From the NCBI RefSeq assembly GCF_006438955.1, contig NZ_RCZK01000004.1:186001-250000 (forward strand): a stretch of DNA of 64,000 bases, in the 5' to 3' direction. This DNA comes from Sphingomonas oligophenolica. GTDB taxonomy: Bacteria; Pseudomonadota; Alphaproteobacteria; Sphingomonadales; Sphingomonadaceae. The notes beneath the pieces were generated by a model. It made no database searches. It was not told where the DNA came from and saw nothing but the letters and a program-made list of their open reading frames with translations. Positions 1-64,000 of the stretch are shown here, piece by piece (positions within the stretch are counted from its first letter, which is position 1; every line of letters starts with the position of its first letter). The position numbers were made by a program, and so were the translations under genes.

Positions 1-438
1 GACAGCGAGCGTAACCCGGCGGGCATCCCCCAGGGGTTCCGCAACAACAAGCTCAACGGCAGCCTGGTTCAGGGCATCGCCGGGGTGAATATTCCGCTCG
101 GACCAGTGTTCGTCGGCGCCGAAGGCAACGTCGCCAAGGGCGTGTCGGGCGACATCGATTGGGAATATGGCGCCGCGGGCCGGTTCGGCTTCCGCGCGGG
201 TGAGAGCGGCTTGTTCTACGGCAAGGTCGGTTATCAGTGGGTCAATTTCGACAAGCGCGCACCGACCAACCGCGACTATAACGACGTGACCTATGGCGTC
301 GGCGCCGAATTCGGGCCGAAGGACATCGGGCTCGGCGGGCTGACCGGCAACGCCGGCTTCCGCATCCGCACCGAGGTGTCGACGTTCGGCGCGGCGCACA
401 GCTTCCGCCCGATGGCGGGGATCGTGACGCACTTCTAA
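1..438 (+). CDS. Outer-membrane beta-barrel protein, C-terminal part (5' end outside window)
   Basis: The reading frame is open from base 1 and ends at 438, so the gene starts upstream of the window. The visible 145 residues alternate polar and hydrophobic positions and are rich in Gly, Tyr and Phe, with segments such as GLFYGKVGYQW and YGVGAEFG that read as beta strands. The protein ends in Phe (VTHF), the usual C-terminal signature for BAM-dependent outer-membrane barrels. It probably belongs to the small porin/opacity-like family (about 200 residues, eight strands). The GTG at 85 is internal to the frame and is unlikely to be the true start. The cargo or function cannot be told from this fragment. 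Confidence 0.75.
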   Translation, partial: DSERNPAGIPQGFRNNKLNGSLVQGIAGVNIPLGPVFVGAEGNVAKGVSGDIDWEYGAAGRFGFRAGESGLFYGKVGYQWVNFDKRAPTNRDYNDVTYGVGAEFGPKDIGLGGLTGNAGFRIRTEVSTFGAAHSFRPMAGIVTHF

Positions 439-500
439 GCGCACGCGGCAATGCAAGAGGGGGCGGGGTGTGGCACTGGCCATGCCCCGCCCTTTTTGCG

Positions 501-935
501 TCAGGCGAAGCCGTCGCGCCGCTCGCGTGGGGCGCAGCGGATCAGCCGCGAGGTAGCGACCGCGGCCTGGCGGTGGACGACCGCGGCGCGATACGCGTCG
601 TCGGTGACCATCTCGAGAAACGCGGCGGCGGTGGGATAGCGCGCGACGAAGGCGGTGTGCCACACTTCGTCGGCGGGGCCGATCAGGACGAGTGCGGGAT
701 CGCCCGACCAGACCACGGTGCCGCCGATGCGCGCGAAGACCGGGCCGCTCGCCTTGCCGTAATGACGATAGGCCTCCGCGCCTGTCAGTTGCTCCGCGGC
801 GCAGGCATGGTCGGCGGGATAGACGGCGGCATCGCGGAAGCGGACGAGGTTGAGCATCTCGATCGGCGTGTCGCGGGGGAGAGATTTGAACGCGTCGAAT
901 GCGGCGCGATCGGGGTCGATATGGGTGTGGGTCAT
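501..935 (-). CDS. DUF1330 domain protein
   Basis: A 144-residue protein of the dimeric alpha/beta-barrel DUF1330 family. The conserved EMLNLVRFRD core near the N-terminus, GAEAYRHYGKASGP in the middle and FVARYPTAAAFLEMVTDDAY near the C-terminus are typical. The ATG at 935 (MTHTHIDP) is preferred over an upstream start at 971 because a GAGGAC ribosome-binding sequence precedes it and the family begins close to this point. Members are cytosolic ferredoxin-fold proteins without an agreed biochemical role. The gene stands alone between unrelated neighbours. Confidence 0.8.
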   Translation of the reverse strand: MTHTHIDPDRAAFDAFKSLPRDTPIEMLNLVRFRDAAVYPADHACAAEQLTGAEAYRHYGKASGPVFARIGGTVVWSGDPALVLIGPADEVWHTAFVARYPTAAAFLEMVTDDAYRAAVVHRQAAVATSRLIRCAPRERRDGFA

Positions 936-1089
936 CGTCGTGTCCTCGCCTGATCGGGATCGGAAGTTCACGGAAGGTCACGCCACGGCGCGATCTCGTT
1001 GACGATGATCCGCATCCGGGATGCCCACCACCGAGCCCCGGCGACTATCAAGCACAGGTTTTCCAACTTTTGAAGGGCCGGTGGCTCAC

Positions 1090-1117
1090 CGTGCTTCGAC
1101 AGGCTCAGCACGAACGG
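1090..1117. repeat. Short intergenic palindromic repeat unit
   Basis: The stretch contains arms CGTGCT and AGCACG around a centre reading TCGACAGGCTC, followed by GAACGG. The same core (CTTCG, AAGCTCAGCACGAACGG) recurs inside the longer palindrome at 8962-9011. Copies of this REP-like motif are common between genes in sphingomonads (general knowledge). It sits in the gap between the DUF1330 gene and the small gene at 1140, so it could be a transcription-ending hairpin as well as a repeat. Confidence 0.55.
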
Positions 1118-1139
1118 CGTAGTGTACGGTTGTAGCGCG

Positions 1140-1346
1140 CTAACTGCCGAAGTCGTTGAGGATCGACGCGACATCGGCGGCGTTGAAGGCGTCGCCATCG
1201 GCATCTTTCGGAGCGGGGGCCGCGCCGTTGGTGGCGGGCTTGGCGGTCGGGGCCGAATCGGCGACGTCGACCGCCATCCAGATGATCCCGGCGGCCCACA
1301 ACAGCGCGCTCCAGCGGCTTCGGAACAGGCGGGCGGATGGCATCAT
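1140..1346 (-). CDS. Small hypothetical protein with one hydrophobic segment
   Basis: A possible 68-residue protein starting MMPSARLFRSRW. A single hydrophobic segment (LLWAAGIIWMAV) follows the basic N-terminus, then an Ala/Pro-rich linker and a C-terminal EF-hand-flavoured piece (DADGDAFNAADVASIL). No ribosome-binding site is obvious before the tandem ATG codons at 1343-1346, and an earlier in-frame start at 1376 exists. The layout suggests an inner-membrane-anchored small protein. The family is not recognised and the call rests mainly on protein-like composition. Confidence 0.4.
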   Translation of the reverse strand: MMPSARLFRSRWSALLWAAGIIWMAVDVADSAPTAKPATNGAAPAPKDADGDAFNAADVASILNDFGS

Positions 1347-1423
1347 CGTGCCGCTATGCGCGCCAAAGCGTTGCACGCGGGTTGCGGGAATTGGTTAAGG
1401 CGCTGGGGTTAAGCGGGCGGCGG

Positions 1424-1612
1424 TCAGTCGTCGTGGTGGCGGCGGCCATCGGGTTCGCGCGCGACGCCCTTGAACGGATCGGCGTCGGATTTGACATCCA
1501 TGAAGCGCCCGGTGGCGCGGTCGCGCTTGGTCCAGTGACCATCGGGGCGCGCAACCTGGGTGCGGTCGTCGACCGATCCGATCCGATAGCCCTCGCCAGT
1601 GTTCTCCGCCAT
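1424..1612 (-). CDS. Conserved small hydrophilic protein
   Basis: A 62-residue, highly charged protein starting MAENTGEGYRIG and ending GRRHHDD. The frame is open upstream to 1795, but the ATG at 1612 is preceded by a good AAGGAG ribosome-binding sequence, so this start is chosen. The internal motif GHWTKRDRATGRFMDVK resembles short conserved proteins seen across sphingomonads and rhizobia, which often have a DRATG-like central element. The function is unknown. It is likely a free-standing cytosolic gene. Confidence 0.65.
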   Translation of the reverse strand: MAENTGEGYRIGSVDDRTQVARPDGHWTKRDRATGRFMDVKSDADPFKGVAREPDGRRHHDD

Positions 1613-1907
1613 GTCGGCTCTCCTTCTCCCCCACCAACGCATGGGCGGCGAAAACGATTCACTTCGATCAAGATTGACGGTGCGAAGTTGACGACTTTGA
1701 TACGGAATCGCGTGTTTGTCGGGGCCGATCGTTTCCATTTTCGTTATAATCCGCGCTGTGGACGTGAGGGCGGGCGTGGGTGATGGGCTGAGCATGGCGG
1801 CGGCTCGATCGATGCGGATGGAGCGGGGCAGGTTAGCCCTCGCGGGGCGTGTAGGACAGCGGTTGGGGCCGGTTTAGCGCGGTGTTAAGGCGGCGCAGGA
1901 TCGCGCG

Positions 1908-2468
1908 ATGGTTCACCCGCGCGATCTCGTCAGCCCGCCGTCGCGGTTTCGGTCCCGACGCCGATATCGGCGCGCGGGCTGGGGCGTTTCGGCCGGCGAG
2001 CTGCGGCTGGTCGTGCTGGCGGGGGTGGCGATCGGGCTGGCGGTGCCGGGGGCCGATTGGTGGCGCGGCGCGGCGCCGGTGAGCATCGTGAGCACCGCGG
2101 GGACCGCGGACGCGGCGGGCGTGGTCCGGTCGTTCGGCCAGTGCCACACCGGGGGCGGGATCGACTGCGTCGTCGATGGCGACACCTTCTGGATCGACGG
2201 CGAGAAGATCCGCGTCGCGGACATCGACGCCCCCGAGACGCACCCGTCGCGCTGCGCCGAAGAAGCGCGGCTGGGCAATGCCGCGACCGACCGGCTGCAG
2301 GCGCTGCTCAACGCGGGGCCGGTAACCCTGATGTCGGTCGACCGCGATACCGACCGCTATGGCCGCAAGCTGCGGGTGGTCGAGCGGGGTGGGGTGTCGC
2401 TGGGCGATATGCTGGTCAACGAAGGGCTGGCGCGGCCGTGGGAGGGGCGGCGACAGCCCTGGTGTTGA
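1908..2468 (+). CDS. Thermonuclease family protein (SNase-like), membrane-anchored or secreted
   Basis: A 186-residue protein with a basic N-terminus, one hydrophobic segment at about 33-48, and an SNase OB-fold domain at about 80-185. The catalytic triad of staphylococcal nuclease is visible: Arg102 in KIRVADIDAPE, Glu110 eight residues later, and Arg153 in RYGRKLR. Asp90, Asp92 and Asp107 can supply the calcium site. This predicts calcium-dependent cleavage of DNA or RNA outside the cytoplasm. The exact start is uncertain because several in-frame codons lie in the basic leader. The protein ends shortly after WEGRRQPWC, shorter than many homologues but with the core intact. Confidence 0.85.
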   Translation: MVHPRDLVSPPSRFRSRRRYRRAGWGVSAGELRLVVLAGVAIGLAVPGADWWRGAAPVSIVSTAGTADAAGVVRSFGQCHTGGGIDCVVDGDTFWIDGEKIRVADIDAPETHPSRCAEEARLGNAATDRLQALLNAGPVTLMSVDRDTDRYGRKLRVVERGGVSLGDMLVNEGLARPWEGRRQPWC

Positions 2469-2544
2469 GGGTGCGTCCGTGGGCGTTATCCCTAACTGGG
2501 AATCCCAAATCGGTTCAATCAATCAGAAAACTAATTTAAGTCGG

Positions 2545-2856
2545 CGGATCATCACTGCGCTGTCGAGCGAGACCGCGGCAACGGCGCGGCTAGCCGTGCG
2601 CGTCGCGCCGTTCCCGATTCTGATCCGAACCGCCAACGGGACGGTTCCCGCGCAGACCGCGGTCGTCCCGACCGTGCGGGTCGGCAACGTTGTCACGCAC
2701 GACCTGCCCGTCGTCGTCTCGCCCGCGTTCGGCGACATGAACGTGGTGGGGATGAATTTCCTGTCGCGGCTGAAGGGATGGCGGGTCGAGGACGGCGCGC
2801 TGATCCCGACGCCGCATCGTTCACAACGAGCTTCCCAAACCGGAGTTACCCGATGA
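2545..2856 (+). pseudogene. Truncated retropepsin-like aspartic protease (TIGR02281 type), C-terminal part only
   Basis: The frame encodes ITALSSETAATARL, then LIRTANGTV, VRVGNVVTHDLPVVV and GMNFLSRLKGWRVEDG. These are the middle and C-terminal landmarks of the clan-AA protease family TIGR02281, which has a membrane anchor and a DTGAS active site in intact members. Here the homology begins right where the DTGAS loop should be, so the catalytic Asp and the anchor are gone. The frame runs upstream only into the thermonuclease gene in a different phase, with no credible start. I read it as a gene remnant left by a deletion. Confidence 0.55.
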
Positions 2857-3098
2857 TCCTGCCTGCCCGGCTGGCCGCCGCGCTGGGTGGCGCGACCGGT
2901 ATACCCGCAGCGTCGCCGTTACGACGTGGCGTTCGCCTCGATCGCGATCGGGGATGCGGCGATGCAGGTGGCGCAACGCGCGCGGATTTGCGGGCAGGCG
3001 GGCAATGCGGCGTCGTTCGAACAGTCGGTGCTGAAGCGCGATCCGGTGCTTTCCGACGCGGCCCCCCCCGCTCGTGCGGGGTCGGGTCGTCCGAGCTT
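2853..3098 (+). pseudogene. Possible frameshifted small gene
   Basis: An ATG at 2853 follows a GGAG sequence and begins MILPARLAAALGG, but that frame soon becomes Arg-rich and loses protein character. A second frame over 2920-3060 reads protein-like (VAFASIAIGDAAMQVAQ, then ICGQAGNAASFEQSVLKRD). The two halves would join with one frameshift near 2900. The family is not recognised. The region may be decayed coding DNA continuous with the protease remnant upstream, or simply non-coding. Confidence 0.22.
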
Positions 3099-3887
3099 TC
3101 ACGCGTCGATGCTGGTCCCCGCCTGCGCGTTCACTAGCCCGCCGTCGACCACCAGCGTGTCGCCGACGACATAGTCGCTGGCGCGGCTAGCGAGGAAGAT
3201 CGCGGCGCCTGCCATGTCCTCGTCGGTGCCGATCCGGCGCATCGGGATACGCTTGGCGACCTCGTCACCATGATCGCGCGCGGCGCGGTTCATCTCGCTC
3301 GCGAACGCGCCCGGCGCCAGGCTGGTACAGATGATCGCGTCCTCGATCAGCCGCGCTGCCATCCGCTTGGTGAGGTAGATCAGCGCCGATTTCGACGCGT
3401 GATAGCTGTACGTCTCCCACGGGTTGAGCCGTAGCCCGTCGATCGAGGTGATGTTGATGACCTTCGACGGCGCGTCATAGCTCGCGCGCGCTTTAAGCAT
3501 CCCGTGGAGCGCCTGGGTGAGGAAAAAGGGCGATTTGACGTTGAGGTCCATGACCTTGTCCCAGCCCTTTTCGGGGAAATCCGCGAACGGTTCGCCCCAC
3601 GCCGCGCCCGCGTTGTTGACGAGGATGTCGAGGTGATCTTCATGCTCCGCGAGCTTGGCGGCGAGCGCCTTGCAGCCGTCGACCGTTGCGACGTCCATCG
3701 GCAGCGCGATGCAGTTCGACCCGAGCTCGGCGGCGGCCTCGTCGCACGCCGCGGCCTTGCGCGACGAGATGTAGACCTTCGCGCCCTGCGCGATATAGCC
3801 CGCCGCGATCATCTTGCCGATCCCGCGCGATCCACCGGTGATCAGCGCGACGCGCCCTTCGAGGCTGAAGAATTTGCTCGTGTCCAT
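3099..3887 (-). CDS. SDR family oxidoreductase
   Basis: A 262-residue classical short-chain dehydrogenase. The cofactor motif TGGSRGIG lies at 17-24, NNAG at 91-94, and the catalytic residues are Ser148, Tyr162 and Lys166 (YSYHASK). The start at 3887 (MDTSKFF) follows a GGGAGA ribosome-binding sequence, and the upstream extension to 3953 reads like repeat DNA. The lack of an acidic residue after the second strand (YISSRK) suggests NADPH use. It lies downstream of the acyl-CoA dehydrogenase on the same strand, separated by a hairpin-rich 120-bp gap, which hints at fatty-acid or branched-acid metabolism. The substrate cannot be assigned. Confidence 0.9.
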   Translation of the reverse strand: MDTSKFFSLEGRVALITGGSRGIGKMIAAGYIAQGAKVYISSRKAAACDEAAAELGSNCIALPMDVATVDGCKALAAKLAEHEDHLDILVNNAGAAWGEPFADFPEKGWDKVMDLNVKSPFFLTQALHGMLKARASYDAPSKVINITSIDGLRLNPWETYSYHASKSALIYLTKRMAARLIEDAIICTSLAPGAFASEMNRAARDHGDEVAKRIPMRRIGTDEDMAGAAIFLASRASDYVVGDTLVVDGGLVNAQAGTSIDA

Positions 3888-3895
3888 GTTTCTCT

Positions 3896-4003
3896 CCCTC
3901 TCCCTTTTGGGGAGAGGGCCGGGGAAAGGGGCAGTCCCTCCGATCCGGCCCATTGTTCGCGTGTCGACTGCCCTCTCCCAACCCTCTCCCCGGGGGGAGA
4001 GGG
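3896..4003. repeat. Pair of GGGAGAGGG hairpin repeats
   Basis: Two palindromes lie in the gap between the acyl-CoA dehydrogenase stop and the SDR start. The first pairs CCCTCTCCC (3896-3904) with GGGAGAGGG (3910-3918). The second pairs CCCTCTCCCC (3982-3991) with GGGGAGAGGG (3994-4003). Such C/T-rich palindrome pairs are widespread intergenic repeats in Gram-negative genomes. On the minus strand they directly follow the dehydrogenase stop, so they could also slow or end its transcription. Confidence 0.6.
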
Positions 4004-4010
4004 CTATGCG

Positions 4011-5156
4011 TTAACCCCCGCGTTTGATCGTTTCGCGCGCGATGATGATCTGCTGGATCTGGCTGGTGCCTTCGTAGATCCGGAACAGCCGCACGTCGCG
4101 GTACAGCCGCTCGATCCCGTAATCGGCGATGTAGCCCGCGCCGCCGTAGATCTGGACGGCCTTGTCGGCAACGCGGCCGACCATCTCGGACGCGAAATAT
4201 TTGGCCGCCGCGCTTTCGAGGACGACATCCTCGCCGCGATCCTTCCTGGCGGCGGTTTCCATGACCAGCGCACGCGCGGCGAGCGATTCGGTCTTCATGT
4301 CGGCGATCATGCCCTGGATCAGCTGGTGCTCGGCGATTGGCTTGCCGAATTGCTGACGCTCGGTGGCGTAGGCCACGCTGTCCGCGATCAGCCGCTCGGC
4401 GACGCCGACGCACACCGCGCTGATGTGAAGCCGCCCGCGGTCGAGCACGCGCATCGCGATCTTGAAGCCTTCGCCCTCCGCGCCGAGTCGGTTGGCGGCG
4501 GGGACGGGGACGTCGTCGAAATTGACGTCGGCGACCTTCGCGCCCTTTTGCCCCATCTTCTTTTCGGGTTCGCCGATCGTGATCCCGGGCAGGTCGCGGG
4601 GGACGAGGAAGGCGGAGACACCGCGCGCACCCTTTTCCTCGCCGGTCCGCGCCATCACCGTGAAGAGTTGCGCCTTGTCGGCGTTGGTGATGTAGCGTTT
4701 GGTGCCGGTCAGCCGATAAACGTCGCCATCCTTGACGGCGCGCGTTTTCACCGCGCCCGAATCGCTGCCGACATCGGGTTCGGTGAGCGCGAAGCTCGTG
4801 ACGATGTCGCCACTCGCGATCCGGGGCAGCCATGCGGATTTCTGCGCGTCGTTGCCCGCCATGACGAGGCCTTGGCTGCCGATCCCGACATTGGTGCCGA
4901 AGCTCGACCGGAAGGCCGGGGTCGTCCGGCCCATCTCGATCGCGACGCGACATTCCTCCGCCATCGTCAGGCCGAGCCCGCCATATTCTTCGGCGATCGA
5001 CAGGCCGTACAGACCCATGTCCTTCATCTCTTGCGCGAGATCGGCGGGGATTGCGTCGTTCTCCTCGACCACCGCCTCGAGTGGGCGCAGCCGTTCGGCG
5101 ACGAACCGACGGATCGTGTCGATCAGCGCGTCGAAGGTTTCGGGGTCGAGGGCCAT
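4011..5156 (-). CDS. Acyl-CoA dehydrogenase
   Basis: A 381-residue FAD-dependent acyl-CoA dehydrogenase, full length for the family. The N-terminal helical domain, a mid-section with FALTEPDVGSDSG (FAD/substrate contact) and the C-terminal domain are all present. The likely catalytic base is Glu362 in RIYEGTSQIQQ, the position used by short-chain and branched-chain enzymes. The reaction is alpha,beta-dehydrogenation of an acyl-CoA with electrons passed to ETF. The ATG at 5156 is the natural start (MALDPETFDAL). It faces a divergent SDR and transporter pair. The chain-length preference is unknown. Confidence 0.93.
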   Translation of the reverse strand: MALDPETFDALIDTIRRFVAERLRPLEAVVEENDAIPADLAQEMKDMGLYGLSIAEEYGGLGLTMAEECRVAIEMGRTTPAFRSSFGTNVGIGSQGLVMAGNDAQKSAWLPRIASGDIVTSFALTEPDVGSDSGAVKTRAVKDGDVYRLTGTKRYITNADKAQLFTVMARTGEEKGARGVSAFLVPRDLPGITIGEPEKKMGQKGAKVADVNFDDVPVPAANRLGAEGEGFKIAMRVLDRGRLHISAVCVGVAERLIADSVAYATERQQFGKPIAEHQLIQGMIADMKTESLAARALVMETAARKDRGEDVVLESAAAKYFASEMVGRVADKAVQIYGGAGYIADYGIERLYRDVRLFRIYEGTSQIQQIIIARETIKRGG

Positions 5157-5297
5157 GCTGTCCTTCCTGTCGGTTGCGCTTGCCTACCGACCGCACGCGC
5201 GTCTCGCAAACCCATTATTCGAAGCTCGGCCTGACGCACGTCGATTGACCGCGGCTAGCGCCATACTATGGTTGGCAAAAATGAAATGGAGAGAGTG

Positions 5298-6125
5298 ATG
5301 CGGTTGAAGGATAAGCGCGCCGTCGTGACCGGTGGTGCCTCGGGGATCGGGCGAGCCACCGCGCTCAGGTTCGTCGACGAAGGAGCGTTCGTGCTGGTCG
5401 GCGACGTCGACGCGGCGGGGGGTAGCGCACTCGCCGAGGAATCGAACGGGCGGATCGCGTTCCGGCATACCGACGTCACCGATGCAGGCGCGATCGAATC
5501 GCTGATGCAGACGTGTCATGACGGGGGCGGGCTCGATATCGTGTTCAACAACGCGGGCGCGGGCGGCGCGCGCGAACCGATCGACGAGGTCGCACCCGAC
5601 GATTGGGACCGGACGATGGCGCTGCTGCTGCGATCGGTCGCGCTCGGGATTCGCTATGCCGCGCCGCTGATCGCTCAGCGCGGTGGCGGCGCGATCGTCA
5701 ACACATCGTCGGTGTCGGCGCTCGGCACCGGCTACGCACCGACCGCCTATTCGACCGCGAAGGCGGGCGTGCTCCACCTCACCAAGATGGCGGCGGCCAA
5801 CCTCGCCAAGGACAGCATCCGCGTCAACGCGGTGGTGCCGGGGTTCATCACCACCAATATCTTCACCCGCCACCTCGACGTGGGCGAAGACACGCGTGCG
5901 CAGGCGAATGCGATGATCGCAGGCGCCGCCGCGGATGCGCAACCGATCCGGCGCGCGGGCCGACCCGAGGATATCGCCGCCGCGGTCGCATTTCTGGCCA
6001 GCGACGATGCCTCGTTTGTCACCGGCACGCACATCCTGGTCGACGGCGGGCTGACGATCGGCACGCGCGCGAGCTGGGATCCGACGCAGCCTAACCTGCT
6101 GTCCGCGCTCGACGCGCTGCAGTGA
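5298..6125 (+). CDS. SDR family oxidoreductase, probably NAD-dependent
   Basis: A 275-residue short-chain dehydrogenase. TGGASGIG is at 11-18, Asp36 at the end of the second strand favours NAD, NNAG is at 84-87, and the catalytic residues are Ser138, Tyr151 and Lys155. The ATG at 5298 is chosen because GGAGAG lies just upstream, although the frame is open from 5268. The stop overlaps the GTG start of the next gene (GTGA at 6122-6125), so the two are translationally coupled. A role in oxidising the sugar or polyol brought in by that transporter is plausible but unproven. Confidence 0.9.
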   Translation: MRLKDKRAVVTGGASGIGRATALRFVDEGAFVLVGDVDAAGGSALAEESNGRIAFRHTDVTDAGAIESLMQTCHDGGGLDIVFNNAGAGGAREPIDEVAPDDWDRTMALLLRSVALGIRYAAPLIAQRGGGAIVNTSSVSALGTGYAPTAYSTAKAGVLHLTKMAAANLAKDSIRVNAVVPGFITTNIFTRHLDVGEDTRAQANAMIAGAAADAQPIRRAGRPEDIAAAVAFLASDDASFVTGTHILVDGGLTIGTRASWDPTQPNLLSALDALQ

Positions 6126-7582
6126 GTTCCGCCCCGATCCCGCCCGCGCGGCGGCTCGCGACGTCGGTCACCCTGAGCTACGGATTCGGGTCGGTTGCCT
6201 ATGGCGTGAAGGACGCCGGATTCGGCACCTTCCTGCTGATCTATTACAACCAGGTCATCGGCGTCGCGCCGGGGACGGTGGGGCTGGTGATCATGGCCGC
6301 GCTGGTGCTCGACGCGTTCGTCGATCCCGCGATCGGGATGTTTTCGGACCGGACGCAGAGCCGGTGGGGGCGGCGGCATCCATGGATGTACGCCAGCGCG
6401 CTGCCGATCGCGATCGGATGGCTGCTGCTGTGGAACCCGCCCGCATCGCTCGCCGAACCCGCCAAGCTGGTGTGGCTGTTCGTCACCGCGGTCGTCGTGC
6501 GCAGCGCGGTGAGTGCGTATGAGGTGCCGAGCCAGGCGCTGACCCCCGAACTCAGCCAGGATTACGACGAGCGCACCCGGATCACCGCCTATCGTTACCT
6601 GTTCGGCTGGATCGGCGGGCTGTCGATCCTGCTGCTCGCCTATCGCGTGTTCCTCGTCCCCTCGGCGCGCTATCCCAACGGGTTGCTCAACGCCGATGGT
6701 TATCACCATCTCGCCTTCGCCTCGGCGGGGCTGATGCTGGTCGCGATCCTGGTGTCGTCGCTCGGCACCCATCGCGAGATCGGACGCCTGCCCAAGGTCG
6801 CGATTGCCAAGCAGACGTTCGGCGCGAACCTCACCGAACTATGGGATACGATGCATAATCGCGGGTTCGTGATCCTGATGCTGGCGGGAGTGTGCGCCTA
6901 TACCAACCAGGGGATCAGCTACGCGCTGTCGACCTATTTCTACAATTATGTCTGGCAGTTTGCGCCATGGGCGCTGGGGCTGTTGCCACTCGCGCTGTTC
7001 GTCGGGGCGGGGGTTGCCTTCGTCGTGGCGCCACGGATCGGGCAGCGGACTAGCAAGCCGCGCGCGGCGTTCGTCTTCGTCATCGCCGCGATGCTGTTCC
7101 ACACCGCGCCCTACTGGCTCCGTTTCCTCGGCGTCCTGCCGCCGCCAGGATCGGTGGTGCTCGTCTCCATCCTGTTTCCGATCTTCGCGATGTCGACCGC
7201 GCTGAGCGTGTCGTCGTTCATCCTCGGTGCGTCGATGATGGCCGATGTGGTCGAGGATTCGCAGGCGCGCACCGGGCGGCGTAACGAGGGGGTGTTCTTC
7301 GCGGGATCGTTCTTCGTCCAGAAATGCACCTCGGGGATCGGGATCGCGGGCGCGGGGCTGATCCTGTTCCTGGCGCATTTCCCCAAGGCGGCGAAGGCGG
7401 GAACGGTGCCGGTGGAGACGCTCGACCGGCTGACGCTGCTGTTCATCGTCGTGTACGCGCTGCTGGCGCTGGCTGCGGCGGTGCTGTTCACGCGGTTTCC
7501 CTTCGGGCGTGCAGAGCATGATGCGCGGTTGATCCGGCTCGCCGAAGCCGCGGCGATGGACAAGGGCCCGATCAAACCCTGA
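6122..7582 (+). CDS. GPH-family (MelB-like) sugar:cation symporter
   Basis: A 486-residue, 12-helix inner-membrane carrier. The loop DPAIGMFSDRTQSRWGRRHPWM after helix 2 is the signature of the glycoside-pentoside-hexuronide:cation symporter family, where the first Asp helps bind the cation. It begins with GTG overlapping the SDR stop by four bases, so both are made together. Family members import disaccharides, glucuronides or related glycosides with Na+ or H+. Some homologues in sphingomonads sit in degradation clusters, but no glycosidase is adjacent here. The substrate is unknown. Confidence 0.88.
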   Translation: MSSAPIPPARRLATSVTLSYGFGSVAYGVKDAGFGTFLLIYYNQVIGVAPGTVGLVIMAALVLDAFVDPAIGMFSDRTQSRWGRRHPWMYASALPIAIGWLLLWNPPASLAEPAKLVWLFVTAVVVRSAVSAYEVPSQALTPELSQDYDERTRITAYRYLFGWIGGLSILLLAYRVFLVPSARYPNGLLNADGYHHLAFASAGLMLVAILVSSLGTHREIGRLPKVAIAKQTFGANLTELWDTMHNRGFVILMLAGVCAYTNQGISYALSTYFYNYVWQFAPWALGLLPLALFVGAGVAFVVAPRIGQRTSKPRAAFVFVIAAMLFHTAPYWLRFLGVLPPPGSVVLVSILFPIFAMSTALSVSSFILGASMMADVVEDSQARTGRRNEGVFFAGSFFVQKCTSGIGIAGAGLILFLAHFPKAAKAGTVPVETLDRLTLLFIVVYALLALAAAVLFTRFPFGRAEHDARLIRLAEAAAMDKGPIKP

Positions 7583-7768
7583 ACTTGGCGTGTTTTCGGG
7601 AGCGTTTGCGCTGAATAGGTCAGCTATTCCGCCTCGCTTCGTCGCGCGGTGAGCGGTTCATCGGGGGGCGAACACCGTTCACCCGAAAAGGTTCCCGCCG
7701 AGGTTGGTAATCGCAAAACCCTCGGCTAGCCCGAACTGGACAAACGGGTTTCAGGCCGGGGGGTCAAG

Positions 7769-8320
7769 ATGACGTTCAAGCAGTTGACGGCGCGGTTTGC
7801 GCTGGTGGTTTCGTGCATTCTGATGACGGCGGCTCCGGCCTCCGCGCGGTTCTGGCAATGCGCCCCCTATGCCCGCGAGATTTCTGGGGTCGATATCCAC
7901 GGCAACGCCAACACCTGGTGGAGCCAGGCCGCGGGTCATTACCAGCGCGGCGCGGCGCCCAAGGTCGGTGCGGTGATGGCGTTTGAATCGACCAGCCGGA
8001 TGCGCGTCGGTCATGTCGCGATGGTATCGAAGATCGTCAGCGATCGCGAAGTCCTGTTGACCCACGCCAACTGGTCACGCCCCGGAGGCATCGAAACCGG
8101 CGTCCGCGCAGTCGATGTCTCGGCGGCGGGCGACTGGAGCGAAGTGAAGGTCTGGTACGCGCCGCTCGGCGATCTCGGGACCTCCGCCTATCCCGTCCGC
8201 GGCTTCATCTACGCCGATGGCGCGCCCACGGTCGATACCGACGACGTCATCCCGCTGCCGACCGGCACGATCATCGCGACGTCGGCGAGCGTCCCGGTCG
8301 TCCCGGTGGCGGCGAACTGA
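7769..8320 (+). CDS. Secreted CHAP-domain protein
   Basis: A 183-residue protein with a signal peptide (about 1-26, ending APASA) and a CHAP domain. The catalytic cysteine is Cys31 in WQCAPYARE and the histidine is His82 in VGHVAMVS, both in the expected context. CHAP enzymes are amidases or endopeptidases acting on peptidoglycan, or more generally on gamma-glutamyl and glycyl bonds. Sphingomonads carry several such short secreted versions. The C-terminus after about residue 150 is a low-complexity Thr/Val tail. The gene is monocistronic, and its 186-bp upstream gap contains small hairpins but no clear promoter. Confidence 0.85.
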   Translation: MTFKQLTARFALVVSCILMTAAPASARFWQCAPYAREISGVDIHGNANTWWSQAAGHYQRGAAPKVGAVMAFESTSRMRVGHVAMVSKIVSDREVLLTHANWSRPGGIETGVRAVDVSAAGDWSEVKVWYAPLGDLGTSAYPVRGFIYADGAPTVDTDDVIPLPTGTIIATSASVPVVPVAAN

Positions 8321-8348
8321 CACCGCCACCGGCGACGCGGCGAGCAGG

Positions 8349-8846
8349 TTACGCCTTGCCGGGTTTGAACGTCATCGACACGCCGTTCATGCAATAGCGT
8401 TTGCCGGTCGGCTTGGGACCGTCGTTGAACACATGGCCTTGGTGGCCACCGCAGCGCGCGCAGCGGACCTCGGTCCGCGCCATCAGCATCGACCGGTCGG
8501 TCTTGGTCACGATCGCGCCATCGAGCGGAGCCCAGAAGCTCGGCCATCCGGTGCCGCTGTCGAACTTGGTCTTCGACGAATAGAGCGCGTTGTCGCACCC
8601 CTTGCAGTGGAAGATCCCGGCACGATGCTCGTCGTTGAGCGGGCTGGAACCGGGGCGTTCGGTCCCCGCCTCGCGCAGCACGTTATAGGCGGCGGGGCCG
8701 AGTTGCGCCTTCCATTGCGCGGGGGTCTTGGACACCGGGAATGTTTCGGCGGCAGCGTCCGCGGGTGTGCTCCGCCAACCCCACAATACGGCACCGGCGG
8801 CGGCGGTGCCGGTGAGAGCCAGAAACGAGCGGCGATCGGGGGTCAT
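8349..8846 (-). CDS. msrB: Peptide-methionine (R)-S-oxide reductase, Tat-exported
   Basis: A 165-residue MsrB. Zinc is held by Cys81, Cys84, Cys129 and Cys132 (CKGC and CARC), and the catalytic cysteine is Cys152 in KRYCMNG. The N-terminus DRRSFLALTG followed by a hydrophobic stretch is a twin-arginine signal, so the folded, zinc-loaded enzyme is predicted to be exported to the periplasm to repair oxidised methionine there. The start at 8846 fits the Tat signal better than the open frame to 8888. MsrB proteins usually carry Cys or Ser at the resolving position near residue 98, where this one reads SGTGW. Confidence 0.92.
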   Translation of the reverse strand: MTPDRRSFLALTGTAAAGAVLWGWRSTPADAAAETFPVSKTPAQWKAQLGPAAYNVLREAGTERPGSSPLNDEHRAGIFHCKGCDNALYSSKTKFDSGTGWPSFWAPLDGAIVTKTDRSMLMARTEVRCARCGGHQGHVFNDGPKPTGKRYCMNGVSMTFKPGKA

Positions 8847-8961
8847 CACGAATTTCTCCTTATCGACAATGATGTAGATACGGATCAACCCGGCAAAAGG
8901 ATACGGAACCGCGCGAAATTTCGTCCGTCGTGCGCAAGATGACGTTCGCTCAGCTCGATCC

Positions 8962-9011
8962 GCTGAGCTTGGCGAAGGGCGTGGGTCTCTCTGCGCTTCG
9001 CCAAGCTCAGC
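8962..9011. repeat. 16-bp perfect inverted repeat (REP-like, possible terminator)
   Basis: The left arm GCTGAGCTTGGCGAAG (8962-8977) is the exact reverse complement of CTTCGCCAAGCTCAGC (8996-9011), with an 18-base loop. The right arm continues ACGAACGG, matching the repeat at 1090-1117. It lies downstream of the P450 stop (minus strand) and upstream of msrB, so it may be a hairpin terminator for the P450 gene or a mobile REP-like sequence. No T-run follows, which weakens the intrinsic-terminator reading. Confidence 0.7.
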
Positions 9012-9075
9012 ACGAACGGATCTACGTAACGTCGTACTCTCTGGGCCGCTGCGGGCCGATTGCTAGCTCAGTCGA

Positions 9076-10317
9076 TCAGTATTTGCTGATCTCGACCGGC
9101 ATCGACCGATAGCCGTGGACGAAGCACGCTGCGACGCGGGTCGGTTCGCCGGTGACGTTCACGCGCATCCGCCGTTTGGCCATTTCCTCAAGCAGAATTG
9201 CGATCTGCATTTCGGCGAGGCGCGCGCCGACACAACGGTGGATGCCGTGGCCGAATGCCAAGTGGCGGCGCGCATTGGCGCGGTCGACGACGATCTTGTC
9301 GGCGTCGTCGCCGAACACGCTACGGTCGCGGTTGGCGGAAATGTACCACAGCGCGAGCTTGTCGCCTTCCTTGATCTGCTGCCCGTGAAGTTCGGTATCC
9401 TGGGTTGCGGTGCGGCGCATGTGCGACAGCGGGGTCTGCCAGCGGATGATCTCGCTGACCGTATTGGGGATCAGCGCCGGGTTCGCTTCGAGCTTGGCGC
9501 GTTCGTCGGGGAATTGATCGAGCCCATAGGCGAGCCCCGACATCGTGTTGCGCGTGGTGTCGTTGCCACCGACGATCAGCAGGATCAGGTTCCCGATGAA
9601 TTCGAACTGGTCCATCTGGCTCATCGCGTCCGAATGGATCATCATGCTGATCAGGTCGGGGGTCTGCGGTTTATCGACCTTTTGATTCCACAGATTCTGG
9701 AAATAGGTGCCGCATTCGTACATATATTCGAGCCGCTTGAGCCGTGACGGTTCGTCCTTGATCAGCTCGATATCGCCCGCCCAGTCGGACCAGAACGTCA
9801 GCTTGCGGCGATCCTCCCAGGGGAAATCGAACAGGATCGCGAGCATCTGCGTGGTCAGCTCGATCGACACAGTATCGACCCAGTCGAATTCCTTGTTCCA
9901 ATCGAGACTGTCGAGAATATCGGCGGTCCGCCCGCGGATATCGTCGGACATCCGCGTCATTTCCGACGGGGTGAAGGCGGGCGAAACGCTGCGGCGTTGC
10001 CCGGTGTGAACGGGGCGGTCGCGCGCGATGAACATCGGCATCCGCACGTCGTTTTCGGGGAGGAAATCGGCCAGCGTGATCCCGCCGACTTCGGATGAAT
10101 AGAGTTCGGGGAGCGATTCGACCTCGACGATCGGCTTGTAGCTCGACACCGACCAATAGGCGCCGAAATCGGAATGCTCGACGCGGTGAACCGGGGAGTC
10201 GGCACGTAGCTGCGCGAATGGCGCCTGCCACCGATCTTCGGCGTAGAGCTCTGCGCGGCTGACGTCGAGCGGGTCGATCTCGATCTGCGGCTGGGCATCG
10301 TGTGCGAGTGTCGCCAT
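9076..10317 (-). CDS. Cytochrome P450, CYP153-like
   Basis: A 413-residue soluble bacterial P450. The I-helix motif is GGNDTTRN, the K-helix ExxR is EIIR, and the heme-binding loop is FGHGIHRCVGARLAE with ligand Cys362. The stretch around EIIRWQTPLSHMRRTA and the C-terminal VTGEPTRVAACFVHGYRSMP resemble the CYP153 family, which hydroxylates terminal carbons of alkanes, fatty acids and terpenes. The ATG at 10317 has AAGGAGAG upstream and is preferred over 10359. No ferredoxin or ferredoxin reductase gene is adjacent, so electrons must come from partners encoded elsewhere. Confidence 0.9.
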   Translation of the reverse strand: MATLAHDAQPQIEIDPLDVSRAELYAEDRWQAPFAQLRADSPVHRVEHSDFGAYWSVSSYKPIVEVESLPELYSSEVGGITLADFLPENDVRMPMFIARDRPVHTGQRRSVSPAFTPSEMTRMSDDIRGRTADILDSLDWNKEFDWVDTVSIELTTQMLAILFDFPWEDRRKLTFWSDWAGDIELIKDEPSRLKRLEYMYECGTYFQNLWNQKVDKPQTPDLISMMIHSDAMSQMDQFEFIGNLILLIVGGNDTTRNTMSGLAYGLDQFPDERAKLEANPALIPNTVSEIIRWQTPLSHMRRTATQDTELHGQQIKEGDKLALWYISANRDRSVFGDDADKIVVDRANARRHLAFGHGIHRCVGARLAEMQIAILLEEMAKRRMRVNVTGEPTRVAACFVHGYRSMPVEISKY

Positions 10318-10364
10318 CCTGGTCTCTCCTTTGACCCAAGAATGCCCCTTAACTGACATTCATG

Positions 10365-11600
10365 TCAATTGGGCTTGGCGCGCCGCCATCTCGGCTTGGC
10401 GCTCCCCGACTGCAGCACGCCGCGGCGGAAGAGGCGCGCGCCGACCGCGATGAAGATCGCGACCCACAGCAGCTGCCATGCGATCGCGGCGACGTGCGGC
10501 CACAGCGCTGGGCTGTTCGCGGCGTGCCCCGCCATCGCGAACGGGGAAGAGAGCGGCAGGACGTCGGCGATCGTCGCGATCCATGTCCCCGGATGCGAGG
10601 CCGCCGCGGTCGCCAGCGCGAACATCGCGACCTGAAGGATCGTGATCGGCAGCGAGAGCATCTGGATTTCGCGCATCGTCGAGGCCTGTGCGCCGACGCC
10701 CAGGAACACCGATCCCAACAGCAGATACGCCATCGTGAAATAGGTGCCGAACAGCAGCGCGAACATCGGCAGGCCGACCGCGGGCACCAGTTCGGCCAGT
10801 GCGGGCGCGGCGCTGGCGGGCAGCAGCGACCCGATCTGCGCGATCACCGTCCCCCAGAAGGCGACGAACAGCACCGCGACCCCGAACATCCCGATCAGCT
10901 TGCCCAGAAACACCGATTCGAGCGGTACCGCGGCGGCGAGCACCTCAATTACCTTGTTGTTGCGCTCCTCCGCCATTGTGCCGACGACCTGCCCCGACAG
11001 GAACAGCGTCAGGAAGAAGATCCCGAACACCGCGAAGAAGGCGGATTCATGTTGTCCGCTTGCCGAGGGCGTTGCGCGCGACATCTGGGTTTTGGTCGCG
11101 ACCACCTGTGGCGCGTTACCGCCCAGCCGTTCGGCCGCGAGCGTCTCGCCCGCAAGCAGCGTCAGATATTCCGCCGCACGCGCGCCGCGTGGGCCGTAGA
11201 GGATCTGCGGCGCGGCGATCGGGCCGTAGAGCACCGCGGAGGCATCATAATCCGGGCTGGCGAAGGCGGCGCGCGCCTGCGCAGCGGGATCGGTGGTCGG
11301 ATCGACCGTCGTCAGCGGCGGCGGCTCCTCGTCGGGATTGCGGAACGCCGCGCGCAGCCGCGTGTCCGCCGCGGCGATCGTCGGGGCTGCGGCCCGCGGG
11401 AGGATCGCGACGATGCGGGTCTTGCCCGCGCTGCCGCCCGAGACGCTGGCCGCGCCCATCCCGCCGATCGCGCCGAACGAGCCCATGATGACCGGCGCGA
11501 ACAGGAAAAGCAGGAAGATCGGGGTGAAGACCGTCGCGACGAAATCGCGCCGCGCGATCGTTAGCGTCTGGCGGATCGTCCGCCGCAGGTGGCCGCTCAT
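10365..11600 (-). CDS. ABC-2 type transporter permease (NatB-like)
   Basis: A 411-residue permease with one N-terminal transmembrane helix, a large extracytoplasmic domain of about 150-190 residues, and five or six helices in the C-terminal half (for example VLFVAFWGTVIAQIG). This arrangement is typical of ABC-2/NatB exporters that move ions, drugs or lipids outward. The last three residues of the partner ATPase gene overlap its start by four bases (11597-11600), so the two are one operon. The cargo cannot be deduced. The TMAEERNNKVIEVL helix-loop is the conserved coupling region. Confidence 0.9.
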   Translation of the reverse strand: MSGHLRRTIRQTLTIARRDFVATVFTPIFLLFLFAPVIMGSFGAIGGMGAASVSGGSAGKTRIVAILPRAAAPTIAAADTRLRAAFRNPDEEPPPLTTVDPTTDPAAQARAAFASPDYDASAVLYGPIAAPQILYGPRGARAAEYLTLLAGETLAAERLGGNAPQVVATKTQMSRATPSASGQHESAFFAVFGIFFLTLFLSGQVVGTMAEERNNKVIEVLAAAVPLESVFLGKLIGMFGVAVLFVAFWGTVIAQIGSLLPASAAPALAELVPAVGLPMFALLFGTYFTMAYLLLGSVFLGVGAQASTMREIQMLSLPITILQVAMFALATAAASHPGTWIATIADVLPLSSPFAMAGHAANSPALWPHVAAIAWQLLWVAIFIAVGARLFRRGVLQSGSAKPRWRRAKPN

Positions 11601-12541
11601 GCCGCCATCCCCGGCGCGACCGGCTCACCCGCCGCCTCGATCGCGTCGCGCCCGACGATGCTGACGAACGCTTCGTGGAGCCCGGGCCGTTCGATCGACA
11701 GCCCGGCGATGCCGTGGCCGCGCTCGATCAGCGTCGCGAGCCACGGCTCGATTCCGCCGTCGGGAAGCTCGAATCGCCACACCGCGCCGTCGCGGACCGC
11801 ATCGCGCGGCAGCGCGGCAGCGACCGCGTCGCCGGGATCGCGCGGGGTGTAGAGCACGCGCTGCGGCAACATCCCGCGCGCATCGTCGACGGTGCCTTCG
11901 AACCGTCGCTTGCCGCCCGCGATGATCGCCAGCCGGTCGCAGATCCGTTCGGCATGGCTCATGATGTGGGTCGAGAACAGAATCGTCGCGCCACGATCGC
12001 GCTCGGCCAGGATAAACGCTTCGAGCTTTTCCTGGTTGACCGGGTCGAGCCCGGAAAACGGTTCGTCGAGGACGAGCAGCGCAGGGCGGTGGACCACCGA
12101 TCCGAGCAACTGGACGAGCTGCGCCATCCCCTTGGAGAGCTTCCGGATCTTCTCGTCGACCGCATGCCCGAGCCCGACCTCTTCCATCATCGCGGCGGCG
12201 CGCGCGCGTCCCGTCTTGCGATCGAGCCCGCGCAGCGCGCCGAGGAACGCGATCGCATCGCGTGCCTTCATCGCGGGATAGAGACCGCGCTCTTCGGGCA
12301 AATAGCCGATCGAATCGCTTACCGCGCGTGGGTTGGCGTGGCCGAGTACCGATCGCTCGCCGCCATCGGGCTCGATGATCCCGAGCAACATCCGCAGCGT
12401 CGTGGTCTTGCCCGCGCCGTTGGGGCCGAGCACGCCGTAGATCGCGCCGGTCGGCACCGTCAGGTCGACGCCGTCGACGACGCGCCGCCCGCCGAATTTC
12501 TTGACCAACCCGGTGGCGGTGACCGCCGATGCATCGCCCAC
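11597..12541 (-). CDS. ABC transporter ATP-binding protein (NatA-like)
   Basis: A 314-residue ATPase. Walker A is GPNGAGKTT (39-47), the signature is LSKGM (a common variant in this subfamily), and Walker B is LLVLDEPFSGLDP. A C-terminal DUF4162-like regulatory domain follows the nucleotide-binding domain at about 225-310. It powers the ABC-2 permease encoded immediately downstream with a four-base overlap. Together they form an exporter of unknown substrate. The gene starts at ATG 12541, 41 bp from the divergent queG start, so the two genes share a short promoter region. Confidence 0.92.
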   Translation of the reverse strand: MGDASAVTATGLVKKFGGRRVVDGVDLTVPTGAIYGVLGPNGAGKTTTLRMLLGIIEPDGGERSVLGHANPRAVSDSIGYLPEERGLYPAMKARDAIAFLGALRGLDRKTGRARAAAMMEEVGLGHAVDEKIRKLSKGMAQLVQLLGSVVHRPALLVLDEPFSGLDPVNQEKLEAFILAERDRGATILFSTHIMSHAERICDRLAIIAGGKRRFEGTVDDARGMLPQRVLYTPRDPGDAVAAALPRDAVRDGAVWRFELPDGGIEPWLATLIERGHGIAGLSIERPGLHEAFVSIVGRDAIEAAGEPVAPGMAA

Positions 12542-12582
12542 GAATTTCCCCTTTGCGCAGAAGGTTGTGGTAGCGGGGCGGG

Positions 12583-13662
12583 GTGCGCGAAGACAAGCCA
12601 GAACGCCAGTCTGAAGACCAGTCCGCCCAGGGGCTGGCCCACCGGATCAAGGCGATGGCCGCCGAACTAGGCTTCGCGGCCTGTGGCATCGCGCGCGCCG
12701 ACGCCGCGCCGCAAACCGCCGCGCGGCTGCGCCAATGGCTCGACGAGGGGCGGCATGGCGACATGATCTGGATGGAGACGCGCGCGCATCAGCGCGAAAC
12801 CCCGCGGGCGCTATGGCCGGAGGTCAGGAGCGTGATCGCGCTGGGGATGAGCTACGCTCCCACGATCGATCCGCTCGCGCTGGCGGGGGAGAGCGATATC
12901 GGGCGGATTTCGGTCTATGCGCAGGGCGGCGACTATCACGACGTCGTCAAACGCCAGTTGAAGGCGCTGGGTCGCTGGCTCGCGGGAGAGGCGGGGTGCG
13001 ACCTGAAGGTCTTCGTCGACACTGCCCCGGTGATGGAAAAGCCGCTCGCCGAGGCGGCGGGATTGGGCTGGCAGGGCAAGCACACCAATCTCGTCAGCCG
13101 CGATCATGGCAGCTGGCTGTTCCTCGGCGCGATCTACACGACGCTCGATCTGGTGCCCGACAGGCCGGGAAGCGACACGTGCGGTTCGTGTGACGCGTGC
13201 CAGCGCGCCTGCCCGACCGACGCCTTCCCCGCGCCGTATCGGCTGGATGCGCGGCGCTGCATCTCGTATCTGACGATCGAGCACGCCGGGTCGATCCCGC
13301 ACGAGTTCAGGGAAGCGATCGGCAACCGCATCTATGGCTGCGACGATTGCCTGGCGGTGTGCCCGTGGAACAAGTTCGCGCACGCCGCGAGCGCGAACCT
13401 CGCCTTCGCGCCCCGCGCGGAACTTGCCGCGCCTGCGCTTGCCGACTTACTGGCGCTCGACGATGCGGGATTTCGCCAAGTGTTCGCAGGCAGCCCGATC
13501 AAGCGGATCGGGCGCGATCGCATGGTCAGGAACGCGGCGATCGCCGCAGGCAACAGCGACGACCCCGCGCTGGTCCCTGCGCTCGATCGGCTGGCGGACG
13601 ACGCGTCGGAGGTCGTGCGCGAGGCGGCGGCATGGGCACGGGCGCGGCTGGCAGCCGATTGA
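12583..13662 (+). CDS. queG: Epoxyqueuosine reductase
   Basis: A 359-residue QueG, which performs the last step of queuosine synthesis, the cobalamin-dependent reduction of epoxyqueuosine in tRNA to queuosine. Two 4Fe-4S cluster motifs are clear: [12 protein letters not shown] near residue 201 and [13 protein letters not shown] near 253. The N-terminal domain carries [13 protein letters not shown], part of the cobalamin site with the conserved Asp. A short HEAT-like C-terminal tail for tRNA binding follows (about 310-359). The start is GTG at 12583 (MREDKPERQ). No other queuosine gene is adjacent. Confidence 0.95.
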
Positions 13663-13668
13663 CGCGGG

Positions 13669-14736
13669 TCAGTTCGGCAGGGGCGCGTGGTCGATGTGGG
13701 TCAGTACATGGCGCGCGAACAGGTCGGCTTCGGCGGCATGGGGGTAGCCTGACAGGATAAACGCCTCGATCCCCATGTCCTGGTACATCCGCAGCTTGGC
13801 GAGCACCTGGTCGGGATCGCCGACGATTGCGGCACCGCAGCCCGATCGGGCGCGGCCGACGCCGGTCCAAAGATTGTCCTCGGCATAGCCATCGTCCGCC
13901 GCCGTCTCGCGCAGCGCCGCCTGCGCGGCGACCCCGGCGGAGGTCGAATCGAGCGATTTGGCGCGGATATCAGCGCCTTGCTGCGCGTCGAGTTTCGAGA
14001 GCAGGCGGTCGGCATAGGCGCGCGCTTCGGCCTCGGTGTCGCGGACGACGACGTGAGCGCGATAGCCGAAGCGGAGCGTGCGGCCGTGCGCGGCGGCGCG
14101 CGCGGTCATGTCGGCGATGATCTCGGCGACCACTTCCTTCTTGTCGGGCCACATCAGGAATACGTCGCAGCCCTTGGCCGCGGCTTCGCGCGCGTGCGGA
14201 GAGAGGCCCCCGAAATAGAGCAGTGGCGCCTTGCCCGAGACAGTGCCGATGCGCGGCGGATCGACCTTGAGCTGCCAGAATTCGCCCTGGTGATCGAGCG
14301 GTTCGCCGTTGAGCAGTGTTTTCAGGATATCCATCGCCTCGACGGTGCGTGCGTAGCGCGGGGCGGAGGCAAGCGTTTCGCCGGGCAGATCGGACGAGAT
14401 GATGTTGATCGTCAGCCGCCCGCCGGTCATCCGGTCGATCGTCGCGATTTGGCGCGCGAGCTGGGGGGGCCAGGATTCGCCGACCCGCACCGCCATCAGC
14501 AGTCTGATCCGCCTCGTCAGCGCCGCGATCCCCGCGGCGAACGCGGTGGTGTCGATCCCGAGTGCATAGCCCGAGGGGAGCAGGATGTTGTCGAACCCGC
14601 CGGTTTCCGCCTGCATCACGATGTCGCGGCAATGTTCCCAGCTCGATGCGAGCCCGGGGTCGGGCTGGCCGAGGAATTCGTAATCATCGTCGCACAACGC
14701 GGAAAACCAAGAAATCTCGCACGGACCCGTCGTCAT
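13669..14736 (-). CDS. SsuD-like LLM flavin-dependent monooxygenase (candidate sulfoquinovose/alkanesulfonate monooxygenase)
   Basis: A 355-residue group C flavin monooxygenase of the alkanesulfonate monooxygenase type. Seen: EISWFSALCDDDYEFLG at the start, ILLPSGYALG, the GGRLTINIISSD flavin-region motif, YFGGLSPHA and the C-terminal GIEAFILSGYPHAAEADLF, all in SsuD order. Family members use reduced FMN and oxygen to cut a C-S bond, releasing sulfite and an aldehyde. Its start overlaps the end of the aldo/keto reductase gene by four bases, so they are co-translated. No flavin reductase is encoded nearby. Because the neighbours match the sulfo-SMO pathway, I infer a role like SmoC. A general alkanesulfonatase is the alternative. 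Confidence 0.88.
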   Translation of the reverse strand: MTTGPCEISWFSALCDDDYEFLGQPDPGLASSWEHCRDIVMQAETGGFDNILLPSGYALGIDTTAFAAGIAALTRRIRLLMAVRVGESWPPQLARQIATIDRMTGGRLTINIISSDLPGETLASAPRYARTVEAMDILKTLLNGEPLDHQGEFWQLKVDPPRIGTVSGKAPLLYFGGLSPHAREAAAKGCDVFLMWPDKKEVVAEIIADMTARAAAHGRTLRFGYRAHVVVRDTEAEARAYADRLLSKLDAQQGADIRAKSLDSTSAGVAAQAALRETAADDGYAEDNLWTGVGRARSGCGAAIVGDPDQVLAKLRMYQDMGIEAFILSGYPHAAEADLFARHVLTHIDHAPLPN

Positions 14737-15644
14737 GGCAGCTTCTCCCCGCGCGCGGCGGTGAGCACCGCATACCAGTCCTCACGCGACCAGATGATCT
14801 TGTAGGCATCGGCCAGTTCGGCGATCCGGCTCGCGTTCTGCGTGCCGACGATCGGGATCGCGCGCGCCGGATGCGCCATGATCCAGCTGTAGGTGGCGGC
14901 CGACCGATCGACCCCGAACTTCGCCGCGACGACGTCGAGCGCGGCGGCGACCGCCTGCTCGCGCGGGGTGGTCGGTCTCGCGACCCGTCCGCCGCCGAGC
15001 GGCGACCAGGCGAGGATCGCGACATCGTGTTTCATCGCCTGGTCGAACGATCCATCGATCATCGGATCGAGGCACAGCGGCGAGAATTCGGGTTGCTGGC
15101 TCGCCAGCGGGACCCCGGTGAGGAACGACGCCAAGGTCCGGGTCTGGTGGGGGGTATAGTTCGACACGCCGATGCTGCGCACCTTGCCCGACGCCACCAT
15201 GTCCTCGAGCGTCCGGGCGACCTCGTGGGGGTGGGTCAGGATATCGGGGCGGTGAATCTGGTACAGATCGACGTGATCGACCTGCAGCCGACGCAGCGAC
15301 GCATCGAGCGCAGCCATCAGATAGTCGCGACCCGAATCATACGGCACCGGCGGGGTGATCCCGCCCTTGGTCGCGAGCACCATCCGGTCGCGCAGCCCGG
15401 GCGACGCGGCGAACACGCGACCGAGTAGCGCCTCGGCATCGCCGAATCCGCCGCTGCCATCGAAGCCATAGATATCGGCGGTGTCGAAGAAGGTGACCCC
15501 AGCGGCAAACGCCGCCTCGATCAACGTCCGGCCGACATCCTCCGACTGACCAGCGAAGCGCCACATGCCCCAGGCGATCGGGGAAACTTGGATTCCGCTC
15601 TTGCCGAGGGGCCGCGAATCGGGTGTAAGGTGGATTTCAGACAT
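14733..15644 (-). CDS. Aldo/keto reductase (candidate SmoB-like sugar aldehyde reductase)
   Basis: A 303-residue NADPH-dependent aldo/keto reductase with the full catalytic tetrad: Asp54, Tyr59, Lys93 and His131. The C-terminal cofactor region IPIVGTQNASRIAELADA resembles the YdhF branch. The start at 15644 (MSEIHLTP) is the second Met of the open frame. It is the first gene of the operon, overlapping the SsuD-like gene by four bases. In the known sulfo-SMO pathway an aldo/keto reductase turns 6-dehydroglucose, the aldehyde made by the monooxygenase, into glucose. Here that role is inferred from gene coupling alone. Confidence 0.9.
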   Translation of the reverse strand: MSEIHLTPDSRPLGKSGIQVSPIAWGMWRFAGQSEDVGRTLIEAAFAAGVTFFDTADIYGFDGSGGFGDAEALLGRVFAASPGLRDRMVLATKGGITPPVPYDSGRDYLMAALDASLRRLQVDHVDLYQIHRPDILTHPHEVARTLEDMVASGKVRSIGVSNYTPHQTRTLASFLTGVPLASQQPEFSPLCLDPMIDGSFDQAMKHDVAILAWSPLGGGRVARPTTPREQAVAAALDVVAAKFGVDRSAATYSWIMAHPARAIPIVGTQNASRIAELADAYKIIWSREDWYAVLTAARGEKLP

Positions 15645-15666
15645 CGCTGTCATATTAGGATGAGGA

Positions 15667-16770
15667 ATGCCGGAAGAGCAAGTCCGTTACGGGTTGGTGG
15701 GAACCGGGATGATGGGCGTCGAGCATCTCGCCAACCTCGCGATCACGCCCGGTGCGGTGGTGACCGCGATCGCCGACCCGACCGCGGCGTCGCTCGGTTG
15801 GGCGTCCGATGCGTTGGGCGAGCGGGCCGATGGCGTCGCCACCTTTGCCGATTCGCAGGCGTTGGCGATGAGCGGGCTGGTCGACGCGGTGATCGTCGCC
15901 AGTCCCAACCATACCCATCGCGAGGTGCTGACGCCGTTGTTCGGCGAGGGGATCGCGATCCTGTGCGAGAAGCCGCTCGCGACGACGATCGAAGATGCGC
16001 GCTGGATCGTCGAGCAGGCCGAGGCCAGCGATGCGCCGTTCTGGACCGCGATGGAATATCGCTACATGCCGCCCGCCGCGACGTTCATCGACGAAATCCA
16101 TGGCGGCGCGATCGGGCGCTTGCAGATGCTGTCGATCCGCGAGCATCGGTTTCCGTTCTTGCCCAAGGTGGGCGACTGGAACCGGTTCGCGCGCAACACC
16201 GGCGGCACGATGGTGGAGAAATGCTGTCATTTCTTCGACCTGATGCGGCTGATCACGCAGTCCGAGGCGGTGCGCGTCTATTGTTCGGGCGCGATGGACG
16301 TCAATCATCTCGACGAGCGTTATGACAGCGGCACCGGACCCGAACGCCCCGACATCATCGACAACAGCTATACGACGGTCGATTTCGCCAATGGCGTGCG
16401 CGCGATGCTCGATCTGTCGATGTTCGCCGACGGCGCGGAAAACCAGGAGGAGATCGCGGCGGTCGGCGATGCGGCGCGGCTCGAGGTGCTGATCCCCGAG
16501 GGCGCGCTGGTCCATTCGCCGCGGGTCGGTTTCCGCAATCCCAAGCGCCCCTCGCGCCGGGTAGTCGCGGTCGACCAGGCCGCGCTGGAGGCGGGCAGCC
16601 ACCACGGCTCGACCTTCTACGAACATCAGAAATTCATCGCGGCGGTACGCGGCGAGGGATCCGTCGAGGTAACCGCGCGCGACGGGCTGATGGCGGTCGC
16701 GATCGGCACCGCGGCGGAGATCAGCGCGCGCGAACACCGCGTGGTGACGATGAGCGAACTGGGTTTCTAA
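15667..16770 (+). CDS. Gfo/Idh/MocA family NAD-dependent enzyme (dehydrogenase or NAD-dependent glycosidase)
   Basis: A 367-residue protein with an N-terminal Rossmann fold (GTGMMG at 12-17), the EKPLA motif at 101-105, and a C-terminal alpha/beta domain. The active-site helix reads GGTMVEKCCHFFDLMRL (179-195), with His188 and Asp191 in the usual places but Glu184 where many dehydrogenases have Asp. It is divergent from the AKR-SsuD-like pair by 22 bp, so they share control. The family includes inositol dehydrogenases and also NAD-using glycoside hydrolases, among them the GH188 sulfoquinovosidases. The latter is an attractive possibility here. Sequence alone does not decide between them. Confidence 0.88.
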   Translation: MPEEQVRYGLVGTGMMGVEHLANLAITPGAVVTAIADPTAASLGWASDALGERADGVATFADSQALAMSGLVDAVIVASPNHTHREVLTPLFGEGIAILCEKPLATTIEDARWIVEQAEASDAPFWTAMEYRYMPPAATFIDEIHGGAIGRLQMLSIREHRFPFLPKVGDWNRFARNTGGTMVEKCCHFFDLMRLITQSEAVRVYCSGAMDVNHLDERYDSGTGPERPDIIDNSYTTVDFANGVRAMLDLSMFADGAENQEEIAAVGDAARLEVLIPEGALVHSPRVGFRNPKRPSRRVVAVDQAALEAGSHHGSTFYEHQKFIAAVRGEGSVEVTARDGLMAVAIGTAAEISAREHRVVTMSELGF

Positions 16771-16850
16771 CGACGACGCGACGACCAGTCGCCGACGATC
16801 GATCGCGACACGACAAGCAATCCGCCAAGGAGCGGGATGGGGAGGAAGAG

Positions 16851-19169
16851 ATGAAGACGATGTTTCTGACGAGCGCGGGAATCGCCGCGCTGCTACTGGC
16901 CAGCCCTGCACTGGCGCAAAAGGAAGCGACTCCGCCGAGCGATGCGACCCGGCCCGATCCCGTTGCGGGCGAAACGCCGCCGCCCACCGCTGACCAGAAC
17001 GAGCCTGGAGACATCGTCGTCACCGCGCAGAAACGCTCGGAGCGGTTGCAGGATGTCCCGGTCGCGGTGTCGGTCATCTCGGGCGACGCGATCAGCGCCA
17101 AGGGCGGGACGAACCTCGAAAGCGCGCAATATCTGGTGCCGACGCTCAACTTCCGCAAATCGGGAACCGCGATCAACCAGTCGCTGTTCCTGCGCGGGGT
17201 CGGCACCTCGACCTTCTCGATCGCAGGCGAGCCGTCGATTTCCACCGTCGTCGACGGGGTGGTCTACAGCCGTGCCGGCGAGGCGTTCAGCGACCTGATC
17301 GACGTCGATCGGATCGAGGTGCTGCGCGGGCCACAGGGCACGCTGTTCGGCAAGAACACCAGCGCCGGGGTGATCAATATCGTCACCAAGCGACCGGGCG
17401 ACGATTTCGGCGGCTTTCTCGAAGGCGGCTATTACACCAACGGCAACGAATATCGCGTTCGCGGCGCGGTCGACCTGCCGCTGTCGGGGATCATCAAGAG
17501 CCGGATCACTGGTTTCTACGGCCATTACGATGGCAATATCCGCAATCTGGCGCAGGGCGGCGACCGGGTGAACGGATATGAGCATTACGGCGTGCGCGGG
17601 ATCGTCGTCGTCGATCCGACCCCCGATGTCAGCTTCACGCTGATCGCGGATTATCGCGAGAGCCACGACAATTGCTGCGCGGAAATCATCGGGACGCGCC
17701 CGACGAACCTCGCCGCCACCGTGCTGCCCACCCCGCTCGGCAACAAATCGCGCACGATCAGCCAAAATCTCGTTACCTCGGCCAATGAGAAGAGCTGGGG
17801 TGTATCGGGCGAGCTCGACTGGACGCTCGGCAACCAGACGGTGACGTATATCGGTTCGTATCGCGAGTACGACAACGAGGAGATTCGCGACGGCGACTGG
17901 CTACCACAGGCCTATATCGGGCTGATCCAGCTTCATGATTTCGGACCGCAGGTCAGCAATACGCTGACCCAGGAAATCCGTCTGACCTCGCCCGCCGACC
18001 AGTTCTTCAGCTATGTCGTCGGGGCGTATTATTCGCGCGCCTATACCGAGCGGAGCTTCAGCCGGTTCGATATCGTCTGTTCCGCCACGCCGACGCCGAG
18101 CGCACTGACCCCGTGCACCACGCCGGGGCTGACCGTGACGCGACCGCAGGGCACCGCGGTGTTCGGGTCGACCTTCAAGAACCTCGCCTTCTTCGGCCAA
18201 TCCACGCTCAACCTGTCGGATCGGCTGCGCCTGATCGGGGGTTTGCGCTACACGACCGACCAGCTCAACGTCTTCCTGACGCGCAACACGCCGCTCGCAG
18301 GACCTGGAATCCAGCCGAGCTTCGGGCCGTTCAACGGCAAGACCACCAGCGACAATCTGTCGGGCAAGGCAGGCGTCCAGTTCGACATCGTGCGTCAGTC
18401 GACCGCCTACGCCACTTATTCGCGCGGCTACAAAGGCCCCGCGTTCAACGTCTTCTACAATCTGACCGCGACCGGCACCAACGTGATCGCGCCGGAAACC
18501 GCCGACAGCTATGAGGTAGGGTTGAAGAACACGTTCCTCGACGGCAAGCTCGTCCTCAACCTCGCCGCCTATTACGCGAAATATCATAATTTCCAGGCGA
18601 ACAACCCCGACATCGTCGCGGGCGTGCTGGTCACGCGCTTCACCAATGCGGGCGAGATTTCGACGCGCGGGGCGGAGGCGGACCTGTTGTTCCAGCCGGT
18701 GCGCGACCTGAGTTTCTCGGGCGGGGTTGCCTATACCGACGCGCACATCGATCAGTTCAAGGTGCCGACCAACGGTGTCACGACCGGGGTGGTGCCGTCG
18801 GGTACGACGCTCGGCTACGCGCCGAAGTGGAAGGGAACGCTCGGCGCGGACTATCGGTATCGCACCGGCGGTGTGGTCGATCTCGCACTGGGCGCGCAGG
18901 GGAGCTATCAGTCGAGTCAAATCTCGCAGCTTGATGCCAGCGCGGCGATCCGGGCGGCAACCACGATCAAGGCCTATGGCCTGGTCGACCTGTCGGCGGG
19001 GATCGTCCAGCGCGACGACCTGTTCCGGATCACCTTCACCGTCAAGAACCTGTTCGATACCAGCTTCGCCTCGGCGATCACGAGCGGGGGGCCGGGCGGC
19101 AGCTATCGCTACATCATCCCGCGCGAGGCGGATCGCTATTATGGGGTGACGGGGCGGGTGAACTTCTGA
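16851..19169 (+). CDS. TonB-dependent receptor
   Basis: A 772-residue outer-membrane receptor. A signal peptide (1-22, ending PALA) is followed by a TonB-box-like DIVVTAQKR at about 54-62, a plug domain with FLRGVGTSTF and VEVLRGPQGTLFGKNT-type motifs, and a 22-strand barrel ending in Phe (GRVNF). This is the common sphingomonad type, driven by TonB-ExbBD to pull bulky or scarce substrates across the outer membrane. It is 80 bp downstream of the Gfo/Idh/MocA gene, same strand, probably one transcript. In this cluster it would admit the glycoside or sulfonate used by the enzymes. Siderophore uptake is a less likely alternative given the neighbours. Confidence 0.94.
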   Translation: MKTMFLTSAGIAALLLASPALAQKEATPPSDATRPDPVAGETPPPTADQNEPGDIVVTAQKRSERLQDVPVAVSVISGDAISAKGGTNLESAQYLVPTLNFRKSGTAINQSLFLRGVGTSTFSIAGEPSISTVVDGVVYSRAGEAFSDLIDVDRIEVLRGPQGTLFGKNTSAGVINIVTKRPGDDFGGFLEGGYYTNGNEYRVRGAVDLPLSGIIKSRITGFYGHYDGNIRNLAQGGDRVNGYEHYGVRGIVVVDPTPDVSFTLIADYRESHDNCCAEIIGTRPTNLAATVLPTPLGNKSRTISQNLVTSANEKSWGVSGELDWTLGNQTVTYIGSYREYDNEEIRDGDWLPQAYIGLIQLHDFGPQVSNTLTQEIRLTSPADQFFSYVVGAYYSRAYTERSFSRFDIVCSATPTPSALTPCTTPGLTVTRPQGTAVFGSTFKNLAFFGQSTLNLSDRLRLIGGLRYTTDQLNVFLTRNTPLAGPGIQPSFGPFNGKTTSDNLSGKAGVQFDIVRQSTAYATYSRGYKGPAFNVFYNLTATGTNVIAPETADSYEVGLKNTFLDGKLVLNLAAYYAKYHNFQANNPDIVAGVLVTRFTNAGEISTRGAEADLLFQPVRDLSFSGGVAYTDAHIDQFKVPTNGVTTGVVPSGTTLGYAPKWKGTLGADYRYRTGGVVDLALGAQGSYQSSQISQLDASAAIRAATTIKAYGLVDLSAGIVQRDDLFRITFTVKNLFDTSFASAITSGGPGGSYRYIIPREADRYYGVTGRVNF

Positions 19170-19186
19170 ACGGTGCCGACGCGGCT

Positions 19187-20416
19187 TCAGTGCGCCATCG
19201 CGACGGCGCCTGATCCGTCGTCGGGCACCGCCACGATGTGCGGGATGATCAGCTGGATACAACCGAGCGCAAGCAGATAGGACACCGAACAGATCGCGAG
19301 CAGCGGGCCATAACCATAGCCCGCTGCGAGCGACACCGCGGCGAGCTGGATCAGGACGATCGACCACATGTTGCCGCAAAAGGCGGCGATCCCGATCGTC
19401 GATCCGACCGCGCGCGCGGGCACGATGTCGGTCGCCAGCGCGAACAAGTTGGTGGAGAAACCCTGGTGCGCGAACAGCCCCAGCCCGAGCAGCAGCGCCG
19501 CCGACCAGGCATCGTCGACGATCAGCACCAATGTTACCGGCAAGACGAGCACGGCATAGAGCAGCATCGTGCCTTTACGCGCGCGGTTGACGCTCCACCC
19601 GTTCGCCATCAGCCGGGTCGGTAGCCAACCGCCAGTGAGGGCACCTGCCGCCGCCATCGCATAGGCGAGCGCGACCGGCAGACCGACGGTGCCCTGTGGC
19701 AGCCCGAACATCCGGTGGAACAGGTCGGGGAGCCATGCGAGCATGAAGAACCACACCTGGTCGGACAGCACTTTGGCGATCGCGATCGCCGCGGTTTCGC
19801 GGCGCCGGAACAGATCGGCCCAGCGGATCGGCGCGGGGCGGACGCCGTCTTCGACGACCGCGGGGATGCGGACCGACAACCAGACCGCGACCCAGATCAA
19901 CCCGAGCGCACCCGCGGCGAGGAAGGCGGCGCGCCACCCGAACGCGACCGCGAGCGCGGGGACGACCAGCGGCGTCACCACTGCGCCGATATTGGGCGCG
20001 GTGTTGCCGATGCCGAGCGCGATCGAACGCTCCTTTTGCGTGAAATAGACCGCCGCGGATTTGACCGCGGCGGGTGTACCGATCGATTCGGCACCCCCCA
20101 GCACGACGCGCGCGGTGATGAATCCGGCGACGCTACCGACAATCGCATGCGCCATGCCCGCGAGGCTCCAGACCGCGACGCCGAGCGCGAAGCCCAGTTT
20201 CAACCCGACGCGATCGATGAACCAGCCGGTGCCGAGGAACGCGACCGCGGCGGCGACCTGGAACGCCGAGAGCATGTTGGCGTAATCCTGGTCCGACCAG
20301 TGGAACTCGGTTTCCAGCGTCGGCTTCAGCAGTGCCAGGATCTGGCGATCGACATAGTTGAGCATGATCGCGACGAACACGAGCGCAACAATGATCCAGC
20401 GCTTCCGATCGGTCAT
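19187..20416 (-). CDS. MFS transporter, anion:cation symporter (ACS) type
   Basis: A 409-residue major facilitator with 12 predicted helices. The N-terminal MLNYVDRQILALLKPTLE and the first cytoplasmic loop DRVGLKLGF are typical of the ACS branch, which imports hexuronates, galactarate, phthalates and other organic anions with H+. The ATG at 20416 is preceded by GGGAG at good spacing, and an in-frame GTG at 20419 is the alternative start. It is convergent with the TonB receptor and divergent from the YeiH gene. An anionic-sugar importer would suit a sulfosugar pathway, since the receptor delivers only to the periplasm. Confidence 0.9.
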   Translation of the reverse strand: MTDRKRWIIVALVFVAIMLNYVDRQILALLKPTLETEFHWSDQDYANMLSAFQVAAAVAFLGTGWFIDRVGLKLGFALGVAVWSLAGMAHAIVGSVAGFITARVVLGGAESIGTPAAVKSAAVYFTQKERSIALGIGNTAPNIGAVVTPLVVPALAVAFGWRAAFLAAGALGLIWVAVWLSVRIPAVVEDGVRPAPIRWADLFRRRETAAIAIAKVLSDQVWFFMLAWLPDLFHRMFGLPQGTVGLPVALAYAMAAAGALTGGWLPTRLMANGWSVNRARKGTMLLYAVLVLPVTLVLIVDDAWSAALLLGLGLFAHQGFSTNLFALATDIVPARAVGSTIGIAAFCGNMWSIVLIQLAAVSLAAGYGYGPLLAICSVSYLLALGCIQLIIPHIVAVPDDGSGAVAMAH

Positions 20417-20487
20417 CACTCTGCTCTCCCGCGTCGCGTTCCGATAACGTTGTCATAGACGACGTCTCCGCGCTACAGCTTTGTCGC

Positions 20488-21537
20488 ATGACCGATCGTG
20501 CCGCCACCCAGCGCCCGCTACCCGCCGCCGCCGATTTGTACGGCGATCTCGAACCGAGCCCGCGTGTCACCTGGCGCGATTACGTGCCAGGGTTGACCAT
20601 CGTCGCGGCGGGCACGCTGGCCGCGGGGTTCATCGCGGATCGCTATGGTGCGCCGCTGACGCTGATGGCGCTGCTGATCGGGCTGGCGCTCAATTTCCTG
20701 TCGGGGGATGTGCGGCTGACACCCGGGCTCGCGTTCGCGTCGCGGTCGTTGCTGCGGTGGGGGATCGTGCTGGTCGGGGTGCGGATTACCTTCGGGCAGA
20801 TCGCCGCGCTCGGCCCGGTCGCGCTGCTCGCGGTGTTCGGGATCGTCGCGGCGACGATCGGGGTCGGGATCCTCGCCGCGCGGCGGCTCGGGTACGACAG
20901 CGCGTTCGGGACGCTGGCGGGGGGCGCGGTCGCGATCTGCGGCGCATCTGCCGCGCTGGCGTTGGCGACGCTGCTCGGCGAGCGGCGCGCAAGCCAGGCG
21001 CAACTGACGCTGGTCCTGGTCGGGATTTCGGCGATGAGCGCGAGCGCGATGGTGCTCTATCCGCTCGCGGCGCACGCGCTGGCGCTGTCGGATTTGCGCG
21101 CCGGGTTCCTGCTCGGCGCGTCGATCCACGACGTCGCGCAGGCGCTGGGTGCGGGCTATTCCTATTCCGACGGCGCAGGGCAGATCGCCGCGATCGTGAA
21201 GCTGACCCGCGTCGCGTTGCTCGCCCCGGTGCTCGCGATCGTCGCGCTGTTCCTGCCGCGCGGCACCGCGGGCACGGGCGTCGGCATCCCGTGGTTCGTG
21301 ATCGGATTCTTCCTGCTCGCGGGCGTCAATTCTACCGGAGTGATCCCGGCGCCTGCGACGAGGGCAGCCGAGGCGCTGGCGACCGGGCTGCTAGCAGCTG
21401 CAGTCACCGCGACCGCGATCCGATCGCCGATGGCGCAACTGGTGAAGGCGGGTCCGCGCCCGCTGCTGGTGATCCTGGCGGCGACGGTGACCGCGTTCGT
21501 GCTGGCGCTCGGCGCGACCGAGTGGCTGATCGGCTAG
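20488..21537 (+). CDS. YeiH-family putative sulfate/sulfite exporter (UPF0324)
   Basis: A 349-residue protein with about ten transmembrane helices of the UPF0324/YeiH family. The family signatures GGAVAICGASAALA near 150-163 and GASIHDVAQALGAGYSYS near 210-227 are intact. Members are annotated as sulfate or sulfite exporters on indirect evidence, such as control by sulfur regulators and links to sulfonate metabolism. Its place beside an SsuD-like monooxygenase locus is telling, because that reaction releases toxic sulfite. The stop overlaps the stop of the convergent LacI gene by bases 21534-21537. The transported ion remains unproven. Confidence 0.88.
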   Translation: MTDRAATQRPLPAAADLYGDLEPSPRVTWRDYVPGLTIVAAGTLAAGFIADRYGAPLTLMALLIGLALNFLSGDVRLTPGLAFASRSLLRWGIVLVGVRITFGQIAALGPVALLAVFGIVAATIGVGILAARRLGYDSAFGTLAGGAVAICGASAALALATLLGERRASQAQLTLVLVGISAMSASAMVLYPLAAHALALSDLRAGFLLGASIHDVAQALGAGYSYSDGAGQIAAIVKLTRVALLAPVLAIVALFLPRGTAGTGVGIPWFVIGFFLLAGVNSTGVIPAPATRAAEALATGLLAAAVTATAIRSPMAQLVKAGPRPLLVILAATVTAFVLALGATEWLIG

Positions 21538-22520
21538 GTCGACGCGCGTACCACGAGCGCATGCGCCAATTCACGCTGCTCGTCCGCCTCGGCATCGCCG
21601 AGCAGCAGGTCGGCGGCGTTCCAGGCCAGTTCGCGCACTGGCTGGCGCATCGTCGTCAACGGTGGCCAGACGTAGCTTGCCAACGCGTCGTCGCCGAACC
21701 CGGCGATCGCGACATCGCCGGGGATCGCGAGGCCGCGGCGATGCGCGACCATCAATGCCCCCGCCGCCATCTCGTCGGAGCCCGCGAAGATCGCGGTGGG
21801 GGGCTCGGCGCGGGACAGGAGCAGGTCAGCCGCCTCGGCCCCGCTGGCGAAATCATAGCGACCCGATACGACGAAGCCCGGATCGATCTCGATTCCCGCC
21901 GCGTCGTGCGCGGCCTTATATCCCGCGACGCGCTGCGCGCTGGTCGCATAGTCGCTCGACCCCGCGATGTGCGCGATCCGCCGGTGGCCGCGCGCGATCA
22001 GATGCGTGGTCAATTCGCGTGCCGCCGCGACATTGTCGATGAAGGTCGACGGTGCGAGCCCCGGCCGTGTCCCCGGCGACACCCGGGCGAAGCGGATCCC
22101 CCGCGCCGCCAGCAGCGCGAGCACGGCTTCGTTGTCGGACAGCGGGGGCGTGAGGATGACGCCGTCGGGGCCGCTCGTCGCGATCAGCGCGTCGAGATCG
22201 GCGAGCAGCCGCGGCGACCCCCGATCATAGGGCTGGGCGAGGACCCGAACCCCGTCGGCTTCGCACCGGTCGCGAATCCCCTGCTGCATCGCATAGACAT
22301 AGGCGGGACTGGGATTGTCACAGACCAGCGCCACCTGGAACGAGCGCCGCCCCGCCAACGACCGCGCCGCATGGTTCGGCCGGAAATTCAATTCCGCTAC
22401 AGCGCGGAGTACCTTTTCGCGGGTGGACGGTCCGACATAGCGTTCGTTGTTGAGGACCCGACTGACGGTCTTGATCGACACCCCGCTCGCCAGCGCGACA
22501 TCCTTGATCGTGGTCGTCAT
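21534..22520 (-). CDS. LacI family transcriptional regulator
   Basis: A 328-residue regulator. The N-terminal helix-turn-helix (TIKDVALASGVSIKTVSRVLN, with the VSRVL recognition-helix signature) and hinge RPNHAARSLAG precede a periplasmic-binding-protein-like effector domain (about 60-328). The start at 22520 (MTTTIKDVA) is chosen because the extension to 22577 is Arg/Pro-rich and out of family. LacI proteins sense sugars or sugar phosphates. As the only regulator in the 13.7-22.5 kb cluster it probably represses these genes until its sugar-like ligand is present. No operator was located with confidence. Confidence 0.92.
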   Translation of the reverse strand: MTTTIKDVALASGVSIKTVSRVLNNERYVGPSTREKVLRAVAELNFRPNHAARSLAGRRSFQVALVCDNPSPAYVYAMQQGIRDRCEADGVRVLAQPYDRGSPRLLADLDALIATSGPDGVILTPPLSDNEAVLALLAARGIRFARVSPGTRPGLAPSTFIDNVAAARELTTHLIARGHRRIAHIAGSSDYATSAQRVAGYKAAHDAAGIEIDPGFVVSGRYDFASGAEAADLLLSRAEPPTAIFAGSDEMAAGALMVAHRRGLAIPGDVAIAGFGDDALASYVWPPLTTMRQPVRELAWNAADLLLGDAEADEQRELAHALVVRAST

Positions 22521-22592
22521 TGGGTCTGGGTGGCGCCGGTCATGCCGCGGTGTCGCATCGACCGGCGTGGGTCGCAATCGCTTTCGACGCGG

Positions 22593-22907
22593 CTACATCA
22601 TGCGGTGACGCAGGTTGAACAGGATCACGAGGGTGCCCGATACCATCAGGATGATGATGACGGCGGAGAACAGGATCAGTTGCAGGTCGTCGCGGGCGGA
22701 ACGCGCGAGGCCGATGTGGAGGAAGAAGCGGAAGTGAACCGCCATCTGGATCAGCGCGAGCGCGAAGACGATGGCGAGGGTGGCGGTGGTGCCGACGCTG
22801 GGCCAGCGCACCGCCGCGAACGCCGCGCCGGTCAGCACGAGCGCGGCGACATAGCCGATCGTGTAGCCGCGAGTTTCCTGGGATCTGGAATCGTTCGGTT
22901 TGGTCAT
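22593..22907 (-). CDS. cyoD: Cytochrome o ubiquinol oxidase subunit IV
   Basis: A 104-residue membrane protein with three helices and the family motif ALIQMAVHFRFFLHI in the second. CyoD stabilises the CuB centre and assembly of the heme-copper quinol oxidase in the inner membrane. The ATG at 22907 (MTKPNDSRS) overlaps the cyoC stop by four bases. The longer open frame upstream (to 23222) is a shadow of cyoC. It is the last gene of cyoABCD. No cyoE heme-O synthase gene follows, so that enzyme must be encoded elsewhere. Confidence 0.93.
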   Translation of the reverse strand: MTKPNDSRSQETRGYTIGYVAALVLTGAAFAAVRWPSVGTTATLAIVFALALIQMAVHFRFFLHIGLARSARDDLQLILFSAVIIILMVSGTLVILFNLRHRMM

Positions 22908-23530
22908 CGGATCAGGCCTTGCAGATAGACAACCGAGAAGATCGCGATCCAGACGATGTCGAGGAAGTGCCAGAAGAGGCCTAGCCGCAGCAGATTGACC
23001 TTCACGCGCTCGTCGAGCCCGAAGAACGCCACCTGCACCATCATCACCACCACCCACAGACACCCCGCCGCGACGTGGAGCCCGTGCAACGGCACGAGCG
23101 CGAAGAACGACGACAGGTAGCCGCTGCGCGCGGGGTATGCGCCATCCCCGATCATCGTCGCGAAATCTTTGAGCTCCATCGCCAGGAAGATCAGCCCGAG
23201 TACCAGCGTAACCGCCAGCCACCGCATCAGTCGTACCTTGCCGGCGTCGTGCTTCATCGCGATCGAGGCCATGCCGAAGGTGAAGCTGCTGGTGAGCAGG
23301 ACCAGCGTCTCGATGAACGCGGGCAGGATCTTGTACGTGTCGGCGGGGGTCGGCCCACCCGCGGTGCCGACAAGCATCACGCCATAGGTCGCAAACAGCA
23401 GCGCGAAGATGATCGCGTCGCTCATCAGGAATATCCAGAAACCGAACAGATCGTGCTCGGCGTCGCGATGGCTGAGATCGCGAGTGTCGCCGAGGTTGAT
23501 CCCGGGGTGCTTGACCTCGTCGGCGCTCAC
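22904..23530 (-). CDS. cyoC: Cytochrome o ubiquinol oxidase subunit III
   Basis: A 208-residue, five-helix subunit III of the heme-copper oxidase family. Landmarks include FGFWIFLMSDAIIFALLFATY near the N-terminus, the conserved Glu in LVLGLIFLAMELKDF, and HGLHVAAGCLWV. The start is the GTG at 23530, which overlaps the cyoB stop as GTGA. The open frame continues upstream to 23743 but that part is a shadow of cyoB. Subunit III has no redox centre and supports proton uptake and stability of the oxidase. Confidence 0.93.
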   Translation of the reverse strand: MSADEVKHPGINLGDTRDLSHRDAEHDLFGFWIFLMSDAIIFALLFATYGVMLVGTAGGPTPADTYKILPAFIETLVLLTSSFTFGMASIAMKHDAGKVRLMRWLAVTLVLGLIFLAMELKDFATMIGDGAYPARSGYLSSFFALVPLHGLHVAAGCLWVVVMMVQVAFFGLDERVKVNLLRLGLFWHFLDIVWIAIFSVVYLQGLIR

Positions 23531-25611
23531 CGGGTCACCGCGGCAAGGCCCTGGTTGAGCGGAGTCATCTCGAGCTGGCGCGGGATCGCACGCGCGGCGG
23601 CGACCGCGGCCAGCCAGTGCGCTTCGGTCCGTTCGATCTCGTGGACCGGGATCGTTCGGTGGACATCCCGGGCGAAGCTGCGCGCGATGATTGTCGCGAC
23701 GATCATCACCGTGCCGAGGATCGCGAGCCACCACATGTGCCATACCAACCCGAACGCAAGCGCGGTGCCGACGATGCCGAGAACGGGGCCGGTCATGCTG
23801 TTCCGGGGCAGTTCGATGGGGTGATATTCGGGGGGCGGCGCATAGGGATCGCCGTCGCGCTTGCCGTCGTAGAACGGATCGCGACCGCGGACCTGGGGCA
23901 GCAGCGCGAAATTATAGTCGGGCGGGGGCGCCGAGGTCGACCATTCGAGCCCGCGACCGTCCCACGGATCCCCCGCGGTGACGCGATTGGCCTCGCGGTC
24001 GCGGATACTGACCCACAGCTGGACGAACAGCGACGCGAGCGCGCCGAACAATATCAGCGCGCCAACCCCCGCGACGTACAGCCAAGGACGGAACGAGGGC
24101 TCGAACACCTCTTGGGTCCGCCGTGCCATTCCCGCCGCGCCGAGTACGTAGAGCGGCATGAACGCAAGGTAGAATCCGATCACCCAGCAGCCGAACGACA
24201 CCCGGCCCCATTTTTCGTCGAGCCGGAATCCGAACGCCTTGGGGAACCAGTAATGATAGCCCGCGAGCATGCCGTAGAGCAGCCCGGGGATCAGCATGTT
24301 GTGGAAATGCGCGACCAGGAACAGCGTGTTGTGGACGAGATAATCGAGCGGCGGAAAGGCGAGGATGATCCCGGTGAAACCGCCGAGCACGAACGTCATC
24401 ATGAACGCGAGCGAATAGAGCATCGGCACGGTGAAGCGCACCTGCCCGCGAAACATGGTCCAGATCCAGTCGTAGATTTTGACCCCGGTCGGCACCCCGA
24501 TCGTCATCGTCGCGATCCCGAACACTGCGTTGATGTTGGCGCTTTGCCCCATGGCGAAGAAATGATGGACCCAGACGGTGAACGACAGCACCGCGATCGC
24601 CATCGTCGCGAGGACCAGCGAGGTGTATCCGTACAGCTCCTTGCTCGAAAAGGTCGAGACGACCTCCGAATAAACGCCGAACGCGGGCAGAATCAAAACA
24701 TAGACCTCGGGGTGGCCGAACAGCCAGAACAGGTTGGCGTAGTTCATCATGTTGCCGCCAAGGTCGTTGGTGAAGAAATGGAACCCCAAATAGCGGTCGA
24801 GCGCGAGCAGCGCGGTGGCGACGGTGAGCGGCGGCATCGCGAAGATCATCAGGATGCTGGTGCACAGCGTGGTCCAGACGAACAGCGGCATCCGCATTAG
24901 CGTCATGCCCGGGCAGCGCTTCTTGTAGATCGTGACCGCGAAGTTGAGCCCGGACAGCGTCGAGGCGATCGACCCCAAGGTCACCGCCCAGATCCAGTAA
25001 TCGGGACCGACGCCGGGGCTGAACGCGAGTTCGGTATAGGGCGGGTAGCCGCTCCATCCCCCGGTCGAAAACGTGCCGACGACGAGCGAGATCATCATCA
25101 GGCCGGCGGCGCCCCCGGTGAGCCACAGGCTGATCGAATTGAGCAGCGGAAAGGCCACGTCGCGCGCGCCGATCTGGAGCGGCATGACGTAATTGAACGC
25201 GCCGGTCAGGAACGGCATCGCCATGAAGAAGATCATGATGCTGCCGTGGGTGCTGAACAACTGCGCGAAATGTTCGGGATCGACGACGCCGGGCGCGTTG
25301 ATCGCGGTCGCTTGTTGCAGCCGCATCAGCATTGCCTCGACCAGCGCGCGCGAGAGCATGACGAAGGCGAGCACGACGTACATGATCCCGATCCGCTTGT
25401 GATCGAGGCTGGTCAGCCATTCGCGCCACAAATAGCGCCATTTGCCGAGCAGGGTGATCAACGCGATGAGCGCGATCGCGCCGACCACTACGATCGCGGC
25501 GGCACCCGCGCCGATGAGTTCGTTCAGCGTCGGATTTTCCCACGCGCGCACGAACGGCAGCGCATGCCATTCGAACCGGCCGAGCACTGCGGGCCAGACG
25601 GACGCGCTCAT
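23527..25611 (-). CDS. cyoB: Cytochrome o ubiquinol oxidase subunit I
   Basis: A 694-residue catalytic subunit with about 15 helices. The heme and copper ligands are visible: the His of STHGSIMIFF (low-spin heme), GHPEVYVLILPAFG (His-Tyr pair, CuB), VWVHHFFAMG (two CuB His) and HFHNMLIPG (high-spin and low-spin heme His). The D-channel motif near the N-terminal third and the K-channel helix are in place, so it is a proton-pumping A-type oxidase. It reduces oxygen to water with electrons from ubiquinol. It overlaps cyoA upstream and cyoC downstream by four bases each. Confidence 0.96.
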   Translation of the reverse strand: MSASVWPAVLGRFEWHALPFVRAWENPTLNELIGAGAAAIVVVGAIALIALITLLGKWRYLWREWLTSLDHKRIGIMYVVLAFVMLSRALVEAMLMRLQQATAINAPGVVDPEHFAQLFSTHGSIMIFFMAMPFLTGAFNYVMPLQIGARDVAFPLLNSISLWLTGGAAGLMMISLVVGTFSTGGWSGYPPYTELAFSPGVGPDYWIWAVTLGSIASTLSGLNFAVTIYKKRCPGMTLMRMPLFVWTTLCTSILMIFAMPPLTVATALLALDRYLGFHFFTNDLGGNMMNYANLFWLFGHPEVYVLILPAFGVYSEVVSTFSSKELYGYTSLVLATMAIAVLSFTVWVHHFFAMGQSANINAVFGIATMTIGVPTGVKIYDWIWTMFRGQVRFTVPMLYSLAFMMTFVLGGFTGIILAFPPLDYLVHNTLFLVAHFHNMLIPGLLYGMLAGYHYWFPKAFGFRLDEKWGRVSFGCWVIGFYLAFMPLYVLGAAGMARRTQEVFEPSFRPWLYVAGVGALILFGALASLFVQLWVSIRDREANRVTAGDPWDGRGLEWSTSAPPPDYNFALLPQVRGRDPFYDGKRDGDPYAPPPEYHPIELPRNSMTGPVLGIVGTALAFGLVWHMWWLAILGTVMIVATIIARSFARDVHRTIPVHEIERTEAHWLAAVAAARAIPRQLEMTPLNQGLAAVTR

Positions 25612-26495
25612 CGTTCATTCTCCGTGGGCGACGACCGAAACCGACTCATGATATAGCCGAAAAAGCCATCGGGCGTTCGGGAATAATAGATCGGGTGTGC
25701 GGGAACGGAGCGTTGGAACAACGCTGCATAGGCCGCCGTATCGAGTGGGTGCGCCGCCGCGCGGACTCGTGCGAGCCAGCGGTCGTAGTCCGGAGCGGGC
25801 AAGGCCACGACGTCGAACTTCTGCTGGGGAAAGCCAGGGCCGTTATATTGCGTGTTCTCGCCGCGGAAAACGCCGGGCTGGCTGGCGGCAAGGTTGAGCT
25901 CGGTCCGCATGCCCGCCATCGCGTAGATCTGCCCGCCGAGGCGGGGCACCATCAGCGATTGCATCACAGTGCCGCTGGTCAGGCTGAGATGAATTGGGCG
26001 CCCGACCGGGATCGCCAGCTGGTTGATGACCGCGACGTGATGATCGGGATAGATGAACAGCCATTTCCAGTCGAGCCCGACGGCCTGCACCTCCACCGTC
26101 GGCTGGGTCGAAGCGATCGGGCGATAGGGATCGAGGCGATGCGTGTAGGTCCACAACAGAAAGGCCAGCCCGATCACGATCCCGGTCGGCGGAATCCAGA
26201 TCAGCCCTTCGATCCACCAGGAAAAATCCCACTTCGGCTTGTACGTGCTATGTTCGTTCGACAGCCGATAACGCCACGCCATGATCGGCGTCAGCAGCAG
26301 CACCGGCCCCGCGACGAAGACCAGAACGATGCCGACGACGACATAGAGATGCCACTGCGCGGCGGCGATCGGACCCGCGTGGTTTACCACGGTGAGCTTG
26401 AGCACATCGCAACCCGACAGGGCGCCACCGGTCGACAGCATCGCCGCGGTGCGCAACGCCTTCTCCCAGGATCGTTCCGAACGCCGATCCGTCAT
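25608..26495 (-). CDS. cyoA: Cytochrome o ubiquinol oxidase subunit II
   Basis: A 295-residue lipoprotein-like subunit II. The N-terminus contains LSGCD, a lipobox whose Cys would be lipidated, then two transmembrane hairpin helices (about 45-70 and 90-115) and a periplasmic cupredoxin domain. The CuA ligands of cytochrome c oxidases are absent, as expected for a quinol oxidase. LDWKWLFIYP and VINQLAIPVG are characteristic. It is the first gene of cyoABCD, and its promoter must lie in the 220-bp gap shared with the divergent PepSY gene. Confidence 0.94.
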   Translation of the reverse strand: MTDRRSERSWEKALRTAAMLSTGGALSGCDVLKLTVVNHAGPIAAAQWHLYVVVGIVLVFVAGPVLLLTPIMAWRYRLSNEHSTYKPKWDFSWWIEGLIWIPPTGIVIGLAFLLWTYTHRLDPYRPIASTQPTVEVQAVGLDWKWLFIYPDHHVAVINQLAIPVGRPIHLSLTSGTVMQSLMVPRLGGQIYAMAGMRTELNLAASQPGVFRGENTQYNGPGFPQQKFDVVALPAPDYDRWLARVRAAAHPLDTAAYAALFQRSVPAHPIYYSRTPDGFFGYIMSRFRSSPTENER

Positions 26496-26714
26496 CGTAT
26501 CTTTCGCACCATGCCGTGTCCGTTATCGATCGCGACGGTCAATAGGCCCAGATCGTCGTCGATGTCGATTGCCGAGATTGGAAGGTCGGTCACGCCGATG
26601 GCAATGGCGGCGCAGCGATGTGGTTCCATGCTCGATCCGTCGACTGCGCCACCCCAATGCAATATGCATCAACTGCGATTGACTTGCATTAGCGTGGTTG
26701 CCATTGTCCGCACG
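26496..26714. promoter_or_regulatory. Divergent control region between cyoA and the PepSY gene
   Basis: This 219-bp gap must hold the promoters for both neighbours. On the plus strand TTGACT (26679-26684) could be a -35 element for the PepSY gene, with a poor -10 at about 26702. Around it, AATGCAA (26656-26662) and TTGCATT (26684-26690) are inverted copies, which may be a regulator site such as an iron- or oxygen-responsive operator. The assignment is tentative. Confidence 0.3.
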
Positions 26715-27803
26715 ATGACGACCATCGCACTCCGGCGGGCCTGGTTCCAGGTTCACAAGTGGATCGGGCTGGCGCTCGCGATCCTGATCATTCCCCTGTC
26801 GCTGTCGGGGGCGGCGTTAGTTTGGGACGAGGGTCTCGACCGGGCCATCAATCCCGATCGCTACGCCGTGAGCGGGACCGCGATCGTGGCGCCCGATACC
26901 TATGTCGCGGCGGCGCGCGCGGTGCTGGCGCCGGGCGACCGGATCGCGACGCTGACGCTACCCGGTGACGAAGGGCCAGTGTCGGTGGTCGCCAGTCGCG
27001 CGGCCACCACCGACCGACCGGGGCCACCGGCGCGGATGACCGTGTACCTAGATCCGCCCAGCGCGCGAGTGCTTGCCGTCGCGTCGGGCAACGGCGGCCT
27101 TGTCCGATTCCTCCATCGTCTCCACGGCAGCCTGCAGATCCCGGGGGTCGGGCGCAGTGTCGTCGGGTCGATTGGGGTGTTCATGATGGTCTCGTCGCTC
27201 ACCGGCCTGTGGCTGTGGTGGCCGACGAAGGGGAGTCTGAAGCGTGCTTTCCGCTGGGGACGGCATCGTCACCTCGACACCAATATCCACCAGACGTTCG
27301 GGTTCTGGATCGCGTTGCCGCTGTTCGTGCTGTCGCTGACCGGTGCGTGGATCAGCTTTCCCGGCTTCTCCGGCGCGCTGACGGGGGAGGCACCGCGGGG
27401 TGAACGCCCGCGGACGCGCCCGGTGCCGCTCGCGACCCCGGCGCAGTCGATCGCGGCGGTGATCGCGCGGGCGCGCGGCGAGGCGAGGGGCAACTTGCGA
27501 TCGATCGCTTGGCCGACCACGACGAGCCCTGACTGGACGGTGACTTTTGCGGGCGCTCGGCAGCCGATCAAGGTCGCCGACGATAGCGGGGTCGCGAGCG
27601 CGGCACCCGAGCGCGACCGGGCAAAGGTCGGGCGGCTGATGCGGCGAATTCACGACGGCACCGGGATGGGTGCCGCGTGGCAAACGGTGATTGTCGTCGG
27701 CGGCATCCTGCCCGCGGTGCTCGCGATGACCGGGGTGATCATGTGGTGGCGCAACCGCGGTTGGCGCGCGATGGTGAAGGCGCGGCTGGCGGCGCGCGGC
27801 TAA
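26715..27803 (+). CDS. PepSY-associated transmembrane protein
   Basis: A 362-residue inner-membrane protein. It has an N-terminal helix (FQVHKWIGLALAILIIPLSLSGAAL), a periplasmic part, further helices around GSIGVFMMVSSLTGLWLWWPTKG and FWIALPLFVLSLTGAWI, and a last helix before WWRNRGW. Conserved His residues in the membrane segments (VHKW, LHRLHG, NIHQT) suggest heme coordination. The family is often linked to iron-siderophore uptake and ferric reduction. The ATG at 26715 (MTTIALRR) begins just where helix 1 homology starts, and the longer open frame upstream is a shadow of cyoA. The link to cyoABCD is only positional. Confidence 0.85.
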   Translation: MTTIALRRAWFQVHKWIGLALAILIIPLSLSGAALVWDEGLDRAINPDRYAVSGTAIVAPDTYVAAARAVLAPGDRIATLTLPGDEGPVSVVASRAATTDRPGPPARMTVYLDPPSARVLAVASGNGGLVRFLHRLHGSLQIPGVGRSVVGSIGVFMMVSSLTGLWLWWPTKGSLKRAFRWGRHRHLDTNIHQTFGFWIALPLFVLSLTGAWISFPGFSGALTGEAPRGERPRTRPVPLATPAQSIAAVIARARGEARGNLRSIAWPTTTSPDWTVTFAGARQPIKVADDSGVASAAPERDRAKVGRLMRRIHDGTGMGAAWQTVIVVGGILPAVLAMTGVIMWWRNRGWRAMVKARLAARG

Positions 27804-27829
27804 TTTCCTCCCCGGACCTTGGGGAGGAA

Positions 27830-30800
27830 TTATCGGCCCAGCAGCACGCGTGCCTGGCCCGCGATCTGCGCGAGCATCGCGGCGTTGGGTTGCGCGGCCT
27901 GCCTGGCGCGGTCGACCAGCGCCCTGAACTGCGCGACCCGCGCGGCGTTCGCATCGAGCCAGCCCGCGACGAACGCGCCCGGATCGCCGACCCCGCCGCG
28001 CGCGAGAAATTCGAGGCGAAGCTGCTGGAAATCGCGCGCCAGCCCCGCGATCAGCAGGCGTTCCCACGGATCGCTCGACGCGATCCGCGCCGCGGTCGAT
28101 TGCGCCCAGTCGAGCCCGAGCGCCTGGCCGAGGTGCGTGAACGCGCGGGTGAGATCGGCCTCGTCGAGCCCGAGGCACTCGCCGAGATCGGCGAGCCCGA
28201 TCGCACCGTCGAGTTCGAAGAGCCGCACGACCTTTTGCGCCAAGTGGCGCGGCGCGCCGACGGCTTCGAGTTCGGCGGCGATCCGCCCGCTGTGCGCGCT
28301 CGCTTCCTCGAGCAGCAGCGCCTTGGTCTGCGCATCGAGCGCGGCAATACCGGCCTTCATCCGCCCGATCACCATGCCTGGTAGTGTCCCCGGCGAGGTC
28401 GCACGAAGCAGATCGGCGATCTGCGACCGGGTTGCGATCGCGACTTCGTTGAACAGTGCGATCCGTGCCGCCTCTGGCATCGCGGCGGCTTCGATCTCGG
28501 CCCACAGCGCGCGGAGCCCGAACAATTCCTCGACGACGACGAACATTGCGACGATGTCCCCCATCGCCGCGCCCTCTTCCTCGGCGAGTTCGAACGGGTT
28601 GAGGATGCCGAGCCGGTTGACGAGGCGGTTGGCGAGCTTGGTGGCGACGATTTCGGCGCGCAGCCGATGCTCGTCGATCGCGCCGCGCCACGATTCTCGC
28701 ATCGCGGGGGGAAACGCTTGGTGGAGATCGTCTTCGAGCTCGGGCGCCATGCCGAGCCCGGCGCGTTCGATCGCATCCTGCAGCGCGAGCTTGGCGGTCG
28801 CGAGCAGCACCGCAAGTTCGGGGCGGGTCAGCCCGTGGCCATCAAGCCCGCGGCGGAGCAGATCGTCGTTGCCGCCCAAGCCTTCGACCTTGCGATCGAG
28901 CCGCCCGGCGTTTTCAAAAATCTCGATGACGCGGACGTAGCTGGGGATCGCGGTCGCGCCATCGGCTTCCGCGATCGACAGCGCCAGTGTCTGAAGCCGA
29001 TTGTCCTCGAGCACCAAGTGCGCGACGTCGTCGGTCATGCTGGCGAGCAACGCGTTGCGGTCGTCGAACGACACCCGACCCTCGATCATCTCGCGGTTGA
29101 GCGCGATCTTGATGTTGACCTCGTTGTCCGAACAATCAACGCCCGCCGAATTGTCGATGAAGTCGGCGTTGATCCGCCCGCCACGCGCCGCGAACGCGAT
29201 TCGTGCGGCCTGGGTGATACCAAGATTCGCGCCTTCGCCGATCGCGGTGACGCGCAGCTCCTCGGCGTCGATGCGGAGTCGATCGTTGGCGGGATCGCCG
29301 ACCTGGATGTTGTTTTCGGCGGCGGCCTTCACATAGGTGCCGATGCCGCCAAACCAGAGCAGGTCGGCGGGTGCCTTCAGGATGGCGGCGATCAGCATGC
29401 CCGGGTCGAGCGCCGCATCGGCGATACCGAGCGCGTCCTGCGCCTGTTTCGAGAGCGTGATGACCTTATCGGCGCGCGAGAAGACCCCGCCACCCTTCGA
29501 GATCAGCGACTTGTCGTAATCGTCCCATGACGATCGCGGCAACCGGAACATGCGGTCGCGTTCGACCCAGCTGGTCGCGGGATCGGGGTCGGGATCGATG
29601 AAGATGTGGCGGTGATCGAACGCGGCGACGAGCTTGATCGTCTTCGACAGCAACATGCCGTTGCCGAACACGTCGCCCGACATGTCGCCGCAGCCGACGA
29701 CGCGGATGGGGTCGCGCTGGACGTTGATCCCGCGCTCGGCGAAATGCCGCTGAACGCTGATCCACGCGCCCTTGGCGGTAATCCCCATCGCCTTGTGGTC
29801 GTAGCCCTGGCTGCCGCCGCTCGCGAACGCGTCGCCCAGCCAGAAGTCGCGTTCGAGCGCCAGCGCGTTGGCGACGTCGCTGAACGTCGCGGTACCCTTG
29901 TCGGCGGCGACGACGAAATAGGGATCGTCGCCGTCGAGGATCGTCACGCCCTGGGGGTGGACGACGCTGCCCTCGACGATGTTGTCGGTGATCGACAGCA
30001 GCGAGCGAATGAAGATGCGATAGCTCTCGGTGCCTTCGGCGAACCACGCGTCGCGATCGGTGGCGGGGGAGGGGAGCTGTTTGGGGTAGAAGCCGCCCTT
30101 CGCGCCGGTGGGGACGATTACCGCGTTCTTGACGCGTTGCGCCTTCATCAGCCCCAAGATTTCGATCCGGAAATCGTCGCGGCGATCGGACCAGCGCAGG
30201 CCGCCGCGCGCGACTGGCCCGGCGCGCAGATGGATGCCCTCTACCCGCGGGCTGTACACCCAGATCTCGCGCCACGGCACGGGGGCAGGGAGGCCGGGGA
30301 TCAGGCTGCTGTCGAGTTTGAACGCCAATGCCTCGCGCGCCGCGGGGGCAAAGGCGTTGGTGCGGAGCGTCGCGGCGACCATGCTGCGGTAGGCGCGCAG
30401 GATCCGGTCGTCGTCGATCGCGGAAACCGCCTCCAGCCCGCGATCGATCGCGCCGTCGGCGCGGCTGGTGCTTTCGAGCGACTGCGGATCGTGCGTCGCA
30501 CCGAACCGGTCGATCAGCGCGGTCGCAACATCGGGCGCGCGGCGCAATGCATCGACCACCGTGGTCAGGCCGTAGGACATCCCCGCTTGGCGCAAGTAAC
30601 GGAACCACGCACGGAACAGCACGACCGATTGCGGGTCCATCGCGGCATCGACGATCAGGCGGTTGAACGCGTCGTTCTCCGCGCGCCCCTCCAGCACCGC
30701 GGCGATCGCGTCTTCGAGGATGTGCGGGTCGCTCGACAGCGGGCCGCCTGCGTCAACAACGAATTCATGGACGTAGGAGCGCGCGTCGTCGGTCAGCGCG

Positions 30801-32428
30801 GTCGGCAGCTCCTCGATCACGCGAAACCCGAAATTCTCGAGCACCGGCACAGCGTCCGACAGCGCGAGCGCGCCGCCCTGACGATAGAGTTTGAGGTAGG
30901 TCGTGCCGTCGCGGTGGTACAGCCGCACCGATCGGGCACCCGAATCGGCAAGGTCCGCGAGGCGGATGATATCGGCGGCGGCCTCGTCGGCGGTGTTGGC
31001 GTTGCGATAGCCGGTCGGGAACGTCCCGGCATGGCGCAGCATCAGCCGCGTCGCGCGCGACGGGCCGACCTGGGTCGCCAGCGCCGCCTCGATCGCGGGA
31101 CCCCAGCCACGGACCATTCGTTCGAGCCGATCCTCGAGCGGCGCGTGGTCCGGCATTCGCCCCGCGCCGCGCAGATCGACGGTGTAGCGCAGCAACGCGA
31201 CCGTGCCGTCCTCGAGCGCGATCGACCAGTTGAGGATGCTGCCGTTTGCGGCCTCGCCCAGCATCTCGCCGATCGCGATCCGGCGCGCGGTGGTAAGGTC
31301 GTCGCGTGGCAGCCACACAAACGCGAACAGATGCCGTGCGAGCGCCGATTTCACCATCACCAGCGCGGGGCGCGGACGATCGGCAAGGCTCATCGCGGTC
31401 AGCGCCAGCTGTTCGAGCGCGCCGGGGGGGAAGGCAACGACGAGATCGTGCGGCAGCGCGGTCAGCGCGTGGGTCAGCGCCTTGCCGGTGTGGCCCTTGG
31501 GGTCGAACCCGAACTTGGCTTCGAGCGCGGCGAGGTGGGTCCGCAGCACGGGAACGTCGCGCGGGCGCGCGGTGAGCGCCGCGCTGGTCCACAGCCCGGC
31601 GTGGATCGAGAGACCGGTGATGGTGGGGCCGTCCTTGCGCGGCACGATGACCAGATCGAGCGGCACCGCGCGATGGACGGCCGAGATCAGGTTCGATTTG
31701 AGCAGCAGCGGGGCGGCATCCGGATCGGCTTCGAACCATTCGATCGCGGCGGTGCGCGATGCCTCGGCGAGGATCGGAACGGCGTGGTCGTGGCGCGCGA
31801 TGCCGAGTTCATCGCTGCTGGTGCCATCGCAGGTCCAGTGCTGGTGACCGAGTTGGGTGAAGTGGCCGTCGATGAACCAACGCAGCAATGCCGCGCCTTC
31901 GCCCGGCACCAACGTCGCTTCGTCGCGCGCCATCGCGCGCTGGAGTTCGGGCCAGTCGACCACCGCATCGCGCACGTCGGTCAACACCGCGTGGAGGCGG
32001 CGGACGAGGTCGCGGCGCGCGCGCGCATCGGCGCGTTCCAGCTCCAGATACACCATCGATTCGGGATTGCCTGCGCCGCCGATGTCCTCGATCTCGCCAT
32101 CGGCGGATCGGGTCACGCGGACGACGGGATGGATGATCCGATCGATGTCGAGGTCGGCGGCGCCGATCGCGGCGGCGATCGAATCCACCAGGAACGGCAT
32201 GTCGTCGTTGACGATGCCGAGCCGCATCCGGCGCCGGACGTCGTCGGAAGGAATCGGCTGCAGCGCGATCGCGGCCTTGCCGGGCTTGCGCCGGGCACCC
32301 GCGGTGACGAGGAAGCGCGCGGCCTCTTCGATCTCTGGCCGGTCGAACCCGACGAGTTCACCGGGCAGCGCGCCCTTGGTTAGCCGCGCGGCCAGCGCGT
32401 CGATCGGTGTCTGGGGAGAATGAGCCAT
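27830..32428 (-). CDS. NAD-specific glutamate dehydrogenase (large, 160-180 kDa class)
   Basis: A 1532-residue enzyme of the large NAD-glutamate dehydrogenase class, which deaminates glutamate to 2-oxoglutarate and ammonia for carbon and nitrogen use. The N-terminal half is regulatory, with ACT-like segments. The catalytic core carries NAVIVPTGAKGGFYPKQLP (substrate-binding Lys), GIGTYVKA and the dinucleotide-fold region VVGCGDMSGDVFGNGML. The C-terminal third is the long helical extension of the class. The length is slightly below the usual 1600 but no domain is missing. The gene ends 26 bp from the convergent PepSY gene. Confidence 0.95.
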   Translation of the reverse strand: MAHSPQTPIDALAARLTKGALPGELVGFDRPEIEEAARFLVTAGARRKPGKAAIALQPIPSDDVRRRMRLGIVNDDMPFLVDSIAAAIGAADLDIDRIIHPVVRVTRSADGEIEDIGGAGNPESMVYLELERADARARRDLVRRLHAVLTDVRDAVVDWPELQRAMARDEATLVPGEGAALLRWFIDGHFTQLGHQHWTCDGTSSDELGIARHDHAVPILAEASRTAAIEWFEADPDAAPLLLKSNLISAVHRAVPLDLVIVPRKDGPTITGLSIHAGLWTSAALTARPRDVPVLRTHLAALEAKFGFDPKGHTGKALTHALTALPHDLVVAFPPGALEQLALTAMSLADRPRPALVMVKSALARHLFAFVWLPRDDLTTARRIAIGEMLGEAANGSILNWSIALEDGTVALLRYTVDLRGAGRMPDHAPLEDRLERMVRGWGPAIEAALATQVGPSRATRLMLRHAGTFPTGYRNANTADEAAADIIRLADLADSGARSVRLYHRDGTTYLKLYRQGGALALSDAVPVLENFGFRVIEELPTALTDDARSYVHEFVVDAGGPLSSDPHILEDAIAAVLEGRAENDAFNRLIVDAAMDPQSVVLFRAWFRYLRQAGMSYGLTTVVDALRRAPDVATALIDRFGATHDPQSLESTSRADGAIDRGLEAVSAIDDDRILRAYRSMVAATLRTNAFAPAAREALAFKLDSSLIPGLPAPVPWREIWVYSPRVEGIHLRAGPVARGGLRWSDRRDDFRIEILGLMKAQRVKNAVIVPTGAKGGFYPKQLPSPATDRDAWFAEGTESYRIFIRSLLSITDNIVEGSVVHPQGVTILDGDDPYFVVAADKGTATFSDVANALALERDFWLGDAFASGGSQGYDHKAMGITAKGAWISVQRHFAERGINVQRDPIRVVGCGDMSGDVFGNGMLLSKTIKLVAAFDHRHIFIDPDPDPATSWVERDRMFRLPRSSWDDYDKSLISKGGGVFSRADKVITLSKQAQDALGIADAALDPGMLIAAILKAPADLLWFGGIGTYVKAAAENNIQVGDPANDRLRIDAEELRVTAIGEGANLGITQAARIAFAARGGRINADFIDNSAGVDCSDNEVNIKIALNREMIEGRVSFDDRNALLASMTDDVAHLVLEDNRLQTLALSIAEADGATAIPSYVRVIEIFENAGRLDRKVEGLGGNDDLLRRGLDGHGLTRPELAVLLATAKLALQDAIERAGLGMAPELEDDLHQAFPPAMRESWRGAIDEHRLRAEIVATKLANRLVNRLGILNPFELAEEEGAAMGDIVAMFVVVEELFGLRALWAEIEAAAMPEAARIALFNEVAIATRSQIADLLRATSPGTLPGMVIGRMKAGIAALDAQTKALLLEEASAHSGRIAAELEAVGAPRHLAQKVVRLFELDGAIGLADLGECLGLDEADLTRAFTHLGQALGLDWAQSTAARIASSDPWERLLIAGLARDFQQLRLEFLARGGVGDPGAFVAGWLDANAARVAQFRALVDRARQAAQPNAAMLAQIAGQARVLLGR

Positions 32429-32535
32429 GCGCGGGAGGCCTACGCCCGCGGACAGGCTAGCTCAAGAGCGATCGAGCGTTTGCGATTATGTCTCGCACGC
32501 GCAACAAATCAACCGCGCGGGTCAGCCGCCCGTCG

Positions 32536-33825
32536 TCAGGCCGCGGCGCGCTTCACCACGGTTTCGACGAGCGCGGGTTGGTCGATCCGTTGGACGATGT
32601 CGAGCGTGCCGTCGCGGCCCGCGCGTGCGACCAGCACGACGAATTCGCCATCGCCCGCGCCGATCGGCACGGTGGCGAGTACCGGCAGCGTGCGCAGTTC
32701 GGCGGCGGCGCGGGCATAGAGGTCGGGGCGCGGGGCGGGGCGGCGCGCGGCGCGTTCGGCGGCGACGATCGCCTTGATGCCGCCAGCGAACCCCTCGAGA
32801 AACGCGCCGAGACCCGCGGCGGCGACCGCGTGGCGGCGGGCGTGGCTCAGCACCGCAGCATATTCCGCGAGCCGGGTCTTGTCGTATTCCGCGCCGAAGA
32901 CGAGCTTGACGATCGGCGTCATCGGTGCGCGGGCCTGCGCGGTGATCAGCGCGTCGTCGAGCAGCGCGCGATACGCGGCCTCGTCGGCATCCGCGGCCAG
33001 CGCGAAATCATGCGCCCGACCGAGCGCGCGATAGAGCGCGGCGCGGCCGCGGGCATCGGCGCCGCGCACCTGCGCCGCGGATTCGCGTGCCATCGCCAGC
33101 CGATCGCCGAGCGCGCCGGTCGGGGCGGGCGGCATCATGCGATCGGGGTCTTCGTTTTCGTTTTCGACTTCGGCGTCGTCCTCATCCCGGTCGTCTAACC
33201 CTGCGCTCGGCCCATCGGCCCAGACCGGGATGTCGTTGGTCGTCGGCGCGGTGCGGACCGCGGCGTCGAGCTCGGCGGTCAGCGTCGCCTGGGTGTCGGC
33301 GTCGGCCATCACCTTCCAGTTGATGACCCCGTAGATGAAATCGATGTCGACGCCATTCGACGAAAATGGCATCAGGATGCCGCGGTACAATGTGGTGCAG
33401 CCGCTGTTACCGACGAATTCGGCCTCGAACCCGATCGGCGCACGATTGGCGATGATCTGGAGATAATGGTCGGTCAGCCGCGACAGCAGCGACCGGCTGG
33501 GCACTTCGGCGACGCGGCGGATGGCCGCGTCGAGCCCGCATTCCAGGCGCAGCGCGGCGCCGAGAAAGGCGATCGTCGGATCCTCGATGCCGTGGCCGAA
33601 ATCGAGCAGCACGCTATGCGGTCCGAAATCGGTGATGCTGTCGGGATCGAGCCGATCGATCGCGGGGAAGGGCGCGCCGTGGAGCAGCGAGACCCAATGG
33701 TTGTAGGCGCGAACATGCATCCGGCGCTCGTCGCCGCCCAGATCGAACACCTGATCTTCGACCGCGCCGTCGGTCGCATCGTCGATCTCGGTTCGTGCGT
33801 TGTCGAAGCCGCCTGTCGTATCCAT
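32536..33825 (-). CDS. PAS-like (PAS_5) N-terminal domain protein of unknown function
   Basis: A 429-residue protein. Residues 20-160 (HVRAYNHWVSLLHGAPFPAIDRLDP through FIYGVINWK) resemble the PAS_5 domain found in many alphaproteobacterial proteins, where it may sense a small ligand. An acidic linker follows at about 185-205 (DDRDEDDAEVENENEDPD). The Ala-rich C-terminal half is not recognised. The ATG at 33825 (MDTTGGFDN) is preferred because the extension to 33948 is Arg-rich and without homology. It is encoded downstream of the tRNA on the opposite strand. A regulatory or signalling role is likely but unproven. Confidence 0.7.
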   Translation of the reverse strand: MDTTGGFDNARTEIDDATDGAVEDQVFDLGGDERRMHVRAYNHWVSLLHGAPFPAIDRLDPDSITDFGPHSVLLDFGHGIEDPTIAFLGAALRLECGLDAAIRRVAEVPSRSLLSRLTDHYLQIIANRAPIGFEAEFVGNSGCTTLYRGILMPFSSNGVDIDFIYGVINWKVMADADTQATLTAELDAAVRTAPTTNDIPVWADGPSAGLDDRDEDDAEVENENEDPDRMMPPAPTGALGDRLAMARESAAQVRGADARGRAALYRALGRAHDFALAADADEAAYRALLDDALITAQARAPMTPIVKLVFGAEYDKTRLAEYAAVLSHARRHAVAAAGLGAFLEGFAGGIKAIVAAERAARRPAPRPDLYARAAAELRTLPVLATVPIGAGDGEFVVLVARAGRDGTLDIVQRIDQPALVETVVKRAAA

Positions 33826-34000
33826 GCGAATGCGTACCCTCACCGACCGAGCCCAACGCCCGTCGCAGGGTGTTTGCCACCAAGGTGGTAAACGCGCCGT
33901 AAAGAGGCGCAAACGACCTGCCGAACCGCTTGTCAGCCCCCCCGACACCTGTTACTCGCCCGCCTTCGCCGATCGCCGCCCGCGGTGTTCGGCGCACCAG

Positions 34001-34076
34001 GCCGCTTTAGCTCAGCTGGTAGAGCATCGCATTCGTAATGCGGGGGTCACAGGTTCGAGTCCTGTAAGCGGCACCA
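34001..34076 (+). tRNA. tRNA-Thr (anticodon CGT)
   Basis: A 76-base tRNA with encoded CCA. The acceptor stem GCCGCTT pairs with AAGCGGC, the D stem is AGCTC...GAGC, the anticodon stem TCGCA/TGCGG holds the loop TTCGTAA with CGT at 34-36, and the T arm is ACAGGTTCGAGTCCTGT. The codon read is ACG. The 3' 48 bases are repeated at 55509-55556, showing that this tRNA gene is the integration site of the element downstream and that the tRNA stayed intact after insertion. Confidence 0.97.
34029..34076 (+). repeat. attL: 48-bp direct repeat
   Basis: Identical over 48 bases to 55509-55556. It begins at GCATTCGTAATGCGG in the anticodon stem and ends with the encoded CCA. The base before it differs between copies (C here, T at attR), as do the bases after it (TTAT versus CCCC), which fixes the repeat limits. 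Crossover in the anticodon stem-loop is usual for tyrosine integrases that use tRNA genes. Confidence 0.95.
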
Positions 34077-34206
34077 TTATTTATCATTCTAAATCAATGA
34101 GGTAGCCGTCGCCTGGTGCCCCGCGGTAGGGCCGGCGGCTGTTTCATCGCGTACTCTTGATTTCGGCTGATTTCCGCCGTTTCCGTCTGACCCCCGGCGA
34201 CTCCAT

Positions 34207-34226
34207 GCAACACGGGTGCAACATGG
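34207..34226 (+). promoter_or_regulatory. Candidate integrase arm-type site, left
   Basis: The sequence GCAACACGGGTGCAACATGG holds two direct copies of GCAACA about 11 bases apart. A copy with only two changes (GG to AA in the centre) lies at 55455-55474 in the same orientation, just inside the other end of the element. Paired motifs inside both attachment ends are expected for arm-type binding sites of tyrosine integrases. Confidence 0.5.
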
Positions 34227-34245
34227 CCCGCGTCATTCGGGCCCA

Positions 34246-34995
34246 TCAAACCGGCACGCCAATCTCGTCCGGCCAGATCGCCCGCCAATGCACGCCTCCC
34301 GTGTCGGTCGCGATCTCGCCGCCCAGCGATCCGTATGACGACTGCAGGTTGAGGTGCCCGAGGAGCGGCCGCTTCCCCGTCTCCGAATCAGGTTCGATCG
34401 CGAAAACGGGTAACATCGGCACGTCGTCGTGAATCTGCTCGTGTTCCTGTTCGCCGAAATCGTCGACGCCAAGGTCGCTCTCCGGATCAAACCCGCGGCG
34501 GTCATCCTCGATCGACGTGTCGCGGTCGTCATCCTCGTCATCCTCGCCGATCGGCCAGCCCCGCAGACCGGGTCGCTGCTCGCCGCCATGCGACAGCTTG
34601 TGGCGACCGCGTGTATTCCATTCGGTGTAGGCGACTTCGGCGTCATCAGGGTCGCCGGGAAGGCCGCGGACATCACTGATGTAGAAGCCGGGATCGTCAT
34701 CGCGCGCCGAACAGCAATCGCCGTCGTCGTCTTCCGCGTCCTCCGGCACGCCAGGAAGGCCATCGGGCGCGCTGTCGTCGTCGGCGGGGTCATAGTCGTT
34801 GCCGGGCGCGATCATCAGCACGCTTCCGCGCTCGTCATCCTCGCCTTCCGGATCCCCGTCGATCGCGTCGAGCATGTCGATCAATCCGTCGATCGTCTCG
34901 CCGATCTCGCGGGCGGCGTCGGCGCGACCGAGCCGCTGGGCCAGATCGCACAAGGGCACGAGCTGGGCCCCGGCCTGCATGCGGAGCTCAAGCAT
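34246..34995 (-). CDS. Acidic hypothetical protein of the integrative element
   Basis: A 249-residue, strongly acidic protein with long Asp/Glu-rich tracts (GEDDEDDDRD, PEDAEDDDGD). The N-terminus LELRMQAGAQLVPLCDLAQRLG is predicted helical, and the C-terminus (GGVHWRAIWPDEIGVPV) is more ordered. The composition suggests a disordered, DNA-mimic-like or scaffold-type protein, but no family is recognised. It is the gene nearest attL and overlaps the next minus-strand gene by eight bases (34988-34995), so they are co-expressed. As the last gene before the attachment site it is in the position typical of cargo ('moron') genes. Confidence 0.6.
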   Translation of the reverse strand: MLELRMQAGAQLVPLCDLAQRLGRADAAREIGETIDGLIDMLDAIDGDPEGEDDERGSVLMIAPGNDYDPADDDSAPDGLPGVPEDAEDDDGDCCSARDDDPGFYISDVRGLPGDPDDAEVAYTEWNTRGRHKLSHGGEQRPGLRGWPIGEDDEDDDRDTSIEDDRRGFDPESDLGVDDFGEQEHEQIHDDVPMLPVFAIEPDSETGKRPLLGHLNLQSSYGSLGGEIATDTGGVHWRAIWPDEIGVPV

Positions 34996-35644
34996 CGGCC
35001 CGCTCCTCGATCAGACGATCGACGTCATCAAATATCGGCTTGAGGTAGTCCATGCTGAATGACTGCAAGTGGCCATCCTCGTCGGCGGTGATCCCGTGGC
35101 GAAGCTTCCATTGAAGGGCCCTCAGATTGGGCGCTGGCATCGCCATCAAGGCGTGCTCGGCGGCAACAACGGCGTCATCGTGACGTTCGAACGACGTGCA
35201 GACGCGCTCGATATTGAACCGGCGATCGTTGACCGTGCGGAGGCGACGATATTCGGCGACGGTGTCAATCGCGTCAAGACGACGCTGCTTCGCCAAGGCT
35301 GAGCCGGTCCAAAGGCCGTTCTCATTCGAGATGACCCAACGGCGATAGGCATCAATGTCGAGCGTATGCGCCACAGCGTTGCGATCGGAGAACGGGAATT
35401 CGCTCCAGTCGATGATTGCCTGGCTCGGCTTGTTCGCCTCCCATCCGACCATCACTCGGTCATGATAGACGTCGAATCGTGCGGCGCGCTTTTTGGCCCG
35501 CTCGTAGGTGATCATCGCGGCATCCCAACCGGAGGCGGAGGGGGCTGCGAGGGCTGGCATCGCGCCAATCATGGCGACAGCGGGAATTGCCACAACGGCG
35601 TCGAGCATCGCGCGGCGAGTTATGATAGTGACGTGGTTAGCCAT
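34988..35644 (-). CDS. Hypothetical protein with N-terminal signal-like segment
   Basis: A 218-residue protein. The N-terminus TRRAMLDAVVAIPAVAMIGAMPALAA is a twin-arginine-like signal peptide with an Ala-x-Ala cleavage site, so export is likely. The mature part is helical and charged (TYERAKKRAARFDVYHDR, DRLIEERADA). The ATG at 35644 has an AAAGGA ribosome-binding sequence, while the frame to 35731 lacks one. It overlaps the acidic gene downstream. Similar short exported proteins occur in sphingomonad prophages. The function is unknown. Confidence 0.65.
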   Translation of the reverse strand: MANHVTIITRRAMLDAVVAIPAVAMIGAMPALAAPSASGWDAAMITYERAKKRAARFDVYHDRVMVGWEANKPSQAIIDWSEFPFSDRNAVAHTLDIDAYRRWVISNENGLWTGSALAKQRRLDAIDTVAEYRRLRTVNDRRFNIERVCTSFERHDDAVVAAEHALMAMPAPNLRALQWKLRHGITADEDGHLQSFSMDYLKPIFDDVDRLIEERADA

Positions 35645-35737
35645 TGCCGTTCCTTTCGAGAGAAGGCGGTTCGTGGTTAGAGCCGGAGCAAGGGTCCTAA
35701 GCCTTGCTTCGGCTCGGCTTTCTGCTACCAATAACCT

Positions 35738-35926
35738 ATGACCGCGTCAACGCCTGATATCAAAAACCTTGGCGGGCGCCCGCGAACAGGCATCGGCACA
35801 CCAGTCATGGTGCGCCTGCAGCCCGACCAGCTCGGCGCGCTCGACCAGTGGATTGCGAACCATGAAACAGCCCCCTCCCGCCCCGAGGCAATCCGTCAGC
35901 TGCTCGAGCAGGCGTTGAAGCCATGA
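35738..35926 (+). CDS. Ribbon-helix-helix-like small protein
   Basis: A 62-residue protein. After GGRPRTGIGTPVMVRLQPDQLGALDQWIA comes SRPEAIRQLLEQAL, which fits a strand-helix-helix DNA-binding fold like those in antitoxins and small phage regulators. It overlaps the next gene by four bases and lies divergent to the exported-protein gene at 35644. It could repress that divergent gene, itself, or both. There is no recognisable toxin partner. Confidence 0.7.
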   Translation: MTASTPDIKNLGGRPRTGIGTPVMVRLQPDQLGALDQWIANHETAPSRPEAIRQLLEQALKP

Positions 35927-36120
35927 ACCGCGAGCAAGAGGCCGCGATCGTGCAAGCATTCATCGACGAACTGGGCGCCGGTCCTCATACCGGCACCGAA
36001 GCCTTCCGCGCGTTCCTGGGCCTCGAGGCCATATCGGGACAGCTCTTCGAAGGCCTCGGCGGCGATCCGTGGCAACAGGTACACGCGCTGCTGAATCGGC
36101 GCGGGGTCACGAGCGGCTGA
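35923..36120 (+). CDS. Small hypothetical protein
   Basis: A 65-residue acidic protein (EQEAAIVQAFIDELGAGP, then LGLEAISGQLFEGLGGDP) predicted to be helical. It is translationally coupled to the RHH-like gene by an ATGA overlap. The pair resembles regulator-plus-partner units of phages, but nothing in the sequence points to toxin or enzyme activity. The family is not recognised. Confidence 0.55.
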   Translation: MNREQEAAIVQAFIDELGAGPHTGTEAFRAFLGLEAISGQLFEGLGGDPWQQVHALLNRRGVTSG

Positions 36121-36583
36121 GCGCTTCACCTTCGCGGCTCGTCGCCTCTTCGTCGGTCTCGGCCTCACGAACCATGACGACGTTGACCGGCTTCGGATTA
36201 AGCGCGCGCTCCACTGTGCGCTTGCTCAATCCGGTTTCATCCGCAATCTGCTTTGCGACGCCAACCGGCCTCCCGCCTTGCGGTCCAGATTTAGGTTTTG
36301 CGTCAATCTGTCGCGAAACCTCGGCCCGCGCTTCGAGCAGGTCAGCATATCGCCAGATATGCTCGTCGCGCTGCTCCTTGGTCAGATCGAGCCGATGCCC
36401 AGAGATTCGGCCAGCGTTCGCCAGCGTTAGCGGGTTCCAGCCGGTAACGGCCAGCATTGGCGGGGGGACGGTCGCGCGCGCGCGCGTGTACGCTCGCGGG
36501 CACGAGGGCAACGATCCGCCGAGCCCGCGCGACATCATCGGGTGACGACCCATGACGACCAATCCCGCGCTGCATGCGGCCAC
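36107..36583 (-). pseudogene. ParB-like C-terminal fragment
   Basis: Only the C-terminal part (about 36107-36410) reads as protein: LDLTKEQRDEHIWRYADLLEARAEV, then GRPVGVAKQIADETGLSKRTVERAL. This resembles the helix-turn-helix tail of ParB-like nuclease proteins carried by phages and integrative elements. The N-terminal nuclease domain is missing. The upstream part of the open frame (to 36583) is low complexity and overlaps the tail-module gene start on the other strand. A deletion junction between replication and tail genes is a likely cause. Confidence 0.5.
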
Positions 36584-37220
36584 GACCAGCTACACGCCGC
36601 CCTCACTGGCCGCGCTGACCGACCCGCCCAGCTTCCTGTTCCGCAACCCCGATCCCCGCGCCGGTCGCCGCTTCCGCTACGCCCTGATCGAGGCCGGGCT
36701 TCGCTGCCACGACAGCGCGGCTATCGAGCGCGAGACGATCGCCACGATGCGCAATCTCTGGACCGGCGACGCCGACATGCTCGCCAGCAACGAAGCCCGG
36801 CTCCGCGCATTCTGGCAGGCGGTTCGCGACGCCGAGACCGATCCGACCGTCACGATCGACCAGGACGAAGCCGACGCGATCAGCGAAGCGATGGGCAAGC
36901 TGGTCGACGCATCGCCAGCCCTGCGCACCATGTCCGAGCAAAACGCGTTGTTCGGCGAGGATGCGCCCAAGCTGGCGCTCTGCAGGCTGCTCGCCGGATG
37001 GACCGGGCTCGCCACGCCGTACCGCTTCCACATGGGCAGCATTCCGATGGCGACGATCGACGCGCTGCAGGACGAGATCAACGACATCGAGGTGAAGGCC
37101 GCAATGGCCGAGGTGCCGGGCATCGCGGGCATCGCGTTCGATGAGCTGGCGCTCCACGCGCTCGCGCTGCTCGGCTTCACCGGTGCCGTCCCCATCGAAC
37201 CGGAGGGAATCGCGGCATGA
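36552..37220 (+). CDS. Hypothetical phage tail-module protein (possible tail assembly chaperone)
   Basis: A 222-residue, mostly helical protein that opens the tail module. It stands just upstream of a DUF6441-like protein and the tape measure, the position where tail assembly chaperones are encoded in siphophages. Its sequence (for example ERETIATMRNLWTGDADML) is not itself diagnostic, and no slippery frameshift heptamer was seen at its end. It overlaps the next gene by four bases (ATGA at 37217). Its identity is inferred from position only. Confidence 0.6.
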   Translation: MTTNPALHAATTSYTPPSLAALTDPPSFLFRNPDPRAGRRFRYALIEAGLRCHDSAAIERETIATMRNLWTGDADMLASNEARLRAFWQAVRDAETDPTVTIDQDEADAISEAMGKLVDASPALRTMSEQNALFGEDAPKLALCRLLAGWTGLATPYRFHMGSIPMATIDALQDEINDIEVKAAMAEVPGIAGIAFDELALHALALLGFTGAVPIEPEGIAA

Positions 37221-37945
37221 AGATCGGCGTCACCACCCCGCCGGGCTATTCGCTCACGCCCTGGCGCCGGGACGTGTCGAGCAAAGTCGCCAACGCCGCG
37301 GCCAACGCCACCGCGAAAGCCGCCGACGGCGCGCGCGACGATATCCGGACAGCGATGCAGGGGCAGCGGCTGGGCAAGCTGTCGAACGTGATCGGCTCGA
37401 CCAGCGACCGTGCGAAGAAGCGGACCAAGGTCGGCTCGGACGGCAGCTTCGACATCGGCGGGTTCGTTTACGCCAAGATCAGATCGGCCCGCACGCTGGG
37501 TGCCATCGAATCCTACGTCGACAATGAGACGACCACGATCCGGCCGGGCGGCAAGTGGCTGGCGATCGCCGGTCCCGAGATCCCCCAGAAGGTCGGACGG
37601 CGCAAGATGACCCCCGCGCTGTATCGCTCGGCGGGTCTCGAATCCTCGATCGGCCCACTCGTGTTCGTGAGGGGGCGGCACCCCGGCGTCGCGCGACTGG
37701 TCGTTGACACCACGATCCTGCGCAGCCGCGGCGGTAGGGCGAAGGCGACCAAGACGCTCCGGTCGACCAAGTCGCGCGCCCGGGTGTCGATCACCGCGTT
37801 CATTCTCATCCGCGCAACGCGCCGGTCGCGCCGGGTCGATCCCCGGTCGATCGCCGCTCGGTGGCAAGCGCGTCTCCCGCAACTGATCGAACGCGAACTC
37901 AATACCGGCGCCCGGCAGGGCACGCCGTCGCTGTCCGTGTCGTGA
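37217..37945 (+). CDS. DUF6441-like phage protein (minor tail or tail completion)
   Basis: A 242-residue protein with an Ala-rich helix (SSKVANAAANATAKAADGARDDIRTAM) and a basic Arg-rich C-terminus. The GGFVYAKIRSARTLGAIESY region resembles DUF6441, a family seen next to tape measures in alphaproteobacterial prophages. Such proteins are likely minor tail or head-tail completion parts. It is coupled to the gene upstream by an ATGA overlap and lies 24 bp before the tape measure. The match is from memory, so moderate confidence applies. Confidence 0.6.
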   Translation: MKIGVTTPPGYSLTPWRRDVSSKVANAAANATAKAADGARDDIRTAMQGQRLGKLSNVIGSTSDRAKKRTKVGSDGSFDIGGFVYAKIRSARTLGAIESYVDNETTTIRPGGKWLAIAGPEIPQKVGRRKMTPALYRSAGLESSIGPLVFVRGRHPGVARLVVDTTILRSRGGRAKATKTLRSTKSRARVSITAFILIRATRRSRRVDPRSIAARWQARLPQLIERELNTGARQGTPSLSVS

Positions 37946-37969
37946 TCGCCCGCATCGAAAGGACCCGTC

Positions 37970-40900
37970 ATGGGTAACCAGCTCAACTCTTTCCCGCTCG
38001 TGATCTCGGTCAAGGAAGACGGCCAGCTCGCCGCCACCACGAAGCGGATCGAGCAATTCATCGGCGGCGGCTTCGAACGCGCTGCGCGAACTGCGGAGGA
38101 TGCCGGGAGGCGGATCAACAAGGCCTTCGACATCGGCGATGCCCGGCGCCAGGTCGAGCAGTTCGGCCGCGCGATCGGTGAGCTCAAAACGAAGTCGATC
38201 GCAGACCCGCTGGGCATCAAGGCCTCAGCCGCCGCGCTCAACGGGTCGACGTTCCAGAAGCTCGCCAACGATCAACTCGCCGCGGAAAACGGCCTTGCTC
38301 GACAGCGCGAGCAATACGCGCAGGAACGGGTCGCGCAGATCCAGCGTGAAGCGACCCTCGCCATCGCCGCGATCAATGATCGCAAGGCAGCGCAGACCGC
38401 CGCGTTCCAGAAAGCGGAGGCCGAGGGGCAGGCGCTGATCCAGCAGCAACAGCAGCGGGTCGCCGAGGCGGTCAAAAATGTCGCCGCGCCGAGCGCGCCG
38501 CAGCCGGTGTTCTTCGATCCGGCGGGCGCGCAGGCATCCGCCACCGCCGCGCGAACCTTTGCCACGTCGCTCGATCAGATCGCGCGCGCCGCCGAGCACG
38601 TCGCGGTGAACGGGCGGGACGTGACGCAGACGGATCGCGATCAGGCCGTCGCGATGCGCGAGGCTGCCAACGCCGCCAGCTTCCAAGCCAACCGGCTCGA
38701 GGCGCTCGCCGTCAATCAGGCGAGGGTCGCCACCGCCGCGGGCGAGATCGGGACCAAGTTCAACACCGCGGGCGCGATCGTCACCCGATCGGCCAACGCG
38801 CAGCAATTCGCGATCCGCAACGTCGGTCAGCAGTTTGGCGATTTCGGCCTGTCGGTCGCGGCGGGGATCAGTCCGGCGCGGGCGTTCGGTCAACAGGCCG
38901 GTCAGCTGGGATACGCGCTGTCGGAGATGGGCGGGAAGCTCGGCGCAGTCGGCGCGTTCTTGACCGGCCCGTGGGGTATCGCGCTCACCGTCGCCGCCGC
39001 TGTCGCCGCTCCGTTCGTCGAGAAGCTGTTTGAGACCGGCGAAGCGGCCAAGGTGGCGGAGCTCGCATCGTCCAGGCTTGGCGACGCCGAAAGCACCCTC
39101 GCCGACATCTTCGGCAAGACGTCGAGCAAGATCGCCGAGCAAACCGAACTGCTTCGCCTGAATGCGCGCGCGAAGGCGATCAACCTGCGCATCGAGGCGG
39201 CGAACGACGCGAATGATGCTCGGGCCGCATTCCGGGATGCGGGCAAGCCGAGCACCGGGCGCAAGCTCGCCGGCACGCTGGGCGTCGTCGGCGGCGCGCT
39301 CGCGCTCAACCGGTCGCTCTTCAGCAGCGGCGTCGACCAGTTCCGCGGCAATGATCCGGTGCGCGCGCTGGCGACGCGGGGCCGGGCGGCCCTGGCGATC
39401 AGCGACCCCGCGGCGCAGACCAAGGCGTTCGACGCGCTGCTACGGTCGACCGAGACCACCAATTTCGACGGCTCGGGTGTCGACAAGAAGGCGTTTATCG
39501 AGGCGGTATCGAAGGCGGCCGCCAGCCGGGCGAACACGGCGATTTCGAAGTATATCGACGAAAGCCTCGATAGCGGCAGGATCGCGCCGCAGCTCGTCAA
39601 GCCGACCAAGACGAAGGGCACGGGCACCGGCGGTAGGACCTCCCTGCTCAACGCGCAGGCGCGCCTCGACGCTGCCGACAATCCGGTTGAACAGGCCCGC
39701 GCGGGGCTCGCGGTGACCAAGGCCCAGAATGCCGAGCTGCTCGCGCAGGGCAAGATCACTGAGGCGACCTACCGGACCCGTGTGAAGGCCGCTCAGCTCG
39801 AGGTGAACCAAGCCGAGGGGCTCAAGAAGGCCACCGCCGCGGGCAAGGCCGCCGAGCGCGCCTACACGAAGCTTATCGATTTTGGGAAGAGCGCCGGTAC
39901 CTCGATCGCGCAGATCAGCGCAGAATTCGACGACCAGCCGCGCCTCATCGATCGCGCCGCCGCCGCCACGCAGAAGCTGAGCGACCTGATCGCCGACCTT
40001 GGCCAGCGCCAGCCGCCCGGCTTCGAGGATCTGATCGCCGATGCCGAGAAGGCGAAGGGCATCGTCGAGACCGGCCTCACCAAGCCGTTCCGCGACCTTG
40101 TCGAAGCGCAGCAAGAACAGCTCGCCACCGGCAAGCTGATCCTCGCCGGGCGCCAGGATGAGGCCGATGCGCTCGGTCAGATCCTCCAGCTACAGCGGAC
40201 CAAGGGCACGGTCACGGAAGCCGAACGGGCGGTGATCATCGCCAACACCAGCGCGCTCAAGGATCAGGCGAGCGAACTCGAGCGCCAGGCGCAATTCATC
40301 GATATCCAGGTGCGCGCTGCATCCGATCTTCAATCGGCACTAACCGACGCGCTGGAAAAGCCCTTCGCGAAAGGGTCGATCACCAAACTGACCGACGCAT
40401 TGACCGCCGGCCGCCAGCGCCAGATCGCAGAGACATTATCGCTGAAACTATTCGGCGGCGATCTGGGCTCAAAGGTCCACGATGCGCTGACCCGCAATAA
40501 CCAGCCGACGGTGCAAGCGGCGGACGCGCTCAAGGGGTCGGCGGCGAAACTGTCCGAGGCAGCCGCGGCGATCGCATCGGCCAAATCGAACGATCCGTCG
40601 ATCGCGTCGCTGACCACCACGCCCACGGCATACGGCGCGAGTCCCGCCGGAGTCGCTGCGCAGATCGCGGGCCAGGTCGGAGACATCGTCGTCACCAGCC
40701 AGAAGCTCGATCAGAATCCGTTGGCCGACGCGCTCGGCCCGGTGAAATTCTCGCTCGATTCGAGCAGCCTGCCCGACCTGTCGAAGATCGCTGCCGAGAA
40801 AGCGGATCAGGATCGTCGGCGCGAGGCGGCCCAGGCCGTCGTTCTCAACTATGCCGCCCAGGCGATCGGCGGCAAAGGCGGCAACCTGATCAACGCCTAT

Positions 40901-42391
40901 CAGAACAGCAAAGAGCTCGGCCACATCGGCGAGGATATCGCCAAGGGGCTCGGCGGGACCTTGGGCGAAAAGGTTGGCGGTGCGTTCACGGGCGCGGGGC
41001 AAGGCCTCGTCTCAGACTCGGCTCTGAAACTGCTCGGCGTCGAGAGCAGCAGCACCGGCGCGGCGATCGGCGGCGCGATCGGGTCGTTCGTGCCGATCCC
41101 CGGCGGCGCGTTCATCGGCGGTGCGATCGGCGGCATCATCGGCGGCCTATTCCAAAAGACGGCCAAGGGCTCGGCTGGTATCTCGGTCGCGAACGGCGCA
41201 TTCGGCGCGGGTTCGTCATCCGGCTCGACCGGCGCGCTCGCCGCCCAGGCAGCAGGCCTGGCAGGCAGCGTCTCCGATGGCCTCAACTCGATCGCCAAGC
41301 AGCTTGGCGGGCTCGTCAGCGGCTCGACCGACGTCAAGATCGGCACGTACAAGGGCGAATTCCGCGTCAACGACCATGGCGGCGCGGTGGGCGGCGTGAA
41401 GGGGTCCGGCGCGGTGGGGTTCGGCACCGATGAAGCCGCGGCGATCAAGTTCGCGATCAAGGCCGCGCTCGACGACGGCGTGATCAGCGGCATCCGCGAA
41501 TCGACCAAGCGCATCCTCGCGGCGGGCAAGGATCTCACCGCACAGCTGCAAAAGGCGACCGATTTCGAGAGCGTGTTCGCCGAGCTGAAGCAATATACCG
41601 ATCCGGTCGGCGCCGCGGTCGACGCGCTCGACAAGCAGTTCGGGTATCTGCGCAGCGTGTTCGCGGAAGCCGGGGCCTCGACGCAGGAATATGCGGACCT
41701 CGAATCGCTCTACGCCTTCAAGCGCGCGGATGCGGTCAAGTCGGCGAGCAAGGACCTCACCTCGACGCTGCAGGGCTTGCTCGACAACCTCCGCTACAAG
41801 GGCGACAGCGGCCTATCACTGCGCACCCGCGAGAAGAATGCGCAGGCCGCATTCGATCCGCTCGCGGCAACGGTGCGCGGCGGCGGCGTGGTCGATCAGC
41901 AGGCGTTCACCGACGCGGCGCAAGCGTATCTCGACATCGAGCGCCAGCTTTACGGCTCGACCACAACCTATTTCGAGCGGTTGAGCGACATCACCGCGCT
42001 GACCGGCAAGGCGATTACGAACGCGGGCGGCACAATCCAGGGCGGGCCGATCGTCGCGAACGACAATTCCCCGGGTGCGATCGCGGCGGCATTGGTCGAC
42101 CAGACCGATGCGCTGACGATCCCGCCCGGTAGCGCCGCCCTCTTCACGACCGGGCAATTCAGCGATGCGGTGGCAGCGGGGTTGACGATCGCCGCGCCGC
42201 AGCTGTCGGTGATCCAGCCCTCCAACGCCGACGTGGTCGACGCCATCAATGCGCAGACCGCCCAGCTCCGAGATCAGACCGAAACGATGCGCGCGGGGTT
42301 CAACCTGATGATCAGCACCACCGGCAAGCTGAGCGGCGGGGGCGGGAACGCTTTCTCGGAAGGGCAGGCCTACACGCTCCGGAACGCTTGA
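37970..42391 (+). CDS. Phage tail tape measure protein
   Basis: A 1473-residue protein with long coiled-coil-like Ala/Gln/Lys-rich segments through most of its length and a Gly/Ala-rich hydrophobic section at about 1025-1065 (AAIGGAIGSFVPIPGGAFIGGAIGG). These are hallmarks of tape measures, which set tail length and form a channel at DNA entry. By the usual rule of about 1.5 Angstrom per residue it would specify a tail near 220 nm. No tail fibre, baseplate hub or distal tail gene follows; the next 560 bp are non-coding. It is by far the longest gene of the element. Confidence 0.85.
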   Translation: MGNQLNSFPLVISVKEDGQLAATTKRIEQFIGGGFERAARTAEDAGRRINKAFDIGDARRQVEQFGRAIGELKTKSIADPLGIKASAAALNGSTFQKLANDQLAAENGLARQREQYAQERVAQIQREATLAIAAINDRKAAQTAAFQKAEAEGQALIQQQQQRVAEAVKNVAAPSAPQPVFFDPAGAQASATAARTFATSLDQIARAAEHVAVNGRDVTQTDRDQAVAMREAANAASFQANRLEALAVNQARVATAAGEIGTKFNTAGAIVTRSANAQQFAIRNVGQQFGDFGLSVAAGISPARAFGQQAGQLGYALSEMGGKLGAVGAFLTGPWGIALTVAAAVAAPFVEKLFETGEAAKVAELASSRLGDAESTLADIFGKTSSKIAEQTELLRLNARAKAINLRIEAANDANDARAAFRDAGKPSTGRKLAGTLGVVGGALALNRSLFSSGVDQFRGNDPVRALATRGRAALAISDPAAQTKAFDALLRSTETTNFDGSGVDKKAFIEAVSKAAASRANTAISKYIDESLDSGRIAPQLVKPTKTKGTGTGGRTSLLNAQARLDAADNPVEQARAGLAVTKAQNAELLAQGKITEATYRTRVKAAQLEVNQAEGLKKATAAGKAAERAYTKLIDFGKSAGTSIAQISAEFDDQPRLIDRAAAATQKLSDLIADLGQRQPPGFEDLIADAEKAKGIVETGLTKPFRDLVEAQQEQLATGKLILAGRQDEADALGQILQLQRTKGTVTEAERAVIIANTSALKDQASELERQAQFIDIQVRAASDLQSALTDALEKPFAKGSITKLTDALTAGRQRQIAETLSLKLFGGDLGSKVHDALTRNNQPTVQAADALKGSAAKLSEAAAAIASAKSNDPSIASLTTTPTAYGASPAGVAAQIAGQVGDIVVTSQKLDQNPLADALGPVKFSLDSSSLPDLSKIAAEKADQDRRREAAQAVVLNYAAQAIGGKGGNLINAYQNSKELGHIGEDIAKGLGGTLGEKVGGAFTGAGQGLVSDSALKLLGVESSSTGAAIGGAIGSFVPIPGGAFIGGAIGGIIGGLFQKTAKGSAGISVANGAFGAGSSSGSTGALAAQAAGLAGSVSDGLNSIAKQLGGLVSGSTDVKIGTYKGEFRVNDHGGAVGGVKGSGAVGFGTDEAAAIKFAIKAALDDGVISGIRESTKRILAAGKDLTAQLQKATDFESVFAELKQYTDPVGAAVDALDKQFGYLRSVFAEAGASTQEYADLESLYAFKRADAVKSASKDLTSTLQGLLDNLRYKGDSGLSLRTREKNAQAAFDPLAATVRGGGVVDQQAFTDAAQAYLDIERQLYGSTTTYFERLSDITALTGKAITNAGGTIQGGPIVANDNSPGAIAAALVDQTDALTIPPGSAALFTTGQFSDAVAAGLTIAAPQLSVIQPSNADVVDAINAQTAQLRDQTETMRAGFNLMISTTGKLSGGGGNAFSEGQAYTLRNA

Positions 42392-42953
42392 TCCTGGAGC
42401 GCACGATAGGGGTTGCCGCTCTGCGCAGGGCAGCTAGTCTCCTGGAAAACAGGGGGAGAGGATATCGGAATTTAAGGCCTGGTGGGAAGCGCGGGGTGAT
42501 GCTCTGAGGAAGAGAATTTGCCATTATAACTAGCCTTTTCAGTTGGTTGGCGCGATGCTCAACCCGGCTAGTGCGATAGAGGCTCGAGGTGGTGGCGTAC
42601 CCCACCCTGTGCGTGCTGTTCATATTCTGGGCGAGCATCGATATCGGCCGGGCGATGTTCCAGGCGATCCACTGACCAGGCGCATCATCGCGCATGCCGG
42701 TTTCACCGCTCGCGCGATAGTTTTTGTCGGGCAGCCGCGTCACAATCGTAGCGTGAGTTCGGTGAGCCGACCGGGCAAAATTCCAGCATTTCTGCGGGAC
42801 TGACGTTTCACGCTACGTCGCGGATTAGGGTGAGTCGGGCGGGTTCGGTGAGATGGAATGCGGCGCTCCCGCTTCCACAACGTCGTGCCATCGTGCCATC
42901 GTGCCATCGTTCTCACGCGCCAAAATGCGCGCTGACGATTCGGGAGGTGCCAG
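42392..42953. other. Intergenic region after the tape measure, with 8-bp tandem repeat
   Basis: No convincing gene is present. A 27-codon frame at 42592-42675 (GTG start, hydrophobic) is the best candidate but is too short to support. Near the right end the unit TCGTGCCA repeats three times (42883-42906) with a partial fourth, about 45 bp before the HTH gene at 42954. The absence of baseplate genes here marks the edge of the lost tail module. Confidence 0.55.
42883..42910 (+). repeat. Tandem repeat, unit TCGTGCCA, 3.5 copies
   Basis: Three perfect 8-bp units at 42883-42906, then TCGT. They precede the start of the HTH gene at 42954 by about 45 bp, so they may be a binding site for that or another regulator of the element, or an iteron-like array. 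The period is a multiple of neither the codon nor the helix turn. Confidence 0.45.
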
Positions 42954-43253
42954 TTGTCCGAACTGCTCAATGAGGCGGAGGCAGCCGAGGTGCTCCGCAT
43001 CTCGCCACGGCTGCTACGGGACCTTCGCACTCAAGGCCGGGTTGCTTACGTGAAGATAGGCTCGCGAAGAATTCTCTATCGATTGTCAGATCTCGAGGAA
43101 TACATTCAACGGTGCGTGACGATAGTCACGCCACTTGAGCGGACGCCAGGCCGAACCCAGTCTGCGGCCCGCATCGGCCGCTCGAGCAAGTCTGATGTCA
43201 TTCCAACCTTCTCGGCGCAGCGAGCACAGCGTCTCGCAGAAAAACGCCGTTGA
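42954..43253 (+). CDS. Helix-turn-helix (excisionase/MerR-like) protein
   Basis: A 99-residue protein with a TTG start preceded by GGGAGGTG. The N-terminal 60 residues (LLNEAEAAEVLRISPRLLRDLRTQGRVAYVKIGSRRILYRLSDLEEYI) are a clear HTH_17 winged helix as in excisionases and AlpA. A basic tail (STPLER..., AQRLAEKRR) may bind DNA nonspecifically. The RILYRLSDLEEYI end is the family hallmark. It could regulate the element's own genes. It is the second such protein in the element, the others being at 52285 and 53447. Confidence 0.82.
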   Translation: MSELLNEAEAAEVLRISPRLLRDLRTQGRVAYVKIGSRRILYRLSDLEEYIQRCVTIVTPLERTPGRTQSAARIGRSSKSDVIPTFSAQRAQRLAEKRR

Positions 43254-43261
43254 TTGTCAGG

Positions 43262-43453
43262 ATGTCGCTAACGCGCGACCAAGAGCGCTGGGCCGAGGCG
43301 CATACTGTCCTCGACCTGCATGGCGACTTCGTGTTCACCTTTATCGCCGAGCGGATCATAGATCTCGCCCGTGAGGGCGATCAGGACGGCGTCGATCGGT
43401 GGCGCGAGATCGCGGATCGGGTCGGCCGATTGCAGCGGGGCACGCTCCAATAA
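43262..43453 (+). CDS. DUF6961-like small protein
   Basis: A 63-residue protein (MSLTRDQERWAEAHTVL) with AERIIDLAREGDQDGVDRWREIADRVGRL. The pattern TRDQERWAEA... and GD..GV.RWREIA matches a short family (DUF6961) typical of sphingomonad mobile elements. The ATG at 43262 is chosen; an upstream TTG at 43250 that overlaps the previous stop as TTGA is an alternative and would imply coupling. The function is unknown. Confidence 0.6.
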   Translation: MSLTRDQERWAEAHTVLDLHGDFVFTFIAERIIDLAREGDQDGVDRWREIADRVGRLQRGTLQ

Positions 43454-43580
43454 ATCGCGGAAGCTGGCTGGCGCACGTGACTGCCGCTCAAACGTGCCGG
43501 CCGCTGACAGCGTAATTTACATAAGTGCAGTAAGGCGACTAATTTGCTGCCTTCCTGGCATTTCGACTCGGAGGGCCGCC

Positions 43581-43757
43581 GTGAACACGAATCAAGACAG
43601 GGGATATTACGAGAGCCGTGCGGAGAAGGAGCGGGAATTGGAGGCGATTGCCACTGATCCTAGTATCGCTCGGATTCACCACGAGATGGCGGCGCGATAT
43701 GATGCCCTCGCGAATCAAGCGGAACGTCCCGAGCTTAGGATCGCAATTCCCGATTGA
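43581..43757 (+). CDS. Small conserved sphingomonad protein
   Basis: A 58-residue protein. The start is GTG at 43581 with a strong GGAGGG ribosome-binding sequence nine bases before. The frame is open far upstream but only this part reads as protein. YYESRAEKERELEAIATDPSIARIHHEMAARYDALA is a helical hairpin found widely as short stand-alone proteins in this group, also outside mobile elements. The function is unknown. Confidence 0.72.
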   Translation: MNTNQDRGYYESRAEKERELEAIATDPSIARIHHEMAARYDALANQAERPELRIAIPD

Positions 43758-43830
43758 TGGCCCGCCTACGGTTCGTCGAACGGCATGATTGCCGCGATCG
43801 GTCCGGCATCAGCGCTAAGTACTTTGCGAG

Positions 43831-43884
43831 CGTTGGCGCTTCGCCAGCAAGAAAGGGAGTTTCGAAAAAGGCGAAGCGCCAACG
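43831..43884. repeat. 15-bp perfect inverted repeat
   Basis: CGTTGGCGCTTCGCC (43831-43845) is the exact reverse complement of GGCGAAGCGCCAACG (43870-43884), with a 24-base loop. It lies in the 280-bp gap after the small gene ending at 43757. A stem of this length could be a terminator hairpin or a structured RNA. No T-run follows on the plus strand. No gene overlaps it convincingly. Confidence 0.65.
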
Positions 43885-44037
43885 CGATGTAGGGCTGCCC
43901 GAATGGGCTGGTCAATCCATCCTCAGGCCCATTTCGGCGCGATAGAACCGATACGGGAATCTCCCAATCTGCTGGCGAGGGAAGATCATCCAGGTTGGGG
44001 ATTGCGCAGCTTGACGGCCTGAGCATAGGCTGACCGA

Positions 44038-44187
44038 ATGGCCGAACCTGACCCGCCCGAATTGAACGACGACCCGGTGGAGGTATCCGACGCCGACCTG
44101 CTCGCGGAATATCAGCGGACGAAGGGCAAGGGGCCGGACGCCGAAGCGATCCTCGCCGAGATCGAGCGACGATGCCTGGACGTGTGA
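44038..44187 (+). CDS. Short hypothetical protein of the element
   Basis: A 49-residue acidic protein (MAEPDPPELNDD, then LLAEYQRTKGKGPDAEAILAEIERRCLDV). It ends inside the next gene (overlap of 16 bases), which is the usual packing here. The C-terminal helix, AEYQRTKGKGPDAEAILAEIE, looks like an ordered helical piece. The family is not recognised. Confidence 0.5.
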   Translation: MAEPDPPELNDDPVEVSDADLLAEYQRTKGKGPDAEAILAEIERRCLDV

Positions 44188-44360
44188 GGAGGAACTGGAC
44201 GGAGGCCGACGAAGCGAAGCTGCGCCTGCTGTGGCCTGGCGATGCGATTGAGATCGGCAAGATCCTCGACCGATCGCCATCAGCTGTCCGTGTACGAGCG
44301 CTGCTGCTCGGGCTCACACGTCCGCGATATGTAGGACCGCTCGGTGGGCAGGATACCTGA
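44172..44360 (+). CDS. SANT/Myb-like small DNA-binding protein (copy 1)
   Basis: A 62-residue protein. WTEADEAKLRLLWPGDAIEIGKILDRSPSAVRVRALLLGLTR forms a three-helix SANT/Myb-like domain (tryptophan start, WPGD, then recognition helix). It resembles GcrA-type and phage small HTH proteins. A second copy with the same core lies at 46954-47163, on the other strand. It overlaps the preceding short gene and its stop overlaps the next start (TGATG). A role as a DNA-binding regulator is likely. Confidence 0.72.
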   Translation: MPGRVRRNWTEADEAKLRLLWPGDAIEIGKILDRSPSAVRVRALLLGLTRPRYVGPLGGQDT

Positions 44361-44500
44361 TGCCGGACGAGCTTTCCGCCGATGAGCGCATGGAGATCGT
44401 CGCCGCGCAGCACGATGGTGAGGGCTGGGCGCTCAAGCCGTGGTTTGATATGCTTCGAGCATGGTCGATCCTGCCCCCCTCGACAATGACGAACCGATAG
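44360..44500 (+). CDS. Short hypothetical protein
   Basis: A 46-residue frame coupled to the preceding gene by TGATG. The N-terminal half (ELSADERMEIVAAQHDGEGWALKPWFDML) reads as protein; the end is less so because it runs into the next gene's start. The family is not recognised. Support comes mainly from the overlapping gene arrangement. Confidence 0.42.
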   Translation: MPDELSADERMEIVAAQHDGEGWALKPWFDMLRAWSILPPSTMTNR

Positions 44501-44706
44501 CCGCTTACGGGGGCACGAGCGGCGCTCTGTGGGGCCGCATTGTTTCTTTACTACTAACAGCAGCGCAATCGCTGGGTGTGCTTCCTCGATCCGCCATTCG
44601 GCTGCCCCCACCGCGCCCCCGGCCTGATCCCGGCTACGAACTTGAGCGCTTTAGGGAGCGTGTTGAGGAGATAATTGGCCGGAACCGAGCAGAGCGAGGA
44701 GATTAG
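44461..44706 (+). CDS. Small hypothetical protein
   Basis: An 81-residue protein with a central hydrophobic segment (LWGRIVSLLLTAAQSLGVL) that may be a transmembrane helix, then a Pro-rich linker and a charged C-terminus (ELERFRERVEEIIGRNRAERGD). It overlaps the previous and next short genes. No ribosome-binding site is evident, so it may depend on translational coupling. The layout (one helix then a coiled tail) would suit a spanin- or holin-like protein but nothing firm supports that. Confidence 0.45.
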   Translation: MVDPAPLDNDEPIAAYGGTSGALWGRIVSLLLTAAQSLGVLPRSAIRLPPPRPRPDPGYELERFRERVEEIIGRNRAERGD

Positions 44707-44797
44707 CGCTGGGCTGCCGAAGGGCGTGCCGGTGATGGCCTGGCTCAATGGCGACGATCGCGAGCGCAAGCGGCTGGTCAGGATCGCGCGTGGCTGA
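44675..44797 (+). CDS. Short hypothetical protein, TTG start
   Basis: A 40-residue frame starting at TTG with GAGGAG just upstream (44667-44672). MAGTEQSEEISAGLPKGVPVMAWLNGDDRERKRLVRIARG is acidic at the start and basic at the end. It overlaps the following gene by eight bases. It is kept because of the good ribosome-binding site and overlap pattern. Confidence 0.42.
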   Translation: MAGTEQSEEISAGLPKGVPVMAWLNGDDRERKRLVRIARG

Positions 44798-45113
44798 CCC
44801 GGGTTGGATGACGCTCGCCAATATGCGCGACAACGGGACGCGGTTCGTCGATCTGTGGTGCGCGTGCGGTCGTCACGTGACGATCAATGTCGACCACTTG
44901 CCCGGCACGGTGAAGGTGCCCGCCGTGCGCGAGCGATACCGATGCAGCGCATGCGGCCAGCGTCCGCGATCGAGCGTGCCGTCGTGGTCGTCCACGGATC
45001 GATGCGAGCGCGGCGGGCCGATGCCGCCCGGTGAATCATGCGGCGAACGTCATGCGCCGGTCATGCGCGAGCAACATCGCCGCGCTATTGGGGTGCGAGA
45101 GGATGAGGAATGA
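44790..45113 (+). CDS. Zinc-ribbon-like small protein
   Basis: A 107-residue protein. GWMTLANMRDNGTRFVDLWCACGRHVTINVDHLP is a conserved opening of small phage and plasmid proteins in alphaproteobacteria. CACG and CSACG provide four cysteines of a zinc ribbon, and a further CERGG follows. The start is GTG at 44790 with AGGA nearby; ATG at 44808 is the alternative. It could bind DNA or RNA. The stop overlaps the next start (ATGA). Confidence 0.68.
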   Translation: MADPGWMTLANMRDNGTRFVDLWCACGRHVTINVDHLPGTVKVPAVRERYRCSACGQRPRSSVPSWSSTDRCERGGPMPPGESCGERHAPVMREQHRRAIGVREDEE

Positions 45114-45352
45114 CGACAACGCCAGCGTCCCTGCTCACGGCCGCCGTAGTGGCCGCTTGCATCGGTTCGGATCGATCGCCGACGGTGCAGGAGCTCGACC
45201 GTTTGGCGGAGCGCATATGGATAGAGACGGGTGCAGAGCGCTCGGCATTCGGTTGGGGAAGACTGCAGCCGTCTTTAGACGATAGGGTCATGGCCTTACG
45301 CGCGGCACTCGTCTCGATGACTGGCAGCGGCAAGGTGCGCCCCGACGGATGA
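45110..45352 (+). CDS. Small hypothetical protein
   Basis: An 80-residue protein coupled to the zinc-ribbon gene by ATGA. The N-terminus (LLTAAVVAACIGSDRSPTVQELDRLAERIW) is helical with a weak hydrophobic start. The family is not recognised. It is the last gene of a chain of overlapping short genes from 44038. A 250-bp stretch without a convincing gene follows. Confidence 0.52.
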   Translation: MTTTPASLLTAAVVAACIGSDRSPTVQELDRLAERIWIETGAERSAFGWGRLQPSLDDRVMALRAALVSMTGSGKVRPDG

Positions 45353-45601
45353 GCGACCACGCGCCGGGGCGGTGGCCCCCCGGGGAGGCAGGCCACGGGC
45401 AATATTTAACGCGTCCGCTCAGGTTCGCAACGATTTGGATCAGCACGGGCAGCCGCAGGTGCCCGCTGTATTTGGACAAGTGCCGAGCGCTATCTTCGTC
45501 GCCTTGCCGCCTGACCAAGTGCGCGGCTCTTGATCGATCGCTAGGTTGCGCCGAGCGTCTATGGCAAGCGGATCGGGAGATGGCGCGCAGAGGGAGGAAC
45601 G

Positions 45602-45922
45602 ATGGCCGAGGAAGAGAACCTGTGGTCGGGGTCGCTCGACGAGGCGTATATCGACCGCCTGATCCTCGCATTGCAGCGCGCGACGGTCGAGGTATCGACT
45701 GACCACGCAACCCAAACAGGCGACACGGCACTGCCAGCTCCGGAGGTGATCACCGCGCTCCTCTCGATCGCCGCATCGCTTCTCGAGCAGGCTCCCGCGG
45801 CAGTGACGCCGTCAGGGATGCGGAAGACGGCAGAGGCGGCGGGGAAGCGCCTGCATGCAATCATGCGTGACACGCGGCGCATTCGGCAGGCCCAGGCCAG
45901 CCCGCACGAAACGGTCAACTGA
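45602..45922 (+). CDS. Small helical protein (paralogue of 49462-49767)
   Basis: A 106-residue protein starting MAEEENLWSG with GGGAGG upstream. LDEAYIDRLILALQRATVEVS, ITALLSIAASLLEQAPAAVT and KTAEAAGKRLHAIMRDTRR match, in order, the helices of the minus-strand protein at 49462-49767 (ERAVIAAILNE, VEALVSIMAGLVATSEEV, CDRLAKLLGRRIVAM). Two divergent copies within one element suggest a structural or regulatory helper. No known family was recognised. Confidence 0.62.
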   Translation: MAEEENLWSGSLDEAYIDRLILALQRATVEVSTDHATQTGDTALPAPEVITALLSIAASLLEQAPAAVTPSGMRKTAEAAGKRLHAIMRDTRRIRQAQASPHETVN

Positions 45923-46020
45923 TCGGCACCTGGGCGGGCGGTAGATGCAGCGGTCGACCGACCATCAATAGACCTCATGATGAGGCTGACGACGGGGTCA
46001 GTCTTTAGGCGACGACGCGC

Positions 46021-46201
46021 GTGACGTTACTATATATGGGGCCATGGATAACGGGTCCTACCTATGGGTTGTGGTATCATATGAGGCATGTAACCCCTTT
46101 TTATATTTGTGAGTACTTCCTCGATGTTTGGGTTAGTCGATGGTTGCTGGTCCCCGGTTCGATCGATTTGCGGGAGCTGCGGGCTGTGATAGGTCCTTCA
46201 C
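46021..46201 (+). other. AT-rich island upstream of the membrane protein gene
   Basis: Bases 46030-46140 are far richer in A and T than the rest of the element (for example TTACTATATATGG and CCTTTTTATATTTGTGAG). This is the likely promoter region for the gene at 46202, or recently acquired DNA. An open frame runs through it (MTLLYMGPWITGP) but loses protein character after 60 codons. Confidence 0.45.
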
Positions 46202-46903
46202 ATGGCCGTCCAGCACCTTGTCGATCAAACGGCTATGCCCTGGTGGACTGTAGTGTCGTCGGTCGCCGCGGCGTTGCAGGTAATCGCGGCCGTCTGGACG
46301 ATCCGGCTCACCCGGAAGATGGCAGCCGAGGCGAGCGATCGGCAGGACGCCGAGCGAGAGGCCAACGAACTTCGGATGGCCCAAGCCGAGCGGGCCCGAT
46401 TCAACAAGCCGATCGACGACGCTCTCGAATTCTGTCGAGCGGCGATCAAGACCGTTGAGGTTCAGGCCATGGCGAACAATGCCGCGTTCCACAACGCCGA
46501 CCCGTCCACCGTGACCGAACTGACTGAGCATCCATTCAGCGCGCTCGTCGCCGAGCGATTACCGGTTCTAGAATCACGGATCGACGATCCACGGTTTTCA
46601 ATGGCGGTGAGTGAGGCTCTTGCGGCCTTCAAGCCGATTGCGCCCCAAGCCGCTCATCCGGCAGTGTTTTTGCCCATATTTGGCAAAAAGCTCACCGAAA
46701 TGCGCAACGCCGTCGAGCGCCTTGAAGCCTGTCGGCAGGGAGATACACCGCGCGCCGAACATCCGATGTGGGCGCCGCTCCAGGTCGGCGACGCCGTTTT
46801 GGCTTCCATGGGTGTCGTGCGCCCCTCGGTTCTGGCCGCAATCCGCCAGGACGATTCCCCCGCCAGAAGCGACGAACAGCGCGAGCCCAATATCCGTCAG
46901 TAA
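46202..46903 (+). CDS. Membrane-anchored coiled-coil protein, cargo candidate
   Basis: A 233-residue protein. A single transmembrane segment near the N-terminus (TVVSSVAAALQVIAAVWTI) is followed by a coiled-coil with heptads of Ala/Glu/Arg (MAAEASDRQDAEREANELRMAQAERARF) and a mixed C-terminal domain. The layout resembles phage superinfection-exclusion or signal-anchored accessory proteins, but there is no specific match. It is preceded by an AT-rich leader unlike its surroundings. It is not coupled to neighbours, consistent with its own promoter. The function is unknown. Confidence 0.62.
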   Translation: MAVQHLVDQTAMPWWTVVSSVAAALQVIAAVWTIRLTRKMAAEASDRQDAEREANELRMAQAERARFNKPIDDALEFCRAAIKTVEVQAMANNAAFHNADPSTVTELTEHPFSALVAERLPVLESRIDDPRFSMAVSEALAAFKPIAPQAAHPAVFLPIFGKKLTEMRNAVERLEACRQGDTPRAEHPMWAPLQVGDAVLASMGVVRPSVLAAIRQDDSPARSDEQREPNIRQ

Positions 46904-46953
46904 GGTCGCTTCAGCTGGCACCGCCAGCGCCGCTGCGACTGCCGCCCGGCTAG

Positions 46954-47163
46954 CTACAACGGTTTGCACGCACCGGCGTCGTCCCAATGACGAGCCGCGG
47001 CCCGGTATCGGTCGGGCTGCCCAATCTCGGTCAGTCCGAGCAGCCGCGCGCGCTCCTGAGCTGCCCGCGGTGTTCGATCGAGCACCTGGGCGATTTCGTT
47101 GAGGTCGCCAGGCCAAAGCGAGCGGAGTTGCGCCTCGTCCGCTTCCGTCCATGCCCGTTTCAA
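46954..47163 (-). CDS. SANT/Myb-like small DNA-binding protein (copy 2)
   Basis: A 69-residue protein starting at TTG 47163. WTEADEAQLRSLWPGDLNEIAQVLDRTPRAAQERARLLGLTE matches copy 1 at 44172-44360 through the whole domain. The flanks differ. It stands alone on the minus strand, downstream of the replication operon and its candidate terminator. Paired copies on opposite strands could feed a common regulatory circuit. Confidence 0.65.
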   Translation of the reverse strand: MKRAWTEADEAQLRSLWPGDLNEIAQVLDRTPRAAQERARLLGLTEIGQPDRYRAAARHWDDAGACKPL

Positions 47164-47311
47164 ACGCCGAGCTGCCCACCGGCCTGCATGCTCGGATAAG
47201 TGCTGCTGAGCGCCCGACCGCGAAGAGGGAAATCAGTGATCGCCAAGGTCATGGTTCGGATTATGCCCGCTGTGCCGAGATAGGCAAGGCTTGCCGCGAA
47301 AACAGATAGTT

Positions 47312-47346
47312 GGGCGGCCGGAGGAAAGGAAAAACCCCGGCCGCCC
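47312..47346 (-). terminator. Candidate terminator of the minus-strand operon
   Basis: GGGCGGCCGG (47312-47321) and CCGGCCGCCC (47337-47346) form a 10-bp GC-only stem with a 15-base A/G-rich loop. It sits 35 bp past the stop of the last gene (47381) of the minus-strand chain. The downstream T-run on the minus strand is weak (AACTATCTGTTTT), so it could be a pause hairpin rather than a strong intrinsic terminator. Confidence 0.5.
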
Positions 47347-47380
47347 GCGCGCCGATCCCGCGGCGCGCATCTCGGAAGGG

Positions 47381-48103
47381 TCAGCGCTGATTCACCGCCG
47401 CCCTATAGCCATTCATGAAATCGGAAGTCCGATCGGGCCGCGGCATCTCGATGGTCGCCATCACGGTCGTGCCGATCGCCTCGAACACCTCGCGCGCGCC
47501 GTCCAATCGCTCAGCCACTTCGGCGGGCAAAACAATCGGGTGGCTCTCGATTAGACCGGCGACGGGCATCTCGGCGACGCATTCGCCGAGCTTGCGGCCG
47601 AGGCTGGCGAGATGATGCGATTGACCAGCGCGACTGATCGCAGTCACGACGGAATATATTTCGACGAGTTCGGCCGCGAGCGCCTTCGCCATCGCTGCCA
47701 ACTCGGTCGCGATCGGATCTAGCGCCGTGCCGACGGCCTCCCGCTTGGCCCGGTTCGTGTCGCGGACAAATGCTCTCGCGCGATCGGCGCTTTGCCGAAG
47801 ATGCTTCGCGCCAGCTTGGATCGCCCGCGCTTCGGCTTCCAGGGCACCGGTGTCCGAGATCGCATCGCGCACGTCGCCGCCCGTGATGATGGCGTTCGCG
47901 GCGAGCATCGCGTCAGGGCCGTCGATCTGCCGCTGACGAACTTTTGCGAGCGCCTCGGCATGCCGGGCAGCACCCTGTTCGGCGTTGGCCTCGGCCTCCG
48001 CAGCGCGGCGCTCGGCCTCAACGATGTCCGCTTCGAGCGGATCGAGGTTGATCGCCAGCAGCGCGGCGACGGCTTGGTCGGCGATACGGGTCAGTTCGGT
48101 CAT
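47381..48103 (-). CDS. Coiled-coil hypothetical protein
   Basis: A 240-residue helical protein starting MTELTRIADQAVAALLAINL. A long coiled-coil fills the first half (VEAERRAAEAEANAEQGAARHAEALAKVRQ) and further helices follow. The ATG at 48103 overlaps the stop of the previous gene (TAATG), so the longer frame upstream is a shadow. It is the last gene of the minus-strand chain. The family is not recognised. Confidence 0.65.
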   Translation of the reverse strand: MTELTRIADQAVAALLAINLDPLEADIVEAERRAAEAEANAEQGAARHAEALAKVRQRQIDGPDAMLAANAIITGGDVRDAISDTGALEAEARAIQAGAKHLRQSADRARAFVRDTNRAKREAVGTALDPIATELAAMAKALAAELVEIYSVVTAISRAGQSHHLASLGRKLGECVAEMPVAGLIESHPIVLPAEVAERLDGAREVFEAIGTTVMATIEMPRPDRTSDFMNGYRAAVNQR

Positions 48104-48261
48104 TATGAGTCCTTCGAATGGAAGCGCGGCGAGATCGTCGCGGCGACGGTGAAAATGGTGACGACGGCGGCGGCGGTCCGGATAATCCGCCCAGCTGCGC
48201 GCACGGGCGGCGGAGGCCCGAAGAGGTCCGGAAACCGCGCCAGGATGAGGGGATCGGTCAT
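48103..48261 (-). CDS. Tiny membrane protein
   Basis: A 52-residue protein (MTDPLILARFPDLFGPPPP) with one transmembrane helix (RIIRTAAAVVTIFTVAATI) and a short basic end. It overlaps the genes on both sides (ATGA upstream, TAATG downstream). Support comes from the operon packing. The function is unknown. Confidence 0.6.
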   Translation of the reverse strand: MTDPLILARFPDLFGPPPPVRAAGRIIRTAAAVVTIFTVAATISPRFHSKDS

Positions 48262-48878
48262 CAACGATACCTCTTGCCGCCCGGGCGGGCGCTGGCCCAC
48301 GCGTCGGTTGACCCTGCCGTCGACGCCGGCGCCTGCGCGACCTGGTTGCGTTGGCACGTGGCGATAAATTGCGCCTCCGCTTCGGCTGTCCGCTGCATGT
48401 GGGCTGCACCAAACGCCGATGGCGGTCCCGCGCTGATCGGAGCCGTTGGCGCGGTCGCGGCGAGCTTCGCGCTGGGTTTCGGCGCGGGGCGGGCAGCGGC
48501 TTCTAGCTTGCGGGCGTGCGCCTCCTTGGCTGCCGCGAACCGGAGACGCTCGCCGGCCTTTTTCCCGGCAAGATCTGCCTGTTCCTCCGCTAACGCCGCC
48601 TGGCCGGCGAATCCCGCAGCCCTGGCTTCCGCAGCACGCCCCCGGTGCGATTTGGCGGACTGACGGGCGTCGGCGGCGGCCTGAGCGGCCTCATCCGCGT
48701 CGCGACGTGCGTCGGCGGCGCGCGATTGCGGATCTGCGGCTCGCCAGCGTTCGAACTCAGTCAGTTTCGAGGCCTTTTTGGGGGACTGGCCCTCGGCGAA
48801 GATCACGACCGGCGCGGCCGACCCGCTACCGAGCAAGTCGTCGATCTCGGCGCGGATTGTGGAGAGGTGGGGGTTCAT
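48261..48878 (-). CDS. Ala-rich coiled-coil hypothetical protein
   Basis: A 205-residue protein starting MNPHLSTIRAEIDDLLGSG. A charged Ala-rich helix repeats (ADARRDADEAAQAAADARQSAKSHRGRAAEARAAG) and then becomes Pro/Ala-rich (RPAPKPSAKLAATAP). The composition suggests an elongated coiled-coil or a DNA-compacting protein. It overlaps the neighbours by four bases each. The family is not recognised. Confidence 0.62.
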   Translation of the reverse strand: MNPHLSTIRAEIDDLLGSGSAAPVVIFAEGQSPKKASKLTEFERWRAADPQSRAADARRDADEAAQAAADARQSAKSHRGRAAEARAAGFAGQAALAEEQADLAGKKAGERLRFAAAKEAHARKLEAAARPAPKPSAKLAATAPTAPISAGPPSAFGAAHMQRTAEAEAQFIATCQRNQVAQAPASTAGSTDAWASARPGGKRYR

Positions 48879-49465
48879 TCTTCAACTCCGTTCGTGAACT
48901 TCGCGAGCATGGTCTCGGCGACCAGCGCTCGCCCGTGCACCGCATCGAGCGCGGCGGCCGGGTCATCGATCCAGGCGGCGCACACGCGGAGCATTCTGCC
49001 CCCGCTGCCGATGGTCATCGGGTCGATGCCGGCACGCACCATCGCGGCGGTGATCTCGAACCTGGCGGTCATCCGCGCCTCGCCGACTGCGACGAAATCC
49101 GCGCTGAATTCGACCGCGGCGGACGCCTCGACATCGATCGCCAACGCCAGTTTGTTGAGCACGCGGGCGGCGGTTTCATCAAAGGTCGCGAGCAGTGCGC
49201 GGGGATGCTCGGTCGGGTCCCCGGTGCTCAGTTTCCAGAAGGGAATTTTGACCGTGCGAAGGCATTGGCGCGTCGCCGCGAGGAGATCTTGCGGGGTCAC
49301 GTCGGGCTGCATCCTGATCGCCGTCTGACCGATGGTCGCGCCGAGGCGTTCGACCGCGCTCGACAAGGTCATCAGGTCCGCGATCAGATCGTCGACTACC
49401 GCCGAGGCCCGCATGTACGTCGCGGCGGATCGGCGAGCGCGGCGGGCGGCGTTGCGGGCGATCAC
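48875..49465 (-). CDS. Hypothetical protein of the replication operon
   Basis: A 196-residue protein starting MIARNAARRARRSAATYM. The N-terminal half is basic and helical; the C-terminal half (RFEITAAMVRAGIDPMTIGSGGRMLRVCAAWIDDP) looks globular. It overlaps both flanking genes (49462-49465 and 48875-48878). The family is not recognised. Confidence 0.62.
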   Translation of the reverse strand: MIARNAARRARRSAATYMRASAVVDDLIADLMTLSSAVERLGATIGQTAIRMQPDVTPQDLLAATRQCLRTVKIPFWKLSTGDPTEHPRALLATFDETAARVLNKLALAIDVEASAAVEFSADFVAVGEARMTARFEITAAMVRAGIDPMTIGSGGRMLRVCAAWIDDPAAALDAVHGRALVAETMLAKFTNGVEE

Positions 49466-49767
49466 GAGGCCACCTGCACGGCACGTGTTGCGAACGGGGC
49501 TCCATGCTCTTCGATGTGAGCCTGCATCGCGACTATCCGGCGGCCGAGCAGCTTAGCTAACCTATCGCAAAATTGGCGGCGAGCCCGCGATGTTGCGACC
49601 TCCTCGCTGGTTGCGACCAATCCAGCCATGATAGAAACGAGCGCCTCGACGACGTCGCCGCTCGGAACAACGGCCGTCCGCGATGAAGCGGTCTCAATAA
49701 GGCACTCGTTCAAAATCGCGGCGATCACCGCACGCTCGATCCTCTCGGATTGCGCTAGCTGATCCAT
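49462..49767 (-). CDS. Small helical protein (paralogue of 45602-45922)
   Basis: A 101-residue protein starting MDQLAQSERIERAVIAAILNE. The ATG at 49767 shares one base with the primase stop (TGATG). Its helices VVEALVSIMAGLVATSEEV and FCDRLAKLLGRRIVAM match the plus-strand protein at 45602. It is encoded directly after the primase, which may mean a role linked to replication. Confidence 0.62.
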   Translation of the reverse strand: MDQLAQSERIERAVIAAILNECLIETASSRTAVVPSGDVVEALVSIMAGLVATSEEVATSRARRQFCDRLAKLLGRRIVAMQAHIEEHGAPFATRAVQVAS

Positions 49768-51908
49768 CACAGCCCTTCCCAACCGGGCACGGGGTCGTCG
49801 ACCCCATCACCTGAAGCGAGGATGACGCCAGACTTCGGGGACGCGGGGACAACGGGACGCTCTTTATAAAGAGCTGTCCCCGCTGTCCCCATGTCCCCGC
49901 TACGTCCCCAATTCTGTCCGCGATTTGTCCCCGCGGAGCGCTCAAGCTCGTGCGTTATCCATGAAAATCCACCCCATGTCCGTACAATATGCTTTGTATC
50001 CAGTGTCTTGCGCGCCCTGTCGAAGGCTTTCCGAGCGCGCTCGTATTCTTTGTCCCCGCGTTGTCCCCGCGTTGTCCCCGCCCGCAGGAGGTAGTTGTCC
50101 CCCCACGATTCGAAAGCAGCGACTTTACCGACAACATTTCGGTTGATCTCAGGATCTGGAATGTCGGACGGGACGGCGATTCCGTCATTCTCGATGAGCT
50201 CGGCAAGAACATCATACGCAAGGCGGTTACCGGCGCTCAACCGCCCCACTTCGCGCAGAAACGGGTCCATCGATGGCGTCAAATCTGTTTCGGTCGGTTC
50301 AACCACGCACGAGGTGACGATGCCCCCATCCTCGTCGACGCCAAGTTCGACTGGAACAAGGTTGAACAACACCGTCTTGCCGATCTCCCCATCCTTCTGC
50401 TTCGTTACCTCCGCGCGCTTGGTTTGGCCGTCCTCGATGAGGATCACCGTGTCGACACCCGCCTTGAGACTGCTATGTCCGCGCGGCTCCTTGCTCTCGG
50501 CGTCCTTCGGCCGATGATGAACTGGAATGACGCAGCATTGGAATTCGCCGGAAAGCCAACCTGCGTTCGACACGTAGCTCGCCATGTCGTCGGTGTTCTC
50601 TTTTCCGGCGCCGAACGTCTTCGCGATGGTGTCGATCACGATCATCGCAACATCGGCCCCCGCAATTTTGCAGGCAGAACGTATCGTTGCGGCCAGGCGG
50701 AGCACGTCGGCGTTCGGCGCTTGGAGATCGATCGCCGTCGGAATGATAGCGAACGGCACATGATCGGTGATTTTGTGATGTCGGCGGAATGCAGCGACAC
50801 GGTTCCGCAATCCTGACGCGCCCTCGGCGGCAAGATATATAACCAATCCTTGACGAACGCGGCGCCCGGCCCAGGCCCATCCCAGCGCAACATGAAGCGC
50901 TATATCGAGTACGAAGAACGTCTTCCCGCTGCCGCTGTGGCCATAGATCAAGACAACCCCTTGCTGAGGGAAGAGGTTCTTCACCAGCCAAAGCGCGGTA
51001 AGCTGCGCCTCGACGGTATCGAACCATTCTAATGGCAAAACTGCGGGGCCGTCGTCGGTTGTGTCGGCATGTTCGGCTTCAGAAGCTTGGCCGAGCGCCC
51101 GTTCGCCCAGGTCACGCAACTCTTCAACCGTGCCACCTGCATCGAGCCAATCCGAGACGTCGCCCTTCACGGGCAGGCCGGGCAACTCAAGATCTGCGAA
51201 GCGGCGAACGACGCCGGACAGGCGGGACCGGACGACGGTAACATGTTTTCGCCCGGCAGCATCGTTGTCGGCAAGCGCGATGACCGTGCGGCCTTCGAAA
51301 TAGGGCGCGAGCTCGGCCCCGAAATTTCCTGCGCCCCCGGCGTTGGTGGTGGCGACGAGGCCGACCGCAATCAGACGGTCCGCATCCTTTTCACCCTCGG
51401 TGATCCATATGATCGAGGATTTCGGCGCCGCGATCAGGTCGTTGAGCCGATAAGGGACCCGACGCACGCCCTGCATGCACCCTGACCGCGAATGAAAGCC
51501 GCCCCGGCCGTCGGGACCATGAGGCAGGAACGGCGGATTCGCAGGTTTTCGGCGCTCGACCCGAAAGAGAATTGCCCCGTCTTCGTCGCGGTAATCGTAG
51601 AAGATGGCGCGGGCAGTTTGGTTGCGCTGCCCGGTCGGCTTGAGCCCTTGTTCCTCGAGCCACGCAAAAGCGCCGCGCTGATCGCAGCGGCGTTCGCGTT
51701 GAATAAGCGCCAAAGTGCCGCCGCCTTCGCCGCATTCGTGGTCGCGGTACCAGCCTTCGCCGATATGAACCTGCATCGATCCGTGGGCACCATAGCGCCA
51801 TTCCAAGCCACCGTGGGTGATTTGGCGCGGCTCGCCGAGCAGCTTGCGGGCGACGGCAGCCATGACCTTGGCCAGATCAATGTCGGCGTTGAGCTGTGCG
51901 GCGGTCAT
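49767..51908 (-). CDS. TOPRIM primase / RepA-like AAA ATPase
   Basis: A 713-residue replication protein. An N-terminal part (1-165) precedes a TOPRIM fold with Glu171 in ITEGEKDADRL and the acidic DND motif at 214-216 (ALADNDAAGRKH). A RecA-like helicase core follows, with Walker A GHSGSGKT at 323-330 and VAMIVIDTIAKTF as Walker B. This is the primase-helicase fusion typical of phage satellites and integrative elements. The start at 51908 overlaps the preceding stop (ATGA). The 3' part of the gene contains an 11-bp repeat array described separately. Confidence 0.85.
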   Translation of the reverse strand: MTAAQLNADIDLAKVMAAVARKLLGEPRQITHGGLEWRYGAHGSMQVHIGEGWYRDHECGEGGGTLALIQRERRCDQRGAFAWLEEQGLKPTGQRNQTARAIFYDYRDEDGAILFRVERRKPANPPFLPHGPDGRGGFHSRSGCMQGVRRVPYRLNDLIAAPKSSIIWITEGEKDADRLIAVGLVATTNAGGAGNFGAELAPYFEGRTVIALADNDAAGRKHVTVVRSRLSGVVRRFADLELPGLPVKGDVSDWLDAGGTVEELRDLGERALGQASEAEHADTTDDGPAVLPLEWFDTVEAQLTALWLVKNLFPQQGVVLIYGHSGSGKTFFVLDIALHVALGWAWAGRRVRQGLVIYLAAEGASGLRNRVAAFRRHHKITDHVPFAIIPTAIDLQAPNADVLRLAATIRSACKIAGADVAMIVIDTIAKTFGAGKENTDDMASYVSNAGWLSGEFQCCVIPVHHRPKDAESKEPRGHSSLKAGVDTVILIEDGQTKRAEVTKQKDGEIGKTVLFNLVPVELGVDEDGGIVTSCVVEPTETDLTPSMDPFLREVGRLSAGNRLAYDVLAELIENDGIAVPSDIPDPEINRNVVGKVAAFESWGDNYLLRAGTTRGQRGDKEYERARKAFDRARKTLDTKHIVRTWGGFSWITHELERSAGTNRGQNWGRSGDMGTAGTALYKERPVVPASPKSGVILASGDGVDDPVPGWEGL
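49842..50082. repeat. Cluster of TTGTCCCCGCG repeats in the primase gene (candidate replication origin)
   Basis: The 11-base unit occurs three times in tandem at 50050-50060, 50061-50071 and 50072-50082 (last base differs), again at 49925-49935, and inverted (CGCGGGGACAA) at 49842-49852. Related TGTCCCC copies lie at 49875, 49884 and 49892. The period of 11 is not a multiple of three, so the repetition cannot be explained by a protein repeat. A local AT-rich stretch (TCTTTATAAAGAG) lies at 49861-49873. Together this resembles an iteron origin inside a replication gene. Confidence 0.6.
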
Positions 51909-52288
51909 GCTGCGGCTCGCTGGGCAGGCGGTGTCACCCGCGATCTCGCGACCAGCCCGTCCAGCCATTCAGCCTGGCGCCCTGAGCAATAGCGCGCCAC
52001 GGCCATCGTCCGCAGGAAGTCTAACTCACGTTCGTTGAACCGAGTTTGCGCGACGAGCGCCTCGCGGGCGAGCTGTTGGTGATCGGTGTTGATCGCCGGG
52101 GAAGGCGTGGACGATGTCGCGTCACGCATGATCCCGGCGGCGATCAATTCCTCAATACGTAAGCCATTGCGGCGCAACTCGCGATTCAGCATTCTTACCG
52201 CCGTCAGAGCTTCCCCGTCAGCGTCAGAAACGGTGCGCGCCGCGATCGACGCAATGCGATGGACCGCGGCATTATCGAGGCCCGTCAC
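51905..52288 (-). CDS. Hypothetical protein of the replication operon
   Basis: A 127-residue helical protein starting at GTG 52288 (VTGLDNAAVHRIASIAARTVS), whose start overlaps the HTH stop as GTGA. RMLNRELRRNGLRIEELIAAG and ALVAQTRFNERELDFLRTMAVARYCSGRQAEWL read as ordered helices. The longer open frame to 52498 is a shadow of the HTH gene. The family is not recognised; it may assist the primase encoded next. Confidence 0.62.
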   Translation of the reverse strand: MTGLDNAAVHRIASIAARTVSDADGEALTAVRMLNRELRRNGLRIEELIAAGIMRDATSSTPSPAINTDHQQLAREALVAQTRFNERELDFLRTMAVARYCSGRQAEWLDGLVARSRVTPPAQRAAA

Positions 52289-52479
52289 GCCATCGCCCCC
52301 GCTTCGGGATCGACGCGCTGGCGCTCGATCCAGGCTTCGACGTCGGTTTCCTGGTAGTAGATCCGTCCGCCTAGACGGAGCCACGCCGGACCCTTCGAAG
52401 CACCGCGCCAACGTTCCAGCGTGCTCGCGTTGATGCGAAGCCGCGGTGCCGTCTCGGCAGTCGTAAGGAGGACGCCCAT
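52285..52479 (-). CDS. AlpA-like helix-turn-helix protein
   Basis: A 64-residue protein (MGVLLTTAETAPRLRINASTLERWRGASKGPAWLRLGGRIYYQETDVEAWIERQR). It is a clear HTH_17/AlpA winged helix, with the TLERWR recognition helix and the GGRIYYQETDVEAWI wing. Such proteins act as excisionases or activators of element genes. It heads the primase gene chain and probably controls it. Confidence 0.8.
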   Translation of the reverse strand: MGVLLTTAETAPRLRINASTLERWRGASKGPAWLRLGGRIYYQETDVEAWIERQRVDPEAGAMA

Positions 52480-52494
52480 GACGCCGTTGCTGCC

Positions 52495-53262
52495 TCATCT
52501 CAGCCCCGGGGGCAGTCCGTCTTTATCGCCCCGGATTTTCGGACAAAAAGAATGATGCGCCCTATTCAGTCGATCGATTGACCGGCTGATCGAAGAATTC
52601 GACGGTGGTGTTCGGTCGATTGCACCCCAAAATGTGGACACAAATTCTGCGAACGGCGAACGATAATTGGGGCATCCGGTCTTCGCGGCCGCGGTCGCAT
52701 CCGTGAAAGTCCAATCGCGCCAGAAGCCTGCGAGCCGGTCGATCAGAATATCGAACGACGGATCTACCACGCGGTTGGGGATTGTGATGTCGTCCAGCCC
52801 GATGATGGCGGCGAAAGCCTCAACTTCGTCCGCCATGGTCGCGAAGGTGCGACGGTGCTCGGCGTGGCCGCGGTCGCGGGGATCTCGATCAGCGATCGGC
52901 GCGCCCGGCAGCAAAGTCGCGATCACGAAATCATAAAACGCATGCACCTTGGCGCCAACGTCATCATCGGCGTCGAGCCCCTGTCGCGCCGCAAGCATGT
53001 CTTCCTGGGCTTCGTGCTGCGCGCGCAACGCGGCGACGAGGCGGTCGGGTAGGGCCTTAATCACGCTGGCCGGGCGCCCCGATTTTCGAAGAGTCAGGAA
53101 CTCGATAGCGAAGGCGTGAAGAAATCCCGTAAGCCGATCGATCTCGGCCGCGGGTATGCTGTCGATCAAGCATAGCGTGGCGCGATAGCACTGCAGCCTC
53201 GCGCCCATGTCGGTCGCGGCGATCAGGAACGCGTGCGCGTCGTCGAAGAGACGGTCAGGCAT
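52495..53262 (-). CDS. Hypothetical protein
   Basis: A 255-residue protein starting MPDRLFDDAHAFLIAATDMGARL. It is mainly helical, with DRLTGFLHAFAIEFLTLRKSGRP and HRRTFATMADEVEAFAAIIGLDD among the ordered parts. The ATG at 53262 overlaps the stop of the gene before it by eight bases. The family is not recognised. Confidence 0.65.
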   Translation of the reverse strand: MPDRLFDDAHAFLIAATDMGARLQCYRATLCLIDSIPAAEIDRLTGFLHAFAIEFLTLRKSGRPASVIKALPDRLVAALRAQHEAQEDMLAARQGLDADDDVGAKVHAFYDFVIATLLPGAPIADRDPRDRGHAEHRRTFATMADEVEAFAAIIGLDDITIPNRVVDPSFDILIDRLAGFWRDWTFTDATAAAKTGCPNYRSPFAEFVSTFWGAIDRTPPSNSSISRSIDRLNRAHHSFCPKIRGDKDGLPPGLR

Positions 53263-53443
53263 CAATCGACGTCCGGTCCACCACCGGCCAGCCGTTCGCA
53301 TCGCCTAGGCGTAGCGCGTAAGCTATCGCCGCAGCGCGAGTGCGAAATTCCCGGTCGTGCCCGATCCCCGCGGGCGGCGGGGTGACCGTAACATCAAACG
53401 CACCGAACGGCTCGTCGGCGACGACGATTGAGGGCGGCCGCAT
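53255..53443 (-). CDS. Small hypothetical protein
   Basis: A 62-residue protein starting MRPPSIVVADEPFGAFDVTV and ending DGWPVVDRTSIDA-like. It lies just downstream of the excisionase-like gene with a three-base gap and overlaps the next gene by eight bases. It looks like a compact alpha/beta fold. The family is not recognised. Confidence 0.58.
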   Translation of the reverse strand: MRPPSIVVADEPFGAFDVTVTPPPAGIGHDREFRTRAAAIAYALRLGDANGWPVVDRTSIDA

Positions 53444-53446
53444 GGG

Positions 53447-53629
53447 TCAGACCGCCACGCTGGTCGAGCGAAAAGCAGCCTCGATTTCGCTTTTTCGGAA
53501 GTACAAAGTGCGGCCCTTGCGGATAACGGGCAGCTCCCCGGTTTCGGCGAGGTGGTAGATGGCGCGCGTGGTCAGTCCCGCATAATTCGCGGCAGCCTCG
53601 GCCCCCTTCAGCATGTCGTCCTTCAACAT
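53447..53629 (-). CDS. Excisionase-like helix-turn-helix protein
   Basis: A 60-residue protein. KGAEAAANYAGLTTRAIYHLAETGELPVIRKGRTLYFRKSEIEAAF is an HTH_17 winged helix as in Xis and AlpA proteins, with the AIYHLAETG recognition helix and wing KGRTLYF. It is the first gene of the minus-strand chain, divergent from the regulator-integrase pair, the usual spot for an excisionase. It may also repress or activate from the inverted repeat at 53658-53717. Confidence 0.82.
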   Translation of the reverse strand: MLKDDMLKGAEAAANYAGLTTRAIYHLAETGELPVIRKGRTLYFRKSEIEAAFRSTSVAV

Positions 53630-53657
53630 CTTGCGTCCTCCATAACCGAAACACTAC

Positions 53658-53717
53658 CGTTGGTTTCATCTAGCGCATAGACGTAACCGTGGGTGACGTG
53701 CAATAGCTAAACCAACG
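53658..53717. promoter_or_regulatory. Divergent control region with inverted operator-like repeat
   Basis: CGTTGGTTT (53658-53666) and AAACCAACG (53709-53717) are exact reverse complements 42 bases apart, between the excisionase-like gene and the regulator-integrase operon. A related ACCGTGGGT lies between them at 53686. Two sites this far apart facing each other suggest one regulator controlling both directions, as in phage lysogeny switches. Confidence 0.5.
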
Positions 53718-53738
53718 TTGATGTTGGAATTAGTCGCA

Positions 53739-54344
53739 ATGCCTGTCGCACTGTCACAGCGGGATGTCCTGTCGATCGTGGGAGGGGTGCACCACGTCGT
53801 GGACGACCGTCAAAAAGCGCTGAAGAGCCGTTTGCAGCATTTTCAGCGACTCGGGTTTCCCGCCGGCATCAATACCGGAAAAGGGAAGCCGGCCGCTTAC
53901 GGCGCACGCCAAGTCGTCGATCTCCTCGTCGCATTCGAGCTGCTGCAAGTAGGCCTTTGGCCCGAGGTAATCGTCGGCGTTTTGCGCCAGCTAGGTTCGG
54001 AGCTGCCTGAAGCCGTTGGCCGCGTGCGATTCGGTGAGGTGCGGGAACGGGCTTTGGACGTCGGGATGGTCCTCGAGGCGCGCGCCCTCTCCGATCTCAC
54101 TCGCCATTACGGCGACGACTTGGCGATCCCGCATACTGCGAAGATAGTGGCGATGGACCAAGTGATCGATCGCTTTGCGGAAAGCTCAGACGAGCATCGC
54201 AGGATAGTGCTGATCAACGTTTCGGCGATGTTAAACGCGGCCATCACAGTTGCGACGACAGCGGTGCCCAAAAAGGCTGACCAGCTCAAGGAAGCGATAT
54301 TCTACTGGGCGCATAACTTTGAGCCGACCGACTATGGCGATTAG
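53739..54344 (+). CDS. Regulator-like protein preceding the integrase
   Basis: A 201-residue protein. The N-terminal 80 residues (SRLQHFQRLGFPAGINTGKGKPAAYGARQVVDLLVAFELLQVGLWPEVIVGVLRQ) resemble a MerR-like winged helix with a GKGKPAAYG wing; the rest is helical. ATG 53739 is chosen; ATG 53721 or TTG 53718 are alternatives, and none has a good ribosome-binding site. It overlaps the integrase start by ten bases, so the two form one operon. It is probably the regulator of the divergent operator region. Confidence 0.62.
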   Translation: MPVALSQRDVLSIVGGVHHVVDDRQKALKSRLQHFQRLGFPAGINTGKGKPAAYGARQVVDLLVAFELLQVGLWPEVIVGVLRQLGSELPEAVGRVRFGEVRERALDVGMVLEARALSDLTRHYGDDLAIPHTAKIVAMDQVIDRFAESSDEHRRIVLINVSAMLNAAITVATTAVPKKADQLKEAIFYWAHNFEPTDYGD

Positions 54345-55455
54345 GAAACGCTCCTGGGCTGCCCCCGACGGCACCGAAAAAACGGCCTGGTTGGTCGATT
54401 ATCGGGACGCTGCCGGTAAGCGCCGCGCGAAGCAGTTCGCCCGCAAGCGCGACGCTGAAGCGTGGTCGACTCAAGCGGCCTGGCATGTGTCGCAGGGGAC
54501 GCACACCCCCGATTCTCAATCGATCACAGTGTCGGAGGCGTGCGATCTATGGCTGGCCAGATCGGGAGCTCAGGGCCTCGAGGCAAGCACGCTGCGCGGC
54601 TACGAAACCCGGGCGCGCCTCCATATCCGCCCGATCATCGGCAGTGAGAAGCTCAGCCGTCTGTCGCGACCGCAGGTCGAGATATTCGCCGACACGATGA
54701 TCGCAACGCGCGGAAAGGCGATGGCGGTGATGGTCATGCGCGCGCTCAGCGCGGCAATCGGCGAGGCCCAGCGCCGTGGACTGGTAGCGCAGAACGTCGC
54801 AGCGGGCGTTCGGATCAAGAGGCCGAAGCGCGAGCGCGAACACGTGGTGATCCCGACGAAGGCCGAGTTGCGCGCCATCCTTGCGGCTGCCGACGATCGC
54901 GAGCGCCCCATTGTGATGACAGCGATCCTGACCGGGCTTCGCGGATCTGAATTGCGTGGTCTGCGCTGGGCCGACGTCGACCTCGTCAACGCTCGCCTCG
55001 CCGTAAATCAGCGCGCCGATGCATGGAACGTGATCGGCCCGCCCAAGTCGGCAGCCGGTCGGCGATCCATCCCATTGGCGCCGACTCTCGTGTCGGAATT
55101 GAAGCGGTGGAAGCTGGCCTGTCCGATCGGCGATCTCGACCTGGCGTTCCCGAACGGCATCGGTCGGGTCGAAACGCACGCCAATCTGTTGCAGCGGCTG
55201 TTTGGACCGCTGCAGATCCGCGCCGGCGTGACCGAGCAGGGGCAGGGGGGTGCCACCTGGCGTTATGCGCTGCATGCGTTGCGCCACGCGGCTGCCTCAA
55301 TGTGGATCGAACGGGGGACAGACCCGAAGCGCGTTCAAACGTGGCTTGGTCACGCATCGATCCAGCTCACTTTCGACACTTATGGCCACCTTTTCGAGGC
55401 CGCGGCATCGGACGCAGCCGTCGTCTCCGCGATCGAGGCCGAGCTGCTCGCGTAG
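54335..55455 (+). CDS. int: Tyrosine-type integrase
   Basis: A 373-residue site-specific recombinase. The SAM-like core-binding domain spans about 65-165 and the catalytic domain 170-373. The catalytic residues are visible: Arg203 in TGLRGSEL, His314 and Arg317 in LHALRHAA, His340 in LGHAS and the nucleophile Tyr350 in DTYGHLF. ATG 54335 is chosen, as the upstream frame is a shadow of the regulator. It sits 53 bp from attR and points at it, which marks it as the enzyme for this element. It inserts into the tRNA-Thr 3' end. Confidence 0.96.
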
Positions 55456-55474
55456 CAACACGAATGCAACATGG
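55455..55474 (+). promoter_or_regulatory. Candidate integrase arm-type site, right
   Basis: GCAACACGAATGCAACATGG differs from the left copy at 34207-34226 in only two central bases, and has the same orientation. It starts at the last base of the integrase stop codon, 35 bp before attR. In the excised circle the two copies would flank the joined attachment core, as arm sites do. Confidence 0.5.
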
Positions 55475-55508
55475 GCGCAATAATCGGCAGAAAAGCGACG
55501 CCTAAGAT

Positions 55509-55556
55509 GCATTCGTAATGCGGGGGTCACAGGTTCGAGTCCTGTAAGCGGCACCA
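55509..55556 (+). repeat. attR: 48-bp direct repeat of tRNA-Thr 3' end
   Basis: Identical to 34029-34076. The bases before it do not form the 5' half of a tRNA, so it is a remnant and not a functional gene. It marks the right end of the integrative element. The following 225 bp to the IS element have no gene. Confidence 0.95.
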
Positions 55557-55781
55557 CCCCTTCCACTAGGCAAACAGAACGGTCTGGGCGGAAAGGCCTT
55601 TCGCCGGGGAGCGCGTTTGGGTCCTCGCTGGGGCGCTTTGGATAGGAACGCTCGCACGTTCAACGTCCGGCTTTGGTGGTTTGCAGTCCGACAGCTTTCG
55701 GGCGCGAGGATTGCCTAAGCTGCCGTTCGCTGGATCAATCGATGGCGGCAGCTACGCGGCCTAATCTCGGTCATTCGCCAA

Positions 55782-56618
55782 GGCTCTGTCAGACCAATGT
55801 GGCAGGTTGCGGCGGGGGCTGCTAGCGGGCGGCAATGAGCCGAAAATCGAGAGCACTTCCGCCAAGCCCGTTCCTACGCTTCAACTCATCGCCCGAGGTA
55901 TCCGCCTGGTGGTGATGATGTACGTGCGGTTCCCGCTGTCGCTGCGCAACGTCGAGAATCTGCTGTTCGAGCGCGGATCGACATTTGCCACGAGACGGTG
56001 CGGCTGTGGTGGAACAGGTTCGGCCCGATGTTCGCCGGCGACATCCGCCGCCAGCGGGTGAGCCACATGCGGGGGTTCCGCCATTGGCGCTGGCATCTCG
56101 ACGAGATGTACGTGAAGCTGAACGGCGAGATGGTCTACCTCTGGCGCGCTGTCGACCACGAAGGCGAGATCCTCGAAAGCTACGTCACCAGGACCCGCGA
56201 CAAGGATGCCGCACTCAACTTCATGAAGAAGGCACTGAAGCGCCACGGCAAGCCCGAGGCGATCACCACCGACGGGCTACGCTCGCACCGCGCTGCGATG
56301 AATGCGCTCGGCAATGCCGATAAGCAGGAGATCGGACGCTGGGCGAACAACCGGGTCGAGAACAGCCATTTGCCGTTCCGACGACGAGAGCGGGCGATGG
56401 TCAGATTCCGGCGGATGAAGACGCTACAGAAATTCGCCAGCGTCCATGCCAATGTCCACAATCACTTCGATCTCCAGCGCCATCTCGTCGACCGCCAGAC
56501 CTACAATGAACACCGCTCGGCCGCGCTGGCCGAGTGGCAGGCACTCGCCAGCTGAGCTACGACCTCAAAGCCCGAACTGCATCGTGTGGAGACGAGTTCG
56601 CATTAGACTGACAGCACC
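55782..56618 (+). mobile_element. IS6-family insertion sequence, inactive
   Basis: The 837-bp element has imperfect terminal inverted repeats: GGCTCTGTCAGACCAAT at 55782-55798 and the complement GGTGCTGTCAGTCTAAT at 56602-56618, 13 of 17 matching. It carries one transposase gene as IS6 elements do. The flanking 8 bp (TTCGCCAA and CTGGCTAT) do not match, so any target duplication has been lost. It lies just outside attR of the integrative element. Confidence 0.7.
55835..56555 (+). pseudogene. IS6-family transposase, frameshifted twice
   Basis: The intact protein would start MSRKSRALPPSPF and run about 240 residues. In the window the first frame (55835) is lost at GAGGTATCC near 55900, where one base is missing, and the second frame (RLVVMMYVRFPLSLRNVENLLFERG) is lost at GAGCGCGGATCG near 55977, again one base short. 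The last frame (55998-56555) has the DDE residues: Asp in HLDEMYV, Asp in TTDGLR and Glu in NRVENSHLPFRRRER. Both lesions are deletions of one base, so the gene cannot make an active enzyme. Confidence 0.88.
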
Positions 56619-56707
56619 CTGGCTATGCTTAAGCTTCCTTTCGCCACGCCGATTTAATCATTTTTTATGTAGATATCCTACTGGCTGGCTCAAACGAGGA
56701 GCCAAAA

Positions 56708-57970
56708 ATGCGAACGTCGCCTATTCGAGGCAATCCTTCCGCGTTGATTGACGCCAAAGGAAATGTGTTGGTTCTCGCGGCTTTAGCGATGCCAGTCCTG
56801 GTGGGTGCCGCTGGATTGGCCACGGATACGGTCCAGTGGGCGCTAACGAAGCGGGTCCTGCAACAGCAGGCTGATGCCGGTGCTATGTCCGGAGCATACG
56901 CCCGAGCGCAAGGTGCGGATGTGCCCAGTGCTGTCAAAGGCGACCTTAACGCGACCGCGAAGGTGCGATTGTTTGGACCCCCAATCATCGAGAACGGCCC
57001 GACGGTGGGAGCGTACGCTGGACAAAGTCAGGCGGTACGCGTGGTTCTTTCATCACGCCAAGCGCTCCCCTTCTCTGGGCTATTTCTAAGCACCGCCCCG
57101 ATTTTAACCGTGGAGGCAACCAGCTTAGTCGCCTCATCCGGACAGTATTGCGTTATCGCCCTGGATCCGGATAACGTCACTGGGATTAGAATTTCTGGAA
57201 ACGCTACGCTGGACCTAGGCTGCGGCATCAACGCGAATGCAAAAGGATCGTCTGCGATCAGTGCTGCAGGTAGCAGCTATGCAAATGTCACCGCGGCGGC
57301 CGCTGTGGGGCTAGTTCCGGCAAGCGGAGCATTTCCAGACTCTACAAAGATTTTTTCTCATGCTCTACCCCAGTCTGACCCTTTCGCAAAGTTACCCGAT
57401 CCTTACATAGCTCATTGCAATAACTATCTGAGGGTGAATCCTAATCTGGAAAGAGATGTAACTCCTGGATGTTATAGCGGGTTCGACATAAAGGGAACAG
57501 TTAACTTTGCGCCCGGCATATACTACATTGACGGCAGCAGCGGAGGTACGTTTAACATTGGCAGCCAGGCCACGTTGACTGGGTCTGATGTAACATTTAT
57601 CCTAACTAGCTCTTCAGCGATAACGAATCCGGCTACAATAGCTACTGCGGATGTCGACGGAGGTGCGACGATCAATCTGTCGGCATCCACCTCTGGGGCT
57701 TATGCAGGTGTTTTGTTCTACCAAGATCGACGAGCACTGGATAACACGACGAATCTGATAAACGGAAACGCGGATTCGTCTATTCAGGGAGCGGTTTACT
57801 TTCCGGGCCAAGCAATAAGTTATACCGGTAACGCCGGAATGAAAACCGATTGCTTTCAGTTGGTGGCTCGACGTGCCACATTTTCCGGAAATAGCTCAAT
57901 CTCGAACACTTGCGATCAAGCGTCTGGTGCTCATGCGTTTTTAGGCACGATCGTAAGGCTGGTCGGTTAG
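56708..57970 (+). CDS. TadG-like pilus assembly protein
   Basis: A 420-residue protein. The N-terminus NVLVLAALAMPVLVGAAGLATDTVQWALTKRVLQQQADAGAMSGAYA is the conserved TadE/TadG N-terminal region, one helix followed by a helical stretch. The rest is Ser/Thr/Gly-rich beta structure (NATLDLGCGINANAKGSSAIS) in place of the von Willebrand domain found in many TadG proteins. The DNA is clearly AT-richer than the surrounding 60 kb. It overlaps nothing but is followed directly by a TadE-like gene. No cpa/tad ATPase, platform or pilin gene is near. It may be part of an orphan adhesion or secretion unit. Confidence 0.8.
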   Translation: MRTSPIRGNPSALIDAKGNVLVLAALAMPVLVGAAGLATDTVQWALTKRVLQQQADAGAMSGAYARAQGADVPSAVKGDLNATAKVRLFGPPIIENGPTVGAYAGQSQAVRVVLSSRQALPFSGLFLSTAPILTVEATSLVASSGQYCVIALDPDNVTGIRISGNATLDLGCGINANAKGSSAISAAGSSYANVTAAAAVGLVPASGAFPDSTKIFSHALPQSDPFAKLPDPYIAHCNNYLRVNPNLERDVTPGCYSGFDIKGTVNFAPGIYYIDGSSGGTFNIGSQATLTGSDVTFILTSSSAITNPATIATADVDGGATINLSASTSGAYAGVLFYQDRRALDNTTNLINGNADSSIQGAVYFPGQAISYTGNAGMKTDCFQLVARRATFSGNSSISNTCDQASGAHAFLGTIVRLVG

Positions 57971-58453
57971 ATGGCATCGCGATATTTAGCGATCTTGAGG
58001 TTCGTAATCTCGGATGTACGCGGCGCTTCGCTGATCGAAATGGCGCTGATTTTTCCGCCGCTCGCGCTGTTGCTATTGGGCAGCGTAGACCTCGCGTCCG
58101 GTTTCGCAAAGCGTATGGCGCTTGAACAGGCCGCGGCTCAAACAATTCAACAGGCAATCGTTCAGGGGCCTCAGGCATCAAATTATGATTATTTGATACA
58201 ATCGGCCTCGACCACCTCAGGTCAACCAGTCAGCAATATAAGCTTAGACAAATGGCTTGAGTGCGACGGCACCCGACAAACATCATTTGAGGGAGATTGC
58301 TCGGGCCAGCAGGTAGTTGCGCGCCGAGTGGCCATCGCAATCGCCTATCAGTATCTACCTCCGTTTGACTATTCTGCAGTGCCTGGGCTTTCTTCAGTAC
58401 CTGGACTAACTCCCGTCAAGCTGATGGGGTCAGCGAGGGTCCGAGTCCAATGA
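57971..58453 (+). CDS. TadE-like pilus assembly protein (copy 1)
   Basis: A 160-residue membrane protein. The hallmark RGASLIEMALIFPPLALLLLGSVDLASGF near the N-terminus has the TadE-type Glu within the hydrophobic helix. The rest is a periplasmic domain with a Cys pair (LECDG, EGDCSG) that may form a disulfide. It starts right after the TadG-like gene and overlaps the next gene by four bases. The composition is AT-rich like its neighbours. Confidence 0.85.
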   Translation: MASRYLAILRFVISDVRGASLIEMALIFPPLALLLLGSVDLASGFAKRMALEQAAAQTIQQAIVQGPQASNYDYLIQSASTTSGQPVSNISLDKWLECDGTRQTSFEGDCSGQQVVARRVAIAIAYQYLPPFDYSAVPGLSSVPGLTPVKLMGSARVRVQ

Positions 58454-58851
58454 AACATTGGAAATCTTTTTACCCTAACTGCGAAGGGAGTTCGGCGGTA
58501 GAGTTTGCGGTCGCGGCGCCGGTTATTCTGTTAATGTTATTTGGAATATTGCAGCTGGGCGTGCTGTTTGAGGCGAGAACCGGTTTGAAGTTTGCGATTG
58601 ATGAAAGCGCTCGATACGCGATGATTTACCCGCGGCCGGACGACGCATCGATTATAAAAAGGTTTCAAGATAAGCAGTTCGGTCTCGTCCCGAGTTCACT
58701 GTCAACGAGTATCGCTCATGGCACGAACGCTGACGGTGACTATGCGGACATCAGCGCGAAATACATTGTTGACGTGAACTTTATATTTTTCCGCGCCCCG
58801 GCTTTGCATCTCGCTGAAACACGGCGCGCTTTTCAGAATACGGCGCAGTAG
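58450..58851 (+). CDS. TadE-like pilus assembly protein (copy 2)
   Basis: A 133-residue pseudopilin-like protein. EGSSAVEFAVAAPVILLMLFGILQLGVLFEARTGLKFAIDESARYAM is the TadE signature with Glu at the +5-like position of the helix. It overlaps the previous gene (ATGA-type) and closes the three-gene unit. With the TadG-like gene it could form a minor-pilin complex, but the core machinery must be encoded elsewhere. Confidence 0.85.
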   Translation: MKHWKSFYPNCEGSSAVEFAVAAPVILLMLFGILQLGVLFEARTGLKFAIDESARYAMIYPRPDDASIIKRFQDKQFGLVPSSLSTSIAHGTNADGDYADISAKYIVDVNFIFFRAPALHLAETRRAFQNTAQ

Positions 58852-59452
58852 CTGCGGGTGCGGCTGCTTGGTTGCTGTCAGTCGGCACTGTCTAACGAAA
58901 TGGGCACCCCCAATACCGCCTACCGGAGCCAGGCAAACGAGGCGTGGCTGAAATCGATGGGCCGGGTCAGCCGGGTCCGTCGAAAAAAGCCAAGGGGCAA
59001 GCCGATGTCCAGGCGCACGTCCGGTGTCAATGCCAGACGCTCCACCGGCCGCACCCGCGTAGAGCTGTGCAGGGCGGTGACAAAGCAGGCCATTGGACCG
59101 CCGGTGATGTGCTGAGCGGGGCGGAGTAAAATCCGGCCATTGGCTAGGAAACATCGGCATCCTGACCCTCGGCTTTCCGCATGGACGGAGGGTCCGCTAT
59201 TGGCGACGCAGACGCAAGGCCCGGACGGCCACCTTTGGGCGACTGCCGCCGGTCCGCTTTTCCCGCCCGTTAGCTGTCGGTCGGGTTTCGGGCGGGTCAG
59301 CACGGCAGCGAACGTCCAACGACGGTGTGTGGTGGTTAGCTTTCCGTCTGCTTTCGGGGCCGGCATCGGCGAAAGCCCCAAGTCGAGACGCGTTGCTCCA
59401 ATGCTACAATACGCCCCCCAGATGGCGACAGCCGGGGGGCTTTTGCATCCGA
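58852..59452. other. Region without a supported gene
   Basis: About 600 bp between the tad-like genes and the secreted-protein gene. Several frames are open for 60-150 codons but read as Arg/Pro/Ser-rich shadow translations. There are no inverted repeats or transposase motifs that I can support. It may be decayed mobile DNA, in keeping with the IS remnant and composition shift nearby. Confidence 0.5.
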
Positions 59453-59956
59453 CTAGCGAAGCAGGTTGATGATCTGTTCGACCAACCGTGTCCGCGGATC
59501 CACGACGTACACCTGATTGTCGCGATAGATGTAGCGGTTGGCGGCATCGTACGGCACATTGGAGCGATACTGCTGCGGAATCGAATTATAGGGCGAATAA
59601 TACCGATAGCCTGCAGGGACTCGCTGGCCCTGGTTGAACAGCCGCTTGGCCTGACCCGGTGGGATGCAGGCTGGCGATTTTTTGGCCAAGCCTGGAGGGC
59701 AGGAACCGCCGCCATAGCGTGCATGCTTGTTGCGCCTCACACGACCGTCATCGTCATGCCTAACATAGCCGGAGCGTAGTGAGTCCTGCTCATCACGCTC
59801 GCCTCGATCCATACCATTGCCCTGATGGCCCATCATTTCAGACATTTGGCCGCCGTTGCCGTGGCCGTTACCGTGCCCCTTGCCTTGGTGCTGGGCGAGC
59901 ACGGGTGAAGCGGTTGCAATAACAGCGATCCCTGCCATCAAAATTAGTTTACGCAT
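59453..59956 (-). CDS. Secreted His/Gly-rich protein
   Basis: A 167-residue protein with a signal peptide (1-21, ending SPVLAQ) and GAAGGAGTT upstream. HQGKGHGNGHGNGGQMSEMMGHQGNGMDRGERDE is a His/Gly/Met-rich repeat-like stretch that may bind metal. The C-terminal part (SCPPGLAKKSPACIPPGQAKRLF, then YRDNQVYVVDPRTRLVEQIINLL) is a compact domain seen in secreted sphingomonad proteins, related to RcnB-type metal-linked proteins in general layout. Periplasmic metal sequestration is plausible. Confidence 0.78.
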   Translation of the reverse strand: MRKLILMAGIAVIATASPVLAQHQGKGHGNGHGNGGQMSEMMGHQGNGMDRGERDEQDSLRSGYVRHDDDGRVRRNKHARYGGGSCPPGLAKKSPACIPPGQAKRLFNQGQRVPAGYRYYSPYNSIPQQYRSNVPYDAANRYIYRDNQVYVVDPRTRLVEQIINLLR

Positions 59957-60432
59957 GATATAACTCCTTCAGGGCTAACCGAACTCACCGAAGCATGGCG
60001 CCCCGATGTTCCCAAAGAAACGTTTGGGGCAGCGAGAGGGTGGGCGAAACGCCGTCGTTCTCGCGACTTCGAAGTTGCGGACGCATGGCAGCCGGAAGCG
60101 AGAATAATGTCTCGTCGGCTTCGCCGAGCGCTCTCCCGGCACGACTCGACACACGGATAGCAGGCTCAGGCGTTCCCGGGCAAAGGAGATAGCCGATGCG
60201 CTGCGCCTTGCGCTTGCCTTCTGTCAGGTTTTTGGATCAGCGTCGGACCCCGTTTAATCTCAAGTTTTCCAATTCTTCATTTAGTTAAATGCATTTTAAC
60301 GAGATCCCGCTCCGACGCTTATCCACGTACATTGAGAACGACACTCCCACCGGAACATGACCGGCGGGCAACAGCGCTGTTCGTCGCGATCGCGAGCTAA
60401 GAGCTAAGAATTCCCGGCGGAAATAAGCTGAA
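59957..60432. other. Intergenic region, promoter-containing
   Basis: No gene is supported. It holds the promoter of the His/Gly-rich protein gene near 59957 and an AT-rich segment at 60255-60300 with the 10-bp palindrome AAATGCATTT at 60287-60296. The latter may be a regulator site, but its target gene is unclear because the protease gene ends here rather than starts. Confidence 0.4.
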
Positions 60433-61884
60433 TCAGTAGGTGACGACTTTCACCTTCTCTCCTGGCTGGAGAGGCTCGCGAGGATCGAGGCGGTTAAGCA
60501 CGAGGAACCGCTCCAGACGGAGGTCATCATATGCCATCCGCGCAGACAGGCTTTGCGCTGTATCGCCAGATCGCACCGTCACTGCGCGCAGATAGCGGGG
60601 ACGAACGCGTGCGGCATCGTCGTTCGACAATCGGCGCAGTGATCCAAGCATCGGTTCTAGCGCCCCCGCACCGCTGCCTGCAGGCGCAACGATTACGAAA
60701 TGCGCCGCGCGCGTAGATCCGAGTTGGTAGGCGAATATTGTCACGTCGACCGGTGTGTTGCTGCTGACCGCGCGCAGCTGGGTATATGCCGTCCGAAAGC
60801 CGTTGACCGTGTTGCGCTGCAACGGTGCCGCCGATGGAGAACCGCCGATGGACTGGACCACCGACTGGACGTAGCGGTCGAGATCGCCTGTGAACGGCAG
60901 CGCGCCGAAGTTCGCCTGCGCGCCCTGACCGCTGATCGCGACCGCGTCCGAACCATTTTGCAACGTAAAGCCCTGCGGCACGTCGAAGGCAACGCCGAAC
61001 GCCGGATACAGGAAAGTTCGCCCGTCGATGACGCCCTGTTGCGGATCATCGCCGTACATCATGCCGTCGATAGCGGTGAGAAATGCATCACGGTTCCGCG
61101 CCTGCTCTCCGCCTCGTATTGCTGCCGCTTGCTGAGCTGCGCGCCTGACGCGAGCCGCGGGATCGGGATGAGTGCTCGCCCACTGTGGCACCGCGCGTGC
61201 GTCGCCGCTGATACGTCCTTCGAGCGCGGTCTGCCGCGCGAGTGATTCTAGGACCGTCGAGAGCGCAAGAGGGTCGTAGCCGGCGCTCGCGAGATAACGG
61301 ATCGCCAGATCATCCGCCTGGGTCTCCTGCCCTCGCGAATAACCTAGCGTTGCAAGCTGGCTTCCGACGCCAACGCCACGGCTGAGAAGGCCGCCGATGG
61401 CAGAATTACCCGCAATAGCACCTACGATTGCCTGACCCAAGGAACCGAAAATGGAATTTCGCGTCGCTGCGCTCTGGCGCTTGGCGCTGTGTCGCGCCGC
61501 GACATGGCCGACCTCATGGCCCATCACGGCCGCCAGTTCGGCCTCGTCGTTCATCAAGGCGACCAGGTTGCGCGTTACATAAACGTAGCCCCCGGGTATG
61601 GCGAACGCGTTCTCGACCGGGCTGTTCAAAAGCTTGACATCAAAGGCTTGCGGGCTGGAGCTCAGCCCAGATTGGACGGCGATACGACGCCCCACCGCCT
61701 CGACATACGCAGCTTGCCGCCCGGCCAGCGCGCCGCCATATTGCGCCGTGATGCTGGCGTTGGTCTGGTTGCCCTGCTGCCGCTCTGCCGCGGTGATTGG
61801 CGCCGCGCGGCCCGTCTGAAATGAATTCGTCTGGGCGAGCGCGGGGGTCGACAACAACAAAGCGAGTGAAATAAAATGGCGCAT
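60433..61884 (-). CDS. M48 family metalloprotease with C-terminal LysM-like domain
   Basis: A 483-residue exported protein (signal peptide 1-18, ending ALAQ). The zinc motif HEVGH is at 123-127 and the third ligand Glu187 is in QETQADDLA. The middle is a long alpha-rich domain, and the C-terminus (VTVRSGDTAQSLSARMAYDDLRLERFLVLNRLD...GEKVKVVTY) is LysM-like. The order matches periplasmic BepA/LoiP-type proteases that check outer-membrane protein assembly, with LysM for murein contact. The start at 61884 (MRHFISL) is chosen over 61893. The gene stands alone. Confidence 0.92.
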   Translation of the reverse strand: MRHFISLALLLSTPALAQTNSFQTGRAAPITAAERQQGNQTNASITAQYGGALAGRQAAYVEAVGRRIAVQSGLSSSPQAFDVKLLNSPVENAFAIPGGYVYVTRNLVALMNDEAELAAVMGHEVGHVAARHSAKRQSAATRNSIFGSLGQAIVGAIAGNSAIGGLLSRGVGVGSQLATLGYSRGQETQADDLAIRYLASAGYDPLALSTVLESLARQTALEGRISGDARAVPQWASTHPDPAARVRRAAQQAAAIRGGEQARNRDAFLTAIDGMMYGDDPQQGVIDGRTFLYPAFGVAFDVPQGFTLQNGSDAVAISGQGAQANFGALPFTGDLDRYVQSVVQSIGGSPSAAPLQRNTVNGFRTAYTQLRAVSSNTPVDVTIFAYQLGSTRAAHFVIVAPAGSGAGALEPMLGSLRRLSNDDAARVRPRYLRAVTVRSGDTAQSLSARMAYDDLRLERFLVLNRLDPREPLQPGEKVKVVTY

Positions 61885-62394
61885 CGCTGCCAAACCGCTG
61901 CGCCTCTCGAAGGTTCCACTGTAGGATCCCCGAAAAAAGCCACGAGATGCACCCCCGGCACGCCACCGTAATCAACTGCAAACGTCCAGGTCTTGCCGTT
62001 CGGAACGGCGTAGTTCGAGCGATTGCAGGCCGTACGCTTCGGAAACGAGCACCAGCCAACCCAATCCAGCCATTCTTGGTTCTTTGAAGAGATGGATTAT
62101 TTTGGCCGCCGCCGCATTTAAGGCGCTAGTCGACATCGACAAACTGACCCACGCCGTGCCGGAGGGTGAGGGCTCCAGGCTTTATCTCGGCGCTCAGCAC
62201 CTGGACGTGCCGCACTCGCTCGCGGAACTGGAAAACGTGTTGGCTGGACGGGAGCGGACCGACGACGGCGAACGAAGCTCAGCGGGCTTCGGGGTTCGCT
62301 GACGACTTGGGCTGGAAAAACGAATAAGTTTGTCCGCTTCGCCCGGGAGGAGCGACCCAGAGCGAAGCGAACGCAGCAACTGGAAAGGTGATCG
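61885..62394. other. Intergenic region without a supported gene
   Basis: About 510 bp. A 72-codon frame on the plus strand (62084-62302, MKRWIILAAAAFKAL) begins with a hydrophobic stretch but shows no ribosome-binding site and no homology that I recognise. GCTTCGC at 62337 and GCGAAGC at 62362 form a 7-bp inverted repeat near the end. The promoter of the protease gene lies at the left edge. Confidence 0.4.
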
Positions 62395-62832
62395 TCAGGC
62401 CTTCGTGGTGGGCTTCTGCCTTGGGTTGCGACCGAGCCCAATCTTTTTCGCCAAGACGCTGCGCCTCTCGCTGTAGGTCTTCGCCACCATCGGATAGTCG
62501 GACTTGAGCCCGAACGTCTCGCGGTAAGAATCAGGCGTGTAGCCCTGAGTGGAGAGATGGCGGCGCAGCGTCTTGTAAGGCTTACCATCGATCATCGACA
62601 GAAGGTGGTCGTCGCTGGCGAGCGACTTGCGGACGCCCACCGCGGGCTCGGGTTTGGCGCTGTCAGTTGCACCGGCGGCGGACGTTGTGCCTGTCACCAT
62701 GTTGTCGAGCGCGGCTTTGGCAGTCTGCATGAATGTCGGGACATCATCCGCCCCCGTACGCGTGTTGGGGTTCGACAACCACGCCACCGTCAGCGCGGTC
62801 GCCAGTTCGGTCGTGCTGATGTCGTTTTCCAA
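62395..62832 (-). CDS. MucR/Ros family transcriptional regulator lacking zinc ligands
   Basis: A 145-residue regulator. The C-terminal half follows the family pattern: SMIDGKPYKTLRRHL, then YTPDSYRETFGLKSDYPMVAKTYSERRSVLAKKIGLGR. In zinc-containing members the first part reads VCLEDGK with the zinc-binding Cys; here the position is Ser or Met, so this finger cannot bind zinc the usual way. Zinc-less members occur in the family and can still bind DNA. MucR proteins control exopolysaccharide and motility in alphaproteobacteria. The target here is unknown. Confidence 0.9.
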   Translation of the reverse strand: MENDISTTELATALTVAWLSNPNTRTGADDVPTFMQTAKAALDNMVTGTTSAAGATDSAKPEPAVGVRKSLASDDHLLSMIDGKPYKTLRRHLSTQGYTPDSYRETFGLKSDYPMVAKTYSERRSVLAKKIGLGRNPRQKPTTKA

Positions 62833-62910
62833 GTCTGCTTCTCCGCGATCCCGTGGTGGGTGGTTATAACCCGGCAGCTTTCTTGTTTCTAGTGTAGCAT
62901 CAGCCGCGCG

Positions 62911-63549
62911 TCAGTTCAGCCCGCAGCACTTCTTATACTTTTTGCCCGAGCCGCAGGGGCATGGATCGTTACGACCGATCTTTGCGCTGTTGACGAGACC
63001 ATCCTGCGCAAGGCGCCAAGCGTGCAGCACCTGGACCCAGAGAGGGATCAAGCCGGGAGCCTCGCGATCCCAGTGATCTTCCTCCACCTCGTCCAGCTTG
63101 ATCCGCCCGCTGATCAGCCCAGCCAGCAGCGTGATTCCCGCGATCGCAGCCTGTGCCGCCTCGTCATCACCTGCCCTGATTCGGTTCCAGCCGCCGGACG
63201 CCAGCGTCATCGCCTTTGCGAATCCTTCAATCCACATCTCCCAGAGCGTCTCGTCGGTGCGCGTGTCGACCTCCAGCACGGGCTCGTACTCGCCTGGGCG
63301 ATCCAGGTCCGCGATGATCTGGTTGTGATGCCGCATAAGCAGGTCAAGGAAGGTCTGCAGCGCCGCCTGGTCCTCGAACGCGGTCGGCCCGTCGCCCCAC
63401 ACGAGCTTCAGCCAGCGGGATTGCGGCACCGGGTCGGGGCTGACGATCAAGCCTGTCAGGAAACCGTCCAGCTCGGACAGCAACATGCCATCTTCGAGTC
63501 GATTAAGCAGCAGGGCGTCGAGTTCATCCAGGTAGGCTTCGCTGATCAT
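62911..63549 (-). CDS. YecA/UPF0149 family protein with SEC-C motif
   Basis: A 212-residue protein. The N-terminal UPF0149 domain ([12 protein letters not shown], then [25 protein letters not shown]) fills most of the sequence. The C-terminus [18 protein letters not shown] is a SEC-C zinc motif (CxCxxxxxxxxCC) as at the end of SecA. In E. coli YecA, the SEC-C motif binds metal and contacts ribosomes. The gene is single and divergent from nothing nearby. Confidence 0.9.
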
Positions 63550-63621
63550 GGGAAGCGCATAGCGCGGAAGGCTCCCGGGGTCAGCGCGGCCGCGGGAAAT
63601 TGGGCATCTTATATGAATGGC

Positions 63622-63825
63622 TCAATCGAGCAGTTCGCCCAGCTGACATTTCAGAGCCGAGCCGATGCGCTCGATGACTGTGATGGTCGGATTGCGCACT
63701 ATTCGCTCAATGCCACTAACGTAGGTTCGATCCAGCCCCGCCTCGTCGGCGAGAGCTTCCTGCGACCAGCCCCGCGCCTTGCGCAGCCGCTTCATATTCA
63801 CAGCCAGTCGTTGCCGGACGTCCAT
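63622..63825 (-). CDS. Small XRE-family helix-turn-helix regulator
   Basis: A 67-residue protein that is essentially one HTH_3 domain: MKRLRKARGWSQEALADEAGLDRTYVSGIERIVRNPTITVIERI. It resembles the restriction-modification controller or small phage-like regulators of this fold. No restriction gene is adjacent in the window, but the next gene lies beyond the edge. Its stop is 73 bp from the YecA start on the same strand. Confidence 0.85.
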   Translation of the reverse strand: MDVRQRLAVNMKRLRKARGWSQEALADEAGLDRTYVSGIERIVRNPTITVIERIGSALKCQLGELLD

Positions 63826-63970
63826 CCGACAGCTTGAGCCAAAGTGTGGCCGATCGGACCACGGACTATGAATCCCATTTTATCTGGCATTGGCCCTTGA
63901 CGTCGGTAACTTGAACCGTCGGCGATGGCCTCAACGCGCCCACGTTCGGGCATCACCACGGGAGAAGAAC

Positions 63971-64000
63971 ATGATCGACCAAGCTACACTGAAGAGCATC
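63971..64000 (+). CDS. Start of a gene continuing past the window
   Basis: An ATG at 63971 is preceded by GGAGAAG at proper spacing. Only ten codons (MIDQATLKSI) are visible, so no function can be given. It is divergent from the XRE gene, with the promoters of both in the 145-bp gap. Confidence 0.45.
   Translation, partial: MIDQATLKSI

Follow-up and report, generated by a model that had tools for sequence, protein, structure and literature searches.

Why should the final sixth of a gene for an AAA_25 primase-helicase be crowded with copies of one short sequence? The gene (49767..51968, minus strand; 733 amino acids; Pfam AAA_25, E 2.6e-33; PHROGs primase/helicase families) lies in a 64-kb stretch of Sphingomonas oligophenolica DNA, here called the window, for which an earlier note had proposed a replication origin inside the gene. 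That note described five copies of an 11-base unit, three of them in tandem and one inverted, and these are indeed present. Exact copies of TTGTCCCCGCG lie at 49842 (inverted), 49925, 50050 and 50061 and a fifth copy, with a single mismatch, at 50072; those at 50050, 50061 and 50072 form a tandem run with an 11-bp period. With at most one mismatch allowed, the window holds eight matches, against a mean of 3.2 and a largest count of 7 in 100 shuffles.

The 11-mer was nonetheless rejected as the repeat unit. What the repeats have in common is a shorter core, GGGGACA on the gene strand, and because the core is this 7-mer, the 11-bp period is merely its local spacing. Nine of the 14 copies of GGGGACA in the window fall within 258 bp (49845-50102), eight in the orientation of the gene and one inverted at the distal end, and all three reading frames are used. 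In 10,000 synonymous codon shuffles of the gene the core appears 0.77 times on average and never more than six times, compared to the nine copies observed, and all four pairs of GGGGACA spaced by 9 bp or less in the 3.09-Mb genome are located at the array. The array is real and not a chance occurrence, its nine cores constitute the array of short direct repeats typical of iteron-type origins, and comparison with relatives, described below, gives good support for an array that acts as DNA and is very probably recognised by some protein.

The cores are arranged in two clusters followed by a single inverted site. Cluster 1 (50051..50102, minus strand; cores at 50096, 50073, 50062 and 50051) codes for amino acids 623-640, which extend from the second helix of a predicted winged-helix domain across the loop and two residues into its recognition helix, and close relatives have iterons in a similar place. 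Cluster 2 (49875..49932, minus strand; cores at 49926, 49892, 49884 and 49875, plus degenerate copies) codes for amino acids 679-698, part of a tail that is modelled with low confidence and is probably disordered. No full core occurs in the remainder of the recognition helix or in the wing. The inverted iteron (49845..49851), with GGGGACA on the plus strand, closes the array.

Two iteron clusters are also seen in close relatives, and the spacer between them in the window is coding DNA with a mild AT bias. The AT-rich segment that the first reading of this DNA had placed within the cluster does exist, with 40% GC at 49961-50000, but the bias is slight and the argument drawn from it is weak. The longest iteron-free gap has 52% GC versus 59% for its region, and the equivalent gap in 11 relatives is 0 to 12 points below its own region. 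The spacers in the 12 measured loci are as AT-rich as their surroundings or slightly more so.

Loci from relatives were collected by protein similarity alone from the matches listed (up to 30 places per search), yielding 114 loci with a matching frame, of which 82 distinct ones, the window included, were tested. For an array to be called significant, the most repeated 7-mer in a stretch reaching from 450 bp ahead of the stop codon to 350 bp beyond it had to exceed its count in all 100 dinucleotide shuffles. Among these listed matches, 56 of the 82 distinct loci, again counting the window, have a significant array at the gene end (21 of 24 close, 17 of 32 middle and 18 of 26 distant relatives). 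None of 81 upstream control stretches does, although these controls, of up to 800 bp, may extend into the preceding gene where the frame is short. About one of the 82 loci is expected to pass by chance, and a winning 7-mer alone does not prove an iteron. The other 26 loci have no significant array in the 100-shuffle test, and the close relatives L005, L014 and L020 are among the loci whose counts were reached by shuffles in a 60-shuffle test. An additional search for relatives contributed no further loci.

GGGGACA was rejected as a conserved motif, given that most relatives have other cores. The cores are specific to lineages and include CGGGACA, CGGACA, GGGGACA, CGTGACA, TGCGGAA, GTCGGAA and others. 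Conservation of the 11-mer in homologous primase genes, which had been suggested as a check, therefore takes a modified form: the 11-mer itself is not kept, but a core of 6-7 bp is, with a sequence that varies by lineage and with arrays that may run past the stop codon. Among the loci listed, the distal cluster lies beyond the stop codon in L001, L006, L011 and L043, and the frame continues through it in L003, L004, L008 and L009 as well as in the window. That arrays can lie either within the frame or beyond the stop codon, depending on the relative, suggests that selection acts on the DNA and not on the protein. Together with the use of three frames and the limit of six copies in codon shuffles, this bears out the claim that the period cannot reflect a protein repeat. 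One draft genome (G819) carries two related copies of the gene, at L118 and L121, both with CGGGACA arrays that might compete for the same initiator.

Three loci with arrays inside the coding frame, L078, L079 and L080, share 82-83% identity over 800 bp and differ in their cores in a concerted manner. CGGGACA occupies all nine array sites in L078 and all but one of nine in L080. The L079 array instead has T for G at core position 3 in eight of its nine sites, in both orientations, which yields seven exact copies of CGTGACA, and the ninth site is lost; a tenth listed L078 site, where the stretch compared for non-core differences starts, is a chance match outside the array and is left out of the eight of nine. 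The 216 non-core positions of this stretch show 21 differences between L078 and L079 and 30 between L080 and L079. The core difference changes amino acids in the tail of the L079 protein, and the winged-helix differences specific to L079 include Gln for Lys near the aligned start of the recognition helix. A concerted difference that affects both orientations is consistent with a co-evolving protein that recognises the sites in double-stranded form. A second concerted switch is likely between L027 and L031 on one side and L032 on the other, where GTCGGAA stands against TGCGGAA at matching places in non-coding DNA.

In the recognition helix, the position just ahead of the conserved Arg, as judged by eye in the closest tier of 24 loci, holds Asn in seven of eight loci with CGGGACA-type cores and in none of eight with CGGACA-type cores, the remaining eight loci having other or unclear cores. 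A specificity rule based on this one residue was rejected, as it fails outside the tier: a Xanthobacter plasmid has Lys with CGGGACA, and Rhizobium phage 16-3 has Asn with CGTGACA.

Between the facing iterons of the window is a perfect 6-bp hairpin (49859..49874; stem GCTCTT and AAGAGC, loop TATA; GCTCTTTATAAAGAGC), a feature absent from the earlier note, and the 48 nucleotides around it give a z of -6.4 when folded as single-stranded DNA. Many loci have a short stem in this position, with loops such as TTTA, TTAA, TAAA or TATA, and the hairpin is identical in L078, L079 and L080. Facing iterons are found in 44 of the 56 array loci, with a summed stem length of 188 compared to 113.6 (sd 5.4) in shuffles, a pooled statistic that counts related loci as independent. 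Applied to individual loci the test is weak, with p < 0.05 in 19 of 44 cases, or 19 of 47 under other settings. Stems of at least four base pairs occur in 29 of these 44 loci and vary in sequence.

The protein has an AAA_25 (RecA/SF4-type) helicase domain at amino acids 315-490, preceded by a primase-like N-terminal half and followed by a C-terminal winged helix and the disordered tail. Besides AAA_25, Pfam gives only sub-threshold matches, none of them to DUF927 or D5, and TOPRIM has no match up to E 5. The N-terminal half is presumably a TOPRIM domain, a name based on motifs that we take to be those of TOPRIM, on PHROGs and NCBIfam matches over this half and on the resemblance to Twinkle and T7. 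A full AlphaFold2 model is poor (mean pLDDT 60), but it resembles Twinkle, T7 gp4 and RSF1010 RepA, and Foldseek matches it to 1nlf, 1olo and 1g8y at E 8e-9 to 5e-8. As modelled, the helicase has the fold of RecA-like hexameric helicases.

The C-terminal domain is predicted to be a winged helix on the basis of its own model and of VIA-align scores. Its coding part spans 49953..50240 on the minus strand (amino acids 577-672), and AlphaFold2 places the recognition helix at amino acids 639-658 (about 49995-50054, minus strand). Amino acids 571-670 reach pLDDT values of 70-94 by ten-residue block in the full model, and the domain modelled alone has a mean of 82.9. Human ORC chain 7jpp_A (Z 8.8) and the MCM C-terminus 2ma3 (Z 8.6) are in the top VIA-align rows, although scores up to 8.8 are middling and common to many winged helices, and these rows also include functionally unrelated proteins. 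Foldseek with this domain alone gave no E under 0.038, and no relative was found by sequence in the PDB at E 0.01.

The gene resides in a 21.5-kb element bounded by 48-bp direct repeats of a tRNA-Thr 3′ end. The left repeat (34029..34076, plus strand) is the 3′ end of an intact tRNA-Thr gene (34001-34076), and the right repeat (55509..55556, plus strand), identical to it at 48 of 48 positions, adjoins a tyrosine integrase gene (54250..55455, plus strand; Pfam Phage_integrase, E 1.7e-17). Few other genes of the element are recognisable. One frame has a sub-threshold DUF6441 match, and adjoining it is a frame of 1473 amino acids (37970-42391) that lacks a Pfam match and has only a very weak tape-measure match. 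These two matches suggest that the element is possibly a reduced prophage or satellite.

Arrays are also present in named phages and plasmids. We chose 14 records by hand, nine from the 40 phage matches listed (1,027 records matched) and five from 27 plasmid records, and found arrays in 11 of them, although some of the records are close to one another (CRP-823 and CRP-811; 16-3 and RHph_X2_25). Rhizobium phage 16-3 has 14 copies of CGTGACA, Caenibius sp. WL plasmid p1 has 12 of TGCGGAA, and Methylobacterium currus plasmid unnamed4 has eight of CGCAACA together with a hairpin. The distantly related Salicola phage CGphi29 has five copies of GGGGACA, the same core as in the window, just behind its helicase gene. 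No array was found in Microcystis phage Mae-JY30, Caulobacter phage GB2A or Vibrio phage 1.210.O, in which the helicase is present. Homologous genes without repeats were named in the earlier note as a finding that would tell against an origin; instead, repeats occur in these 11 records as well as in the majority of the loci tested above.

Caenibius p1 and M. currus unnamed4 are circular and carry phage genes. Their PLSDB gene tables list no other replication initiator, although the tables are incomplete and one could be unlisted, and cumulative GC skew does not turn at the array in either of these two circular replicons. Over 3,729 bp, the gene-and-array region of p1 matches part of a 3.45-Mb contig (L024) at 100% identity. 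This identity to a contig of chromosome size means that p1 may be an excised prophage and not a plasmid maintained from this origin, and the two sequences probably represent the same phage in integrated and circular form. The AAA_25 helicases that carry arrays are paired with differing primase modules (L124, L134 and the window), namely Prim-Pol in phage 16-3, a toprim encoded by a gene of its own in the M. currus replicon and an uncertain TOPRIM-like module in the window.

The position of the array, its partner protein and the occurrence of such arrays on circular replicons lead us to propose, with considerable confidence, that the array is the replication origin of the 21.5-kb integrated phage-like or satellite-like element and that the winged helix of the encoded protein binds it. 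The product of this gene probably docks on the DNA at the repeats. Cognate binding is indicated indirectly by the concerted core difference and by the predicted winged helix; both this binding and the firing of an origin here are inferences. The C-terminal winged helix would bind the GGGGACA iterons within its own gene, and the primase-helicase would assemble on the array as a helicase hexamer and open the DNA at this site. The hairpin between the facing iterons may thereby become single-stranded and offer the fused primase part a place to prime, although its use as a priming site is a guess.

The best of the competing explanations, itself improbable, is an operator or an incompatibility or copy-control array, to which the protein or a repressor would bind for regulation or initiator titration while replication starts elsewhere. 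Iterons also control copy number in other plasmids, and the concerted core difference, which points to protein-DNA co-evolution, is silent on what binding does. However, the copies are located at the 3′ end of the gene, away from its promoter, no second close pair of GGGGACA exists in the genome, and it is not evident what the hairpin between the facing iterons would do in repression.

Considerably less probable is a partition site resembling a parS centromere. Short direct repeats adjoin a replication gene here, as such a site might, and passages of PMC7157519 describe parS loci of mycobacteriophage RedRock with eight direct copies each of an 8-bp motif. Moreover, a protein of the ParA family is listed for the M. 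currus replicon, at a distance of about 11 kb from the array. Against this, a search of 20 of the element's frames in Pfam and/or PHROGs recognised neither ParA nor ParB, none is listed for Caenibius p1, and the arrays accompany the helicase gene, where they overlap the part for its DNA-binding domain or come after it.

Slightly more remote still is a function of the repeats in mRNA (attenuation, termination or stability), with the hairpin as an RNA structure. Although the hairpin is found at the gene end in many relatives, there is no terminator-like site in 49300-50400, and only two of the 29 hairpins are followed by a run of four Ts within 20 nucleotides. Furthermore, inverted copies, which would be different in RNA, vary in concert with the direct ones. 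Finally, the notion that the repeats are a by-product of high GC and a tail rich in glycine, threonine and aspartate, which would suit the coding of this low-confidence tail by cluster 2, is refuted by the codon shuffles and by arrays beyond stop codons, with the three frames in use and the empty upstream controls also speaking against it.

An origin recognised by its own gene product thus remains our preferred explanation for the array, and it may extend well beyond this element. We give roughly even chances to the broader proposal that a single large class of one-protein replicons is built on the AAA_25 primase-helicases found in many phages, satellites and phage-plasmids. Within this class, each lineage would have a private iteron password, placed in the code for its DNA-binding domain or just behind it, together with a hairpin for priming, and password and winged helix would switch together even when amino acids of the tail must change. 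In the open-access literature searched, we found neither a description of such an AAA_25 gene-end array system nor a binding or replication datum for AAA_25 primase-helicases with arrays. If the proposal is right, the origins of many phages, satellites and phage-plasmids could be located directly from sequence by inspecting the 3′ terminus of the AAA_25 gene. The proposal would also provide natural sets in which winged helix and iterons change jointly and DNA sites double as coding sequence, as well as compact, possibly mutually compatible replicons for Alphaproteobacteria.

By analogy, the system in the window appears to resemble PICIs and SaPIs in its logic and N15 and lambda in lying inside a gene. 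According to passages in PMC7581432, SaPI Rep and SCCmec Cch2 use a C-terminal domain to bind iterons just behind their own genes, and PMC6092414 describes, in part of its text, Gram-negative PICI origins 3′ of rep, one of which was tested in E. coli. As in the rep-ori systems of SaPIbov1 and EcCICFT073 and of SCCmec Cch2, so far as these sources describe them, the window would combine an integrated element, a self-loading helicase or primase-helicase, iterons at the 3′ end of the gene and recognition by a C-terminal domain. The 3′ placement in the putative initiator gene agrees, with the window array lying before the stop codon. However, the helicase here is AAA_25/SF4-like and not of the DUF927 or D5/Primase_Cterm type, the iterons enter the coding frame, and the window has a hairpin between facing iterons rather than the clearly AT-rich stretch that separates two sets of iterons in PICIs and SaPIs.

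Phage N15 is said in a passage of PMC4165912 to have its ori within repA, and in the window the array, as a candidate origin, likewise lies inside a primase-helicase gene. The two proteins have no Pfam family in common at E 0.001; N15 gp37 (1324 amino acids) matches Herpes_ori_bp and, weakly, Toprim_3 and not AAA_25, and a k-mer scan of its gene plus 400 bp behind it revealed no comparable array. The lambda ori lies inside gene O, where iteron number changes the length of the O protein (described in part of PMC7466680). The lambda iterons are within the coding sequence of the initiator, as those in the window are within that of the putative initiator. In lambda an AT-rich tract adjoins them. 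RSF1010, whose RepA is among the best-matching solved folds for the full model, has iterons plus hairpin priming sites, as portions of PMC4434180 and PMC4234260 describe. Three separate proteins (the RepA helicase, RepC and RepB′) and ssi hairpins serve that plasmid, whereas here one polypeptide would do all. To our knowledge, the O protein of lambda is neither a helicase nor a primase.

In the archaeal plasmid pRN1, a stem-loop just downstream of the primase-helicase gene is needed for replication and the protein ends in a winged helix, according to a passage in PMC4234260. That system differs in its lack of iterons, its 100-nucleotide stem-loop and its other primase and helicase families. 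Judged by these analogies, the system in the window probably works as the known ones do, and what sets it apart is the use of another helicase family and the location of the iterons within and around the code for the protein's own DNA-binding domain.
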